Source: Basidiobolus meristosporus CBS 931.73
Taxonomy: Eukaryota > Basidiobolomycota > Basidiobolomycetes > Basidiobolales > Basidiobolaceae
Direction of reading: 5' to 3'
NCBI GenBank assembly: GCA_002104905.1
Contig: MCFE01000007.1
Location: forward strand, 203,060-267,059
Length of the DNA stretch: 64,000 nt
The number at the start of each line of letters is the position of its first letter. Position 1 is the stretch's first letter. The position numbers and the translations under genes are program-made. Shown here in pieces: positions 1 through 64,000 of the stretch. Under the pieces are notes generated by a model. It ran no database searches, was not told the DNA's origin, and worked only from the letters and a program-made list of their open reading frames with translations.

Positions 1-2017
1 CAATCAAGTTTAGTCGCATTCTGATTTCACTCAACGCCAGAAACCTTTTCCCGACGATGGCGAATGGTTGGTATTTATGGATGAGAGCACGAAGGGTCGT
101 TTCTACGAGCTGGGCTTAACATTAGTGTGCAAAATCAGATGGCAAAGATCAAAGGCATTCTCGCTCGCTTCCCACCAGTTTCGTTGTAAGTGCTAGTGGA
201 TACAATTATAAGCGGCATTAGGATCGCTGTAGAATACATTTATAAGTGCGAAGTACCTAATATCTATCCTACCGGAGTACCTCAAATTTTGGCCCTTTTC
301 ATACTATACCTGGTCGTAAGCTAGATCTGCTGTTATTCATGATTATCGACCCATGAATACCCTTGATGATAGGTGCTTCACTTCAATACTAATGCGTGAT
401 TTGAATATACACCACTTGTCATATTGAGCATAGCAATTTTCTATACAAGTTGGAACGAACGATTAAGATGTTACATAAGTGTATTGGAATCAGGGTATTT
501 CAGTTAAGTATCGGGTACCAGATCCTGCAAACTCATTCACATCAACTTTAAGATACAGCCCAGCAAATCAAGCTTTTATGAGAGCAATGGGAATGAGATT
601 AAAGCGGGAAGTGTTACTTTGAGCATTGGTGCAAATATTAAAGGCTAAATACGAGAGTAGCGGGTGATCATATCCCCAAAATGTTTCCAGTTCCTATTAA
701 GCTATGTAATGGTGGCAATACAGATTCACTATCTGCTGGGTAGTTGCTCTGGCTATTACCGGAATTAACACTCAAGCGCTTAAAGTCTTTACCTGTAGGT
801 ATAGAGCCTGGAATATCAGGCCCCTCGGACAGGAAAAGTTCTCCTGATTCCAGAGTGCCTACTTCAGAATGCAGGTGTAGGATCATGGCAATTGCTACCT
901 CCGACGTCCCAAAGGGTTTCACCATATAAGCAACCAATCAAAGCCCCTGACTGACATTAAAAGTGGTACGTTATAATCACAATCTCTGGTAATAGGTTAT
1001 TCTAGGGCTGCCTTATTGCCTATCTTTTAGGATACAAACTTGATAACTCGGATAGTACAGCTACCAGCACGGACCTTACTGCTCGGTGTATACACGCAAC
1101 TTCTATCAGTACATCAAGCAGTTTTACTGTCATGAGAATGATTTTGACCAGTGGGCGAGCTGAGCCCTGACATGAGTGATGACTCCATACAGAGAACGGT
1201 GTGCCTGTTTGTTACTGACAATACAACTTGATGGGAACATGGCTTGGTTTATTTGGAATCATTTGCGTGATGCAATAGATATTTCTCAACATGGAGACCT
1301 GTTAAGACTGGTTAGAATACAGCCTTGACCTGGTAGTAATGCAAATCTACTAAGATCTAGATAGATAATAAGCCAAAACCCACATCTCCAACTTCAAAAT
1401 GGATCACAACGACATAAGCCAGCTCGGCTTGATAAGTGCACCGAAAGTTAGCCGAATTCCTCCCTGATCTAATGATAAGACTGAAACTACCCAAGGGGCC
1501 TACATGGGCTTATAACGTATCATTTTAGAGTGCGATCTAGTTTCAACCAGTTGTCCCCTCAACTTGCTTCAAGCGTTTCATTGATCCCTAAACCTATCAA
1601 TTGAACCCATTATAACTGTTATTAATTGGCACGTCCTAGTGACAACTGTGGGAACTCTCCCACCATTCATTGTGTGGAAAATGATTGTTTACCACGATGT
1701 TACTGTGGAAGGAGTTTTCACACGGCTATTGAATTGATGCGTTAAATAGCCTAGTAATTGCTATATACCCTTCTGGATTAGGATCATGTGAATGTGCTAC
1801 TCCTAGACATTTGAGTGAATCCTTTCGTATTGTTTCTGAAGTTGTTTTTCGACTATATGTATATATAATACAATCAATATGATAGCTGAATTATATACCC
1901 ACGGGCACGTGATTGTGCCAAAAGATTATATACGTAAGGTTGAATCATCTCTCCCAATACAGTTGTTACTGAACTTCTCATACCCCCCCCCCATCAAACC
2001 GTCGTTTCCTTTAGAAA
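1..2017. other. Upstream intergenic region
   Basis: No gene can be supported. An open frame runs from 14 to 191 on the + strand (tail ..FMDEST..YELGLTLV..) and contains a GTAAGT donor-like site near 185, so it could be the last exon of a gene lying left of the window, but nothing identifies it. The last 100 bases hold TATATA at 1927-1932 and a C-run just before the phenylalanine hydroxylase start, and serve as that gene's promoter and leader. Confidence 0.4.
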
Positions 2018-3331
2018 ATGCACCAAGATGATACAAAACCCTCAAATGGAGTCACTCCAATGCGCGTTACTCTGCTTTTTTCTGTAAATGACAGGGTTGG
2101 GGTCCTTGATGAAGCCCTTAAAGCGATCAATGCTTTGAATGTATCACTAACTCGAATTGAATCTCGCCCATGCAAAACTAGTGATTGGGATTACGATTTC
2201 TTTGTGGACTTCTTTACCAAGAATTTGGAGACGGTACAAACCGTAGTACAATCCCTTGAGAAGGTTTCAGGCAATGTCAAAGTGGTTAGTACTGGTGCCT
2301 CGAATTCGGCTGGAAATAGTGTACCCTGGTTCCCAAGAAAGAAGTCAGACCTAGACAGCTTCGCCGATAAAGTTTTGGAAATGGGTGAGGAACTCAGTTC
2401 TGACCATCCTGGTGCCAAAGATCCAGCCTACCGTGCCCGCCGTGCTGAGATTACCAAGATTGCCCGTACTTATCAGCACGGCCAACCATTGCCGAGGATC
2501 GATTATACTGAACAAGAGGTTGCCACTTGGGGAACCGTGTTTCGCAAACTTACAGCAATGTATCCAACTCATGCTTGTAGAGAACATCAATATGTGTTCC
2601 CTCTATTGATTGAAAATTGCGGTTATCGTGAAGATAATATCCCACAGATTGATGACATATCCCGCTTTTTGCGCGAGTGTACAGGTTTTACTCTCCGCCC
2701 AGTGATGGGTCTATTAACATCAAGAGATTTCTTAAACGGCCTAGCTTTTCGTGTATTCCACTCCACACAGTACATCAGACATCACTCCAAACCGCTTTAC
2801 ACTCCTGAGCCAGACTGCTGTCATGAGCTTTTAGGGCACGTACCCCTTTTTGCAAATCAGGACTTCGCAGATTTTTCCCAGGAAATTGGTCTCGCTTCCC
2901 TGGGGGCTAGTGACGAAGATATTGAAAAATTGGCAACAATTTATTGGTTTACAGTCGAATTTGGTCTTTGTCGCCAGGGCGAGGAAGTGAAGGCATTTGG
3001 TGCTGGGTTGTTGTCGTCTTTTGGTGAGTTGGAATACTGTTTGTCCGAAGAACCAACCAAAGTGCCATTTGACCCTTCGAAGGCTGCTGTTCAAAAATAC
3101 CCAATCACTGAATACCAGCCAGTCTACTTTGTTGCTGAAAGCTTCAAGGATGCAAAAGATAAGGTTCGGGAGTTTGCCCGCAGCTTGAATCGCCCATTTG
3201 ATGTTCGTTATAATCCGTATACCGAAACTGTTGAAGTGTTGGATACTCGTGAAAAAGTTGTCCGTTATGCTCACAATATCAAGAGCGATCTTCAGAATTT
3301 GGTTAACGCATTGGAGAAAGTCGAAATATGA
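2018..3331 (+). CDS. PAH: Phenylalanine 4-hydroxylase (aromatic amino acid hydroxylase)
   Basis: 437 residues, no intron. It converts phenylalanine to tyrosine using tetrahydrobiopterin, O2 and a non-haem iron; expected in the cytosol. An N-terminal ACT-type regulatory domain (about residues 16-95, [18 protein letters not shown]) precedes the catalytic domain (about 110-430). The iron ligands are visible: His269 and His274 in CCHELLGH, and Glu314 in TVEFGL, each exactly 16 residues before the human PAH ligands His285, His290 and Glu330. The ACT domain plus full catalytic core favours PAH over tryptophan or tyrosine hydroxylase, although those share the catalytic fold. TATATA lies about 90 bases upstream and AATAAA at 3428-3433. 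Fungal PAH is known from Mortierella and is absent from most Dikarya, which supports an early-diverging host. Confidence 0.95.
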
Positions 3332-4576
3332 TACTCCGATCAGCTAATGAAGCAGCATACCATCATGGCCTTTAAAATATCCTAGTAAATTCCAATTTTG
3401 CACTCCAGCTATTCTGTAGTTGACTACAATAAACTTTCAAATCTTAAAAAACGTGATCATTTTGCTGGTAGAAATATAGGTTGTATATCTTCGTGATTAA
3501 GTAACCTCGGGAAGCAAGGTGGATTCTATTCCATATAAGCTAAATACAATAAGGGTACCTGGTGAATAATAATACTCAAGAATAACTGTTCCGTCAGCGT
3601 TATCGGTATTATTGTTCCAGACATATATATTACGTTTAGTCGTAAATAACGCTCATATAAGTTTCAAGTGTACCCAGTTTATGACTTAAAGTACACATTG
3701 TTACATAGATTTCCCTACATAGATTACCTTTTATAGTAGATATTGCGGCCACTGTTCTCAAGACCATTTACTATAATGTATTGCAGCCTTTAGATAAGGC
3801 ATTTTGCACCAATAGCTGGCCATGGGACCGTTGCGTTTTCAAGTATATTCCCTTTTAAGAAAGCATAGCACCCATGATAGTCATCGGGAATTTGCAATCT
3901 ACTCTTTGGTCGTATTAAAGCCTAAACACGAAACAGGGATTCTTTGTGCCGACACCGATTGATTCTTGTTCGTATTTTTGAATAAATGGGATTAGTGGAG
4001 TATTCTGCAAGACGGTAACTAGGGCAATACTTCTAGGCACATCCCTGACATACATTGCAAGTGATTGGAATGGAAGCGTGAATACAATTCTTTTCTCCCA
4101 GATTGAAATATCTCCATTGTGATTTGAGTGTAACTAATTAATAGATGTACCACTTGAGCCAATGGTTCTTCAGGATGTTTGGTACAGGATAACAATGCTT
4201 GCAGGAAATCTAGTCCTGATTAAGGATTGTACAATAGTAAAATGTATACTAATGTTGTCTTACATCTCGTGGTTGATTGTCACCCCTAACTTTATGCAGC
4301 ATAAGATTGTGAAACAGGTCTCTTATGGTAATTTGGTAGAATACTAATAGACTGGGTACCATTCTCGAAGCTTGCTATTTGTAGAAAGAACGTTCTATCA
4401 CATGCTTTTCATATCACTCAATATCAAACACTTAATATGTAGAGGGGATTGAAACGTTTGAATCAGCTGCTAAGAGCCTATCTGCAAGCGGTTTTGCTAT
4501 CACCCGAGTTACATAACTACATGTATATAAGGAGTTATTTAGCTTAGAACCCATCATCTCATCAGGGCATTTTACC
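3332..4576. other. Intergenic region with PAH 3' end and small-peptide promoter
   Basis: AATAAA at 3428-3433 is a plausible poly(A) signal for PAH. The short open frames here lack recognisable protein character. TATATAA at 4524-4530 is placed about 47 bases before the ATG of the next gene and is its likely TATA box. Confidence 0.5.
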
Positions 4577-4798
4577 ATGAAATTGAACATCAGCTTCGTC
4601 CTTGTAATCATTCTCTCTTTAATCGCCATGGCTATGGCACACGAAGGCCACGATCATGGAGCTACCAACACCACTGTACCAAGCAACTCAACTTCTGCTG
4701 CTCCAACCTCAGAAGCTAGCCTTCCATACAACGGGCAATTTATTGCACTTGCTGTGATGTTTTCTCTTGTAACCATGTTCCAACGTTTCTTTGAGTAA
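4577..4798 (+). CDS. Small His-rich secreted/GPI-type peptide (HEGHDHG)
   Basis: 73 residues. Residues 1-21 are a clear signal peptide ending ..AMAMA, and the mature N-terminus is HEGHDHG, a dense His/Asp/Glu cluster that could bind Cu, Ni or Zn. A Ser/Thr/Asn/Pro-rich linker with NTT and NST sequons follows, then a hydrophobic C-terminus (about 52-70) that could be a GPI signal or membrane anchor. The layout resembles plant arabinogalactan peptides. The gene has a good TATA box (4524-4530) and AATAAA (4860-4865). Function unknown; cell surface location is inferred from the signal peptide and C-terminus. Confidence 0.75.
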   Translation: MKLNISFVLVIILSLIAMAMAHEGHDHGATNTTVPSNSTSAAPTSEASLPYNGQFIALAVMFSLVTMFQRFFE

Positions 4799-5709
4799 TG
4801 CCAGTAGCCGATGCTACGGTTAGAATGTGCTTGAATCCTGAGTTGTCAATTTATTTTCCAATAAACAAGTATTGCTTTAACAAATGCAATCTATAGCTCA
4901 AGTACGAATACCTGCAACGAAACTCGCTAATGTGCATCCATCTTTTATTCGGGCTATTTAGCGTTACCAGGATTTAAAGGCTGATTAAATCTTCAAAAAC
5001 AACAATGACTGCTACAATTAATTGGCTGTTTGGCCAGTCCATTGGAGGTAATATATGCCACATAAAGTGCATAACGATACGACAATATTGAGATATAGCA
5101 CTCTCTTTATTGCGAAGTTGATGTTTATTGGCTTGGAATATATTTTGAAAGATATTCACTAATTCTCTAAAATACTCCGAAAAAGAATTTGGCCAAGGAA
5201 TACCCAAGTTTACAGACTAGGATCCAAGTAACGAAGTTAGTGTAAGTTTTTTAAATTTATGAAATATACAACATCAGTAAGGTACCAAGATTTTCGAATT
5301 TTCCAAGGTATTCCAACCAATGCATGTAGCTTCCTGGGACCTGCTTCGAGAACTAACTTGATTGCTTCTACATTCTACGAATGCATAGATGCATTGTTTG
5401 AAATCAGTAAGCTAAACACCAATACCATTCATATCTTCTAGCCCTCCACCAAAGTTTGATGTGTATCAATATAATATCATACGGAAATCACCAATAGTTA
5501 TTTTACTTCTCTCGGATTAAGCTTATAGCTCCAAAGATACAGAATTCCAGGTTATATCTAAGTATAGTCCTAGACGTAGGTCGCAGAAAGAATCAGGAGC
5601 CGAAAACAAATCAGATTATCGAAAGATACAGCCTCTTTGCTGGCCGCTTTATTTTAAATTTTAAGCTTGGCTCCAAATACATATTCATCAAAATGATGTT
5701 CTTTCTTCC
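4799..5709. other. Intergenic region
   Basis: Holds AATAAA at 4860-4865 for the preceding gene. The two genes on either side converge here (+ then -). No further coding signal recognised. Confidence 0.5.
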
Positions 5710-6124
5710 TTAACATACGGAAAGTGCGGGGCAGACATCCAGAGGGAGTGTACCGCCGATCACTAATTGAATTATGATGTCAGCATATTCGTATATAAAG
5801 TCATTGCAATTTTTGGAAAAACTTGTAGGCAGATAATTGCACACAGTATGAACAGCACTCTTGACATCACTCTCAGTTGCATTGTTTTTCAGCAATTCAT
5901 CAATCTGTGTCATAGCAAGTTCACAGATGGCGCAGTCCGGTGAGACCCCAATTGTTTCAGCATTGATCGGAGAGCTTCTGGCATTAATACCGATAGCAGC
6001 TCCACTTACTGTAAATTAATGATGATCAGTAGGCGGCTCTTTAAGAAAGGCAGAAAGCAACAACTGTACCGTTGGATAGGAACAAGGCACCAATAGAAGC
6101 AATGAGAGGTAGACTGAAACGCAT
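5710..6124 (-). CDS. Secreted single-domain saposin-B protein
   Basis: Two exons, 6124-6070 and 6008-5710, give 117 residues; the intron (GT at 6069, AG ending 6009) restores phase. Residues 1-22 (MRFSLPLIASIGALFLSNVS) are a signal peptide. The remainder is one saposin-B fold with the classical six cysteines: CAIC near the start, VC after the second helix, then C, C and a terminal C (VCPALSVC). Saposin-like proteins bind or perturb lipid membranes (saposins, amoebapores, surfactant protein B). With one domain and no pro-region it could be a lipid-transfer or membrane-active secreted factor; the sequence does not decide. TATATAAA (reverse strand, 6161-6168) lies 37 bases upstream of the ATG. 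Confidence 0.85.
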
Positions 6125-8339
6125 GATTCTGATATAGCAAACTCTTCATCATCGCAGGTATTTATATATCGTCGCCATGGGAAGGTACAAAGCTGGTTAA
6201 GCAAATATCGGTTATTTCAAGGAATAGATCATCTTCCTTGAAAATGATCCGTTTCCTAGTTACACGCACGACATACACCTATGTGGAATCGGCTACAACT
6301 CAAGAGCGGTTAAACATACGATGAAATTGAATGGTTATTTGTGTGCTTGTACTTGAAATTGATTTATTAAATCAGCTTTCTATTTTTAGTGCAACTTGTA
6401 ACGTGTTACATGTATACGAAAAAACAATCATTCATATAGTAATATCTATTACGTAAATATACAAATGCATGTATTTGGGCGGCTACATACTATTAACTCT
6501 GGGATCCCCACTACTTATTATATATAATACCAGGCTACTAAGATTAGCATCGTAACAGAATGGTGTCAGGTATCTTTTGAACAACGTTGAATTAATCAAA
6601 TTTAGCTTCAATACAACGCACTGTGTGCTCTTATACATGATAGAGTGGGTTAATTGAAGGAATAGCTGATTAGTACTTGATTAAAACTGCACTCTACCTC
6701 ATGGATAATTTTATACCAAGACATTTCTCTGATTCAAGTTCTTCAATAATCAAAATCATGTAAATAGACGATCAATTTGTAGACACAAGAGGAAGTAACA
6801 TTTGTCTGACTTCCTTTCCAGCGGTTCGCCCCATTATTCTCTGTACTACTCGGATGTATTGTTGGGTACCAGTGCGTATGACTATGTTATAGAGTGCGAT
6901 AACCAAACAGCCAATGATGCTACAGTGGCAACAGAAAATCTACAAAGCTGATGATGATTTGAAAGCCCTTACATGGTACTTGGTGAAGCACTGCTAATAT
7001 TCTTCAGAGGCCAGTATATTTTAGTGCCTGTTGGATCTCATATCAATTGGGCCGATATCGATATCTTGGTACTACCCACTGATGATGGTCAGCATTATTA
7101 AATTAAAAGCCGACCGGCTACATTTTATTAAGTACCTCTTTTGGTTTTAAACCAAGTAAAGTATCTGGTTATCGACTCTATGACCCGATGACATATGCCT
7201 TACCATGGGGTGAACTTTCAATTATAGCAACTGCAAACCAAAATCAAGATACAGCAAGTCGAGCAAATAGGGCTAACGCATGACCTCGGACCTCACCGAA
7301 GGCTGAATCTGTACTTCCTTTGGGGCTATCATTACCATTACCACTTCATAAATATCTTAATAAGACATTAACAGCCGCTAAATACGTCACCATGTCTATC
7401 GTTCACGCCACTAGATGTATATATGGTATGAAGTTGCGCTGCCATTCCAGTGCTTGTGGTTGGTCAGGGAGGTTGGAATCGAACTTTTTTGATATGTTGT
7501 ACGGATGTACTAATGTGATAAGACACGAAGTTAAAGCCCTCCAAGTTTACAACAGAATGTTGATATACCTAAGTTAAAACATTAATCATATTATAGTGAC
7601 CGAAGCCTAATATGCTCTTGTACATGTGTCGATTCTTTCCGCCCCTACCATTTGTGAGACATTTTAATAATTTATACATGGTAGAATGTTGACGATAAAC
7701 CAAATATAGAAGTGATGTGTTTAGATAGTTTGGTGTCAAGTTGTGCATTCTTCTAAGTGGGAATATTTAGAATGCCTTTAGATGCCTTATTGCTCACGGA
7801 CCATTGATTCAAATTAGTAAGCTAGATGAAAACTACAATTGCCACATATTGTTGAGAGTTATCTATAGTTGTGGAAGATTGAGTATTCCAAGAATGAGCA
7901 AAAGCCCCTTGACTATGTATTCCTCTTTTATGAACTTCCCAAAGCGCATACTTGTGTGTACAAACATTGCAGATAATGCAATATTAAATAAACATCTAAT
8001 TCGAAACCCTTTAAGCCCTAGCCCGGTCTATGGTCCTATACAACATTTGGTTCGGCAGCTATTGCCCCGTATTTTAGAGTTACAAACGCGAAAACATTTA
8101 CTGCACCTATGCATTAGCTACGGCCGTGGCGCAAGGCAAATGCCTACTACAGAATGATTTTCTATTTCCCTACTAAACCAGAGTTCGTTGGCGGAGTTAC
8201 ACGCTTAGAATGGTAACTGGCTCACCATCTCATAGTATTCGTGGCCCGCCATGGTTGGTTTCTTACTTATCGCAACTCAAAGGCCTTCATCTCCTGATTG
8301 AAAACAACACGAAGACATGGGAACGGGGATCCAATAAAT
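6125..8339. other. Long intergenic region
   Basis: About 2.2 kb. Open frames at 7320-7577 and 7804-8157 show no recognisable domain. The exonuclease-ATPase frame is open back to a TTG at 8298 with an in-frame stop (8295-8297) just before it, so the coding start is set at the first ATG (8340). Confidence 0.4.
6161..6168 (-). promoter_or_regulatory. TATA box of saposin gene
   Basis: TATATAAA on the minus strand, 37 bases upstream of the ATG at 6124. Confidence 0.55.
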
Positions 8340-10184
8340 ATGTGGTGTCAACAACGTACAATCCAGTATTCAGCTGCGAATTTCCAGAACATGGCCTCTC
8401 AACTAGTCAAGGATATATTCACGTCTTCTCTCAGCAACTCTATTACTATTAACGAATTTGTGTTGGAAATGCGAAATGCTGGGATCAAGGCGAAATTCGG
8501 GACCTTTGTCAAAAAATGTAATTTGGTGACCGTATCGAAAAGAATTACACTTGTAAAGCCAATTCTGGAAGATATGGAGAGATGTTTCAGTACCGTCGAG
8601 CTCAAGGCAAATGCTGGAATCTTGCTGCCTCAGGGAATCAGTCTCTTTTACGTAACTGATAGAGACTTATGCGACTTCAACAGCATGGAGAGTCAAGAAA
8701 GCTATGGCATCGGTATGGAAGAAAGTGGCTTGCTCCTAGTTTATGCATGGCCAAGGAATAGCGTACACATATTGGACCTGCCGCAACTTTCAGAGCAATT
8801 GGATAAGATCACCCAAAGGCTAGCTGTATTACTGGAGTCAAAATCGCCCAAGTACGTGTATAATTGTCATCAGCTATTCGAGCGCCTCAAGCAATTCCTT
8901 TGGCTAAACTACAGAGACTTCAACAACATTTCCGACATCCAAGAGACAGGCCAGGAGCTTTCGTCGATGATCAAAAAAGCTGGTCTTCACCATTATCTAA
9001 AGGACTCAATGAACCCGAGCATTGTCCGGAATAGGGATGCCTGGCTTCATAGGCCTATCCATCGGGACCTGCTCACCTGTGCAGCGCTGGATGCTTATTG
9101 TATTCATCAGATTGCCCAGGCCACCAATACCACCCTAAGAACAGAAGACGCAGTTTATAGAAAAAGTGACTTCTTTGTGACACAGGTCAACCTAGAGATT
9201 GAATGTGACACAGAAGCTATCAGTGAAAGCTTATGGCCTGAGCTGTTACAAGAGATCGAAATAACTGATACTGATTTATTTCTTGATATTGGAAAGAAGA
9301 TCCGGTTGAACAGGCATTCCTCCACCAGAGTAATCCCGGCTTTCGAGGTTAGTGAGAAGCTGGTCCACGAAATTCTTGCAAAGCATTCTCCCGGAAAGCA
9401 AAATAGGGCCATAATAGGAAGTTCTTTTCATCGACTCTCCCGGATGATGTATGACGATAAGATAGCCGGGTTGACATGGAGAATAGGGAGGAGAATCAAG
9501 GGACTCGAACCCATCTTCCACGACAAGATAGGTGGTGCAGTGAACGTACTTCTTTGCGGCCCGCCCAACGTAGGAAAAACCTCACTCATAAGGGCATTGT
9601 GTCAGAATATGGCAAGAGAACGATCCCTCTGTTTAATTGATACATCAGGCGAGGTTTGTGGCGGTGGTCCATTGGGCGATGCTAGAGTATTCAAGCCGTG
9701 TGATCCACATAAGCAATACGAATTGATGATAGATATCATCAAGAATCACTCCCCCAGTCACATGGTAATCGATGAGATCCATACTATGGAAGAGATGAAG
9801 TTATGCTCCACCATATCCAAACGGGGGGTTAAAGTTATAGCATCAGTTCATGGACTATTCGAAGAGCTGATATATAATCCACAACTCAACGTGTGCTTTG
9901 GAGGTATACACAAGATAGTTTTGTCGGACAAAAGGGCAGAAGCGTCTGGTAGAAAAACTCGAATTGAGCGATTAGAAAAATCTCTCTTTGATGTGGTTAT
10001 TCAGCTAGATTTCAAGGAGGATCGCTTTCAATACTGCTTTATTACTGAAGTAAATGATGCGGTAGATAAGGTACTAGACAACCAGCTAGTTCATGCTACA
10101 TGCCGTTATCTCGTTGGAGATAGACTATATGAGAAAACGTTGCATATTGGCTCGAGCGATGAATACCTTCATCTTCCAAATTAG
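8340..10184 (+). CDS. Degenerate EXD1-like exonuclease domain fused to Ycf45/SpoIIIAA-type ATPase
   Basis: 614 residues from the first ATG; Met18 (8391) is an alternative start. Residues about 100-265 resemble the DEDDy 3'-5' exonuclease fold (YVTDRDLCDF, HILDLPQL, KYVYNCHQL, AWLHRPIHRDLLTCAALDAY). The first D-x-E and the second Asp (Asn175 in KYVYNC) are not conserved, while Asp251 remains, so the domain is probably inactive or RNA-binding as in EXD1/Egalitarian. Residues about 370-560 match the Ycf45/SpoIIIAA AAA-like ATPase: GLTWRIGRRIKG, Walker A GPPNVGKTS (407-415), LIDTSGEVCGGG, Walker B VIDEIHT with Asp478/Glu479, then ASVHG, GGIHKIVLSD and FDVVIQL. That ATPase family is typical of cyanobacteria, plastids and sporulating Firmicutes. 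Cellular role unknown; nucleic-acid-linked work is inferred from the pairing. Confidence 0.85.
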   Translation: MWCQQRTIQYSAANFQNMASQLVKDIFTSSLSNSITINEFVLEMRNAGIKAKFGTFVKKCNLVTVSKRITLVKPILEDMERCFSTVELKANAGILLPQGISLFYVTDRDLCDFNSMESQESYGIGMEESGLLLVYAWPRNSVHILDLPQLSEQLDKITQRLAVLLESKSPKYVYNCHQLFERLKQFLWLNYRDFNNISDIQETGQELSSMIKKAGLHHYLKDSMNPSIVRNRDAWLHRPIHRDLLTCAALDAYCIHQIAQATNTTLRTEDAVYRKSDFFVTQVNLEIECDTEAISESLWPELLQEIEITDTDLFLDIGKKIRLNRHSSTRVIPAFEVSEKLVHEILAKHSPGKQNRAIIGSSFHRLSRMMYDDKIAGLTWRIGRRIKGLEPIFHDKIGGAVNVLLCGPPNVGKTSLIRALCQNMARERSLCLIDTSGEVCGGGPLGDARVFKPCDPHKQYELMIDIIKNHSPSHMVIDEIHTMEEMKLCSTISKRGVKVIASVHGLFEELIYNPQLNVCFGGIHKIVLSDKRAEASGRKTRIERLEKSLFDVVIQLDFKEDRFQYCFITEVNDAVDKVLDNQLVHATCRYLVGDRLYEKTLHIGSSDEYLHLPN

Positions 10185-10746
10185 CTGGAGTATAAATTGA
10201 TAGGTTATAATGCAAACGTCAGAAGCTCTACAATCACCTTCGTTTCTCTGCAAACTTTCCGCTCTTTTAATACTCGCACAACCATAAACCATTGACAAAA
10301 AGCTCTGTGAAACTGATGTAGATTTGGATATCAATTACGTCTTAAACCAGTAGGTTTTGGTCAATATTAGAGGGAAGAAGATACGAACGTCATCTGAAAG
10401 CATTAGATTTCTAAGCTTTCCTATTTGAACTAATCTTTTACGGGATTTAAATAACCTGTCGCAGCGGGTAGTTAGAAGCAGAGGTACATAATATAGTCAC
10501 TCAACACATGACGTTGATTACATTTAGAAGATAGTAGGGCCCGGCTTGAGTAATTGGTATTTATCATATCTTCTGCTACAGCATTCATTGGCATTCGTGT
10601 AGGAGTTCCGCAATGCGAGCGATCATGAGCCATTTTAATCAAGTATTACTCAGCCGCGAGCACCAACATTCAATCAAGTTATGTGATCAGAATTAGTAAG
10701 CAGAAGATGTGTATAAATGGGCGGCTGTTCAACCTATTCACAATCA
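10185..10746. other. Intergenic region with TATA box
   Basis: TATAAAT at 10712-10718 sits about 30 bases before the NmrA-like ATG. No coding signal seen. Confidence 0.5.
10712..10718 (+). promoter_or_regulatory. TATA box of NmrA-like gene
   Basis: TATAAAT, about 30 bases before the ATG, implying a very short leader. Confidence 0.5.
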
Positions 10747-11880
10747 ATGAGTTCAATCACAGTAGCTTTGGCAGGAGGATCCGGTAATACTGAAGGACGG
10801 ACAGGTCATTTATCCACTCACTAATTGTCTTTCAATAGGTGGCTTGGGAAGATATATTCTGGATGAGCTTCTATCTCAAGGGAAGCATCGTGTAGTGATT
10901 CTTGCTAGAGAGGTAAATTTTATCTGCTTCTTGCCATGTAGTTGCTTAGTGCTGAAATCTTCCGTGAAGCCTCGACCTGATCTGGAAAAATTAGGGGCTA
11001 CGGTGGCAGTTGTCGACTACGCAAACTCCGAATCACTGTTGAAAGCGCTTCAAGGTGTCCACACAGTACTCTCCTTCATTTGGAGTGATGATGGAGGCCT
11101 GAAAGATGCGCAGATAGAGCTACTAAAGGCAGCCGAGAGAGCAGGTGTCAAACGTTTTGCCCCAAGTGAGTGGGCTTTGGATTCGGTTTCGTAAGTAGTA
11201 CCGGATTTACCATGCTGCCGCGTAAGAAACTAAGATTACCTCCAAGATATGATGACGTTCCTCAGTATGCAGATAAAAAGCCAATCCGAGAGCTCCTAAG
11301 CAAGAGCAGCATTGAATCAACGCTGTTCTTCAATGGGCTATTCTTGAATTATTTTGGGAAAGAAAAGGGGTACCTTCGAGAGGTCAATATAGTCTATGAC
11401 GTTGAAAAGGGGACAGCTGTGATCCCAGGTACGGGCGAGGAACCCTTGAGTGTCACTCACACTACAGATGTTGCACGGTATGTAGTCGCATCACTAGAGC
11501 AGCCAAAATGGAGACCTATCACAGGTATTGAGGGTGAGCGGACTACTTTCAATAAGATACTGCATTCATTGGAAAGGGCAACTGGTAAGGCTTCATGACT
11601 TTGTCGGACTGTAGAATGGCGGCATATTGATGGAAAAGGCTGATCTATTTGTGATACATTCCTACTAGGCAAAACATTCCAAGTGGATTATAAGCCTGCC
11701 TCTGTGTTTGAGGCTAACATCCAGAAGAATCAGGGCCCTACGATGGCAACATTCATGGACTATATCTGCCTGAGCTGGATCAAAGGCCATGGAGTTGTGA
11801 CCCCATCTGTGAAAGAAGATTTTCCCCATATCAAGCCTGTAGGTGTTGCTGAATTCATTCAGCAGGAATGGGGGAGCTAA
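10747..11880 (+). CDS. NmrA-like / isoflavone-reductase-like NAD(P)-binding protein
   Basis: Five exons: 10747-10783, 10839-10912, 10970-11190, 11235-11584, 11669-11880 (introns 55, 57, 44 and 84 nt, all GT-AG), giving 297 residues. The N-terminal Rossmann motif is GGSGGLGRYI, followed by VVDYANSESLLKALQGVHTV, VKRFAPSEW (the family's RF.PSE box), TLFFNGLFLNYF and a substrate-side C-terminal half ending with a PVGVAEFIQQEW helix. Members are atypical short-chain dehydrogenases: some reduce phenolics or quinones, others (NmrA) only sense NAD(P). No catalytic Lys/Tyr assignment is possible here, so the substrate is open. AATAAA at 11930-11935. The 57-nt intron is in frame, so unspliced reading inserts 19 residues. 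Confidence 0.85.
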
Positions 11881-12459
11881 ACCTGCGATTGACATTCGAA
11901 AGCTTTGATAGTATTATATATATATATCAAATAAAAGCGGATTATGCTAGGGATTCACAATGATACCAGACTCTAGACTGCTCACACCAGTTGAGGTGCG
12001 GGGTGAAGTATATTCTATTTTGCACATGGTTTTGGGCTTAATGTGACTGTATCAGCATCAACAGGCGGCACGAGTCAGGCCCTGAAATTTACCAAGCATG
12101 CTGAAGTGAATCATTCACCTGGTGGCAAGTGTTCACGCAGTTACACCTATCGAATTACTAAAGAGCACCTAAACTTTAGAGTGCTCATAATGCTCAATTG
12201 GGCAAGCATTCATCAAACAATGTCAAGTAACACCATGACCTATGATGTATTGGCAATAGAGTTCACACGCAAGTATTCTTGATATATAATTTGTTTACTC
12301 TCATTCATGAATCAGAATGTTATTAAAATGACGAATAATGAATTACAGTCTCCTCTAGTCTTATGCGGAAATCTCCATGGCATCTTCACTCACCTCAACT
12401 AAACTATAGATGTCGGTTTTCAAGACAGCTAGACAACGGAACATTAGCTGAAACTGCGC
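11881..12459. other. Convergent intergenic region with (TA)n tract
   Basis: A short TA repeat (about 11914-11928) and AATAAA at 11930-11935 mark the 3' end of the reductase gene. The proteasome gene ends from the other side at 12460. No other gene seen. Confidence 0.5.
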
Positions 12460-13467
12460 TTACGATCCATAGTAGTCGGGATATATACCTGTAGTTCCAG
12501 CCTTGAAGGTGTAGTTCAACTCCTTGACACCACGCTCATTGGGCTTCGCATAATTACGCAACATCTCATGTTTGCCCTTTTCGATTACACAAACATCTAC
12601 GTTGGAACCGGAGCCAAGGTCGTTGAAAATACCGGCCTCGATAGCATCTTTTACGAGCTCGATAGCTTCCTGACGCTGTTCGAACGAAAAAACAATTAAA
12701 ATGACTGAATGGTAATGACTGCATACTGTATACTCACCTCCATATCTTTCTTCCAACGGCTTTCGAATATGGACATCGCAGCCAGAGAACCTGAACCCAT
12801 CGTGACAAATGGAAGCTTATCAGTGCTACCGTGTGGGTAGATGGTGAATAGTTGTGGTCCGTGAACATCGAATCCTCCTAGTACAAGGGCAGCGCCAATA
12901 TGACCTTGATATCTGGATGAGACGAATCCATTAGTTCCCGTTAATTTAGATTTGTTGAAGAAAAAATCACGTAATTACTTGAACAATTTTTGCTTCAACA
13001 TTGTCATGGCAGTAACCACTCTAGCCTCACGTCCAGTTGAGAGGCGATGCAACTCAAGCTCACTGCTAATTAATGCGGTGGTAAACTCGGTATCAGCAGC
13101 AGTACCTGCGCCGCAGCACCACATATTAGGTGCGAGGTAGTGAATTTTTTCACAGTTTTTATCAGCGACAATGGGACCTTCAGTGGCACGAGTATCGGCA
13201 CCAAGTACAACACCATCCTGAAAAGAGGTTAGAAGGCGGGATGGGAGATATTCAACGGACTAAGAGTACCTTAAATATCACGCCAACGATGGTGGTACCA
13301 GTCTTGGTGGCCTTGGGTAAGGGTAGACCTTTGGATTCAAGAACGGCATTTCTAAGAATTTGCCCTAAGTATTCTCCTCAATACTCAGCGGGAAATATCA
13401 AGCCAAGTTACCTTTTGAAGTTGTCGAAGCTAAAGCCGCCTTTGGGTAATTCGTATTGTTGCTCCAT
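12460..13467 (-). CDS. PUP1: 20S proteasome subunit beta-2 (trypsin-like)
   Basis: Five exons on the minus strand: 13467-13412, 13351-13270, 13217-12979, 12912-12738, 12675-12460, total 255 residues. It supplies the trypsin-like active site of the 20S core. A 37-residue propeptide ends in KTG before Thr38, the catalytic Thr1 ([17 protein letters not shown]). Asp54 (Asp17) and Lys70 (Lys33) complete the active site. The C-terminal arm [21 protein letters not shown] and the tail NYAKPNERG...[12 protein letters not shown] match beta-2/PSMB7 and wrap around beta-3 in known structures. All four introns have standard ends and keep the frame. Expected to be essential and highly expressed. Confidence 0.95.
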
Positions 13468-13754
13468 ATTGAAAAATGGTTGCTAGTGAGAGAACTATCA
13501 AAATGAATTGCTGTGGAAACCCGCTATTTCACATCCAAATACGTATGCGCTATGGAATATTGGAAATCAAGGTCTGCCCCTCATGTCCGGAGTGAAATCC
13601 TCTGATTACGTGTAGTATTGCTAAGGTTTCCTATTCTATGTGATTAAATGGGTGATTTATTCCGAACACGATTTTCTGCAACTTTGAATTCTGACAGTAA
13701 AGGGGGATAATTTAAGTAGGTTGGTGGAGATATGATATATGGTACGTGCATGCT

Positions 13755-14363
13755 CTAAATAGGGCAAAATATTAGAGTGTTGCGGGAACAGAAAACGAAG
13801 AAGGCCACAACAAAGACGATCATTAGAAATATTATGGAAAGCATAATGTATACAACGTTCTTGACTTTATCCCATTTGCTCGACTTTTGACAAGTCCCAT
13901 CCTTACAAGTACTAGAGTCCGAACATTGGATGGTGTCTGAGCAAGAACCCCCAACTTGAATTTTCTCTTTGCACAGATTGTCGGTGCCACAGAAAAGGGT
14001 GTTGCTTGCGCAATTCCCATAATATGGTGACAGAGTCTGTTCATTAGGTCCAAAGGCCCATTTAAGAAATTGGTTCCGGAGAGAGGGATTGGCTGGTGCT
14101 TGGCAATGAAAGCAAGTAGCGTTGACGGCACTGACTACAGGTTGAAATATGACCTTGCTAGAGGTGACCACACATCCTTGAGAGTTTCCAGGCAGACATA
14201 AAAAGCCTTCGGTTTGTACAAAGCATTTCTGGCCGACCTGAGGGCATACTGGTCCCGTTTCTACCACAGATATATCACATTGGGTGCTTTGTGCAAGGCC
14301 TGTGGGTACCAGAGCCGATATAATGACCACAACAAAGTAGATTAGTTTATCCGGATGCAGCAT
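13755..14363 (-). CDS. Cys-rich secreted/surface protein with C-terminal transmembrane helix
   Basis: 202 residues from the ATG at 14363; an in-frame ATG at 14435 would add 24 polar residues before the signal peptide and is less likely. Signal peptide about 1-24 (MLHPDKLIYFVVVIISALVP). The ectodomain has about 18 cysteines with short spacings (CPQVGQKC, CHCQAP, CGTDNLCKE, CSDSSTCKDGTCQ), typical of small disulfide-knit modules. A transmembrane helix near residues 170-192 (VVYIMLSIIFLMIVFVVAFF) is followed by a very short tail. Family not recognised; membrane-anchored surface protein is inferred from topology. Confidence 0.75.
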   Translation of the reverse strand: MLHPDKLIYFVVVIISALVPTGLAQSTQCDISVVETGPVCPQVGQKCFVQTEGFLCLPGNSQGCVVTSSKVIFQPVVSAVNATCFHCQAPANPSLRNQFLKWAFGPNEQTLSPYYGNCASNTLFCGTDNLCKEKIQVGGSCSDTIQCSDSSTCKDGTCQKSSKWDKVKNVVYIMLSIIFLMIVFVVAFFVFCSRNTLIFCPI

Positions 14364-14657
14364 TATGCTACTCTTGTTGAGAGGCAACCTGACTTTATGT
14401 ATTTTAGGCTTTGATCCCCAAACATTACACCACATGAAAGCTTGGCAGGTATTGGGTAAAGAAGACCACTATTACGCACCTTTTCATCATAAGAGCTTGG
14501 CTACGCACCCAATTTTGGGTTTTGCATCACACCTGGTAAAGTGGTTGTATTTAAAGATCTCCATTTATAGTAATCTCGTGGGCTAGATGATTTACGGTTG
14601 AGGTATTTATTTTGGCAGAGATATTTACAGCGGAATCCGTCAATCTGCAATTAGGCT

Positions 14658-15656
14658 TTAAGATAAATCCAGGGTGAGAGTTTCATTCAGATAAAGATAC
14701 GTGTATTCTTCCTCCGTATATACATCAACCTGACCACCAACGACATAAACCTTGTTTTGCAAACCCAGTAACCGGGGCGAGATTCTTGGACTTCCTGGCA
14801 ACTGGGGTAAGTTTTGAAGCCATTTCTTATTGGTTAAGTCATAGGCGTGGGGCTGTGTATCCTCTGATGGGACAAAAAAGACCTTGTCTCCAACCACAGT
14901 GGCAGAGAATTGCTTGAGGTTACTCGGCAAATGATCTCCCTTCGACCAAGTATTCTTGGTTGTGTCATATATTTGAATTTCATCAGAGTACTGGTAGTCC
15001 ACATCATAGTATTTCCCGCCGAAGAGATAGATGTCCGTGCCAAACGCTACGCAAGTCGCCTCCCCAACAGCAAGCGGCAGTGGGCTTCCTTGGCTCCATG
15101 TATCGGATGAAGAGGAGTATATGAGGGTGGTATTGTACGGTGTGGGGGTATCATCACCAGTGGAGTATCCTCCAAACAGGTAGATCGTCTTGTTCAGGCT
15201 GCAACCAGCAGCATCATAATACGTGTTAGGTAAAGAGGCAAGTTCACGCCACGAATCGGTGCTGGGGGTATAGGCCCAATTGTTCGCATAACTGATTAGC
15301 TCCTCGCCAGCCTTTGCCCCACCAATCACATAAAAGGTGTTTTCAATTACCACAGATGCAGTACGTTCTCGAACATCGGGTGCGTCTTTGCCGAGAGTCC
15401 AGGTGTTGTTAAGCGGAGAAAAGATTCGAGTCAATTTCGTGTCGAAAACGTCTCCACCTGAAGTGCCTTCTTGTCCCGCAACAAGGAGAAGTTGTCCATT
15501 AATTACTCCACCAGCCATGGAGGAGATCCCCCGACCAGAGAGTCTCATCTCAGTCGTAGTGGGTAAGTCAGCCAATCTTGTCCATTCAGCAGCATTGGCG
15601 AATACAGAGCCATATGCTACTGCCAACCAGGAGTGTAACGAGAAGGACAGCTTCAT
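14658..15656 (-). CDS. Secreted kelch-repeat beta-propeller protein
   Basis: 332 residues, intronless. Signal peptide about 1-22, then WTRLADLPT, the usual opening of a kelch blade. Blades are marked by LLLVAG, FYVIGGAKAG, IYLFGGYSTG, IYLFGGKYYD, KVFFVPSED and VYVVGGQVD, each with a downstream W or Y, consistent with a single propeller of about six blades. Several NxT/NxS sequons fit secretion. No transmembrane segment or GPI signal is evident. An AT-rich TATATATT-like box lies about 40 bases upstream. Kelch propellers are protein- or carbohydrate-binding scaffolds; galactose-oxidase relatives need extra copper ligands not evident here, so no enzyme activity is claimed. Confidence 0.85.
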   Translation of the reverse strand: MKLSFSLHSWLAVAYGSVFANAAEWTRLADLPTTTEMRLSGRGISSMAGGVINGQLLLVAGQEGTSGGDVFDTKLTRIFSPLNNTWTLGKDAPDVRERTASVVIENTFYVIGGAKAGEELISYANNWAYTPSTDSWRELASLPNTYYDAAGCSLNKTIYLFGGYSTGDDTPTPYNTTLIYSSSSDTWSQGSPLPLAVGEATCVAFGTDIYLFGGKYYDVDYQYSDEIQIYDTTKNTWSKGDHLPSNLKQFSATVVGDKVFFVPSEDTQPHAYDLTNKKWLQNLPQLPGSPRISPRLLGLQNKVYVVGGQVDVYTEEEYTYLYLNETLTLDLS

Positions 15657-17419
15657 AACGTAAATGTGGAGTACAGGCTTACATCAACCAGCGCTTATAT
15701 ATTGAAAGCAAGGTTCTGACACTGGCATGGATCACTGCTGTCGAAATCCCATGCAATAGTGACATGGCTAATTGGATCATATTTCTTGGGAGGCCACTTT
15801 GATAGGGCAGGATTGGTTCAAAATGGTCTCGGGTGGAAAATGCCTGGATTAGAGGTGGAGTTGCCTTAACATATGTCCCAAATTGTCCAACAGTGCTTAA
15901 AACAACCGATTGACTCATAAATACGTCACTTCCGTGATTCTCGGTCAATGGGCATTCAGAGCTGGCATTTATACTATCTCACGGCCACCCTTGGCGCCTG
16001 TTTTCTGGCACAATGAGAATATGGGCTTGTCGGATCATTGGTGTCCACCGCATATGGCCTTCACCACAGGAGATGTGACTCAGAAATACGGCTTCCTGAT
16101 CCTATCCCCAGTCCGTTGTGTTAGGTCCTTTGGAGTGGTACTCGTTACACAGCAAGATCTATATTTCTTAACTCTGTGTTCCACACCTACGCCTGAAGGT
16201 TTACAATTGATAAGATAAATATCAAGAAACTCCACACGTTGTATGCATGGTGAGAGGAGACTTATAGATGTAGCAGTAACACTTCAAGATATATCATTTG
16301 AGGCGATATAAATCAGTTGGTGTGGTCCCCAGGATGTCCTGGCGTTGTAGGTGATCAGAGATATAGCGTTGTGTGCTAATCGGGTCATCTGATTTGCTCT
16401 ATCAGTAAGGGGGAACGAAGTGAGATTTGGAGATAAGCCTGGATCGATCAGTTTCAGCAGTATCGTCGTTCATTTCGATGTAGAGCATATACCACGCATG
16501 CCAAGCGTTGCTGTATATACGAGAGCCTAGGGACAGGCACCTCATTGGGTTCTATTCCAGTCTGGCTGAGGGCGGTGTGCTATACCCTTGGTGATCAACC
16601 CTGTTGAACTTCAGCCATACTACAACATCACCTGCCAATGCTCCGTCTTGCTACTTGCCTCATTCCTAACAAAACCTCCGAGGGTGCCAGAGGCTGCTTA
16701 AATTTGCCTATATTGACCATCAGCATCCTAGAACTTTCCATGCTCTACTCAAGATCATCATTGGCTGTGTAACCAATGCAAATCTGATGGTTTGCTGTCA
16801 ACGATGCCTGCTTATATGGTGCAAATCACCTCGATACTCATACCAGTTGAATCGCAATACAGGATTCTCGATACATCTTCCTTTTAAAATATCTAGTGGC
16901 TGGCAGCTTTGTTCTGCTCGACCTGGGGTGTGCATAGGCTCAAACAAGGTTATATTCAAGCACCTTGGCCACAATGTTTCCCCAAATGTCTTGATTGGCC
17001 ATCCGAGTACTAGAGGCTCCATTTATGCAGAGGGGGAGATGCTTCAAAAATTCATTCGGTTTTCAGCAAGTGGCTCTGAATTTGAGTCACTTATACAGAG
17101 CTCCACCGATGCTCAAGTGCGGGAGGTGATCTAGGGCTAATCCAGCCAGCAAAGGTAGAATTAGAGAAGCGTACTCCATGCCATTAAAATTCCGAACCAT
17201 ACCAACCCCCCACTTTTGGAGTGCCTCTGGTAGGTATGCAGTAAAGGAGAGGGCATCCAAAATACACTGCATATGATGTACTTGCACCCTCAAGTGTAAC
17301 CAATAAGGTTATTGCTTAGAACCACTTATTAACAAGCTTCGAAGCTCAACTAGTGACGACACCACTATCGTTCTTCAGACCATTGTTAAAGATCCTTGGA
17401 TATCCTAATACTTAGTGCA
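15657..17419. other. Intergenic region
   Basis: About 1.76 kb between the divergent kelch and C2H2 genes. Open frames at 15910-16218 and 16787-17134 lack family resemblance. Nothing else supported. Confidence 0.4.
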
Positions 17420-18346
17420 ATGCCATCACAATCAATTACTTCAACTCGAGATAGTGGGCTAGAATTGGCAGCATCTTCCTTTCAGTTGCCCAATCTACGT
17501 TCACTTTTTCCGGATTTGCTGGAGTCATCTAACTCTCTTGCTTCTCCGCTCCCCAACAGCAAACATCATAACCCATTCGATTTTCCTTGGAATTCTAAAG
17601 ACCTTTGCACGTTCCCAAATGAGCCCTCTAACCATGGCTCAGCTAACTGCTGCAAGCCAGGTTGTAGCTGCGACTCTAACATGCTGGGTGATAACATCTA
17701 TTTTTTCTCCAAACGGGAGAGATTACCCAGTATATCTTCAGCAAGCTCCTCCCCCTTATTAGCTACCCCGCAATCAACCACTGCCGGTCTTCCTACAGAA
17801 TTCGTCGAGGTTGCGGAAAGGGCAGGATTCGAGCCTCCAATATCAATGACAAAGCCGTTTAGTTATTTAGGAAAGTCGGTGGGATTCGATGAGGGAGTTG
17901 TTAACTGGGCCTTCTCTGCCAAAAGGCCTCCGGGGGAACCTCATCCAGGCGTCTGCCAGAAATACCCCCAACCAGAATCAAGAATTACTTGGCAGGCAGA
18001 AAACCAGAGGCCTCTCGGCTCAGGTACGAATGAGCTTCTGGGGGACATGCCCTGCTCCATCAGTAAGTCCATTCCTGCCACTATACATAAGCCCTATCGA
18101 TGCACCCATTGCGGCAAACGATTCGCCAGACCTAGCTCCTTGAATACTCACATTTACTCTCACACTGGGGAGAAACCATTCGAATGTGAGGAGGAGGGTT
18201 GCAATCGCCGCTTCTCAGTCCTCTCTAACTTAAGGCGTCATGCGAAGCTCCATGTAAGAAGCCAGAGGGGACGCCATCTCCACAACAAAACTCTCGGTTC
18301 ACCAATGAAACCAGAGGTTGGAGTGGCATATGTAGGACATTGGTAA
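17420..18346 (+). CDS. C2H2 zinc-finger transcription factor (AZF1-like)
   Basis: 308 residues from the first ATG (17420); the frame is open slightly upstream only through a TTG. The N-terminal 220 residues are Ser/Pro-rich and low in order, as in activation regions. Two C2H2 fingers lie at about 226-280: YRCTHCGKRFARPSSLNTHI (C-x2-C...H-x3-H) joined by the HTGEKPF linker to FECEEEGCNRRFSVLSNLRR (C-x4-C...H-x3-H). The FARPSSLNTH and RRFSVLSNLRRH signatures recur in fungal AZF1-type regulators. A nuclear DNA-binding role follows from the fingers; the regulon is unknown. Confidence 0.85.
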   Translation: MPSQSITSTRDSGLELAASSFQLPNLRSLFPDLLESSNSLASPLPNSKHHNPFDFPWNSKDLCTFPNEPSNHGSANCCKPGCSCDSNMLGDNIYFFSKRERLPSISSASSSPLLATPQSTTAGLPTEFVEVAERAGFEPPISMTKPFSYLGKSVGFDEGVVNWAFSAKRPPGEPHPGVCQKYPQPESRITWQAENQRPLGSGTNELLGDMPCSISKSIPATIHKPYRCTHCGKRFARPSSLNTHIYSHTGEKPFECEEEGCNRRFSVLSNLRRHAKLHVRSQRGRHLHNKTLGSPMKPEVGVAYVGHW

Positions 18347-19169
18347 ACAGCCTATGTCTCCTCGTACGACTCCCCTATATTTTCTCGGCTGTATATACTG
18401 CTTAATTCCTGCAAAGAACTTCGTATCATTTCTCACTTATTTATTTCAATCACATGCTTGAAATCCTCATTACAAGCCACACTTGACGCTGTAGATTCAT
18501 ATTTATATGTAGAAAAATGGATGTTTCCATTAGCGTTGACCCACTTTCCCTTACTCTCGATTAAAATATATTGCTAGCCTTTATTCCTATCTCGCATGAT
18601 TCACCTGATCCCCATCCCAAAGCCATGATGGTAGTAGGTTTTGACGGTATAATGGACTTTTGGGCTCAGTTCGCACTAACTAGCGTACGCTGCTGCTATC
18701 TTTTACCGATCTGCGCCATAAGAGAACTATATTTACCCCGCAAGCCTCCCCTCCCCCAAGTAATGAACAATAGGTTCGACGAAAAATGGCATGTGCTATT
18801 GTGACTAGATTTGGACCCACTGGATATGATCCGGATCAATCTCCACCTATACGCAGGTCTAAAAATTGTAAATAGGGGGTCTGGGGGGTGGATAACAGCA
18901 AGATGCTTAATCGAATAGAAACTATTAGGGATGCTTTATGGTTTAACCTTATACGACTTAAGCAAAATATCTAAATGGCTGAAGAGACTATGAAGCTGAC
19001 AACAAGAAAGATTCAATCGGATTGGATACGAATTGAGAGAATTTGTTGTTATGGAAGGGCCAATAAGTAAACGAGTCATCTTTGATGAAATGCCCGATAA
19101 ACAGAAAGATGGATGGAATCAAGTACGAAACTGGTGTTGCTCTAACCGCGACAAGGCTTCAGAAGAGCT
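18347..19169. other. Convergent intergenic region
   Basis: Lies between the 3' ends of the C2H2 and PLD genes. No coding signal recognised. Confidence 0.45.
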
Positions 19170-20275
19170 CTAGTTGCTACCAGTGCCATTGAATTTGGCC
19201 CATAATTTTTCAAACTCATTACGGAATCCACTGATGGCTTCCGGAGCGTTGGTAATGATGATGTTTTCTTGGTTCTGGTACCGGGCACTAAAGGTGTTCC
19301 GAGGTGAGTTTTGGTGCCGGGAGGAAGCTTGTAAATGATGCTCGCCCTTACCCTTTTGTCCAGTTGTAGGATCCATTGACAACATAGGAATCATCTACGA
19401 TGGCAAACTTGTTGTGCATATGATATGTACTGGAATTACAGTTAGAAATTATCCGCCCAGATGCACTCTATCTCTGAACTACCTGCTGTCTGTACGATAA
19501 GGAATACCAAAGTCACGGTTGAGTCGAAGTACATCCGAGCCAAGAGATTTCATTTGGTCATCATCGGTGATAATTCTCACTTTCACTCCGCGCTTATGTG
19601 CGTTCGCTAGTACACTAGCCAATGAGTCGTCAGTGATGTTGAACACACACACATCCAGGGTATTCCGGGCACTCTCCAACGATTTGATGAGATTCTAAAA
19701 CAAACTGGTTCATTAGGGCACGGAGGGGGGAGGCTCAAAGATATATTACAAGTAACCTTGAAACTGTCTTCTGAAGGGAAGAATAAAGGTTTGGCATAAA
19801 CGCTAGAGTTAGGATGGGCTTCGGCCGCTGGTCTAACCACTGCTGGAGGTCCACCCTGGCCGGCCACCGCGGCCCAGCTTTGGTTCGTGTTGGGATGAGG
19901 TTGTTGATGGGGTTGAGGCTGGGGCTGAGGCTGATAAGAGACCTGCGGAGCTTGTTGACCATGGGATGCTTTGGCCAACAAGTTCTCAACAAGGACTTGC
20001 ATGTAATCAAACACTGCCCGGTCGCGATCGACAGCACAAGCGTTCTTTGCCGCATTGAACAACATAGGTAGCATGGCTCTGGGATCCTGGTTGTTTGCCA
20101 TTAGATGGTTCTGAAAGATCTTGCCCATCTCATTACGAGTGTTAGAGTCCAACGAAGGGGAGGCATTGAAGGTTTTTTCCACGAACTCAGGAACAGAGAC
20201 CTGCCCGGCTTCCTGCACCGAGATGCTGTTGGAGGGAACCAAAAAGGGAATCAAACAGTTTAGAAAATCTGCCAT
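19170..20275 (-). CDS. PLD6/Zucchini-like single-HKD phospholipase D family protein
   Basis: Four exons: 20275-19757, 19694-19483, 19429-19352, 19287-19170, total 308 residues. The C-terminal half is a mitochondrial-cardiolipin-hydrolase (PLD6/Zucchini)-type domain: LDVCVFNITDDSLASVLANA, VKVRIITDDDQM, IPYRTDSS and one HKD motif, MHNKFAIVDD, followed by GSYNWT and NQENIIITN. Such enzymes act as dimers, each chain giving one HKD, and cleave cardiolipin or single-stranded RNA. Unlike animal PLD6 there is no N-terminal transmembrane anchor. Instead there is an unrecognised 170-residue region: a helical part (MADFLNCLIPFLVPSNSISV...) and a Gln/Pro/His linker. Start set at 20275, the first ATG in frame. 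Confidence 0.85.
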
Positions 20276-20811
20276 GTTAGCTGCCTGTTGGACTCTAGGA
20301 AAATGGATGAGAGCGAGTTGTGAGGTGAGGTTAGTTGACCAAAGAAGCAAATTGGGGTTGGGTTCATTCAAATAGTAACGCAGAGGCTATATTTAGAGAC
20401 CCAACCAGATCACAGCGGTGAAAAAATCCCGTCGTCTCACACTCCGCTTTGAGACATCCAAGAAAATCGATCATTGTTTGTTGTCGATTCAAGCCAATCC
20501 TAGGGATGATCAAGTGGCATGAAGGGTGGATTCTATCAATACCGAAGTACCCGAATGTAGATTGGTTGAGACACTGTTTGTCTGATATTCCCCTGAATGC
20601 AGGGAATAGGCGGGCTCCCTTGCTATCCGCATCGTCCTTGAAATATATCTCTTCCCATAGTCGCGTCAGATAGCAATCGAAATGGCAACTGGAGGTTTCT
20701 AAAGAGCTTTAATACTGATGGAACAATTGAGTGGACTAGGTTATCTACATGTATTTTGAGTTTGAGCTGGAACGGGGGAGTAGTGGGTCATCAAAATGTA
20801 TTTTACAAAGT
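20276..20811. other. Intergenic region between PLD6-like and EME1 genes
   Basis: Promoter side of the PLD6-like gene and 3' side of EME1 (both minus strand). No other gene seen. Confidence 0.45.
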
Positions 20812-23202
20812 CTAAGTGATGGGATGGTTGGGGTCATGACCCATGAAAAATTGGTAGATGCGCTTGGACAATGCTGGCCCAAGACGCCGTGCCGCGACAC
20901 CAGCAGAAGAACGGCCAATCTAAGTGAAGACGTTATTTAGTTCTATGAGCAAGCAAGTGGCCAGCAGTAAAAAAGACATACCGCCACATCCTGAAGCATC
21001 AGTTGTGCTTCATCAGGGTTGGGCATCAATTTGTAAGCGTCGTACAGGCTCTTCAAGGTGGGATATTCATAGATAATTGACCGAGCTACATTTGGAGTGA
21101 CCAGGTGGATTTGCTGCAGCATCAGCTCCCAAACCTCTTTTGCACTAGTCCCGGACTTAACCTGGCCCTCTACACAAAATTTGAGCTGAGTATTCCGTTT
21201 TCTACAAAAAGGCAAAGGTCAGAGAGAAGGGGCCAGGAAGGGTGTCTTTGAACAAATATTACTTGTAAGGAATGGTGGAGATATCCTTAATAAGAACGGC
21301 GATCATAGTATTCGTCTCTTCAATCGACTTCGTATGGACCAACAAGCATTTCCCCACCATTTGCAGCCAGACCAGCTGTTGTTCTACTTGCTCGATGTCC
21401 GGTCCCGTACTGACATCTCCTTTCTTTGGTTTGCCTTTTCTCCTAGTGACCTTGGGCATGGGCTCCTCATCTTCATCAGTGGTTTGGGTGAGAACTTGGT
21501 TAACAAAATTCCGGGATTCCACTCGTTTTCTCTTCTTAATAAATGTGCTCAGCCCCTCAATAATCACGGCAATCCGTTTTCCGGGATGTACTTTGTAGAT
21601 ATCATGAATGAAGCTGTACAGTTCCTGCTTTCCGACTTTCTCTATGAAGTTTTCCCAGGTGAGAACGACAAGAATTGTCTTTTCCTCTTGAACTCTGGGC
21701 ACGATGGGGATCCACATATCTTTGGCTTGATCAAACTCGGCCTGGATTCGCCGCTCGAGTTCGATGGAGTTGGGGATTTGACACGCTTTGGGGTTGACTT
21801 CAACCAGAATTTCCTCTAGGGCCACTGTAATGCCTGCTCGTTCTGTATTGCTCATAAGTGCTTCATCAATGTTGACGATCATCTCCTTGCAGCAATCCAG
21901 CTTATCGAGGCGAAGGTTGTTTACCTCCCGTAACTGACGTTCTTTGGCTTTCTCACGTTCTTTTTCTTCCTGTAAATGGTATGAAGTGCCTATTAGCGTT
22001 GTTCTGGTGTCACGTGCTGAGCAAACGAAGCCACTACCTTTTGCTGTTGCTTTTCGAGTTTTTTTGCTTCTCGTTCGAGCTTCTTTTGTTGTCTCTCATA
22101 CTCCTGATGCAAAGCAACCAGTGTAGGGTAAATATGATGCCCGTTGGCCTTAGAAAAGAGTCACTTACCTTATCGGATCGCCCTACACTCTTGAGTGTAC
22201 TCTCCGACTTCTTCCTTCTAGCCAACTCTCTCCTCACCCTCTCAAACTCGATCTCTTGTAGCGAGGTGTCTAATTTACGGGCCTCTCGCTCAAAGAAGGA
22301 AATTGGCTTATTCGAGGCGGCATAACGATCAGGATGCCGAGAATTCTCGTTGACTCTGGGTCTATTCTCGTCATTCACCAGCCTAAGACGTACGCAATCT
22401 GGAGATGTTCTTGAGGGTTTAGATACGCTATGCGATACGAGTTTCTGAAGGGTAAGCGATTCCAATTCTGTATCATCCAGCGGGTCGCTCGATGTAACAA
22501 TTATGGTATCGTGTTTCGTTGGGGTTACGTGAAGCGAGTAAGAATCACTCGTTAGATCAAAGCTAATTTGGCCTTCAAATTCTGGAGAGTCTCTTGGGTG
22601 CAAGGATTGTCCAGGGCTGATATCGACAGTTTCATCGAAGCTGTTTTCCATAGTTAAATCAAAGTTAGCCTCTATTTCAGTAAGCTCGGAACTACGCTCG
22701 ACGTAAGAAACCCGAGAGGGAGATTTTATAGGTGAGGTGAGAGGAGCCCACTTCAAGGGTGAGGTATCAAGATGAGTCTAAATCGAACAAATATTTGCTA
22801 AGGCACAGTCGCTAATGCCACAAATCTGAATCAAAGGTCTACCTGATCCATATCTTCACTTTTCTTATAGCTTCCGGCCAGTCTACATATGCGGAACCCA
22901 GTAATTTTAGTCATAGAAGGAAATTAAATCAACACATGCTTCTACCTTCTAGACCAGGACGAGCCTAACACTTGCTTCTCTAATTCTTCCAAGTCATCCT
23001 CGTCGTCAGAGATCAGAAACAAAGGTACAGGACTAATTTGGTTGAGCTCCGCATCTGCTCGAACTCTCTTGACTGTCTCCGGAATAGTCCAGTCGTCATC
23101 TGCGTAAGCGACTGTATGGGTATGTGAGGTCTGTGGGGAATCCAAAACTATGACCGCAGGTTCAGTTGTGCTGAGTGTAGGTTGATCGTCCGTAAAACCC
23201 AT
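20812..23202 (-). CDS. EME1: Crossover junction endonuclease EME1/MMS4-like subunit
   Basis: Seven exons: 23202-22946, 22882-22843, 22777-22169, 22103-22038, 21969-21263, 21201-20982, 20919-20812, giving 668 residues. It is the non-catalytic partner of MUS81 in the structure-selective nuclease acting on replication forks and recombination intermediates. The N-terminal 320 residues are acidic and Ser-rich, ending in a charged coiled coil (EYERQQKKLEREAKKLEKQQ). The ERCC4-like domain (about 400-560: TILVVLTWENFIEKV, KRIAVIIEGLSTFIKKRKR, EQQLVWLQMVGKCLLVHT) lacks the ERKxxxD catalytic triad, as expected for EME1. The C-terminus has the helix-hairpin-helix region (HLVTPNVARSIIYEYPTL) and the EME-type end RRLGPALSKRIYQFFMGHDP. 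The 40-nt second exon was found from reading phase. Confidence 0.9.
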
Positions 23203-24010
23203 GACTAAACGGGGTTTGGCGAAAGGAGATTTCAGGGAGGGGACGAGAAGCTTGGTGCTCCAACCCTATAGTCTAGCTTGATTTTTTAGCGGACTGTTTG
23301 TTTTGATTTTCCCCCGTTTTGATCCTATTCATTCACATCACTTAAATTAAACAAGATCGATCTTTTCGAGGTAGTAACTTTAGTCAACTCAACAGATGGC
23401 TTTTACGCATCTTATGGGTGTCAATGAGAGTTACAGATCAATGATTGATTCCCCATTGCACTGGGAGATCACCTGGTTGAGCTGGCCTAGCCATCTGATC
23501 GGAGAGGGGCTCCTCGGAATTGGATATCTGAAACCATATCACCTGGATGGTATGATCACTTGAACTGTGTTTATTTTCTGCACCTCCGATTGGTATTCGC
23601 TATGGGCTCTATCAACTATTGAGGCAAACCGCATTGGGCGAGTTCAAGGTGAATCACTTGTCTGACACATGACAAGTTACAAAGTCATATTGCTAATGAA
23701 CACCATGGAGGGTCAACTCAGGCTGGCCACAGAGCCGATGGCCATTTCATAGATAGTACTGCATGACTGACATACCAACGACGGTAACAAAATACATAGT
23801 GTTTACCACTTCATTATGTACGGCAAGCCATACACAAGCTCATCCGAGGGTCAGAGCTATCTGCGCAGAGAACGTTTACTCTCAATAAATGGATAGGAGA
23901 AATGGCCGAGGAGCCCATAGGCAGAGGATACACTATTGAAAAGAGCTGGCGTGTTGCTCCGCAAGATGATAGAGTAAAGAGTCTACTCACTCTCGTCTCA
24001 GTGGCTTTGC
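23203..24010. other. Intergenic region upstream of EME1
   Basis: EME1 promoter region and 3' side of the TMEM41-like gene. The frame at 23814-24014 follows a possible GTAGTT donor at the end of that gene but shows no conserved sequence. Confidence 0.4.
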
Positions 24011-25090
24011 TCAAACTACCTTCGAGAGTTCTTTATTCTTCTTGTCGGAGAAGTATTTTTTATGGAGAACAGGGGATATGGCCAACAGTGATGTTACGAC
24101 AATGGTGGCAATGGTGGTAAAGTTAAAGAAAGTGAGTTTCGCTCCCGCCGATAATTGGTGCAAGGCCAACCCCGCCTGCACATGCAGATACGACAATGGA
24201 CCAACGCCTATGCAAAACGCATGTTAGCTCCTTGTTGTGGTGTGCTGCTACGCAATCTCCAATCACTTACCCAAAGATGTTCCGAAAAAGAATGGCCAAA
24301 CCGGAACATCCAAATGTGGCGATGCTATGTTAATAAACCAGTTTGGGCAGATCGGTGCAATACGTAGAAACATGATAAAGTTAAACAGATGGTCACGTTC
24401 ATCGTAAACCTATGCCACTTGTTAGTAGAAAGCAGTAGATAGCTAGAATGTGACTTGATATACACCTTGCCTCGCCAATGTTCTAACTTGCTACTAAAGT
24501 ATGTTCTTATAATATCCCTACCAAGGTAGCGTGACAACAAGTAGCAAAAGGTCGCTCCGATTCCTGAGCACTATAGGCGATTTCTTTGTTAGACAAACAG
24601 GAACTCCACTGTTTACGACAGTAGAAAATGTGTACCAAACAGACGAGAAATAAAGCCAACCACGGAGAGAAAATGGCACCGGAGAGAACGCTCAACCACA
24701 TGCTTCCCGGAACAGCAAAGGCTTGTAAACTACAGAAACGGTCAATCGACCAGGGGGTCTAGGTATTGAGGAGGAATCATACGTACTATATGTATAGAAC
24801 CCCATACGCAATCATCACTTGTTCCTCATGTTTTTTCATAATTGCAGTTAGCTCTACGGCCAGCTCACGCAAATCTGAAACATCTCTTGGCATTCTCAGG
24901 GAATGCTGAAGGCTACAAGCACAAGAAGGTAAGCAGTGTGGTTTGTCCCACAGTCAGGGAGAGTCCGTTACCCTTGGTTTAAGACACAAGTTTTTAACAC
25001 AGAATAGACCACCCCGCTGGAAACCAGAAAAGCGGCAGCCAACAGAAATAATGCTTTTATGTTGTGCTGAATCGAAGATTTCGTTGCCAT
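24011..25090 (-). CDS. TMEM41B-like VTT-domain membrane protein (lipid scramblase family)
   Basis: Six exons: 25090-24972, 24912-24787, 24729-24636, 24570-24466, 24409-24271, 24207-24011, giving 259 residues. Alignment landmarks follow animal TMEM41A/B throughout: first membrane helix (LFLLAAAFLVSSGVVYSVL), RMPRDVSDLREL, FAVPGSMWLSVLSGAIFSP, LALFLVCLCSGIGATFCYLL, SRYLGRD, FLRIAPICPNWFINIASPHL, FFFGTSLGVGPLSYLHVQAG and a last helix ending HKKYF. TMEM41B and VMP1 are ER phospholipid scramblases needed for autophagosome and lipid-droplet homeostasis; that role is inferred from family. The reading frame shifts at every junction, so only the spliced model gives the VTT domain. Confidence 0.9.
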
Positions 25091-26140
25091 CGTGTGTTTC
25101 GTATATATACTTTGTACGGACTCCGCTGAGTAATATAGTATCTAGAGGTAGCAGAGGGAGGGGTGGTAGTGGCTTAGTGAAAAAGAGCGTTGCTTGCTCG
25201 AGCAGTAAAAATACCCGGATAAGAAGGAATTTCTTTTTATTTATCCCCCCTTCCCCTACATCTCTAATGTATTTACTCCTAATTGCTCCAATGCTATTCG
25301 AATATTTACACAAATCAGCGCTAATTCATCCACAGGCTACGATCCGGACTCAACTAATCGAGCCCTTTGTTTCCTTGAGTGCACTGATGTTGTTGCTACA
25401 CTTGGCATCACCAAGGCCCGCCGAAGTTCCCCAGACACAGTTCTCTAGAGATGGATGGATGCCGTTTAGGTATTAGTGCGACACAGCCAGCATACAGACA
25501 AGGATCATATGGATTCCATAATCATCAAGATGATCAGTCGACGGCATGCTCCATCCGCGGTTGATTCAATTACCAAACCAGTGATGCCAACCCCCTGCGA
25601 AATAATTTGGAGCATCTGGACCAAGTGGTTCGAACCATCTAGAAATGGCGATGCTGCTCAATGGCATCATGTGATGGTCAGGGTGTTTGAAAATGAGGGG
25701 CTGAGTACTCAGACAGCATTAGACAAAAATCCAGAGTTGATGCATTAACCACAAGAGGAAATCGTCATCTTGATGGACCACGTAAACTGCCACTATGTGA
25801 TAGAATCAGCTAATTAACCTCCCAGGAATTACGCATTTTATGATGCACGTGAGAACTGCGCTACGTAATTCCCAGCCATTGTTTACCGTGAAAAGAAGGT
25901 ATCGACATTTAACTACTGGGATAGATGGGTGTGAGACGGAATTGGAACTACCGCAGAATACGTCAACTGAATTGGTGACATGTCGGTCGTAAGCCCATGG
26001 AGTTCCTCAGCAGGTTTCATTATGAGTTTTGGGAAGTATAAAGAGGCAGATTCTCCCTTGACGCTAGGAAAAACATTAACAATACTACTACACAACAAGT
26101 TCTGTATCTACACCCCATCCCACCTCCTTTCCAAGCTAAC
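25091..26140. other. Intergenic region with weak ORF and TATA box
   Basis: Divergent promoters. A + strand frame, ATG 25509 to stop 25748 (79 residues, CEIIWSIWTKWFEPSRNGD), has protein-like composition but no family match and no clear partner exon. TATAAAG at 26037-26043 serves the downstream hydrophilin gene. Confidence 0.35.
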
Positions 26141-26356
26141 ATGACCCCACCTGAAAAAAAGAACACTGAACAGAACAACAACCACGATCGCCACCTGTCC
26201 CGCAACGGTGCTCCAGTCGACCCAAAGTCCCTGAAAAAGCAAGGTGCCGGCCGTGGAAACTGGGGAACATACGAAGATGAGATTGAAGATGCATTGCACG
26301 ATGCACCCTCCGGCCAGAAGAACCCCAGCAAAATCAATGTTGTTCGCAAAGATTAG
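26141..26356 (+). CDS. STF2-like hydrophilin (GRGNWG motif)
   Basis: 71 residues, highly charged and without hydrophobic segments. The core LKKQGAGRGNWGTYEDEIED matches the yeast Stf2/Tma10 signature KKQGSGKGNWG..DEIDD. Stf2 was first described as an F1F0-ATPase stabilising factor and is now regarded as a desiccation-protective hydrophilin. Expected to be soluble, disordered and stress-induced. TATA box about 100 bases upstream; AATAAA at 26451-26456. Confidence 0.85.
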   Translation: MTPPEKKNTEQNNNHDRHLSRNGAPVDPKSLKKQGAGRGNWGTYEDEIEDALHDAPSGQKNPSKINVVRKD

Positions 26357-27578
26357 CTAGTAGCCGATGGCAATTGCTCCGCGCACCTCAGACTAATGTA
26401 AAAACAACCTTATTCCTTCCTATTACTTATGTACATTGAGGAAATCTTCGAATAAACTGTTATAGCTATACTACATTAATCGATGCCATCCCATACACGA
26501 ATGGGTTAATAATAATGGTTGCTTAGAAATGCTACCTGTGTCGAGCCTGTGGATATATGTTGAATATTCTACTTAACCAGGGATTAGTCAAGTCCAATCC
26601 CAAGGTTAAAATATCTAATCGAGAAGCTAATCACCCTGGAGCGTCATAGCACATACACAGTAAGGTCAAGATGGCTCAATTATTGACCCTTAGAATCTCA
26701 CTAGTTCACAAAGAACCTTGCATTCCAAACAATTCTACCCCACCTCTAATTAGTAGCAGGTATTAAAAATAGCTCCAACTACGACCTGCCAATGAGTACA
26801 TACACCTTCTGAAATGAGTGATGACGGATGCAATCTATCCCAGATTATTACGAGCAGTTCATATCGTCAGGTGATACAATGTGGGCAGCCTTGCATCGCA
26901 ATACATGCAATCGCATAAACTACGATAGTGTATATTGCAGTCAAACTCGACACAAAATCAACCAACATCGTACGAAATAAATGCAGAATAATATTGGCAT
27001 CAATCAATATCGGATCGGGGGAGTAATTGGCTGTGTATGAATTCAATGAAGGCCTACAAGAAACCAAGAAAAACCGGTTTTGGATACCCACTTTGGCCAC
27101 CAATGAGCAATGTCTAGAAAACCCCCGCGATCGGTTAGCTCGATGCAAATAGTGCCAATTGTGTGTTACATTGACAGGACTCGCTCGCCTAGCATGAGCG
27201 AATATAATCTAGTCGCTTAGATTCGTGTCACAAGGAGTTACGCTAGAATTCAAGCAAAGTAGGTATTCACAAGAGCTAATTTACTCATTTAGATGAAACT
27301 TGCTCTCAGAATGTTAAAGGTGAGTTCAGTTTGCCATATTACGAACAAGAACCTGGGCTGTTGAGCTGCAGTACAATCTGGATGAGTTGCTGAATGATAA
27401 GCTTCTGTTGATTCAAGTGTAACCTACTTTGGCACCGTGGACACACAGTAAGCAAGTGAGGATTGACATAAAAAGGGTGATCCATCTTCATAGTGAACCA
27501 GTTCCTACTGCTCATTCATCTTCTCCATTTCATTTCTCGAAGAGATTTCCAACCAACTTCAGTCCCAACATTTGGAAA
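26357..27578. other. Intergenic region
   Basis: AATAAA at 26451-26456 ends the hydrophilin transcript. A TATA-like CATAAAAAGG (about 27467-27476) lies about 105 bases before the first LPMO-like gene. No further gene recognised. Confidence 0.45.
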
Positions 27579-28368
27579 ATGATCAGTATCAAATTAATCA
27601 GCACTGCTCTTGCTGCTCTCTTAGTGTTCGTCACATTGGCCGAGGCTCATTCTTGGGTAGACTGCATGGATTGGAGATTCAAGAATCCCTCGAAGAAGAG
27701 CTTCGACGATAATGCCGGTGACTGCTATGGCTTCGCCCGTCGTTTCCCAGTGAAACAGAAGGGCGGAAAATACATTGGTCAATATGCCTTTGGTTCCCTT
27801 GACTCTACTGGCGCAAGTCGCCACTACAAACAAAACGAGAAGAGCCCTGGTATGTACAATACCACACAACTTCAAATCATTTATGCTATAGAGCCTAATC
27901 ATCATCGTTCAATCTGTAGATACATGGCCTGCTTGTTCAACTGGCAAACGTCTCGGTGGTGATGAGGAGGTTGGTACCGATGAAACCAAAGCCAACCCAG
28001 TGACCAAAGCCTATGGAGGCAAGTGGGGACCAATTACTGTTGCCAAAGCTGGCCAACAGCTCTGTGTCCGCTGGCCCGCAAAGAACCATAAGAACGAGCC
28101 AAACAATATTGTCTACATTAACATGCCCCCTTCCCCAACCTCCAAGGACCCTACCCAAAAGGAATTGAACAAGTGGAACATTGCTAAGCTCCAATACGGC
28201 AACTGCTTCTCCGGCGGCTCCGACAAGGCTCGTTGCGGTGGTTGCTTCACCATCCCCAAGGATCGCAAGCCTGGAGACTACCTCATCCAATGGAGATGGA
28301 TGCTCAAGGGTGATGATGGCAAGGCAGAATGGTACACATCCTGTTCTGACGTCCAAGTCACCAAATAA
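27579..28368 (+). CDS. Secreted LPMO-like family protein, copy 1
   Basis: Two exons, 27579-27849 and 27920-28368, 239 residues. The signal peptide ends ..TLAEA so that the mature chain would begin with His24 (HSWVDCMDWRF). An N-terminal His is the hallmark of histidine-brace copper enzymes (LPMOs and relatives). A second conserved His, His147 in CVRWPAKNH, and Tyr229 in EWYTSCSDV near the C-terminus could complete a copper site; this is inference from position, since no CAZy family can be assigned from sequence alone. Disulfide-type cysteines are abundant (CFSGGSDKARCGGCF). This copy has no C-terminal tail. AATAAA at 28523-28528. The intron position is shared with the other copies. Confidence 0.8.
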
Positions 28369-29271
28369 GCATTATCTTGCAGTAGTTCATGAGACATGGC
28401 ATTAATAAGTAGTCATCTATCTAATTAGTCTAATAGTACGTAATACGGTTTTGAACGAACAGGTGTCGCATCTATATTTCCTTGCATAATACATTTGGCT
28501 GTCCCCCTCCTAGCCGTAATCAAATAAATGCCTGGTTTAATTTAGCCTCTTGAATTTGCATCGTCCATCTGGTTTGTGCTATTTGAGGATGAATGCTATT
28601 TCCGACAAGTATCCACTAAACATAGCTGGAAATCCAAGTCACGGAAATAGGATCATATCCTAACCTACCTGAGACACGTCAGGGATCTGCGGTATGGCTA
28701 TTTATACAAATTTGACCGTTAATCAGCCAACCTTCATCCTTGGGTGCACAATTATGATACATGGGTGTGCCAAGTCGAAGGTCCTGCGACGGACTATTAT
28801 CTAGGAAGACAAACACACACGTTCTTCAGGGAGCATCAATACCCAATTGTAGTGGAGGCACACTTATTGTGATGGTGAGATATGATATTTACGCAAGTAG
28901 CTTGCTTTCGAACAGAGCTCCACAGGTCTTAAATAGCGAATATCATGGGATTAATACTGATATATTGAAAAATCAACCTCACGTTTTGGTAATAAGTTTT
29001 TATTCTTGCAATGGAGTGCGAAGCAATCATAGAGAGTACGAGACGTGGCATATAAGATCGTCAGGTTATCATTTATTGCTTTGCAGGTGTTAGAAAATAT
29101 ATACTGTCAATGGGCCATGCCATATTCTCTTGGGATACAGCCCATCGAGTATCAAATAAACCAAGTTATATAAGAGAATGTTGAATTTGAAGATACAATC
29201 GAGTCTTTTTTTGGGTAAATTGATTGGGGCAACACTTGGGAATCCTTCATCTTTGTCCGTAGATGGCCAAG
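28369..29271. other. Convergent intergenic region in LPMO-like cluster
   Basis: Lies between 3' ends of copies 1 and 2. AATAAA at 28523-28528; nothing else supported. Confidence 0.45.
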
Positions 29272-30432
29272 TTATCTTCTGAACAACTTGATGTTGCGAC
29301 GAAGGTTATAGACGGATTCCTGATTGTAGGAGCGTTTGAATCTCCTGTCATCCTCATCGTCATTGCCGTTCTTGCCTTGTCGATTTCCTCTACCACTGTT
29401 GTGGCGATTTCTCCCACCATTGCGATGGCCCTTACCATCATTCCCATTGTCATTCTCGTCATCATTGGACTGTGTTGGCTTGGCCGGGCGCGATTTGGTG
29501 GTGGTAGGGGCTTCATTATTGTCCCCATCTGTATTGGTGCTCGTAGGTTGTTTGCTATTTCCCTTGTTACCCGAGGGTGTGGGTGTAGGTGTAGATGAGG
29601 AGGTTGCCCTACCTGGGGCATTCCCACCATTGCCATTGGTGATACGGACATCCGAGCAGGATGTGTACCATTCTGGAACATTGTCGGAGCCATTCAGCTT
29701 CCATCTCCACTGGATCAGGTAGTCACCAGGACCTCGATTCTCTGGAATGGTGAAACAACCACCACAGCGAGCCTTGTCAGAGCCACCAGAGAAGCAGTTG
29801 CCATAATCCAGCTTGGCAATAGTCCACTGGTTGAGCTGGCGCTGAGTGGGATCCTGGCCCATTGGGGTTGGGGGCATATTTATATACACTATGTTGTTTG
29901 GCTCATCTTTGTGGTTCTTGGCTGGCCAGCGTACACACAATTGTTGACCAGCCTTAGCTACAGTCATTGGGCCCCACTTTCCTTGGCCATACGCTCCGTC
30001 CACAGGGCTAGCCTTAGTCTCGTCGGACCCAACCTCTTCACCTTCGCCGCCTTTGATGGCCTTTCCAGTAGAGCAAGCAGGCCAGTCATCTATAGCGGGA
30101 AATGAATGGAATATTAGTCGTTGTTTCTTACTACTTTGTCATATAATAGCAATAAAATTACCTGGATGTTTTTCGGATTGCTTGTAGTGACGGTTTGGGC
30201 TGGTACTGTCCAGAGTACCGAATGCATATCTGGGAGATATTTGGTTTCCATCATACTTGACGGGGAATCGACGTGCATACCCTGCGCAAGTTCCTTCAGC
30301 GTCATCAAAGCTCTGCTTGCTTCCTTTAAACCTCCAGTCCATGCAATCGACCCAGGAATGGGCTTCAATCAATGCGGGTAGCATCATGACGGTGCTAGCA
30401 ATTGAGGCGACGATGAGTTTAGCGTTGACCAT
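29272..30432 (-). CDS. Secreted LPMO-like family protein, copy 2, with disordered charged tail
   Basis: Two exons, 30432-30162 and 30089-29272, 362 residues. Same plan as copy 1: signal peptide ending ..LIEA, mature start HSWVDCMDWRFKG, CVRWPAKNHKDEPNN, CFSGGSDKARCGGCF and EWYTSCSDV. After the folded part about 120 residues form a low-complexity tail: Ser/Thr/Pro first, then Asn/Asp/Gly/Arg repeats (GNDGKGHRNGGRNRHNSGRG). Such tails on secreted polysaccharide-active proteins often bind wall polymers or extend from the surface. Exon 1 length (271 nt) and intron phase equal those of copy 1, so the two arose by duplication. Confidence 0.8.
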
Positions 30433-31994
30433 GTTGGAATACTGGCGGTTTGTCAGTAGAAGAGTTCTCCAGTGAGTGAAGGTAGTGCTTTGCAGTTAGA
30501 AGATATTCCAAGATTCGGTTGACCAGCGACCTTTGTTCCCTTGGTAGAATGGAAGACAAAATATTTGATGTCCTTAATGTCAGGCAGCAAGGGTTATATA
30601 TACGTTGTAGTGGTGGGTAGAATTCTCAAATTTCAATACAAACTCAAATCAATGATTCCCTCCAATAGATAAGCTTATCGAGCCATTGTCTGGAGTTTGG
30701 TGGAAATTGAGTTTGCGCCCTTTAATCACCCCCAACCAAAGAGGCATTAAACAACCTTCTAAATATATTCTATTCCCTGACAACGAACCCAATTGCACTT
30801 GACGATTAAATCGGCATTTTAGTCGAAATCAATAGGATTCAATGACCCTCCAGTATACCAGTTTTCACTGTCCAGCGTAGTTTACACGCTGTTTGGCCAT
30901 CCAATCAATGAGTACGGTTTCTATTAAATCATAAACTTACAATTTAATAGTTGTCATCGAACTTTCCTTAATTATCTATCGACTCTGAAGAGGTACTACT
31001 TCTCCCGTATTGTGATGGCTTCCCTCTCAGTCTCACCCATTGTTTGTCCTACGCTAATGTATAGATTGGGTTTGGATAGGTCTTGAGGTTCCATTCTCAA
31101 ATCCCCTAGAAGTCGGGTCATCAATTCATATATGGCCGTGAATCCTTTACGCCCAAGTATCCTAGTCTTACTTTCAACTGGATCATAAGCCACTTGTAAA
31201 GAAGCCCTAATATAAGGTTTGAGAGCCATGGTACACAAGCATAGCAAACTGGATTCTGGTGCTACAGCCGACATGCAAGATTGATTGCTATTATCTGGAA
31301 AAAATCGATGCTAGCTTCCACTTAAGGGAATTCAGCACATGGTGATGGTGCTCATCCCTACCATTATTAGTATAAGCCCAATAGAGGCCGTGGTACCACC
31401 ATCTCATAAAGAGACTGGCCCAGCATTATTCTGGGAAGGGAAGTACTCAGACAAGGAAATGGTGTGAGATTGGTAACCCTAGAATGATATCTGGCGATTC
31501 AATCGGTAAGCGCAGCTTACAGCTGGAAACCGAAACTCAAAATCACCTTGCTCCTTCAAGTAGGAATAACGAGAAAGCCTTGTTTTCATTATATCGTTGT
31601 ACAACCTCTCAGCTAGGATATACGTGGGCTTGATAAAGACATGCTGTGACACAGGTCACCCACCGCAATTATTCAAACACCATGGGGCAGTTCTTTGACT
31701 GAAAAACTGCACATTGCGGTATTCCGGGTGGGAAAACTTATGGTTAGTTATTACTCATTCCAGTGGCGATATACACCTGTCAGACAACTATCATGCTTCT
31801 CAGGGACCCTATTTCTCAGATAAGTCACATCTTAATTGTACAAACCCCAGGATACATCTTTTCTAATCTGTGGAACATTTTCCAAGAACTCGCCATTTTT
31901 TAATATGGTGGAGGAGGACTTACGAATTCATTCCGCGACCTATCTACTTGCTTAACGGCTAACAGAACAGAGTAAAGCAATATCGAGTGCACCG
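30433..31994. other. Intergenic region with a small possible ORF
   Basis: Promoter side of LPMO-like copy 2, with TATATATA near 30590-30600. Apart from the 92-codon minus-strand frame listed separately, no gene is recognised. Confidence 0.4.
30996..31274 (-). CDS. Small hypothetical protein (uncertain)
   Basis: 92 codons from a real ATG. Composition is protein-like (YIRASLQVAYDPVES, TAIYELMTRLLGDLR) and it is neither low-complexity nor antisense to a known gene, but it has no signal peptide and no recognised family. It could be a chance frame or one exon of a larger gene. Confidence 0.3.
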   Translation of the reverse strand: MSAVAPESSLLCLCTMALKPYIRASLQVAYDPVESKTRILGRKGFTAIYELMTRLLGDLRMEPQDLSKPNLYISVGQTMGETEREAITIREK

Positions 31995-32354
31995 ATATGC
32001 CCAACCTCAATGGCCAGGATCCCACTCAGCGCCAGCTCAACCAGTGGACTATTGCCAAGCTGGATTATGGCAACTGCTTCTCTGGTGGCTCTGACAAGGC
32101 TCGCTGTGGTGGTTGTTTCACCATTCCAGAGAATCGAGGTCCTGGTGACTACCTGATCCAGTGGAGATGGAAGCTGAATGGCTCCGACAATGTTCCAGAA
32201 TGGTACACATCCTGCTCGGATGTCCGTATCACCAATGGCAATGGTGGGAATGCCCCAGGTAGGGAAACTTCCTCACCCACTACCTTAACCTCACCCTTAC
32301 CTAACATTACCCACCCTTACATCTTCAGGTAACAATGGTAAGCACAAGCAATAA
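31995..32354 (+). pseudogene. 5'-truncated LPMO-like copy 3
   Basis: Begins abruptly inside what is exon 2 of the family (ATGCCCAACCTCAATGG, one codon shorter than copy 2) and is nearly base-identical to copy 2 for about 250 bases, in opposite orientation. It then uses a GT-AG intron (32259-32328) and ends NAPG/NNGKHKQ-stop at 32352-32354, unlike the long tail of copy 2. It has no signal peptide and no His1, so it cannot make the secreted enzyme. Very recent partial duplication or conversion, with another family member possibly the source of the 3' end. Confidence 0.8.
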
Positions 32355-32940
32355 CGGAGCAAACATCAATAAACTTGCAACAACATTCGAACCCTACTAC
32401 ACACCCTTCTTTTTATCAGAGACACATCCAAACAAGCATAGGAGATGCCAGCGATTGGTTACTGTTGGGTCTGCCTTGCCAATTCAAGTCTCGAGATTAC
32501 TATTAGAGGTAAGCAGCTACAAATTGGTCGCGCTACTTCGCTGGGTACGTAGTAACAATCCATTGAAAAGTCCCTTCTGGCACTAACGTCACCTCCGATC
32601 TCTCAACACCATCGGCCGGATGCCAAACCAGTTTTGGTTGGAAAATAGCTACCAACTGTTTGTAAGATAGTGATTATACACCCCCTAAGGTATCAAATGG
32701 AGTGCCGATGATTCCATGCACCTAATTGAATTCAAGCAGCATAGTTTGAGACCGCATTTTATTCCAATGGATCATCCAACTGGGCTTAATTCTGGTTACC
32801 AAGGGCATGCAGGAAAATTTGGGAATTAATTACCTAAGAACGAGTAACTGTCAAAAATTGATTCAGAAAGATGGGTGGCATTGATATTGCCCGAATGGTC
32901 ATTCGATCACGAGCGCTTTCCTGGCTTACTTGCTGCTCGT
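32355..32940. other. Intergenic region between truncated copy and copy 4
   Basis: Nothing supported beyond the flanking family members. Confidence 0.4.
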
Positions 32941-33912
32941 TTAGTGGTTAGACTTCTTATGGGTCTTCTTCTTTTGGAGCTTGTGGTGACCCTTGGACTT
33001 GTGGGTTGGGGTGTGCTTCTTGCGAGTGCTGGTGGTTTTCTTGGTAGTGGGCTTGGTGTTTTTCTTTGAACCGGACGTCTTACTAGGGGAATTAGGCTGC
33101 GCAGGGATTGTCGTATTTCCTCTTCCTTCACCATTGCCAAGGCGAACGTCTGAGCAGGAAGTATACCATTCAGGAATGTTATCCGACCCGATGAGCCTCC
33201 ATCTCCATTGAATCAAGTAGTCCCCTGGGGCACGATTTTGGGGGATGGTGAAGCATCCGCCACAACGCGCCTTATCAGAACCGCCAGAGAAGCAGTTGCC
33301 GTATTGGAGCTTGGCAATGGTCCACTGGTTGAGTTGACGCTGGGTAGGATCCTGGGAGGTTGGAGCGGGGGACATGTTGATGTAGACAATATTGTTAGGT
33401 TCATGTTGATGGTTCTTGGCTGGCCAGCGAACACAAAGCTGCTGCCCGGGCTTGGCAATGGTCATCGGACCCCACTTGTTTTGCCCGTAGGCGTTGTCCA
33501 CTGGGTTGGCCCGAGTCTCATCTGCACCAACCTCTTCATTTTCACCATCTTTATATTTGTGCCCGAGTGAGCAAGCAGGCCAGTCATCTAGGAGAGAATA
33601 AGTCATCAATTTTTGCCCTTATCACCAAATTAACCATGGCATACCTGGATGCTCTTCCGATTGTTTATAGTGACGGCTAGCTTCGGTGTCATCCAGAGAG
33701 CCAAATGCGTACTTGGGGCTAATCTTCCCTCCCTTGTAAACCACAGGGAAGCGGCGGGCATAGCCGAAGCAGGTTCCAGCATTGTCATCAAAGCTTTGCT
33801 TGCCACTGTTGAAACGCCAGTCCATACAGTCTACCCAAGAGTGGCTGTCTACCACTAGTGGAAGTGCCATGGAGAAGGCGAAGATAACTGCAAATGATTT
33901 TCCGCTCAACAT
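32941..33912 (-). CDS. Secreted LPMO-like family protein, copy 4, with Lys/Thr/His-rich tail
   Basis: Two exons, 33912-33645 and 33587-32941, 304 residues; the start is the ATG directly before the signal peptide (MLSGKSFAVIFAFSMALPLV), mature start HSWVDCMDWRFNSG. Contains CVRWPAKNHQHEPNN, CFSGGSDKARCGGCF and EWYTSCSDV as in the other copies. The last 60 residues are strongly basic (KKNTKPTTKKTTSTRKKHTP..KKKTHKKSNH), quite different from the copy 2 tail. TATAAAA (reverse strand, 34021-34027) is about 110 bases upstream. A polycationic tail could anchor it to anionic wall polymers; inference. Confidence 0.8.
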
Positions 33913-35842
33913 GAAGAAGATTGATGGGTGCGATGAAAAGTAAATTGTTATGTAGCCCTGCAACTGCTCAACAGAAAGGCTTGGAGTAAACTGAGACACA
34001 TCGCTTGCAGGGCGACCGGCTTTTATAGAGTCAATGGGGCTCCGCCAAGCCCCTATTAACCACAATTAATTTTAGTCCGTTCCATGGAGCCGCCAACTTT
34101 TGCCGTGTGGATCCTGTGAGATGGGGGATTGTTTTTAGATGCACATTGGAGATCTAGCTCTCCGTCCTCCCACTGACCCTTCCCCGTTCTAAGGATTATC
34201 CAGCGTTTTCTCTAGGTCAACAACCAGTTGACCTAATTTGTTAATTTTGTCATGAGTGCGCACACTGAGCACCACGCTGGCTAACACTTGTGTTCCGTAC
34301 GATGGAAAAATCGCAAAGTTTGTACCTCCAGGTGCTACGACACAATTGGACAGGTTTCTGACTACTTTATACGGTGTGAAGAACAGATGAGAAAAGACCT
34401 TAAAGCGGAACTAGGTGTAACCGTAGGGCCAATCTACGGAAATTGAGTATCTGCAGCCTTTGCACCCGAAAGAGTTGCAGGAGACCAAATCAGCATGATG
34501 CCACCGATTTCTCTTCTCATGGATTTACACTTAATAAAATGGCTCAATCAACCGCTGATGAATATGTGAGACATCCCAAGCATGGAATAGGGAGAATCAG
34601 CCAATCTGAGTCATGAGATCCGGTCTACCTTCGATGGTTTATCTTGGGAGCTAATAGCTACTCCAAGAAATCGGTACTTCTTGGACCAATGAAATCACCG
34701 ATTTGCGGTTGGCCTCGGTTAGCCTCAGCGTCGCATGGTCTTCTTGTGAATACCGATGAATAGCTTTCGGTCTAGTCATTGGGTGAATGGCTGACCTCTC
34801 CAACTGCCGCTCATGGCGACTCTTGGGTTGGGGTTCAGGATACTCTTGGCTATATGGATGTTGCGTCAGTTGCCCTCCATTGGCCAACTCACTGGAATGT
34901 CGTGGCAATACTCGCACTGGCATTTGGAGCGATAACCGTGCATCATAATGCACTAATGAAGGTACATACATTTCGTAATATGTGCCAATTTCTGGAGTGC
35001 AACTAAGCATCTTAGTGGTTTGGCACCGGCCCGATGATTGACCCTTGAATACCCCACATGTTTGGGTACAGTTACTTTTGCCCAGCTGAATCGCGCACTG
35101 GGTAATGGTGCTGTGTCTGCAAACTTCAGGACTGGCGTATGATTAACCCATCGAGAAAAGTACAAGCATCAGCGAAACAGGTAATCAATCGAATGGTCAT
35201 TTGTTTGTGCATAGGGGCGAATGGTTAAGGTTTAGTGCTTCGTGGGTCTTGCAGTAAGACTAACTCATGTATGAATGGGGACAGCACTAGCATAAATTTC
35301 CAACTCGACTTCAACCGTCAGGCCTCTGGAGTATGCGTGGAGTACTTCATCTGACAAGGGAATCTTCCCCCACAATTGGCCTGATAACTGTAATGAAATC
35401 ACCATACTGGGTGTGATTCGATCCGTGGTCATTTCATGCTAATGATGCTTTATCGGATGTGCCTAGGCTGTTATGAGGTATTTTCACCAATTGTCAATCT
35501 GGCGTAGGTAGTTGAGAGCCATCCTTTGATACCGTCCGTTGCGAGCCAGATGTTAAGGTCAGACCAGACATGACATCTGGCCCCTCTCTAAATCCAGGTA
35601 AATGCTATGACCTCTGGCTTCATAGTTATTATGTAATGGCATGCCACTTTTATGCAATGCAGTGTGGGCTTTGGACTTACTTCCCCACTTGTTAGCTCGC
35701 CATCCTCTATGTACCGATCGACCAGGTATGGTAAAGTTGCCGGGTAAAGTAGCAACGGCTGCACCGTTCCAAACATCCACAACTCCAATCTCGATTCGGT
35801 GGCCCATATAATACATCTCCTCTTACAGAAGTAGGTAGAAAT
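33913..35842. other. Intergenic region
   Basis: TATA box of LPMO-like copy 4 at 34021-34027. Between 35559 and 35816 the minus strand carries a protein-like frame (IGVVDVWNGAAVATLPGNFT) that may belong to the candidate gene at 35843-36143 through a further exon. Otherwise nothing supported. Confidence 0.35.
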
Positions 35843-36143
35843 CTAACCGGATGTTTCGGCTAGGCCGATATCATTGCGGCGAGTCAAGTTACGTCCGATT
35901 GTGCCTATAACGTATCCATCCATCAACGTAGGTTGATCTTTTCCCTCAATTCTTAAACAATCTACACACATTATGAAGCTTAGGAGTTTGGATAAATTCT
36001 TGGCAATTTGACTAGATACGGAGTATGGATAGATTACCTTTGGACGCATCAGGAGTCTTTCGCTGCTGTAATGTGTTCAGATCTGCAGTGCTGCCTGTTT
36101 GCACCATAAATTCCAAGTCTGGACATGTTTCAGTCATAGGCAT
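35843..36143 (-). CDS. Candidate spliced hypothetical gene
   Basis: Exon 36143-36038 (MPMTETCPDLEFMVQTG..) ends at AAAG/GTAATC and joins 35961 after a TGTGTAG acceptor, giving ..DASKDCLRIEGKDQPTLMDG..AETSG and a stop at 35845-35843. If a further very short intron (about 26 nt) is removed instead, the frame continues into EMYYMGHRIEIGVVDVWNG and reaches a GTAAGT donor near 35680. The intron between the first two exons contains stops in the frame, which argues that the junction is real. No family recognised; the 3' end is unresolved. Confidence 0.35.
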
Positions 36144-37631
36144 GAATCAGTAAAATAATATGGGACTTGCATCCCAACCAAGCTTTGAAAAGACTGAGTG
36201 GTACTTTGTGATTCCTAGATCATTTTCCCGTACGTGATGAAAAGGCAGATATAGCCCCACTAGATATTTCTAAAGCCGTGGATAATTGGGGGAGAGTTGA
36301 GGGTTAAACTACCTAAAGCCAGCAGGGTATAATAGACCCAAGATTCAACCCTCACTATACCCCTTGCTGATGTTTCGCTTTGCTTAAGCCGTACTATTTC
36401 ACCAACAGCACATGAAGTATTGCCTGATAAGAGTCAAGATTCTATCAAGAACTGCAGCTTGCCTTTATCAAGAGTACCACCATACAAAAGCATGAGTTTA
36501 GTTGTATTGGCTTATTTCCTAGTTGGTCATTTGTTAGGATTTCACACCCAGTAATTGTATTGGAACTCAGTGCGGCTTCTCCTACAAGTATAAAGACTCT
36601 ATTGGAAGTCAACAGGTGAGCATCGTGTAGATGTTCTAGCTTTACAAGCAGTATAAGCATCTTGGTACCAAAAAACAAACATTCGGGCATCATACAAATC
36701 TTCTAACATTACAGATCATTTCTAGTGTTCCCAACACCTTGCAACATAGTTGCTGAAAAAAATAATTCAGCAAATGAATAATTTTGGAAGGGTGAGATAT
36801 ATGGTCTAAAGTCTCAACCATTTCCAGGCTCTTACCTTTGCATAGAGTTTCTAGAATACCTCTGCAAATATCTAGTAAGGGCATGAATACATTGTTTCTA
36901 CTAAACAAACAAAAACCACAGATATGTAATGCATCTGGTACATATCATGATGATGTTAAAACTATGACCGCAGATCTTCAAGCCTAACATGCCAAGGAAT
37001 TTGGAACTTTAAGATGATGTGGTTTTCACTTGTTGGTTTACAACGGTTAGAGTCTTCTTCACCTCCCTGGCAGATTCACTATTGGCCGTTTTTTCTTCTA
37101 TCGCACATTATACTATAGACCCTAAAGATCAATGATTTATTATGCAAACAATAGTAAGCATTTTCATTCAGAGTTTGTAGAGGTTTTTTTGTGCCCCTGC
37201 AATAACTCAGCTAGTTCAGGTCATGGCAATTGTTGAATATTATTGAGTGTAAGTAGACTTACAATTGATCCGTTGTATGCAGGAAGGCCTTTTCCGACAG
37301 TTTTGACTGATCCGCAAGACTATAAACACATCTCGGCCATTCTGTCCACGCTACCATACCCTCGTCTTTAGGTGGCCGAACGACCAACTTCTGCCCTGTT
37401 AGGACAGCGACCCAGATATTACGAATACCGACAATCAGCCAGGTTTGAGAACACCCCGCGTTTCCCAATGGAATACACACCTTTAACAACTAAGATAGTT
37501 ATGGCATATTTACCCTTTTCTACTCCTTCTGAGAACTAGCTGTACCGTGGTCTTTCAGGAATAATCTAGATATACATGGATGTATATGTGAAAGCTCACT
37601 TGAGGGTGGAAGTTTATTGGCCAATCCTTAT
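36144..37631. other. Intergenic region
   Basis: A minus-strand frame at 37489-37261 (VCIPLGNAGCSQTWLIVGIR) lies between an AG and a good GTAAGT donor and could be an internal exon, but no partner exons with matching phase were found. Nothing else supported. Confidence 0.35.
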
Positions 37632-38009
37632 TTAAATATCAAACACCCCATCACTCTCACTAACCAATGCGCAGCGATTGCTGTAGGTTTTGGTGAAGTG
37701 GGTAGGATGTCCGTAGCCATTCCCTTCCGCGGTGGCAGTGATAGGCTCAAAGTTGTCGGTGCAGAAGGCCCCATTACTGGAAAGTTTATCGAAATATCCA
37801 TTGGCCTTGTCGAGGGCGGAGCAGGCTTGTGCAGAATGAGGATGTGTACCGCCCATAGGATGGCAGTCCAATACAACCTGTGACAGCCTCTGCCCAGAGG
37901 GACTTGACCCGCTGTAGATGGCAAGTGTGTAGTGTGCCGGTCCTTTTGTCGGTGGAGTCGCGGCCTCCAGTACGAGTGGATACAGAAGTATGATAGAGAG
38001 GGACTTCAT
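37632..38009 (-). CDS. Secreted subtilisin-inhibitor-like protein (SSI family, I16)
   Basis: 125 residues, intronless. Signal peptide about 1-17 (MKSLSIILLYPLVLEAA). The body matches the Streptomyces subtilisin inhibitor fold: LDCHPMGGTHPHSAQACSAL (Cys49, Cys63), FCTDNFEPITATAEG (Cys83), HFTKTYSNRCAL (Cys113) and a terminal VFDI. The four cysteines fit the two SSI disulfides. In SSI the reactive bond is Met73-Val74, two residues after the third Cys; here the equivalent P1 is Asp85, an acidic residue unusual for inhibitors of subtilisin or trypsin. SSI proteins are characteristic of actinobacteria, and absence of introns fits transfer from bacteria. An ATATAAAT box (38056-38063, reverse) is 50 bases upstream. 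Confidence 0.85.
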   Translation of the reverse strand: MKSLSIILLYPLVLEAATPPTKGPAHYTLAIYSGSSPSGQRLSQVVLDCHPMGGTHPHSAQACSALDKANGYFDKLSSNGAFCTDNFEPITATAEGNGYGHPTHFTKTYSNRCALVSESDGVFDI

Positions 38010-41000
38010 TGGGATTATTACAGCACTACTGGGATGTTTGGCCAGGTTGGCAAGTATTTATATGAGTCAGTTCATTTGGTATGTATGTGGGGGTAGATTT
38101 CCATGCATTGTGCATAAGTAGAGAACGCACGCCTAGAGTTACACAATGCTCCCCACCGCTAAATATAATGGTGAAAACTTCAAGGATATGTATTTTGCTG
38201 ATACCGGAATTTAGGGCTATGGCTCGTAATGTTGCCTCATCTCAACAAGATAATCCGCATTTGCACCAAAGTAGGATTGCAGAGGATCATCTAAATCTAA
38301 TTCAATATAACCAGCGGACGTCGAAGCACGGTAGAAGTAGAACTTTTGAGCTCAGGCATTGGCCAGTGGTATCCCTGTCCGGATACAACGTCATGGTGGT
38401 TGGATGAGTCACGAAGATCCCTTTGTGTTTGTTGCGAGGCTAATGTAGTTAACCCCTAGTGCTTGCTTTAGGATCCCCTGAAATTCAATCATGGCATTCT
38501 TCGAGATTTCCCGTACAATGCATAAATTTTCTCACCAATGGAAGCCAGGTGTATATTATCTTATAACATGAATTCTTTTAAAGGCTGGTTGATTTGATGC
38601 CAAGAAGCCTTACCAGGAGTTAGTAGAGAAGTCAGTTACTGAGGCACTAGTAAAGGGGACATCCCACGCCCACCATTTGGAGGGGTTCCAATTCTATGTG
38701 AGCTGTCGTAAGAGGGTGGGTAGCAGCTCACAAAAAAAGGAAGTGTATTATCAGTACCTGCCTGTGGAATGTAGGTGTTTCATTTCCTGGAGTGTCATCA
38801 TCCTTATATCCGATAGAGAGCAGCGACAGTCAATAGTGCCTAAATCAGCCTCAACCTTGGGCCAGTACTCCCCTAGCGCCTCATTAAATGCTTGGCTCTG
38901 GACATCCCATTGGCATTGCGCATTAGAAAATATACCAGCCACTGTAGGAGTAGGATGACTTGTTGGATGTACGGATTATTCGATAATGCCTGTTTATCAC
39001 TCACAATAAGGTATTATTTCCCAATTATTCATGGAGTGGGTTTGAAAACTAAGCATTATGAATCATGATATGGATTATATTTTAACACCTTTGAAATCGG
39101 TATCTCCTCTTTCAAGAATATGTAGATAGCTAGATGAATCATGATCTCAAGTCGGATGTGTGTACTTATTGCTAAATAAAGGATGTATGAATGGAGCTCC
39201 ATATCCTTACCTAATTATTTGTTCCATGATTTTGAAGCAATCAGCAAAGTACTCCCGCTGCATAGGTAGCTTTTTTTGTTTCAACTAATTGGGACAGCCA
39301 GATATTAAAGGGATCGAACTTCACAGTAACAGTAAATACTTCACTCCAAGATGCTAACTTGTTTGCTGAGAATATTCTTTACCCGACTTGTATTCCAATC
39401 ATGTTTATAGGTTGTCATGATGAATATGCAAGGTTTTTCGGGCTTGTAACATGAGATAAAGCCAATCACCAGGTTTGTAGCATGCATGTGCACTATCATA
39501 ATATAATATTGACCTTAATCTCAAATCTGCACAAGCAGAGGGTGTGATTGAAGTCGATTATTACTGATAATTACATATTTACTCCTGGTGTCCTACAAGA
39601 GTTTCTCCATGCATTTCCTAAGCTATAGGATGGCTTTGCTCTTTAGAGGGGTGAAAGTTGCAGCTGGAATGCAGATGCATCTCAGAGTACTCCAAAATGG
39701 GTGGCTTTCACCCAAAAGTGAGTAGATTGAATATAGCACTTGTACTTCCAAATGATCTTTGTAAAAACAGTATGATATAAATACTTTGAGGAAAGCCCCA
39801 GAAATCTGTGCGCAAAGCCAGTTTCATTAGGGTGTATTTGATTTTCCTACTCCTTACAGCTTGACAACCTCAACCCTTTCATCTTGCCTTTAAATTTTAA
39901 TAAATACGTCGTGGGGCTGTAAGCTTCTAGTGCCTGTGTACAACATACCGGATATTTTGGAAAACTTTGAGAATCCTTGTGCTCAGAGTACCTGAGATGT
40001 TGGGGAAGACATTAATTTAGTAAGTTGTGATAAAGAACTTAGCCAAGAAACAAAGCTCATGAGCTTGCATCAAAGTGACTAGTCTAATACTACAATCATG
40101 GTATAAACGTGAAATATACAAAATACATTACATTCAAACAGCTATATATGAGCATCATATTATATGAAGTATTTGTCTCATCCAATGAGAGACAGTAATT
40201 ACTCGGTCAGAAAGTATTCCCAATCGCCAAAAAGCAGAATTTAGGCTAAGGGCTTCCCATCTTCATTCTGGAACAGATTAAGATATGTAACTTACATATA
40301 TACGAATAGTATCAAGCGTTAACAGTCAGATACTCTGCACATCCATTCATTTTCATTTAAAAATCAACTAGGCTCGGCATAGCATCCCCCTATGATTCTG
40401 TTGAGAGAGTGGTAAGAGCTTCTATATGATGTTTTTCAGCAAACGCCATACTTATTCAGAGATTTGCCCTGCCATCAGAATGAGAATGATACGATCTCAA
40501 CACAAAATAGCAGTGTGTTTGCAACATTGCTTACAGCTATAAAACTATGCACATACCTGGTTGCGAGTAAGTTTACTATACTTGTGGTGGAATGCTTCAT
40601 TTCCTATATCCGTTTTTGGTTTGCAATCATTCGGTAGTTAGTCGAAGCAGGGGGATTACATAAGTGCACATTCTACACCGACCCCCAATAACCGAAACTA
40701 CTGCCATTAAATCGAGTGGGGGTAGGGCAAAGGCTTGAGGCTGGTGTTCAGCTCGACTACACAGAGTGTCTTCCCAGTAGCATGATTCAACATCATCAGT
40801 GGTATATATTCAGTGAGACCTTCACCTGGTTGAGCCAAAGCCATAATAATATCCTGTACCATTAATGCAATTATGAAGTGTAGAGCCCATATCAAAATTC
40901 ACCCCCAACACCACATGTAGACCAAACCGTCATATTTTGCCCAGGAATAATCCAAATTCCCGCTGATGATATCAGATGAGTTCGATTATCAGATGACTGA

Positions 41001-41806
41001 GTAATGGGCAATGGATGGTGAATGTTGATGACCAGGGTTTAGGGCCAAATTTGGGGCCGGGAAAATCCTGTCGAACCCCGTGGTCGATGTTCGAAATGGA
41101 AGCTCAGCAAGGGAGGGGAACATGGCTCCAACCTAAGGATTCACATGATAGAGCGGATCCCTTACCGTCATTACTTTCTTCCTCTCCGTCATCAACAACC
41201 AAACCGCCCTTACCCCACCACAGCTAATACGTAGATCCGATGGAGATTGGTAGAAAAGCTTAAATGGGATTTAGTTCGATCCATCTGGCCAGGATTGGTC
41301 ATATGAGGGTGGTACGAATGGTGCTGACAGCCAGTCAGTTGGGTGATTCTTATCAGATTAGCAGGTAGGTATATGGAGAGAGGATGAGTCGAATTTCTTA
41401 CCCAATTCCACCGTTCTAGAACCGGAGAAAGTGAGCTCACAGAAAGAAAATTCATCGCTATGTCGAGTAAGTTATCTGATTATCAGTTGGGAATTACTCC
41501 ATGGGTTGAACAAGCGGCTGGTGTAGCCTTAACCTTCATCCAACCGTTGTTGTGTTCTACGACAGTGATAGCCGACTGTGGTTGGGTGAAAGTGAAGTGG
41601 GAACAGACTAAATTGGTCCTGAATGATGGCTGATCAGTGTTATCTGATTATCCACATCAAACCTGAGCCATGGTGAACTGAAGAATACAAACCAAACTGG
41701 TTCAGTGTACCTACGATTGGGTTACGAGCATTGAAATTGGGATTTATTGGGATGATTGACAAATGAATGGGGGTTTCTAGAATTGGTGAAGGGCGTCGCG
41801 AATATA
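38010..41806. other. Long gene-poor region
   Basis: About 3.8 kb, AT-rich. The open frames at 38081-38407, 38677-38958 and 41210-41455 show no family resemblance. I see no RNA gene or repeat. Confidence 0.4.
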
Positions 41807-42342
41807 TTAGGCAAGGTTGTAGAGCACCATCAAAAGACCGGAAACAAGAGTAGCGGCCTGCACGGAGAGGGAGCTACCAGTATTGGACTTGGTGACGGGG
41901 TCATCCTTGTGAAGATCGTACCATTTACAGGTGGAAGGATAAAGCGTGGCATATTGCATCTGGTCATCACTGCTGCAAGAGCTCATGCACAGACCGGCGT
42001 CCTTCATGAATGTCATACGTCTTGGGCCTTGCTTGCATTCAAGCTCGAGGGAATTGATGAAATCAGAGCTCTTGGGATCCCTGGTGTATTCCGCCATGAG
42101 GCCCTTTCCAGCTTTCTACGAATACAAGGGTCAACAGGAGGGAAGCTGGGAAAGCAAATGGGCTAACTTACGATGTTACAATTTTCTATGCACTGAGGCA
42201 TGGGACTGACAGGATATGCACCACTGTAGTCGTAATCACCAGCAGTACTGTTGGTGGCAGGATGCTCGAAGCCACCCTTTTCGTCAGCAAGGGCCAAACC
42301 AGAGAAAGAGGCAAGAGCAACGAGGAGAGCAGCAAAACGCAT
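41807..42342 (-). CDS. Cys-rich secreted protein, probably GPI-anchored
   Basis: Two exons, 42342-42172 and 42115-41807, 159 residues (intron with GTAAGT donor and TCGTAG acceptor, phase 0). Signal peptide 1-19 (MRFAALLVALASFSGLALA). The ectodomain has seven cysteines (QCIENC, ELECKQG, GLCMSSCSS, STCKWY). The C-terminus NTGSSLSVQAATLVSGLLMV..NLA is a typical GPI signal: small residues, spacer and hydrophobic end. TATATAA (42391-42397, reverse) lies about 50 bases upstream. No family recognised; a cell-wall or surface role is inferred. Confidence 0.8.
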
Positions 42343-42390
42343 TTTAGAATATTACAAGGTGGATGTTGGTTTGAAGGCGCCGTATTTCGC

Positions 42391-42397
42391 TTATATA
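42391..42397 (-). promoter_or_regulatory. TATA box of Cys-rich GPI-type gene
   Basis: TATATAA on the minus strand, about 50 bases before the ATG at 42342. Confidence 0.5.
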
Positions 42398-44651
42398 CTG
42401 AACAGGGGCTCGCCTACGGATTCTGCTTGCCGAGTACCACCCAGTAGAGGATCAGAAAGTTCGGTGGGATTTTTGTAGAACAGTGAAGTTTTAGAAATCA
42501 CCCAAAATGGACCGTACACCTGCCGGGGTGAGGAAAGTTGGCCACAATCCTGGAGAAATTTTGCGTGTGGTTTGTCTATCGCTCAAGAGAGGCCGGATCT
42601 GATTGGGCATGGGAGAGGTGGCCAAAAATGGAAAGATCGAGATTGCAACAAGAAGAAGAAATATCTGATAAACTTATCAGATTTATCACTTTGGTAACAA
42701 TGTAGTGGTGAATGCCATGAGGGTATTCTCCGTCAAGTTAAGGTGTAACACAAATTTGTGCACGCCAATCATTTGTGAAACATCAAAATTTAGTATTATG
42801 TGAGATAGAGTTCTACAGCTTTCGAACGAACGCTAGCTATTCACCCGTTTAATCCGATTCACCATTCTTCCGTCAACCAACTCCACCGCAGATCGATTTC
42901 ATCTTCGATATACACTGGTATCTACTTTACTCTCATGAACCATGTCAGCCATTCTCAACCACTGGCAACTCTCATTAGATGTACCTGCTCGGCTAAAGCT
43001 GTAGTGGTCGGTCAGTAAGTGTGTGTGCCATTGAGCCCATATAAGTTAATGCCTGACTCCTCGCATATATCGTCAACAGGAAATGAATCTTTGTCGATCG
43101 ATTTTTAATTGGGGTGCTAGAATCTTGATATTATGCGTATCGAAGGAATTCCTAACTTTTGAATGTTTTATGATATCATGGTAGATGATTTCCTTTGTAT
43201 TAGGAGCACTAGATTATCGATTAACCACCTACTCATGATTAATTTATTCCGCTTAGAAAACGATTGAGGGTGCTAAATTGGATTAGTGATGGCTCGTCTT
43301 CAATTTTGTCTACACCTCAAAGCATCAAAGAATTGTAGTTAGAATATTATCTCGTAGTGTGGTTTGGGGACTTCCAAGGATTTACCAGAGCTCTGCAAAG
43401 GCTAGCGAAGTAGAATGCTCGTTGATATACTACTACTTGATGTGCATGGTGGAAGTTTCTTCAATAACACCCATTCCATATCAATAATGATTGAATGCAT
43501 TTCATCACTATCTAGATTTGTTGTCCAATGCACTATGATTGCAAATCATGTGCATGTAATACTTATGTATTGCACCTAAGCTCTGAAAATTTATCAGACA
43601 AAATCAGCTTTATCTGTATATACTATATTAATCAAATAACTCACTATATATGCACAGTTCTCCTAAACAAACACTCGAATACTGCCATCCTTATATGTCT
43701 ATATTAATACTACTTGTAAAGTCAGACAGTATTAGGAACTTCAAAACTAATAGTGCTACCACCGATTTAAAAAAATGCTCCTGGAGGCTGTGTACAGAGG
43801 TATGTTTATCAATTCTAAAGATCAGTAGATATCCAACAACTAAAGCAGAAGCCAATATTCAGTATTCCAACAGTTTAGTAAATTGTAATACAATAACTTC
43901 GATGCCAAGCTAAATTATTTCACCAGCGGCTTCATAGCCCTCGCCCTAGCTCAAACTATACCCAGCCATTATTCAGTATAAATTAAAGACCTGTAAATGG
44001 TACTTGCCCTTTGCATTTATATGAGCTTCAAGTTAGTAAGTCATCTTATTTCATACTAATACACATTTTATGGGTTGATGCAACACATAATGGACAGGAG
44101 TGTTCCTCACTACTGCTGTCCAACCCGTATTGAGAGTAGTACAATATTTCACTTTTTCAGGTCATTCCGGTACAAACAAATAACCACACCATCAAAATAT
44201 ATATGCATACTCTGACCGAATGATTGAGCTTGAAGTTCTTTGGATTCTAAGAATCCTTTGGAATGTTGTCTAGTATTCTGGTTCTCAAATTCAATACTGA
44301 ATGATAAATTCCTAGAAGTTTCTGATGGATATCCTAGGAAAAATATCCTAAACCATGCTAAGCCTACAACTTCTATTAGAGTGTTGTATTTTATGAGACA
44401 GGTAGGCATTTAGCTACACAATCCATATACAATCTGCGAGTCCAACCTGAAGACCCGCCTTATCATACCGACACCCACAGGGTGGTGGGATTCCTAAGCT
44501 TCCTGAGACTCTCTCTAAAGCCGTCCCTAATCGCATCACTTTTCAGTCATCAACAGAGAACAGCCTCCAATATATGGTCGACTTTGGGATAATTTCAGGT
44601 TATCAAACAGTGCATGAGTACCAGTATGTTTGTATGTTGATACCACCATAG

Positions 44652-45077
44652 ATGGCATCACTTGAGAGGAGATTTGATGGAGTGTATAGGGCGGGTTTCG
44701 ATTTCGCCACCTCCAAAGATTACGTTTCGGTACTAATCAAGGGATATGCCAAAGGGGAGAGGAAAGAAGGAGCTTCCACAAGGAAAATTTTCATAATTTG
44801 CACGTCGGATGAGTTAATCTGTCACCGACTCTGTGTATCTACGACCGCCAAACCATCTCAAATCCTAGGAAGGTGGGTACTCGCCCTTACGTATAGGTGT
44901 TCAACCGATTATCTGACTATCGAATTCCAAATTCCTATTTATGTAAAGGCTACTCAATCAGGAGGGAACTCCGGTGTGACCAGCTGTTGGCCTCATGATA
45001 TGCTACCCAATGGACCGCATGGAGTGGCCTCGCTTCAAGCAATCATGGCCAAAACACTTGAACCATACTGGGGTTAG
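44652..45077 (+). CDS. Hypothetical protein (uncertain)
   Basis: 141 codons from a true ATG to TAG. No signal peptide, membrane segment or known motif; composition is compatible with a protein (FDFATSKDYVSVLIKGYAKG) but this is the only support. May be a chance frame. Confidence 0.25.
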   Translation: MASLERRFDGVYRAGFDFATSKDYVSVLIKGYAKGERKEGASTRKIFIICTSDELICHRLCVSTTAKPSQILGRWVLALTYRCSTDYLTIEFQIPIYVKATQSGGNSGVTSCWPHDMLPNGPHGVASLQAIMAKTLEPYWG

Positions 45078-47693
45078 GGAGGAGGGATTTTGGAGAGCAT
45101 TAGGAGACTGGACTGGTACCAAAGGCCGTTACACTCATCCCCTTTTTTAATTACCATTGCGTTTCTACTGCTGGTTCCAAAACAAGAACCGAACACATTG
45201 GTTACTTATGTCGTGCAACGGGTGGTGGTAGTGGTTGACCAAGTGATCAGTCAACATCGGCGATCGCCGTTGGTACATAGGGAGTGGAAGACTGATCGCT
45301 TGGATCGCTGACATCCTGCTGGGTCTGCCACCAGGACCAATATAGAGGTAGCTCGGAGGCATTTGCACACGGTCGAATCAAATGACTCTACCAGCAATGA
45401 TCCCCATGTCGCACAAGGGTATTTTGGGGCCAGTTGGACAACTAGTACACTCAATATGTATGTGGTTACCAGATCATATTGAACCTTGCTTGAGCTATAT
45501 CATCTTATTGGTTCCGCTAAATGTCCCAACCGCGTATTTTCATGTACCAAATCCAGACATGGATCATCCATGCTCGAACCAGGAAGCAAAGGAGGTTGAT
45601 GAGTAGCTCAAACAACTTCCAGCTGCGCAGTGGTAGCATAATGGCGTTGACTATATCGCTTTTGGGTCAGATGTTACAAAAGCGGTGGTGCCTAGCAGCC
45701 TCGAGGGCCCCATTCATTGAATGGATCTTGGGTGTCGAAAACAGCAAGTACATGTTCCGGCCGGGTTCCTCGAGAACGATACATCCCGACCCGCTCGCGG
45801 TAACGAAGCGTATCCAACACCAGGTCTAGGCTTGGGAAGCCTTTGTGAGGTTGTACAAGGTGATGCTAAGGGGTCTTTGGAATAGTCATTCGTCCAATCC
45901 ACAATTGGATGGTTTTGGCGGGTCAGTGATTGTCACAGGATATCCAATTTTCCAGGAGATTTCAAAAATTCTTCACAACCGGTTTGTTGAACCATCCTCT
46001 GGCGATCCATTGGGGGTAGGGATGATCTCTACCAAAAACACAGTGGAGGGTGCACGCCAAAGAATACCTGATTCTGCTTAATCTTACCGACAAGGTGGTC
46101 GGATTACTCGTAGGCCATTCAATGATTGGATCCTATTCAGAAGTTATTTGCTGTATCTCTCGCTTCATTGATAGATGCCTCCAGGTCGGATTTACCCATC
46201 CATACTGGCGCATATTTGGCTTCCATTTCGTAGCATCGCCACCTCATGAGGTCCCCGAATTCACCTCAAATCTACAACCACGCTTCCCTGTCGTTTTCAA
46301 GGGTTGGCGGGTTAAGCAAGCTCTCGAATACAGTAGTGAGGAGGAAGAAAATGTGTAGTAAACTGGCCATGAGCAATTGGATTTGAGCACACGACAATTA
46401 ATAATGAACAAAATTGCAAATCATCATTCTGGTTTCTGCCGCAATCAGTAATTTTAGCATGCGGCCGATCTTCAGCATTGACTGGTGTCCGCCGAAGTCA
46501 TTAGCGGCATCCCTTGGTTGTTGGGGATTCACACAGCCATTCTAGAACCACATGTAGCTATATTCCATTCACTTGTAAGCTAATACCTGCATCGGCTGGT
46601 TTTGATGGGGATCCCACTGTTGCTAGAAGCCACAGATGTACTGTGACCCAAAATTCCCTATTCCGAACTATGTCCGATGACTTCGGCTCGTAGTGGCGTT
46701 GTTGCGATGCACAGGTAATTTCCACGCCACTTTACCACTTCATCGCCCCTCAAGAGGCGCTGACTCCTCCCTTTTCGCCATGGTTTGAGCAGCCCATATA
46801 TAAGCGGTCCTGGAAGGCAGCATTCCGATATTGATATCACCGCTCCAATACCCCAGAGTGTCAACCTATTAGATATTACGTGGGGGTATGATGTGGCCAT
46901 AGGTGAGCTTCTTCTATGCAACATCCGCTTATGAAGTATCTAGCCCCTCCCCACCTTCGCGCAGCTCTGATGACACTCAAAGTGTATAAATATGTAAATA
47001 TCTGGGCCATTCGATGAACAATGTGGGGATTTTGGTAGAACATATCTAATAGGCCTGCTGCTCAAGCGTATGATGTGAAATCCCCTCTGTAGTCATGTTC
47101 CTAAATAATTCCAAGGTAGCCATCATAGAGTGCGTCTGATTCTTTCGGGTTGGGTAGAACTTGGTGATGCAAGCCATTCATCCAACTGAAAATAGTGCAT
47201 GGCAGCATGATCAATTTCATTGCGTCATTGCGTCGTCTCCACCAATCATCGTCTGTGGACAAGGGATGGTCGTGGGTGGGCAACCTATGGAGGCAGTTCA
47301 TAAATCAGGCTTTCGCAACATGGCTCTCCGAAGGAGATCACGATAGATTCCCAGGGATTCGTAGTTTCAACATTTCCTTTGGGGTCCATTCCCATGATTC
47401 AAGCTGCAACCTTCCACCGTGGAACTTATCGACGGTTACGGCGATGTCACGATTGGGTTAGGGTTTGGGTTTGATCCACCTGTAACAGTACCAATAAGGG
47501 CTGATTCAGCGAACTGACCAAGCGCTTATCCATCCATTGATGATATCATCAAGTTGATGTTTTTATTGCCGAGGGTGATGGCCATTTGTGAAATAGACTT
47601 GGTTGCAACTGGGAGCAAATCTGGAAATTGGAAATTTACACATAGAGCATATATATATACATGGATTAGAATTGGTACAAATTCGAGGACATC

Positions 47694-48719
47694 TCACTCA
47701 ATGTGATGGTAGGGAGGAGGGAGACAAACAACCACGGCGTCATCCTCTGGATTTCTGATTGCTGAATGATATGTGGGTGGAAGTTCGATTGTTTGATATT
47801 TAGGTAGCTGATCGAAATCTGGAGAGCCTATGAGAGAGACGATGGTGATGGGAATGTTCATCACAAAGGAATCCTTCCGGCCCTCAGAGGACTCCCAGCT
47901 GATTCGCATACTCAGCACATGAGATATCTCCACGAGCGGATTGAAGCAGCTGCAGCTTGCGCTTTCTGGTGCCTTCATGAGCAAGGTTTTCTCCTGCTCG
48001 TCGTTGCGGAAGGAGCTCGAGGTAATACTTAAACACTTCATGTATTCCGCCACCGAGAGCCTGGTTTGATCGTTCTTCGAAGGGATATGGAAGTGTGTAT
48101 ACTCCTTCAGTGTGCAGGTTATATTTGATACACTTACGCTATCGATGAGAGGCAGTGCGGACATTTGAACATCGAACTTCTCTCCAGGAATGTATTCAGA
48201 CGTTGGGAGGGTAACATTGCATGTAAGCTTGCCTTCAACTCCACCTTCCATTGTGTATTCACCGGTGAACTCTTGCTGGGTACTGGTAGCAGCGTTACGT
48301 TGTATCATGATGGGGACCTCCGATTTCAGGTCAGAATTGATGAACGGCGTCTCAACAATGGCCTTCAGCGAGTACTTGATTTTTCCATACTCCCCACAGA
48401 ATGACTCAGGGAGATCACTGGGAACTAGGAGTTCAAAGGGAAACGAGCGTTGGCCGGAGATGGGGGTGGCCTTCTCATGCTCGAAAAGAATGATTGTTTG
48501 ATCCACCAGGTCGCGGCGGGTCTTTTTTATGGAGGCGGGGAATTGCATCGACAGTTTTCCATTGAATTGAAGACTTAACCTCTTCGCCTTCAGGGTGGAG
48601 TTTGCGTTTATCACAACACTTCCACGAAGCGCCATTTGGGTCGTATCTTCGGCAGTGTAGAAGTTTGTGAATAGGGTATCTGTTTGCAGGGCGATCGTTA
48701 GCGTGGATGAGGAGAACAT
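47694..48719 (-). CDS. Alpha-arrestin-like protein, paralogue 1
   Basis: 341 residues from MFSSSTLTIALQ (ATG 48719). The frame is open further upstream, but the paralogue at 51381 starts at the same MFSSS and a TATAAAAG box (reverse, 48802-48809) lies only 83-90 bases before this ATG. Arrestin N domain about 1-150 (RGSVVINANSTLKAKRLSLQF, SGQRSFPFELLVPSDLPESF, YGKIKYSLKAIVET) and C domain about 170-300 (SEYIPGEKFDVQMSALPLID). The C-terminus has two PPxY motifs, PPTY and PPPY, docking sites for WW domains of Rsp5/NEDD4 ubiquitin ligases. Alpha-arrestins select membrane cargo for ubiquitination and endocytosis; the cargo here is unknown. Confidence 0.85.
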   Translation of the reverse strand: MFSSSTLTIALQTDTLFTNFYTAEDTTQMALRGSVVINANSTLKAKRLSLQFNGKLSMQFPASIKKTRRDLVDQTIILFEHEKATPISGQRSFPFELLVPSDLPESFCGEYGKIKYSLKAIVETPFINSDLKSEVPIMIQRNAATSTQQEFTGEYTMEGGVEGKLTCNVTLPTSEYIPGEKFDVQMSALPLIDSVSVSNITCTLKEYTHFHIPSKNDQTRLSVAEYMKCLSITSSSFRNDEQEKTLLMKAPESASCSCFNPLVEISHVLSMRISWESSEGRKDSFVMNIPITIVSLIGSPDFDQLPKYQTIELPPTYHSAIRNPEDDAVVVCLPPPYHHIE

Positions 48720-48801
48720 GGTGCTGACGATAGTGTATGGTGCAACTGGAACGCTAGATGATGAATCAACGACTGATTGAAACCCAATACTGGTTGGCAG
48801 G

Positions 48802-48809
48802 CTTTTATA
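48802..48809 (-). promoter_or_regulatory. TATA box of arrestin paralogue 1
   Basis: TATAAAAG on the minus strand, 83-90 bases before the ATG at 48719. Its placement supports the short start over upstream in-frame Met codons. Confidence 0.65.
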
Positions 48810-51308
48810 CTTCGCAAATCCTCTTGCTTCAGACCCTGAATAATCATTCTCTGCATAGGATTGAGACATTTGATAAAGCAGTCCAAGTTTGTAAATTTCG
48901 ATGACCATATCTGCCACAGGGGTTTCCTTTTTAGTTAGGCAAAATCACTTCCCACCTTGATCTCCCCCAAACATCCATTCGATAACGTACAATCTACTTC
49001 AAGCATGGAACAGCATGATGCAATAGCTCTCGGGTATTACAAAGGGCGAGATAGCATCAAGGCTAAACCTTCATTCTGACACACTCCTGTGAAAGTGTCC
49101 CTCTGCTATGAGCGCTGCCTATCAACGGGCCTGTTAGACACCAGCAGTAGATAAGGTCCCGGTGGTGATGAAAGATACCAATCCTCCCTCAGGGCATTCA
49201 TTGCCTGAACCACGACTTGGCTCGAATGCCGTCTGTGATACGTAAGTAGTCCAATTGTTTCAATGGCCGCTGATCCACCGATCTCCCCTCCTTGGACTGA
49301 TTTTAATCTTCATGTGCGGTCCTAAACGTTTACAGGAAAGACGGATCTCCAAGATGCGAATCATGGATGGTGGAGCATTCATCGTCACATCAGTCGTTAC
49401 TGTCATGATTACTCAGTCCTGGAATCGAATCCACTATCATTTGATCGATACTACTGGGACCAAACCATATCCGCGGTCACCTAATTATGGATCGGGATGA
49501 TTAACAAATCTGGATAAGCTATTAATAGCAGGGGTTATCGGGAAATCGGGCGAATAGTGTCCCCTTGGGTCCTTTGGGATACAAATCTCTAGTGGTAGGT
49601 TAGGTGACCCTGACCCAGGGCTGTGGCGGCGGTGCTAATGGATTGATTGACAAGCTCCAGTACATCGAGTACCCACGTCCGCGAGCGCTCTGTATGGATG
49701 CCCGTGGATAGATAATATTGACATATCTTACGATGGAAGGAACGCAGGATGATGTCTACTTTCCCCTGATAAAGCTGCCCCTAACCAATTATAGGAATCC
49801 GTGGAATCCAATCTTGGGTAACATCTAATCGGCTAATGCCCCTCACTCCAATCTGAATTGGTACCGTTTGGATCGTAGTATGCTTAGCCTAAGGCGGCGT
49901 ACCATCCATAAAACAGACTGCACCTCTTGATAAGAGGCTACCCCTCTGAGTCACAACAAATGTTTGTATATGTTCTATTTTTAAACAAATATATCAAGTA
50001 CGTTAGTACTCAACCTCCGGCTGATAAGATGTGCTCAAGATAAGACAAGGCGAGATACCAAATACAAAGATTTCTTACACGTTCCCCGTCCATACTCCAT
50101 GACTTGCTACCGTCCATCGTCATCGAAGCACACATATTGGCGATTACTATTCTTGGCAGGAATCTCCTGAGCTTTGGACCGTAGGGATGAAGACCGAAGA
50201 TTTGCATGTCGGCTATCAGTTGGTAGATTGAGGGGCCGTGTCCTCGCTAGTCATCCCTGTACGTCTAATGGGTGTTTTCTAGCAGTGTTTCTTGGCAAAG
50301 GCGCTCTATTCGCCCCGCTCTGTTCAGCCACGGTTAAAGGCTCACTTCCTACGTGACTGCGGGGGCTGATCAGAACATATTGCAATTGTACTAGACCGCA
50401 CGGGAATAACATAAATGACAAGCTGAATGTTACGGGAACTGACTCGGGTGGACAGCACTGATAGCACACCAAAGCCAATAGCGTTAGGCCGTCTATCTCT
50501 GCGAAGCGTAGGGAAGAGATAGCGAAAGACCCAAACCTAAATTGACATTAAAGTGCTGAGCCGTATTTGGATTGATACGAAATCCACAACATTCCTACGG
50601 CCAATGGATTACGCACCTGGCCACCAACGGCCTAACTGATAAACAACCCTTTATCTGAATATCAGCAGAGTTGACTCCAACGATGGTCCCGTTGACAGTT
50701 ATGGTGGTCAGCTTGTTGGTGTAGGAATTGCTCTCGGCGAGGCTCCTAAGCCATAATACTCCCAGCTAATCGCAAGTCGGAGTTTGCAAGAGTGCCTAAG
50801 TTGGGCAGTAATCAGTTACCAAAATCATCCTTTGTGGAGTATCCGGTAGGTATCCAGCTTGCTGCCTTCTCATGAACAGTAGTGAGGATAATAGATTTGT
50901 CCACCGCGCAGAATCCAGTTGCATTAACTCTAATTGTATCCTATCAATCCAGAGGGGAAATAATCCCCCAATTTTATTGCCCAAAAACAACTGGGTAAAT
51001 GATAAATCAATGATCCATGGGATCATCGATTAGGAGGTTCTACCTGTTTTACTTCGCCATGACTGATTCCTACTTGGTTCAGATTCGGCATTCCACTAAG
51101 TATGCAGTGGGCGATCTATCCTTAATATTTCAATACCGGTTTATTCTAAATGGCTACTGAATACCACTGGTGAAAACAATATATCCCAACTATGATGAAG
51201 GCTTCCACCGTATTGGCAGCCCTAATACCAACCTCCCTAGCATCCCTGGTATCTTCTCCTAATGTGGTAAGTCAACTTGGGGACGGATTGCACGGGCGAC
51301 AATGATGG

Positions 51309-51316
51309 TATAAAAG
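51309..51316 (+). promoter_or_regulatory. TATA box of arrestin paralogue 2
   Basis: TATAAAAG, 65-72 bases before the ATG at 51381, mirroring the box of paralogue 1. Confidence 0.65.
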
Positions 51317-51380
51317 AGGGTCACCATGGAGGTTCCAAGCAACTATTGTGCCAGTAGTCTTCCATTTGGAGAAGCTCATC

Positions 51381-52391
51381 ATGTTCTCATCATCCTCGCT
51401 AAATATCTTCCTTCAAAATAGTACTCTTTTCTCGAATCCTTACACGGACGAAGCTACACCATCAATAAGCCTGCGCGGTAGTGTTGCGTTGAACATCAAC
51501 TCGACACTGAAAATCAAGAAGCTTTACCTGCAGTTTAGTGGCAAACTATCCATGCAATTTCCCGGTACCATAAAGAAAACCCGCCGCGACATTATTGAGC
51601 TCGCAGTCTCGCTTCTTGAATATGACAAAGCTACCTCGATCTCTGGTCAACATACCTTTCCATTCGAACTCCTGGTGCCGAGCGACCTCCCTGAATCGCT
51701 GCATGGGGATTACGGAAAGATCAAATATACTCTAAAGGCCGTTGTTGAGACATCCTTCATCAACTTCGATCTGAAGACCGAAGTCCCCGTACAAGTCCTG
51801 CGTAATATCACCGCTCAACAGGAGCTCGCTAGTGAGTGCATGGTCGAGGATATCGCGCGTGACAGCCTCGCTTGCAAGGTCTCAATGCCAACATCGGAGT
51901 ATATTCCGGGAGAGAAATTCGACCTACAAGTATCTACGCTGCCGCTTGTGGATGGTGTGAATGTAAAAAATGCAACATGTACACTTAAAGAGCATACTCA
52001 CTTCCACATCCCATCGAAGACTGATCAATCCCGCGTGTACGTAGCGGAGTATAGCAAATGCCTAGACATCAAATCCAAGGCGCTCACTAACAACGAGCAA
52101 GTGAAGACGATCCTCCTGAAGGCCCCTGAAGATTCCGGCTACAGTTGCATCAATTCCTTCGTCGAAGTAACTCATGAGCTCGTAGTTCGTATCTACTGGG
52201 AGAAAGACACCGAGATGGATTGCATAACACTGAGCATCCCCATCAATATTATCACCCCTGTTGGTGAATACGAGTTTGATCAGCTCCCAACATATTGTAT
52301 GATCGAGTCTCCTCCACCGTACCATAAGCAATCTCGGTTCATAGAAGTCGAGACTGTAGCCATCTCTCTACCCCCCTCCTACGACCTCTAA
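51381..52391 (+). CDS. Alpha-arrestin-like protein, paralogue 2
   Basis: 336 residues from MFSSSSLNIFLQ. Closely similar to paralogue 1 over its whole length: GKLSMQFPGTIKKTRRD, SGQHTFPFELLVPSDLPESL, YGKIKYTLKAVVETSF, SEYIPGEKFDLQ, HTHFHIPSKTDQ. The middle segment (AQQELASECMVEDIARD) and the C-terminus differ most. Two PPxY motifs are kept but reshaped: PPPY in ESPPPYHK and PPSY in the last residues SLPPSYDL. No membrane segment. AATAAA at 52510-52515. The pair is divergent; each likely recruits a ubiquitin ligase to different or differently regulated cargo (inference). Confidence 0.85.
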   Translation: MFSSSSLNIFLQNSTLFSNPYTDEATPSISLRGSVALNINSTLKIKKLYLQFSGKLSMQFPGTIKKTRRDIIELAVSLLEYDKATSISGQHTFPFELLVPSDLPESLHGDYGKIKYTLKAVVETSFINFDLKTEVPVQVLRNITAQQELASECMVEDIARDSLACKVSMPTSEYIPGEKFDLQVSTLPLVDGVNVKNATCTLKEHTHFHIPSKTDQSRVYVAEYSKCLDIKSKALTNNEQVKTILLKAPEDSGYSCINSFVEVTHELVVRIYWEKDTEMDCITLSIPINIITPVGEYEFDQLPTYCMIESPPPYHKQSRFIEVETVAISLPPSYDL

Positions 52392-54538
52392 GTCAGCTTG
52401 AGGCCATACATGCAACCATATAACTGAATATTGTATATAATCGCCACCAACATAGATTAGATGTATATATTTCATAACCCATGATAATCCTGGGCAATGT
52501 CTAAAATCAAATAAAACGTCTGCTTAACAATAAACCTCATTTAGTGTTCCCTTCCCGCATTGCGATACACTTGCCTGGGTATCAACAAACCATCCAGTAC
52601 ATCTTCGTACCTAAAGAATAGACTTGTCGTAACCAGCATATAACGGTGTCTAGAGACTATTTGATTCTATGAGATTTGACTATGCTCCTCCTGGAATATC
52701 GACCCCCCCCCACAAAAATAGGTCGGAATAAGCGTCACATTCATCCAAAATGGTAAGTTTTCTTTCGATGGGTTGATATGAAGTCATCAAACCATCATCC
52801 CAAGTGGTGGATTCTTAGATAATACAGCTGCTCTTCAACTGTACATAGCCGTTGTTGAATAGGCTTAAAATGACAAGATGGCACTGTCCCAACCTTCCGG
52901 ACGGTCATGGATGGTGCGTTGACATGTGGCTAGCTGTTCAACACATCGTGGAGCCGCAGTACGGTTCTATCTAATCCTCCATATTGGCCCTGGGACCACA
53001 CCCTAATTGCGAGGATACGGAATGGTTCTTGCGGATGGCCGCCACTGACGGTGTGTGAGGATCCAACCTGTAGCTCGGGCTCCTCAAAAAGCCATATCAT
53101 CATTGCAGATGGATCCAGAATTCTGCCAGCTGATAACCTTAGTATGTACCAAGGGTAGTGTTCTAAAAATAAGTCATCGGTTTGACGGTAATCTCATATT
53201 TGCGTTATATGTGCGAGACAGGCAATAATCCTCTCTTGGTGCATATAGTCTAGAATTCGGAGGCCCGGGCGCTTGATGTTCCTTTTGAGTCGTGTGGTGT
53301 TCCCAAGTGAAGGCACCGAATGTGCAACGATAGATCTTATAAGGCGGGTTTGGCAATAAGCCTGGCATGTTTTGGAAGGAGTATCTTGGTCAGTTATGGA
53401 TTATCAGTGTTTAATAGGGAATTGCCTGTTCCTAGATCGCTCAAGTCGATATAGCAATTTCTATTTACCAATTGCTGATTGTGCTGAATTCTTCCTATTG
53501 GCCTTCGTGGATCTTCAGCTTGTTACTCGGGACGTCTTTAGCATATCCCTCAGCAGCCAATCATGTCGAGGAGGCTTTTACTCTCGTGCATTGCTGCCAC
53601 CGCTTCCACAGGCTGCCACTCTGCAGATTGGAAATTCCTCCTGCCAAGGCCCCCAGCGTCGCTGACAGTCCAAAGAGAAGACGCCATACGTACGTACGAA
53701 GGCATCCATAAGCCGGAAGTCAGGGTGCTCCCCTGGCAGGATGAAAGTTCACACCAATAATTCCCAGAACTGCGAGTGGCCTTCGCACCTTCTGCTCGTA
53801 AACAGAGTCCTCGCGGACCTTGGCGATCTTGCGTCTGCCCACATCAATGGTTTGGCGTGCTGGATAATCATAATAAACGTAAGGCCATCCAACTCGATCA
53901 ACACAGAACCAAGAATGCAAGCAGATCCAATGCTAGCGCCAGGTTCCTTCGCCTCCCATTTAAGGAAATCGCTGGATAAGTATATCAACGAGGACCTTCG
54001 CTAGATAGTATCGGTGAATGCCTAAAGTGCCCTCTGGACCTGGAACTAGACCCGCATGATTGGCCAGTTCCACGAGATACGTTTATTCAATATGATCAGG
54101 AGAAGATCGGAGGAAATGCTCGAGGAGTGAACATTGCATGTATTAGCCCCACAATTCAGGGCACACGATCTGGTAGCTAGCCAAGAAATCCTCGTTTTAG
54201 GCGGAATCATGACAACCGAAGGCCATGGAAGGATCCAGGATTTCCACATTCAGCAGACCTGCAATTACCAACATGTGGAACGGTCACAACTTTGAGATAC
54301 AGATACTCTATCCTATCGAGTAAATATCACATCGGTGTGTGACATCAAGTCCCTTAGCTACACATGGATCCTTCGGCCATTTATTCTGAACAATTACGCG
54401 CACATAGGAAGGGAGATCATAAGCTTATATATTGGCGAGTCTCTTTCCATTCCAGGGATCCAGTTTGCCAACCGAGCTTTCCGGGGTGTAGGTTTTCACT
54501 ATTAAGCATTGCAGTGTTTAAGTGCTTTTGGTGGTAGA
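52392..54538. other. Intergenic region
   Basis: Several short frames have mild protein character on the minus strand (53368-53174, MPGLLPNPPYKIYRCTFGAF; and about 53830-53722, EDSVYEQKVRRPLAVLGIIG), but no consistent spliced gene could be built. AATAAA at 52510-52515 belongs to the arrestin gene. Confidence 0.35.
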
Positions 54539-55308
54539 ATGCAGTCTGGGAGGTAGTCTACTATAACTGTTTACTTGGATTGTTCTACATACTTACCACA
54601 AACTTTATTCGAAACTCCTTCCTCTCCACGCTATGTTCATTCGGAATACTGCAGGCAATATACCCTGACCATAATCCAACAGCCTAGAATAGGATACGCC
54701 TTTTGCTCCAATGTGCAAGATCGCCTCCCACTCGAGCCTGCTTTAATGCTCCAAGTGGGTTTGTATGATGAGCACGGTAATGAGTGTCAGAGGTATGTAT
54801 TTTCTTGAATCTTTCTTACAGTAGTCTACACCGTGCACGACCCTGACTCTTGGGTTTGTCTTACGCTTCTTTCACCTGTCTAGTCGCCCAACGGATCTGA
54901 CTTTCTTGGTGGCTCACGTCAGTCTATGGTCCACTGATGGAGCGGAGGACGGAAATGACACTTTAAGCCACTGTTCTATAGACAAGTCTCACTTGCTGCT
55001 AGGAAACACCGTAAGCTCTGTGGAAAGCTCCGTTAGCAATGATCAGAACCACTTTTTATTTGACGATCTGTCGATCAAAGAACCTGGAGAGTATCGTCTA
55101 GCTATTGCATTGTTTGATATCAAAAGGTATGTAGAATGATCTGCACTTGATATTCCAATGCATTAACACCCCTACTCTTTTTCCAAACAGAAACATTCTC
55201 TTTGGCGAACAAGATACCCAGTGCACCTCAACAGTCTTCACGGACAGGTTTGAGGTGGTGCCAAAGACCCAAGAAGGACGTAGATATGTAACCCATTTGC
55301 CACATTGA
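54539..55308 (+). CDS. Velvet-domain regulatory protein
   Basis: Four exons, 54539-54552 (only 14 nt), 54655-54792, 54884-55126 and 55191-55308, giving 170 residues. Nearly the whole protein is one velvet domain: RQYTLTIIQQPRIGYAFC, DRLPLEPALMLQVGLYDEHG, DLTFLVAHVSLWS, LLGNTVSSVESSV, FLFDDLSIKEPGEYRLAIAL, STVFTDRFEVVPK. Velvet factors (VeA, VelB, VosA) are fungus-specific, have an NF-kB-like fold, dimerise, and regulate development and secondary metabolism. This one lacks the usual flanking disordered regions. The tiny first exon was deduced from phase (AG/G) and a GT donor. It is the last host gene before the telomeric array. Confidence 0.9.
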
Positions 55309-55771
55309 TTTATTCTTAGGACTCAAATGATAAAAATACGCTTCTTGTCTGGGGGAATAATAGAAACTAGTCCTAGAAGCTCTTGTAATTGCACTCATGT
55401 GATAGAGGTCATATACAACTCAGAAAATTTTGCTGCTTCTCATATTCTCCGATATGCCAAAATCCATCAGAATCCTAATTTGCCAATCATTAAGCCCTAG
55501 TAATAAAAATGGAGCAAATTTTGGTCACTGTGAGCCTTTCCGCCCCTAGTTGCATTGTAATCACTTGGGTGTGACTGTAAGTGGCTGCCATAAACAACAT
55601 TCTTGTGCTTCCTTTCCCTATTATCTACTTCCATCAGGTGATTGATGGTTTAATATACGAGGTTGCACTATTCCTAATGTTCAAGAATTGTATTTAGTGC
55701 AATGACTATGTAGCTTGCCATATATTGATGTATTATCAGATTTTGAAATCCTTGAAATTTCAATTTTGGGC
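55309..55771. other. Subtelomeric spacer
   Basis: AT-rich sequence between the velvet gene and the first retroelement 3' end; ends in a G-run without intact TTAGGG. No gene seen. Confidence 0.5.
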
Positions 55772-55873
55772 AGGGGGGGGGAGACAGTCATCAACAGGTG
55801 AAGTCTTTATTTTAGTTGAAGCAAAGAAGCCAGCACTACTGCTCTAGCTTTGACACTATAGACTGTAGCTTAA
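55772..55873 (-). mobile_element. LINE-A 3'-end fragment
   Basis: About 100 bases matching the 3' terminus of the LINE at 61274-64000: G-run, GAGACAGTCA, AACAGGTGAA, CTTTATTT, then AAGAAGCCAGC.CTACTG. On the + strand it is followed directly by GGTTAGGGTTAGGGG, so its 5' truncation point carries telomere repeats. Confidence 0.85.
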
Positions 55874-55888
55874 GGTTAGGGTTAGGGG
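55874..55888 (+). repeat. Telomere-type repeats (TTAGGG)
   Basis: GGTTAGGGTTAGGGG between the LINE-A fragment and the next element; G-rich strand runs 5'->3' to the right, i.e. the chromosome end is to the right. Confidence 0.9.
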
Positions 55889-56015
55889 TCTAAATTCTAT
55901 TATTGAATCTGATAAAGTATATTAATACCACTTTGACTTGATTCAAGTTGAATAGTGCAAATTGTACAAAGAAACTATATCTATAGTAATGTAAAGGTCA
56001 AAATACTGTCAAAAT
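55889..56015 (-). mobile_element. Short element of family D (5'-truncated)
   Basis: About 110-125 bases, repeated at 56991-57102 with about 85-90% similarity by eye (TTGAATCTGAT.AAGTAT, CTTGATTCAAGTTGAA). It follows TTAGGGG directly. It lacks the hairpin module of the other families but has TTTATT/TTATT near the junction. Coding capacity none. Confidence 0.65.
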
Positions 56016-56020
56016 TTAGG

Positions 56021-56971
56021 GGAGGGAAAGTCACCAAGTTGGTGAAATCTTTATTTGAGTTAAGAACTAATCTAAGTACAAATAAAGAAGCCAATTAAGA
56101 GGCCTATGTTGTAAAAATTTGTAATTCCACCTGAATATTCACCTAACTTAGTCACTTAGATCATTACCCTCAAATCCTAGAGAATACTGACCAAATTCCT
56201 TGTTGGGATTTACTTAGAATATTTTCACCAAAATACCAGGTACCCAGAATATGAAAATTCTCAAAGTTGTCCAAACTGTTGCAATATTCTGAGGAGTATT
56301 GGAAGTGATGTGGAGAACTAGAAGATTTACATGTTATTCACTTGTAGATTTATTGATCAAAAGTATGGTATTTATACTTTTGATAAAGTAGAGGAAACAA
56401 ACGTGTAGAGTTTGTTAAGGAAGGTCCCAAGAATATGTGTGCAAAGTTTGGGGTCTTTTGGACGACTTTGAGAAAAATAATAATCTGGGTACCTGACAAT
56501 TTGGTGAAAATATTCTAAGTAAATCCCGACAAGAAATCTAGTCAGGACAGAATGCTAATCACAGAATAAGATCTATGTGACTAAGTTAGCATGAATATTT
56601 AGGTGACAATTCAATAATTACAACACAAACAGCCCCAAACTTTGCACACATGTTCTTGGGACCTTCCTTAACCTATTCTACGTGTTTGAAATGCCAAGAC
56701 TAGGTAAAAGTATAAATACTACCTTTACATTTGATAAATCATTAAGTGAAAACCACATAATTTACTTGTTCTCCAAATCACTTCCAATATCTCCAAGACT
56801 CTTACAACAGTCTAGAACCTCTCTAATAAGTAATCTAACTTATGTTTTGTTTCATCTCTAATGTTTGTTTCAATAAAGTAAAGCTCATCAGGGGTAAATA
56901 TAAAACTCAAGGGTTTTAGGGGAAGTACAAATTGTAGATGTTTCTGATCAATATAATCTAAGACTGGAACA
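56021..56971 (-). mobile_element. Composite retroelement remnant with inverted repeats
   Basis: Starts with a family C-type 3' terminus (GGAGGGAAAGTCACCAAGTT, GGTGAAATCTTTATTT) after TTTAGGGG. The interior (about 56150-56815) holds two diverged copies of one sequence in opposite orientation, e.g. GGGATTTACTTAGAATATTT against its complement near 56505-56525, and AAGGAAGGTCCCAAGAA against its complement near 56655-56675. The right side carries a protein-like minus frame ending at 56812 (VLDYIDQKHLQFVLPLKPL), whose first residues read through telomere repeats and are not part of it. Several insertions and deletions are likely. Confidence 0.6.
56812..56967 (-). pseudogene. C-terminal ORF fragment of an unidentified element
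   Basis: About 50 codons (VLDYIDQKHLQFVLPLKPLS..DETKHKLDYLLERF-stop) cut at the 5' side by TTAGGG repeats at 56972-56990. Composition is protein-like but it matches neither LINE-A nor LINE-B C-termini by eye. Confidence 0.45.
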
Positions 56972-56990
56972 TTAGGGTTAGGGTTAGGGG
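56972..56990 (+). repeat. Telomere-type repeats (three units)
   Basis: TTAGGGTTAGGGTTAGGGG joins the composite remnant to the second family D copy. Confidence 0.9.
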
Positions 56991-57102
56991 CCTTAATTCT
57001 TTTATTGAATCTGATCAAGTATAGTAATACTATTTCAACTTGATTCAAGTTGAAAAGTGCATATTGTACAAAGAAGATATATCTATAGTAATGTGAAGGT
57101 AA
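56991..57102 (-). mobile_element. Second family D copy
   Basis: Matches 55889-56000 (TTATTGAATCTGATCAAGTA, GATTCAAGTTGAAAAGTGCA). Both copies start at the same point after TTAGGGG, which fixes that point as the element's 3' end, and break at about the same distance. Confidence 0.65.
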
Positions 57103-57144
57103 GGGTTAGGGGATGATCATCACCAAAGGGTTAGGGTTAGGGTT
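57103..57144 (+). repeat. Two telomere tracts with 15-nt filler
   Basis: GGGTTAGGGG, then ATGATCATCACCAAA, then GGGTTAGGGTTAGGGTT. The filler may be an extremely truncated cDNA end or non-templated sequence. Confidence 0.8.
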
Positions 57145-58262
57145 CTAGTGCTTTATTGGGATAATGAGTATTGTAATGGAACATACATGCTAAAGGAGCC
57201 AATACTAGCTGATGTGAAGCCTGTGTAAGCAAGAGGTATAGCTGGGAGTGTTCAGAGTGTGAAAATTATGTCAAAGTGGTTTGAACATGAAAGGGCTAAG
57301 GTAATTTCATAGTAGCTGGTAATCATTTGTGTTAGTGGTACAGATATTTCAAGGCAGAAGCTCAGGTCTAATTGCAGCTATTATGCAATATAATCTTCTG
57401 ACCAAAGCTCTCTGAGTATGAAACTGGAAGAGTGCATCAGTATCCTTGAATTCAAAGCATCTTTCAGCATGAGTATAGTAGAAGGGCTGCTTGCAGATTG
57501 GGCACTTGGAGCCCAGACATATGGTATTCATCCTCCATCTTATAGCCTGGAGGGAATAGAAGGTGCTCTTCAGGTACAATGACACATCAGCACCACTATG
57601 TGTGTGTCTACTGTCTTTTCTGATAAGCCTAATTCTATCCCTTGATGTAGTAACTTGTGATATATTCTGAAGTCTCCTTTGATGCATCGCAACCCAAAGG
57701 GGAATCTGTCCACCAGGAGGTGCACTGCTGTTGGCTAGCACATATTGTTTGTAGCCAGCTGGGCAATGTACTCCTTTTTTGATTAAAGAGTTTGGAGTAG
57801 TGTCTATTCTTCTTCCTACTATGGCATCTACCAAAGCCCTCAATGGGTTGTCAGGGCTAGACTTTGCAAAGTGCTGGCCAAACCTGATACTTAAAGTCTC
57901 AAATCTCTGGGATACTGATTCAATGCCAGTCAAGCTTTGAATTAATCTATGGTACTGTTTAGTATGATACAGAGAAGAACTTACTACCCAGCCTAAGCTT
58001 TCCCTTTGTACTAGTTCAATTCTGTGCAAGATATCAGGGCTGAGAGTGAAGTGCATCATTGGGGCAGAGTACTCCCAGCAAGATCTTAGGAAGGATTTGA
58101 ATAATTGCAGTCTAACAAGGGGGGGCCATCTTGAACCTTTTGCCTGCAAAGTTTTCAGTAGTGCAAGAGCTTTTGATATACATTTGTCAACATAAAGTTG
58201 CCAATCAACACCAGTGCTACATACAGGTAGGCCTAGATAGCTGTAATAACTGGGAGCAGGAA
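57145..58262 (-). mobile_element. LINE-B, 5'-truncated non-LTR retrotransposon
   Basis: 3' end fused to TTAGGG at 57144 (3' region contains CTTTATT); 5' truncation at about 58262 abuts GGGTTAGGGGG. Carries the C-terminal part of an RT protein. Family differs from LINE-A in sequence, 3' terminus and in having a terminal zinc motif. Confidence 0.85.
57349..58260 (-). pseudogene. C-terminal fragment of LINE-B reverse-transcriptase protein
   Basis: About 303 codons of genuine element sequence beginning SYYSYLGLPVCSTG, the region just after RT motif C in LINEs (thumb/YLG box). The first residues of the open frame read through telomere repeat and the next SINE and are not part of the protein. Near the C-terminus CPICKQPFYYTHAERC gives CX2CX7HX3C, the zinc knuckle seen after RT in many non-LTR elements. 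RT catalytic motifs and endonuclease are missing because of the 5' truncation. Confidence 0.85.
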
Positions 58263-58273
58263 GGGTTAGGGGG
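58263..58273 (+). repeat. Telomere junction LINE-B / SINE copy 1
   Basis: GGGTTAGGGGG between the truncated 5' end of LINE-B and the 3' end of the next element. Confidence 0.85.
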
Positions 58274-58665
58274 AGGAAAGTCACCAAGTGGTGAAATCTT
58301 TATTTACTTATGACAAGTATTTAAAGAAGCCAAGTTAATCTGAAGTAATTCCTAGAAAGCTAGGTCTGAGAGATATCTTCCTGGTAAGCCAGGTCTGAGA
58401 GTTGAGAAGCTGAGTGGTACTATATTTCCTAGTTAGCTAGGTCTGAGAGAGGTTTCCTGGAAAGCCAGGCCTGAGAAGTGAGAATCTGAGTATATCTGAG
58501 GTGAGTTGTACTGATTTGCGGTAGCTTGTTTGTGGCCAGAATGGCCAGTAGACTGGGGGAACTGAGGGGTATTTCTGGGCGATCACTGGCCAAATTTACT
58601 AGGCAAATTTGACCAATTAGCATTTCAAGGATTTCAGCCAATCAGAGCCTTTACTTTGCCCGGTG
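58274..58665 (-). mobile_element. SINE copy 1 (5'-truncated)
   Basis: 392 bases of the SINE seen complete at 59818-60337. The 3' terminus has AGGAAAGTCACC, AAGTGGTGAAATC and CTTTATTT. Ends on the right at ACTTTGCCCGGTGG, before the tRNA-like head, then a degenerate TAGGGG. Confidence 0.9.
58351..58469 (-). repeat. Four-hairpin array inside the SINE
   Basis: Four 14-base palindromes: CCTAGAAAGCTAGG (58351-58364), CCTGGTAAGCCAGG (58380-58393), CCTAGTTAGCTAGG (58428-58441), CCTGGAAAGCCAGG (58456-58469), each followed by a TCTGAGAG-like motif. The fourth stem base alternates A-T and G-C with the partner changing in step. The same four are present in copies at 59.8, 60.3 and 60.9 kb. Confidence 0.85.
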
Positions 58666-58794
58666 GTAGGGGAGGGAAAGTCACCAAGGTAGGTGAAATC
58701 TTTATTTGATTTCAGACAAGTCTAACTACAAATAAAGAAGCCAGCTGGGAATAGAAGATTCCCAAAGTAAATACTAAGTTGAATATGAATAAAT

Positions 58795-59523
58795 CTAAGC
58801 TAAAGTTAAGGCAGTATCCCAGAGTACACTGGAGTTCAGGTTCATGGGGGAGTGAAGTAGATAAGCTTGAGAGATATAATAATCTTTGAGGAAGTGGGTA
58901 ACAGCAGGTGAAGGGGAGTTTTTGATAAGTGAAGTGAATCTTGAGAGCAGAGATTCCTCTAAGGAGAAGGTCTTGTAAACTGGAGAATCAGGAAACTCTT
59001 TAAAGGCATGGTCAGTAGGTTCCCAGTAAAGCTGGTCAGAGACATTTTGAGAGAACTCTTTAGCAATACTTTTGTCAAGTACTACCTCCAGAGTGTGATG
59101 GTTGATAAATCTCATGTTGACAATCTTGGATAAGTTGTAACCTTGTTGCTTGAGATACATCCTATGCTCAGATATAGGAATAAACTCCACATTGGCAAAG
59201 TAGCAGACAGCCCAGTCAGTAGCAGGAGGCAAATCAGAAGTGGCAGGAAACTTTCTTTTGGTCTTGGGAGGAGCAGCAGGATGTCTTGAGGGAGCAGGAA
59301 CAGACTTTTTGACAACTTCAGAGTAGGAAGAGTGAGCAGGAGCAGATGATTCTTGGGGAGTCTTGTTGGCAGGAAGGGTTGGCACAGGGACAATAGATTC
59401 TTGCAGATCAGAGAAGGCAGAAAAGAGCTTTTGAACTTGTTTCTTGAGTAGAGCATTTTCAGCTTCAACAAGAGCAGGCCTTTCCTCAAGGAAAGAAATC
59501 TGAAGGGAATGGAGTGAAGGCAT
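58795..59523 (-). CDS. ORF1/Gag-like protein of family C element
   Basis: 242 residues from the first ATG (59523). A short coiled coil or zipper-like stretch near the N-terminus (EERPALVEAENALLKKQVQK) is followed by a Pro/Ser/Lys-rich linker (KSVPAPSRHPAAPPKTKRKF) and a compact domain (DWAVCYFANVEFIPISEHRM, MRFINHHTLEVVLDK) compatible with the RRM-like plus C-terminal layout of LINE ORF1 proteins. Such proteins coat element RNA and act as chaperones. No zinc knuckle is seen. Assignment rests on layout and position in a retroelement, not on a firm family match. Confidence 0.6.
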   Translation of the reverse strand: MPSLHSLQISFLEERPALVEAENALLKKQVQKLFSAFSDLQESIVPVPTLPANKTPQESSAPAHSSYSEVVKKSVPAPSRHPAAPPKTKRKFPATSDLPPATDWAVCYFANVEFIPISEHRMYLKQQGYNLSKIVNMRFINHHTLEVVLDKSIAKEFSQNVSDQLYWEPTDHAFKEFPDSPVYKTFSLEESLLSRFTSLIKNSPSPAVTHFLKDYYISQAYLLHSPMNLNSSVLWDTALTLA

Positions 59524-59565
59524 AAGAAATAAGAAGAAGAGGGTAAGATGGGGTGGGTGGGAGGG

Positions 59566-59790
59566 AAAATTAGCAGGGAGAAGAGAAGGAAGGAGCAAAA
59601 ATTCCAGAAGTCAGAATTTATAGATGGATGGACAAGGGTAGATGGATGGATTATTCCTGGGTTAGGAAAATTAGCAGGGAGAAGAGAAGGAAGGAGCAAA
59701 AATTCCAGAAGTCAGAATTTATAGATGGATGGACAAGGGTAGATGGATGGATTATTCCTGGGTTAGGAAAATTAGCAGGGAGAAGAGAAG
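59566..59790. repeat. 101-bp tandem repeat, about 2.2 copies
   Basis: AAAATTAGCAGGGAGAAGAG recurs at 59566, 59667 and 59768, a 101-base period; the two full units look identical. It forms the 5' region of the family C element on the minus strand. Each unit contains GGGTTAGG (e.g. 59659-59666) and TAGATGGATGG. Confidence 0.9.
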
Positions 59791-59795
59791 GGGAT

Positions 59796-59817
59796 TTAGG
59801 GTTAGGGTTAGGGGGGG
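59796..59817 (+). repeat. Telomere repeats and G-run
   Basis: TTAGGGTTAGGGTTAGGGGGGG: three telomere units passing without gap into the G-run of SINE copy 2. Confidence 0.9.
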
Positions 59818-60337
59818 AGGAAAGTCACCAAGTGGTGAAATCTTTATTTACTTATGACAAGTATCTAAAGAAGCCAAGTTAATCTGAAGTTATTCCTAGA
59901 AAGCTAGGTCTGAGAGATATCTTCCTGGTAAGCCAGGTCTGAGAGTTGAGAAGCTGAGTGGTACTATATTTCCTAGTTAGCTAGGTCTGAGAGAGGTTTT
60001 CCTGGAAAGCCAGGCCTGAGAAGTGAGAATCTGAATATATCTGAGCTAAGTTATACTGGTTTGCGGTAGCTGAATTGTGGCCAGAATGGCCAGTAGACTG
60101 GGGGAGCTGAGATGAATTTCTGGGCGATCACTGGCCAAATTTACTAGGCAAATCTGGCCAATTAGCATTTCAAGGATTTCAGCCAATCAGAGCCTTTACT
60201 TTGCCCAATGGTTGATCAAGCCATCTCCCAATGAGCACACATCAATTTTATTAATCAAATTTTTGCTGGATCCAGGATTTGAACCCACAACCATGGGTAT
60301 GGAAGGGTTAGGGATAACCACAAGGCTAAGTGTTCTT
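59818..60337 (-). mobile_element. SINE copy 2, full length with tRNA-like head
   Basis: 520 bases. On the minus strand the 5' head reads CCAAGAACACTTAGCCTTG and carries an A-box-like TAGCCTTGTGG (60328-60318) and a B-box GGTTCAAATCC (60285-60275), 54 bases end to end as in tRNA genes. The four-hairpin body and the shared LINE-like 3' module follow. Both ends abut TTAGGG. Probable RNA polymerase III transcript mobilised by a LINE in the same array. Confidence 0.85.
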
Positions 60338-60350
60338 GGGTTAGGGGGGG
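60338..60350 (+). repeat. Telomere junction between SINE copies 2 and 3
   Basis: GGGTTAGGGGGGG. Confidence 0.85.
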
Positions 60351-60869
60351 AGGAAAGTCACCAAGTGGTGAAATCTTTATTTACTTATGACAAGTATCTA
60401 AAGAAGCCAAGTTAATCTGAAGTTATTCCTAGAAAGCTAGGTCTGAGAGATATCTTCCTGGTAAGCCAGGTCTGAGAGTTGAGAAGCTGAATGGTACTAT
60501 ATTTCCTAGTTAGCTAGGTCTGAGAGTTGTTTCCTGGAAAGCCAGGCCTGAGAAGTGAGAATCAGAATATATCTGAGCTAAGTTATACTGGTTTGCGGTA
60601 GCTGAATTGTGGCCGGAATGGCCAGTAGACTGGGGGAACTGAGAGGAATTTCTGGGTGATCACTGGCCAAATTTACTAGGCAAATCTGGCCAATTAGCAT
60701 TTCAAGGATTTCAGCCAATCAGATCCTTTACTTTGCCTGATGGTTGATCAAGCCATCTCCCAATGAGCACACATCAATTTATTAATCAAATTTTGCTGGA
60801 TCCAGGATTTGAACCCACAACCATGGGTATGGAAGGGTTAGGGATAACCACAAGGCTAAGTGTTCTTGG
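60351..60869 (-). mobile_element. SINE copy 3, full length with tRNA-like head
   Basis: 519 bases, nearly identical to copy 2, with B-box at 60815-60805 and A-box at 60858-60848. The GGGTTAGGG inside the head (between A and B boxes) is also present, so it belongs to the master sequence and is not a fresh junction. Confidence 0.85.
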
Positions 60870-60882
60870 TTAGGGGGGGGGG
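60870..60882 (+). repeat. Telomere junction between SINE copies 3 and 4
   Basis: A single TTAGGG extended by a run of ten G in total. Confidence 0.8.
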
Positions 60883-61258
60883 AGGAAAGTCACCAAGTGG
60901 TGAAATCTTTACTTACTTATGACAAGTATCTAAAGAAGCCAAGTTAATCTGAAGTAATTCCTAGAAAGCTAGGTCCGAGAGATATCTTCCTGGTAAGCCA
61001 GGTCTGAGAGGTGAGAAGCTGAGTGGTACTATATTTCCTAGTTAGCTAGGTCTGAGAGAGGTTTCCTGGAAAGCCAGCCCTGAGAAGTGAGAATCTGAAT
61101 ATATCTGAGCTAAGTTATACTGGTTTGCAGTAGCTGAATTGTGGCCGGAATGGCCAGTAGACTGGGGGAACTGAGATGAATTTCTGGGCGATCACTGGCC
61201 AAATTTACTAGGCAAATCTGGCCAATTAGCATTTCAAGGATTTCAGCCAATCAGAGCC
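60883..61258 (-). mobile_element. SINE copy 4 (5'-truncated)
   Basis: 376 bases, same 3' terminus and hairpins. It breaks off at CAGCCAATCAGAGCC and passes straight into TTAGGGTTAGGGGGG, a clean example of a truncated cDNA end capped by telomere repeat. Confidence 0.9.
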
Positions 61259-61273
61259 TTAGGGTTAGGGGGG
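61259..61273 (+). repeat. Telomere junction SINE copy 4 / LINE-A
   Basis: TTAGGGTTAGGGGGG. Confidence 0.9.
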
Positions 61274-61327
61274 AGACAGTCACCAACAGGTGAAATCTTT
61301 ATTTCAGTTGAAACAAAGAAGCCAGCG

Positions 61328-63960
61328 CTACTGTTGTAGCTTTGATACAAGAGTGTGTAGCTGAGGGGAATTTGTAGGTAAGTTAATAAGAAGTGATGAT
61401 AGTTCTTCAGTGCTCAAGACACTGTTCAGTGGGAAGGGGGGTAGCAAGAGAGGTAAGAATGACTTGTGAACAACATTAATGAGGGGAATGTGATAAGGAT
61501 TGATATTCATCATAAAGGGAGTGTGCTGCTGCAGATATTGCTGCCAAAGGTCTGTCAAGTACTTCAGGTAGGCCAGCTTGGGTTTTTCTGACTGCAGAAT
61601 ATAGTGAGCAAACTTCTTGACTTCAGGATCTCCGAGTATAGTTCTCCAGCAGGAGCCAGGTGTTGTGTGGTGTGTTCTCTTCCAGGCCTTAATCAGTGGG
61701 TTGTTGCAGTTGTGAAGTCTGAGGTATAATCTGGTTCTAAGGTAGAGAAGTCTGATCTTATAGGGCATAAACCCAAAAGCACCAAGAATAGCATGTCTGT
61801 AGGGGCATTCAGGCAAATGAGGCACCAAGGAGGTAATGCACCATACTGCAAACTTGTCAAGCTTAGTGCAGTCTCTAGAAGTAAGAGAGAGAAGTGGTAA
61901 GCCAAATTCCAGGACAGGGAAGACAAACTGCTTGAGTAGAAGGAGGCAGCTGGGAGCTGAAGTTGTAGGAGGAGTAACAGCCAGTAGCTTGTGGAGTGCC
62001 TGTCTTGCCAGGATAATTCTCTTCTTCAGGTGTGCTCCAGAGTCTAGTCCAGTAGGAAGGAAAGGAAAGCCAAGATATGTAGCAGAAACCTGAGCAGGTA
62101 GAGTGGAGTTCTCCAAGTTGATGGGAGAGCCCAAAGGTACTGTCTTTGCAATGGAAAGCTGGAGATTATTCTTCTGCAGATACTGGTGGATGGTCTGGGA
62201 GTCTTGTTGCACACTGGAGGAGGATATTCTGATGTCATCAGCAAAGAGAGTAACCAGGCAGTCAGCTGAGAGTCTTGGGAAATCATTCAGGAAGATGGCA
62301 AACAGTATAGGACCAAGCACAGAGCCTTGAACCACTCCATTAGGAACTGAGAACACAGCTGATTGCTCACTTGGGTGCAGAATTCTTGCTTGTGGATCCA
62401 GAAACAGAGACCTGACAAGGAGGGTGAGAGAGGTACTGGAGAAGCATTGCAACTTGGACCAAAGCAGATTTCTGTCAACTGAATCAAAGGCCTTAGTAAT
62501 ATCAAACAGAACAGAGGGATACTTGCACTGGAGAGAGTGATCTTGGCTAAGTATGACTGCATATTCCAAGGAGAGGCCAGGAACAAAGCCAAACTGTGCA
62601 GGATGAAACTTGAGAGAGTCAGAGTAGAGCTCCTGAGCAAGCAGAAGCTCAAACACCTTTCTGCAGGTGGGCAGCAGAGATATTGGCCTGTAGGAGCTAG
62701 GATCCAGGTGCTTTCCTTTACCCTTGTACAGTGGCAGAACATTTGCAAAGGACCATTCCTCAGGAGTAGAAAGCTGGGCTGAGCATTGCTGAAACAGTGG
62801 AAGCAGAAGTGCAGACATGGCCTTGGTACTAGTCTTCAGAAGCTCATAGGAGATTGTGTCCACACCTGGAGCAGTAGAGTTGGGAAGCCTCTTGAGCACA
62901 TTATGGATTCTCCTTTGATCAAGTGCAAGTGGGATGGGCAGAGTCTTGAAGTCAGGATGAAAGCCAGGAGTTGAGTACTGCTTTGTAGAGAAGAAGATGT
63001 TAGCCAGCTGTTCTGTTGAAGGTAACTTCCTGGAAGAGGGCCTCATTGCCCTGTAGAGTCTTGATACTGTTCTTGTTATAGAGTTGGAAGATTGCAGAGG
63101 CAAGGAACTCATAATATGATCCCAGAGCTGAGTATGCAGAGTGTGGTGAATTGCCTTGGAGTGGTGTATTGCTGTCAGGAGGAGGTTCTCTGTTTTTGGG
63201 TTAGGGAAGCTCAGGTAGCTTTGTTGCAGGGCTGAAACAATGGATTCCCATTTTCTTGAGGCAACCGCAGTAGTCTTGCATGGCAGTGAGAGGGAGGCAG
63301 ACACCAGAATCAGATGCTTCACAAAGAGCCAGGCAAAGTTGAGATCATCTGGCAGAGAAAGTAGCAAACTGGCAAGCTTCAAGTAGTTCCCAAAGTCTTT
63401 CTTCTGATTCTTGGTAGCTTTGTGGGTGAGCACAGTAAGTTTTGGCAGCTTCCTCTTCACAACTGGTTGCATAGAAAGGGACCAGGCTGGGTGGTCAGAG
63501 GCTCTCAAGGATCCTAGCTCAGCTCCAGAGAATTGCTTAACTTCATTCACAAAGTAGAGGGCAGCAGCAGAAGGGCAGATCCAGTCAACACATCTTTTCT
63601 CAGATTGAGCACCTAGTGCTAGCAGGTGGCTTTCTCTCAGGAAGTTCAGTAGGAATGTAGACCTTGGCTTCATTCTTGCAGTCAGAGTAGTCTTGTTCTC
63701 AGGATGGGGAATGTTGAGATCTCCAAGCAAGATAACAGGTGTTGATATAGATTGTTGGTATTGCTGAACCTTCTGGCATATAACTTGCACTTCCTGAAGG
63801 GCTAGACTTGGAGGCAGATAGCAGAGCACCAGACTGATAGTTGGCAACTGGAGAGCAGCACAGTAAGGGGAGTAAAGAGGAACACAGAGCTGAGGAGTAT
63901 TGATGGTAGAAGAGATGAAGCAGATAGAGGAGGTATTCTTTGTTCTAGGAGTAGAAAAGC
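61328..63960 (-). CDS. LINE-A ORF2: endonuclease (C-terminal half) and reverse transcriptase
   Basis: Open for 884 codons from 63982, with no N-terminal ATG; it is missing the first half of an apurinic-type endonuclease. Visible: endonuclease GDLN (about 87-90) and SDH (about 162-164); RT with FDITKAFDSVDRNLLW (motif A), GVVQGSVLGPILFAIFLNDF (motif B) and FADD (580-583, motif C), then YLGFPFLPTG and the post-RT region. No C-terminal zinc knuckle is seen, unlike LINE-B. No frameshift or stop interrupts the RT, so the copy is young. It would make first-strand cDNA from a 3' DNA end; use of telomere ends is inferred from the junctions. Confidence 0.9.
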
Positions 63961-63999
63961 AATATAGATTAGTCAAAAGCAATATAGATTAGTCAAAAG
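63960..63999. repeat. 20-bp tandem repeat at LINE-A 5' edge
   Basis: GCAATATAGATTAGTCAAAA occurs twice in a row up to the window end; the second copy brings a stop into the ORF2 frame (63991-63989). It may be a 5'-end repeat or the start of a longer array beyond the window. Confidence 0.7.
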
Positions 64000-64000
64000 T

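Follow-up and report, generated by a model that had tools for sequence, protein, structure and literature searches.

Retroelement arrays at contig ends of Basidiobolus meristosporus and their probable growth from nearly bare chromosome ends

The window analyzed here, a 64,000-nucleotide stretch of contig MCFE01000007.1 of Basidiobolus meristosporus CBS 931.73, ends in a series of retroelement copies joined through telomere-like repeats. This locus raises the question of how such an array is built, and in particular what kind of chromosome end each copy was added to.

Composition of the array in the window

An earlier note on this DNA claimed at least 11 copies in one orientation, a SINE among them. 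We found 12 between positions 55776 and 64000, arranged head-to-tail in a single orientation in the family order A, C, G, C, F, E, B, D, B, B, B, A. Retroelement copies, and the ORFs of element D and LINE A, are on the minus strand and TTAGGG tracts on the plus strand throughout. Window copies with the common tail described below begin with their 3' end, preceded by TTAGGG, TAGGG, or a G-run, and stop at variable points on the 5' side. TTAGGG-derived sequence was present at every window junction but the first, where host sequence and a G-run (55774-55781) are found.

The copy that lies on this host sequence is the 3'-terminal 95 nt of a 5'-truncated LINE A (55776..55870), its RNA strand being minus and its cDNA strand plus. 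No second allele of the host flank was found, the flank being unique in the genome. Two TTAGGG repeats (55876..55887) are followed by the first family C copy, which has a different 3' tail (55886..56005; its start, placed manually, overlaps the repeat). A 3' piece of LINE G (56022..56970) is split into 56022-56106 and 56809-56970 by a 0.7-kb inverted-repeat insert (56107-56808), and the uninterrupted form is found at locus L027. Next come three TTAGGG repeats (56972..56989), the second family C copy (56988..57100), and a family F piece of about 19 to 22 nt, an extreme 5' truncation (57112..57130). Beyond two more repeats (57131..57142) lies an ORF2-like fragment of family E (57143..58262); its open frame (57349-58299) had no Pfam match, and family E matched LINE A ORF2 weakly (33% over 78 aa, 7e-5). 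The array continues with a 5'-truncated SINE B (58275..58667), the ORF1-only element D (58672..59795), three repeats (59796..59813), two full-length SINE B copies (59819..60339 and 60352..60871), a 5'-truncated SINE B (60884..61260), two repeats (61259..61270), and a LINE A cut at the contig end (61268..64000). Because the contig stops within this LINE, at window position 64000, the chromosome tip is not visible in the window. A second array (L031) occupies the other end of this contig.

Location and orientation in the genome

One 3' tail is common to five families: LINE A, LINE G, element D, SINE B, and family F. It gave 1,510 matches in the genome (1,388 plus 122), compared with 0 for the reversed control pattern, which excludes chance. 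Element D pointed toward the nearer contig end in 145 of 146 matches, at a median of 2.3 kb from the outward end, and 140 were less than 10 kb away. On contigs over 40 kb, all scored matches were outward for element D (119/119), LINE A (41/41), SINE B (40/40), and LINE G (29/29), as were all 37 tails, whereas the control repeat was outward in only 14 of 29. Random orientation relative to TTAGGG, one of the outcomes that the earlier note had set against its own proposal, was not seen. Since the orientation is one-sided and that of the control repeat is not, we reject the reading that the end bias arose from the assembly breaking at repeats. Contigs C424 and C979 have arrays at both ends, all outward. 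The end location and outward orientation thus agree with the suggestion that copies are confined to chromosome ends, but an array in the middle of contig C558 speaks against strict confinement.

Among the loci read, strands were mixed at none (126 copies), 102 copies started at the 3' end, and the variable 5' truncation and head-to-tail chaining noted in the window recurred. An element was interrupted and then resumed for just two inserts, both foreign to these families, and no copy of these families was found interrupting another element at these loci.

Element families and coding capacity

The common tail ends, at the RNA level, in a hairpin and CCCC(UAACCC). LINE A comprises ORF1 and ORF2 (APE-RT), and in the window its ORF2 (61328..63988) includes part of the endonuclease and the RT (Pfam RVT_1, 2e-25). 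The N-terminal endonuclease matched Exo_endo_phos_2 at 3e-4, below the curated Pfam cutoff. It keeps most catalytic residues (N, GDxN, and SDH), with E changed to D at one metal-binding position, and its motif columns align with those of other APE LINEs. Together with the RT domain, these features identify LINE A as an APE-type non-LTR retrotransposon, and its endonuclease may still nick because most of the residues are kept. None of the accounts consulted describes an endonuclease of the APE type in a fungal telomeric element. The Magnaporthe elements MoTeR1 and MoTeR2 and the FoTeRs of Fusarium, which resemble the present families in being non-LTR elements of fungi that occupy telomeric repeats and have interstitial TTAGGG, are described as members of a clade with a restriction-endonuclease-like domain, whereas LINE A had no endonuclease match in Pfam besides the APE-like one; by its domain matches, it does not fall in the MoTeR/FoTeR/CRE clade.

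Element D has a 242-aa ORF (58795..59523) homologous to the C-terminal region of LINE A ORF1, with a pN/pS of 0.24. A relative of the D protein with 50% identity is encoded by Basidiobolus ranarum. Its 5' end carries a 101-bp tandem repeat (59564-59765); tandem repeats upstream are also described for FoTeRs. D is an ORF1-only element with 3' sequence common to an RT-coding element, a HeT-A-like division of labor, and D and B would be mobilized in trans. Many ORFs of these families are intact and near-identical. The HeT-A/TART/TAHRE group of Drosophila is characterized by a Jockey-clade RT. Its members are likewise described as tandem non-LTR arrays at chromosome ends, with the ORF1-only HeT-A beside RT-coding elements. 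The likeness appears to be one of organization, namely, an ORF1-only element and an RT-coding element sharing 3' sequence. It differs in that Drosophila is described as without telomerase and is not known to have TTAGGG repeats, whereas the fungus has a candidate telomerase domain in its genome, TTAGGG arrays, and a SINE partner. The MoTeR and FoTeR accounts consulted report neither an ORF1-only partner nor a SINE. Coprina and Athena, telomere-associated in fungi and rotifers and joined to telomeric repeats, are Penelope-like and not known to encode an endonuclease; their RT family differs from that of the elements here.

With regard to tRNA ancestry of SINE B, ARAGORN called 0 genes across the window, and a comparison of 60200-60890 with Rfam gave no match at an E value of 1 or below. 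A/B-box-like motifs were noted in SINE B by eye, relative to the box consensus.

Telomere tracts and the growth of the arrays

Terminal TTAGGG arrays were about 218 nt long (range, 122 to 263 nt at 19 ends). The tracts between copies had a median of 11 nt, and the tract beneath the outermost copy, readable at 13 of the 19 ends, was 7 to 37 nt (P = 2e-6 by Mann-Whitney test against the terminal arrays). Of 103 junctions read, 9 contained no TAGGG unit, 65 contained one, 20 contained two, and 9 contained at least three, the longest tract being six repeats; TAGGG was absent upstream of 9 of 97 tails. Given such short tracts, the copies did not land at random within normal telomeres, nor on their tips. 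Unless tracts were lost at once, their lengths rule out both TPRT at random sites in telomeres of normal length and priming on the tip of such a telomere. It had been proposed that the G-rich chromosome end primes reverse transcription outward. The geometry, chaining, and truncation support this, but a normal telomere tip is an unlikely primer, since about one repeat, not ~218 nt, lies beneath each copy, the outermost included.

We consider it probable that a guild of non-LTR retroelements adds itself to chromosome ends, with nearly bare ends priming reverse transcription and telomerase then recapping them. An RNP would meet an eroded, uncapped, or broken end that retains about one TTAGGG, and CCC/CCCUAA at the RNA 3' end would pair with the G-strand 3'-OH of that end. 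Reverse transcription would proceed outward and could halt anywhere; telomerase would then reseed about 200 nt of TTAGGG, and later telomere loss would bare the end for the next copy. Both the identity of this primer and the bare-end trigger are what we infer. Microhomology at 5' truncations was not significant (P = 0.065).

The retained endonuclease also suggests nicking of the kind known from the Bombyx LINEs SART1 and TRAS1, which are of APE type with an ORF1/ORF2 layout and an R1-clade RT and whose endonuclease nicks telomeric repeats. Each is described as inserting in a fixed direction in TTAGG. Here, such TPRT would nick the G-strand at the innermost repeats and leave the outer repeats beyond the element, and it too would yield one orientation and uninterrupted element bodies. 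We regard this as unlikely. Random nicking in ~218-nt telomeres predicts long inner tracts, whereas all 13 outermost tracts were at most 37 nt; 8 of 90 junctions had no full TAGGG, and the first window copy lies on host sequence with just a G-run. In addition, SART1 is described as having a poly(A) tail and requiring at least three repeats, whereas the common tail here terminates in CCCC, with about one repeat remaining.

Still less probable is insertion into ordinary telomeres with rapid breakage and loss of the long interstitial tracts, leaving one or two repeats. MoTeR tracts of at least three repeats are described as breaking and those of up to two as stable, which fits such loss; however, the tracts are already short under the outermost copies, and MoTeR arrays are described as keeping tracts of up to 18 repeats, compared with at most six in the 103 junctions read here. 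FoTeR 3' tracts, as described, mostly hold three to seven repeats, compared with mostly one here.

If priming on nearly bare ends is correct, the number of repeats beneath each copy would record, in readable form, what state the end was in when that copy was inserted, so that the old question of whether retroelements rescue failing telomeres becomes testable by sequence. We suggest, tentatively, that in this telomerase-positive fungus a three-tier guild (LINE, ORF1-only element, and SINE) serves as first aid for chromosome ends. Such a guild would extend ends nearly devoid of telomere, buffer host sequence, and give telomerase a new end; it would stand, as a living intermediate, between telomeres maintained by telomerase and those of the Drosophila type. 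The arrays themselves show a HeT-A-like organization alongside a candidate telomerase in a distant, early-diverging fungal lineage.

That the arrays grow chiefly through recombination or break-induced replication between ends, as is described for MoTeR, rather than by retrotransposition seems very improbable. Outside recurrent 5' ends, the proximal sequence was distinct in 79 of 80 junctions (103 in all), truncation points differ among copies, and the intact, near-identical ORFs also speak against it. The array at L031 nevertheless contains a duplicated SINE-G segment, as recombination would produce, and an A-D fusion at L039 lacks a 3' end; recombination or deletion therefore also acts on these arrays.

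A single-orientation array at the end of the contig

The Basidiobolus meristosporus assembly comprises 89.0 Mb in 1311 contigs, and the window covers 203060-267059 of contig C979, its last base being also the end of that contig. From 55776 onward we counted 12 element copies in a single orientation, in the order A, C, G, C, F, E, B, D, B, B, B, A, where A and G are LINEs, D is an ORF1-only element, B is a SINE, F is a short piece sharing their 3' tail, and C and E are families with other tails. This bears out the earlier note, which had claimed at least 11 copies in the same orientation. Its description of TTAGGG or G-runs at most 3' junctions also held, as did its expectation of variable 5' truncation: TTAGGG, TAGGG or a G-run separates neighboring copies, and copies with the common tail read 3' end first on the + strand and stop at differing 5' points. 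The innermost copy adjoins host sequence, with a G-run only at the junction. At the other side of the window (2018-3331) lies a phenylalanine hydroxylase gene, most of whose nearest named relatives are in early-diverging fungi; the best matches after the window itself were a turtle-labeled record (53% identity), then Calcarisporiella (75%) and Glomus (73%), both statements being made among the 120 of 4443 matches listed.

Each locus was oriented to read its elements as plus, after discarding matches of <75% identity and any weaker match that overlapped a stronger one. All 126 copies were then plus, so no locus mixes strands. The copies start at the 3' end in 102 cases, are cut by the locus edge in 8 and start internally in 16; the last group consists of the D 5' repeat, an internal deletion in L020, an A-D fusion in L039, split copies, diverged pieces, and pieces in L030 and L034 whose inner side is unassigned. 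An element that is interrupted and then resumes was real in two cases, the G copy of the window and a D copy in L034, both caused by inserts from outside these families; two further matches of this kind in L017 were discounted as short diverged pieces. The insert in the window G copy (56107-56808) is a 0.7-kb inverted repeat with partial copies throughout the genome in both orientations; positions 164-517 of it recur at a spacing of ~2.96 kb in C1295, C535 and C750, like a tandem array. One array in L031 (reversed locus) contains a SINE-G segment twice (963-1727 and 4631-5338), each time with the same unusual junction, a case of array growth by duplication.

Coding capacity and the shared tail

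LINE A ORF1 is a 523-codon open frame in L024, with the first Met at codon 22 and, by eye, a CPNC..CKC motif. The 922-aa ORF2 frame is stop-free in 46 of the 49 copies listed. The reverse transcriptase of the window copy matched RVT_1 (2e-25), and the endonuclease region of that copy gave a weak match to Exo_endo_phos_2. When LINE A was aligned with 11 other LINE proteins, 10 of which align well at the metal-binding Glu column, these 10 had Glu there, and Asp took its place in LINE A and two of its relatives (P0001, P0003); the catalytic motifs N, GDxN and SDH are retained. ORF2 relatives (P0001 to P0005) were found in other sequence collections at 48 to 80% identity, indicating that the LINE A clade is wider than the B. 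meristosporus genome. LINE G is 69% identical to LINE A over 320 nt, and its reverse transcriptase carries AFDSVDR, GSVLGP and YADD motifs (L027, by eye). Two telomere repeats lie at the same place beside the LINE A ORF1 start in L021:1327, L024:2131 and L061:75, as though they belonged to the 5' UTR. A 348-aa frame that matches the first ~341 residues only is present in the ORF1 copies at C427:126709, C780:194464, C204:6931 and C609:84391; these are perhaps a second ORF1-only variant.

Element D is ~1.1 kb long and has a 101-bp repeat of variable copy number at its 5' end and a single 242-aa ORF homologous to LINE A ORF1 (36% over 163 aa, 7e-22). No stop was present in 108 of the 146 matches listed, and pN/pS was 0.24 in 12 intact copies, a value from copies chosen for open frames and uncorrected for transition bias. 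The only database relative of the protein at E <=0.001 was Basidiobolus ranarum K7432_011661 (50% over 163 aa), which is nearer to D than to LINE A ORF1 (28%). SINE B is 520 bp long, has an internal GGGTTAGGG, and yielded no frame of 100 aa on the RNA strand. A, B, D, G and F have in common the RNA tail TTGGCTTCTTT...AAATAAAGATTTCACC-loop-GGTGA...CCCC, from which the tails of C and E differ; E shows weak similarity to ORF2 (33% over 78 aa, 7e-5). Another repeated sequence, beginning TGTAGGTGTTATAGTAAGGGC right after TTAGGG in L018, L020, L023, L030 and L032, may represent one more end-added family, having a tail of its own. A sequence beginning TGTTGTATCCAAGAG follows truncated elements at four places (L011, L039, L040 and C558) and is perhaps an LTR element inserting into arrays.

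Placement and orientation across the genome

The shared-tail pattern GTCACCAAN{1,4}GGTGAAATCTTTATT had 1388 forward and 122 reverse matches in the genome, and its reversed control had 0. TAGGG lay 3 to 14 nt upstream in 88 of the first 97 tails listed. Three tandem TTAGGG units occur 8002 times forward versus 103 reverse; most contigs are written so that the telomere falls on the right, apparently by assembly convention.

Contig numbers follow size in lexicographic order (0 violations among 19 known sizes), and the remaining sizes were therefore interpolated, with an error of median 268 bp and maximum 4.4 kb in 20 verified contigs. The searches each scored part of the candidates. Element D pointed toward the nearer contig end in 145 of 146 matches (from 142 scored of 564 candidates), and this was so for 119/119 on contigs of >40 kb. 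Outward orientation was also found for LINE A ORF2 (48/49, and 41/41 on contigs of >40 kb; 49 of 1337 candidates scored), SINE B (50/50 and 40/40; best 50 of 88 matches), LINE G (36/40 and 29/29; 40 of 41 matches, leaving out a partial one) and the tails (90/100 and 37/37, among the tail matches listed). The same orientation relative to ends, which the earlier note had named as support, characterizes these families and not the control, the inverted-repeat insert (56110-56805), which was outward in 24/40 and in 14/29 on contigs of >40 kb, with 20 plus and 20 minus (best 40 of 163). The counterexamples among the element and tail matches were on contigs of 11 to 20 kb, so short that the nearer end says little.

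Confinement to termini, also expected from the earlier note, held for D, which lay <=10 kb from the outward end in 140/146 matches and <=20 kb in 145/146, but not for C558:86600-100500 (L035, L038), an array of D, A, F, B and an LTR-like repeat that lies mid-contig, with ~98 kb between it and the nearer end. This array, scored as outward in the counts, could be a fusion, a relic or a misassembly. C424 (312,558 bp) has CCCTAA at its start, TTAGGG at its finish and an outward array at each end, and the C979 left end also bears an array. A systematic survey took the right end of every 64th contig by size; of the 20 ends selected, 18 were read, and among these 3 ended in TTAGGG, 4 had elements, all outward, and 13 had neither.

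Junction tracts and the proposed addition of elements

There were 103 tail junctions, of which 16 follow a full-length SINE, 7 a D repeat and 80 other sequence, the proximal sequence being distinct in 79 of these 80. The number of TAGGG units was 0 in 9 junctions, 1 in 65, 2 in 20, 3 in 4, 4 in 3, 5 in 1 and 6 in 1. The junction tract had a median of 11 nt (maximum, 37), and the median was also 11 nt for the 90 junctions of families A, B, D and G. Terminal TTAGGG arrays at 19 ends, a nonrandom sample mostly chosen for carrying SINE or D, measured 122 to 263 nt (median, 218); at two further ends examined, a terminal array was absent. The tract under the outermost copy, readable at 13 of the 19 ends, was 7 to 37 nt (median, 10), and uniform insertion into a 218-nt array would give 13/13 tracts of <=37 nt with a probability of ~1e-10. 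Gradual decay of long tracts does not account for this, because short tracts already lie under the outermost copies, the newest if growth is outward. Fast loss of long tracts after insertion is possible, as is shortening of inner repeats by the assembly, which would need to spare the terminal arrays.

We favor priming on the 3'-OH of a chromosome end that retains about one repeat. The CCC or CCCUAA at the RNA 3' end would pair with this primer end, cDNA synthesis would run outward and then fall off, and telomerase would re-cap the new end; the single repeat under a copy may be a remnant of the former telomere, or the RNA end may have templated it. Slippage on the C-run fits the variable G-runs, but long-read consensus also errs in G-run length. 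D and B probably rely on the LINE enzyme, by way of the shared tail. MoTeR and FoTeR are telomeric elements of fungi and belong to the clade with a restriction-like endonuclease; SART1 requires at least 3 TTAGG, and HeT-A is ORF1-only. Titles and abstract openings in the open-licence literature, partly top-ranked matches, contained no report of this system under Basidiobolus telomeres or retrotransposons, fungal telomeric LINEs, telomeric SINEs, Coprina or gag-only telomeric elements.

In C880, the telomerase RNA-binding domain has two exon-like matches that exceed the cutoff. At the C205 right end (L075), 231 nt of TTAGGG sit directly on a broken pol gene, Ty3-like by eye, which looks like chromosome healing without a retroelement. 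On these observations, broken ends seem to occur and to be healed in B. meristosporus.
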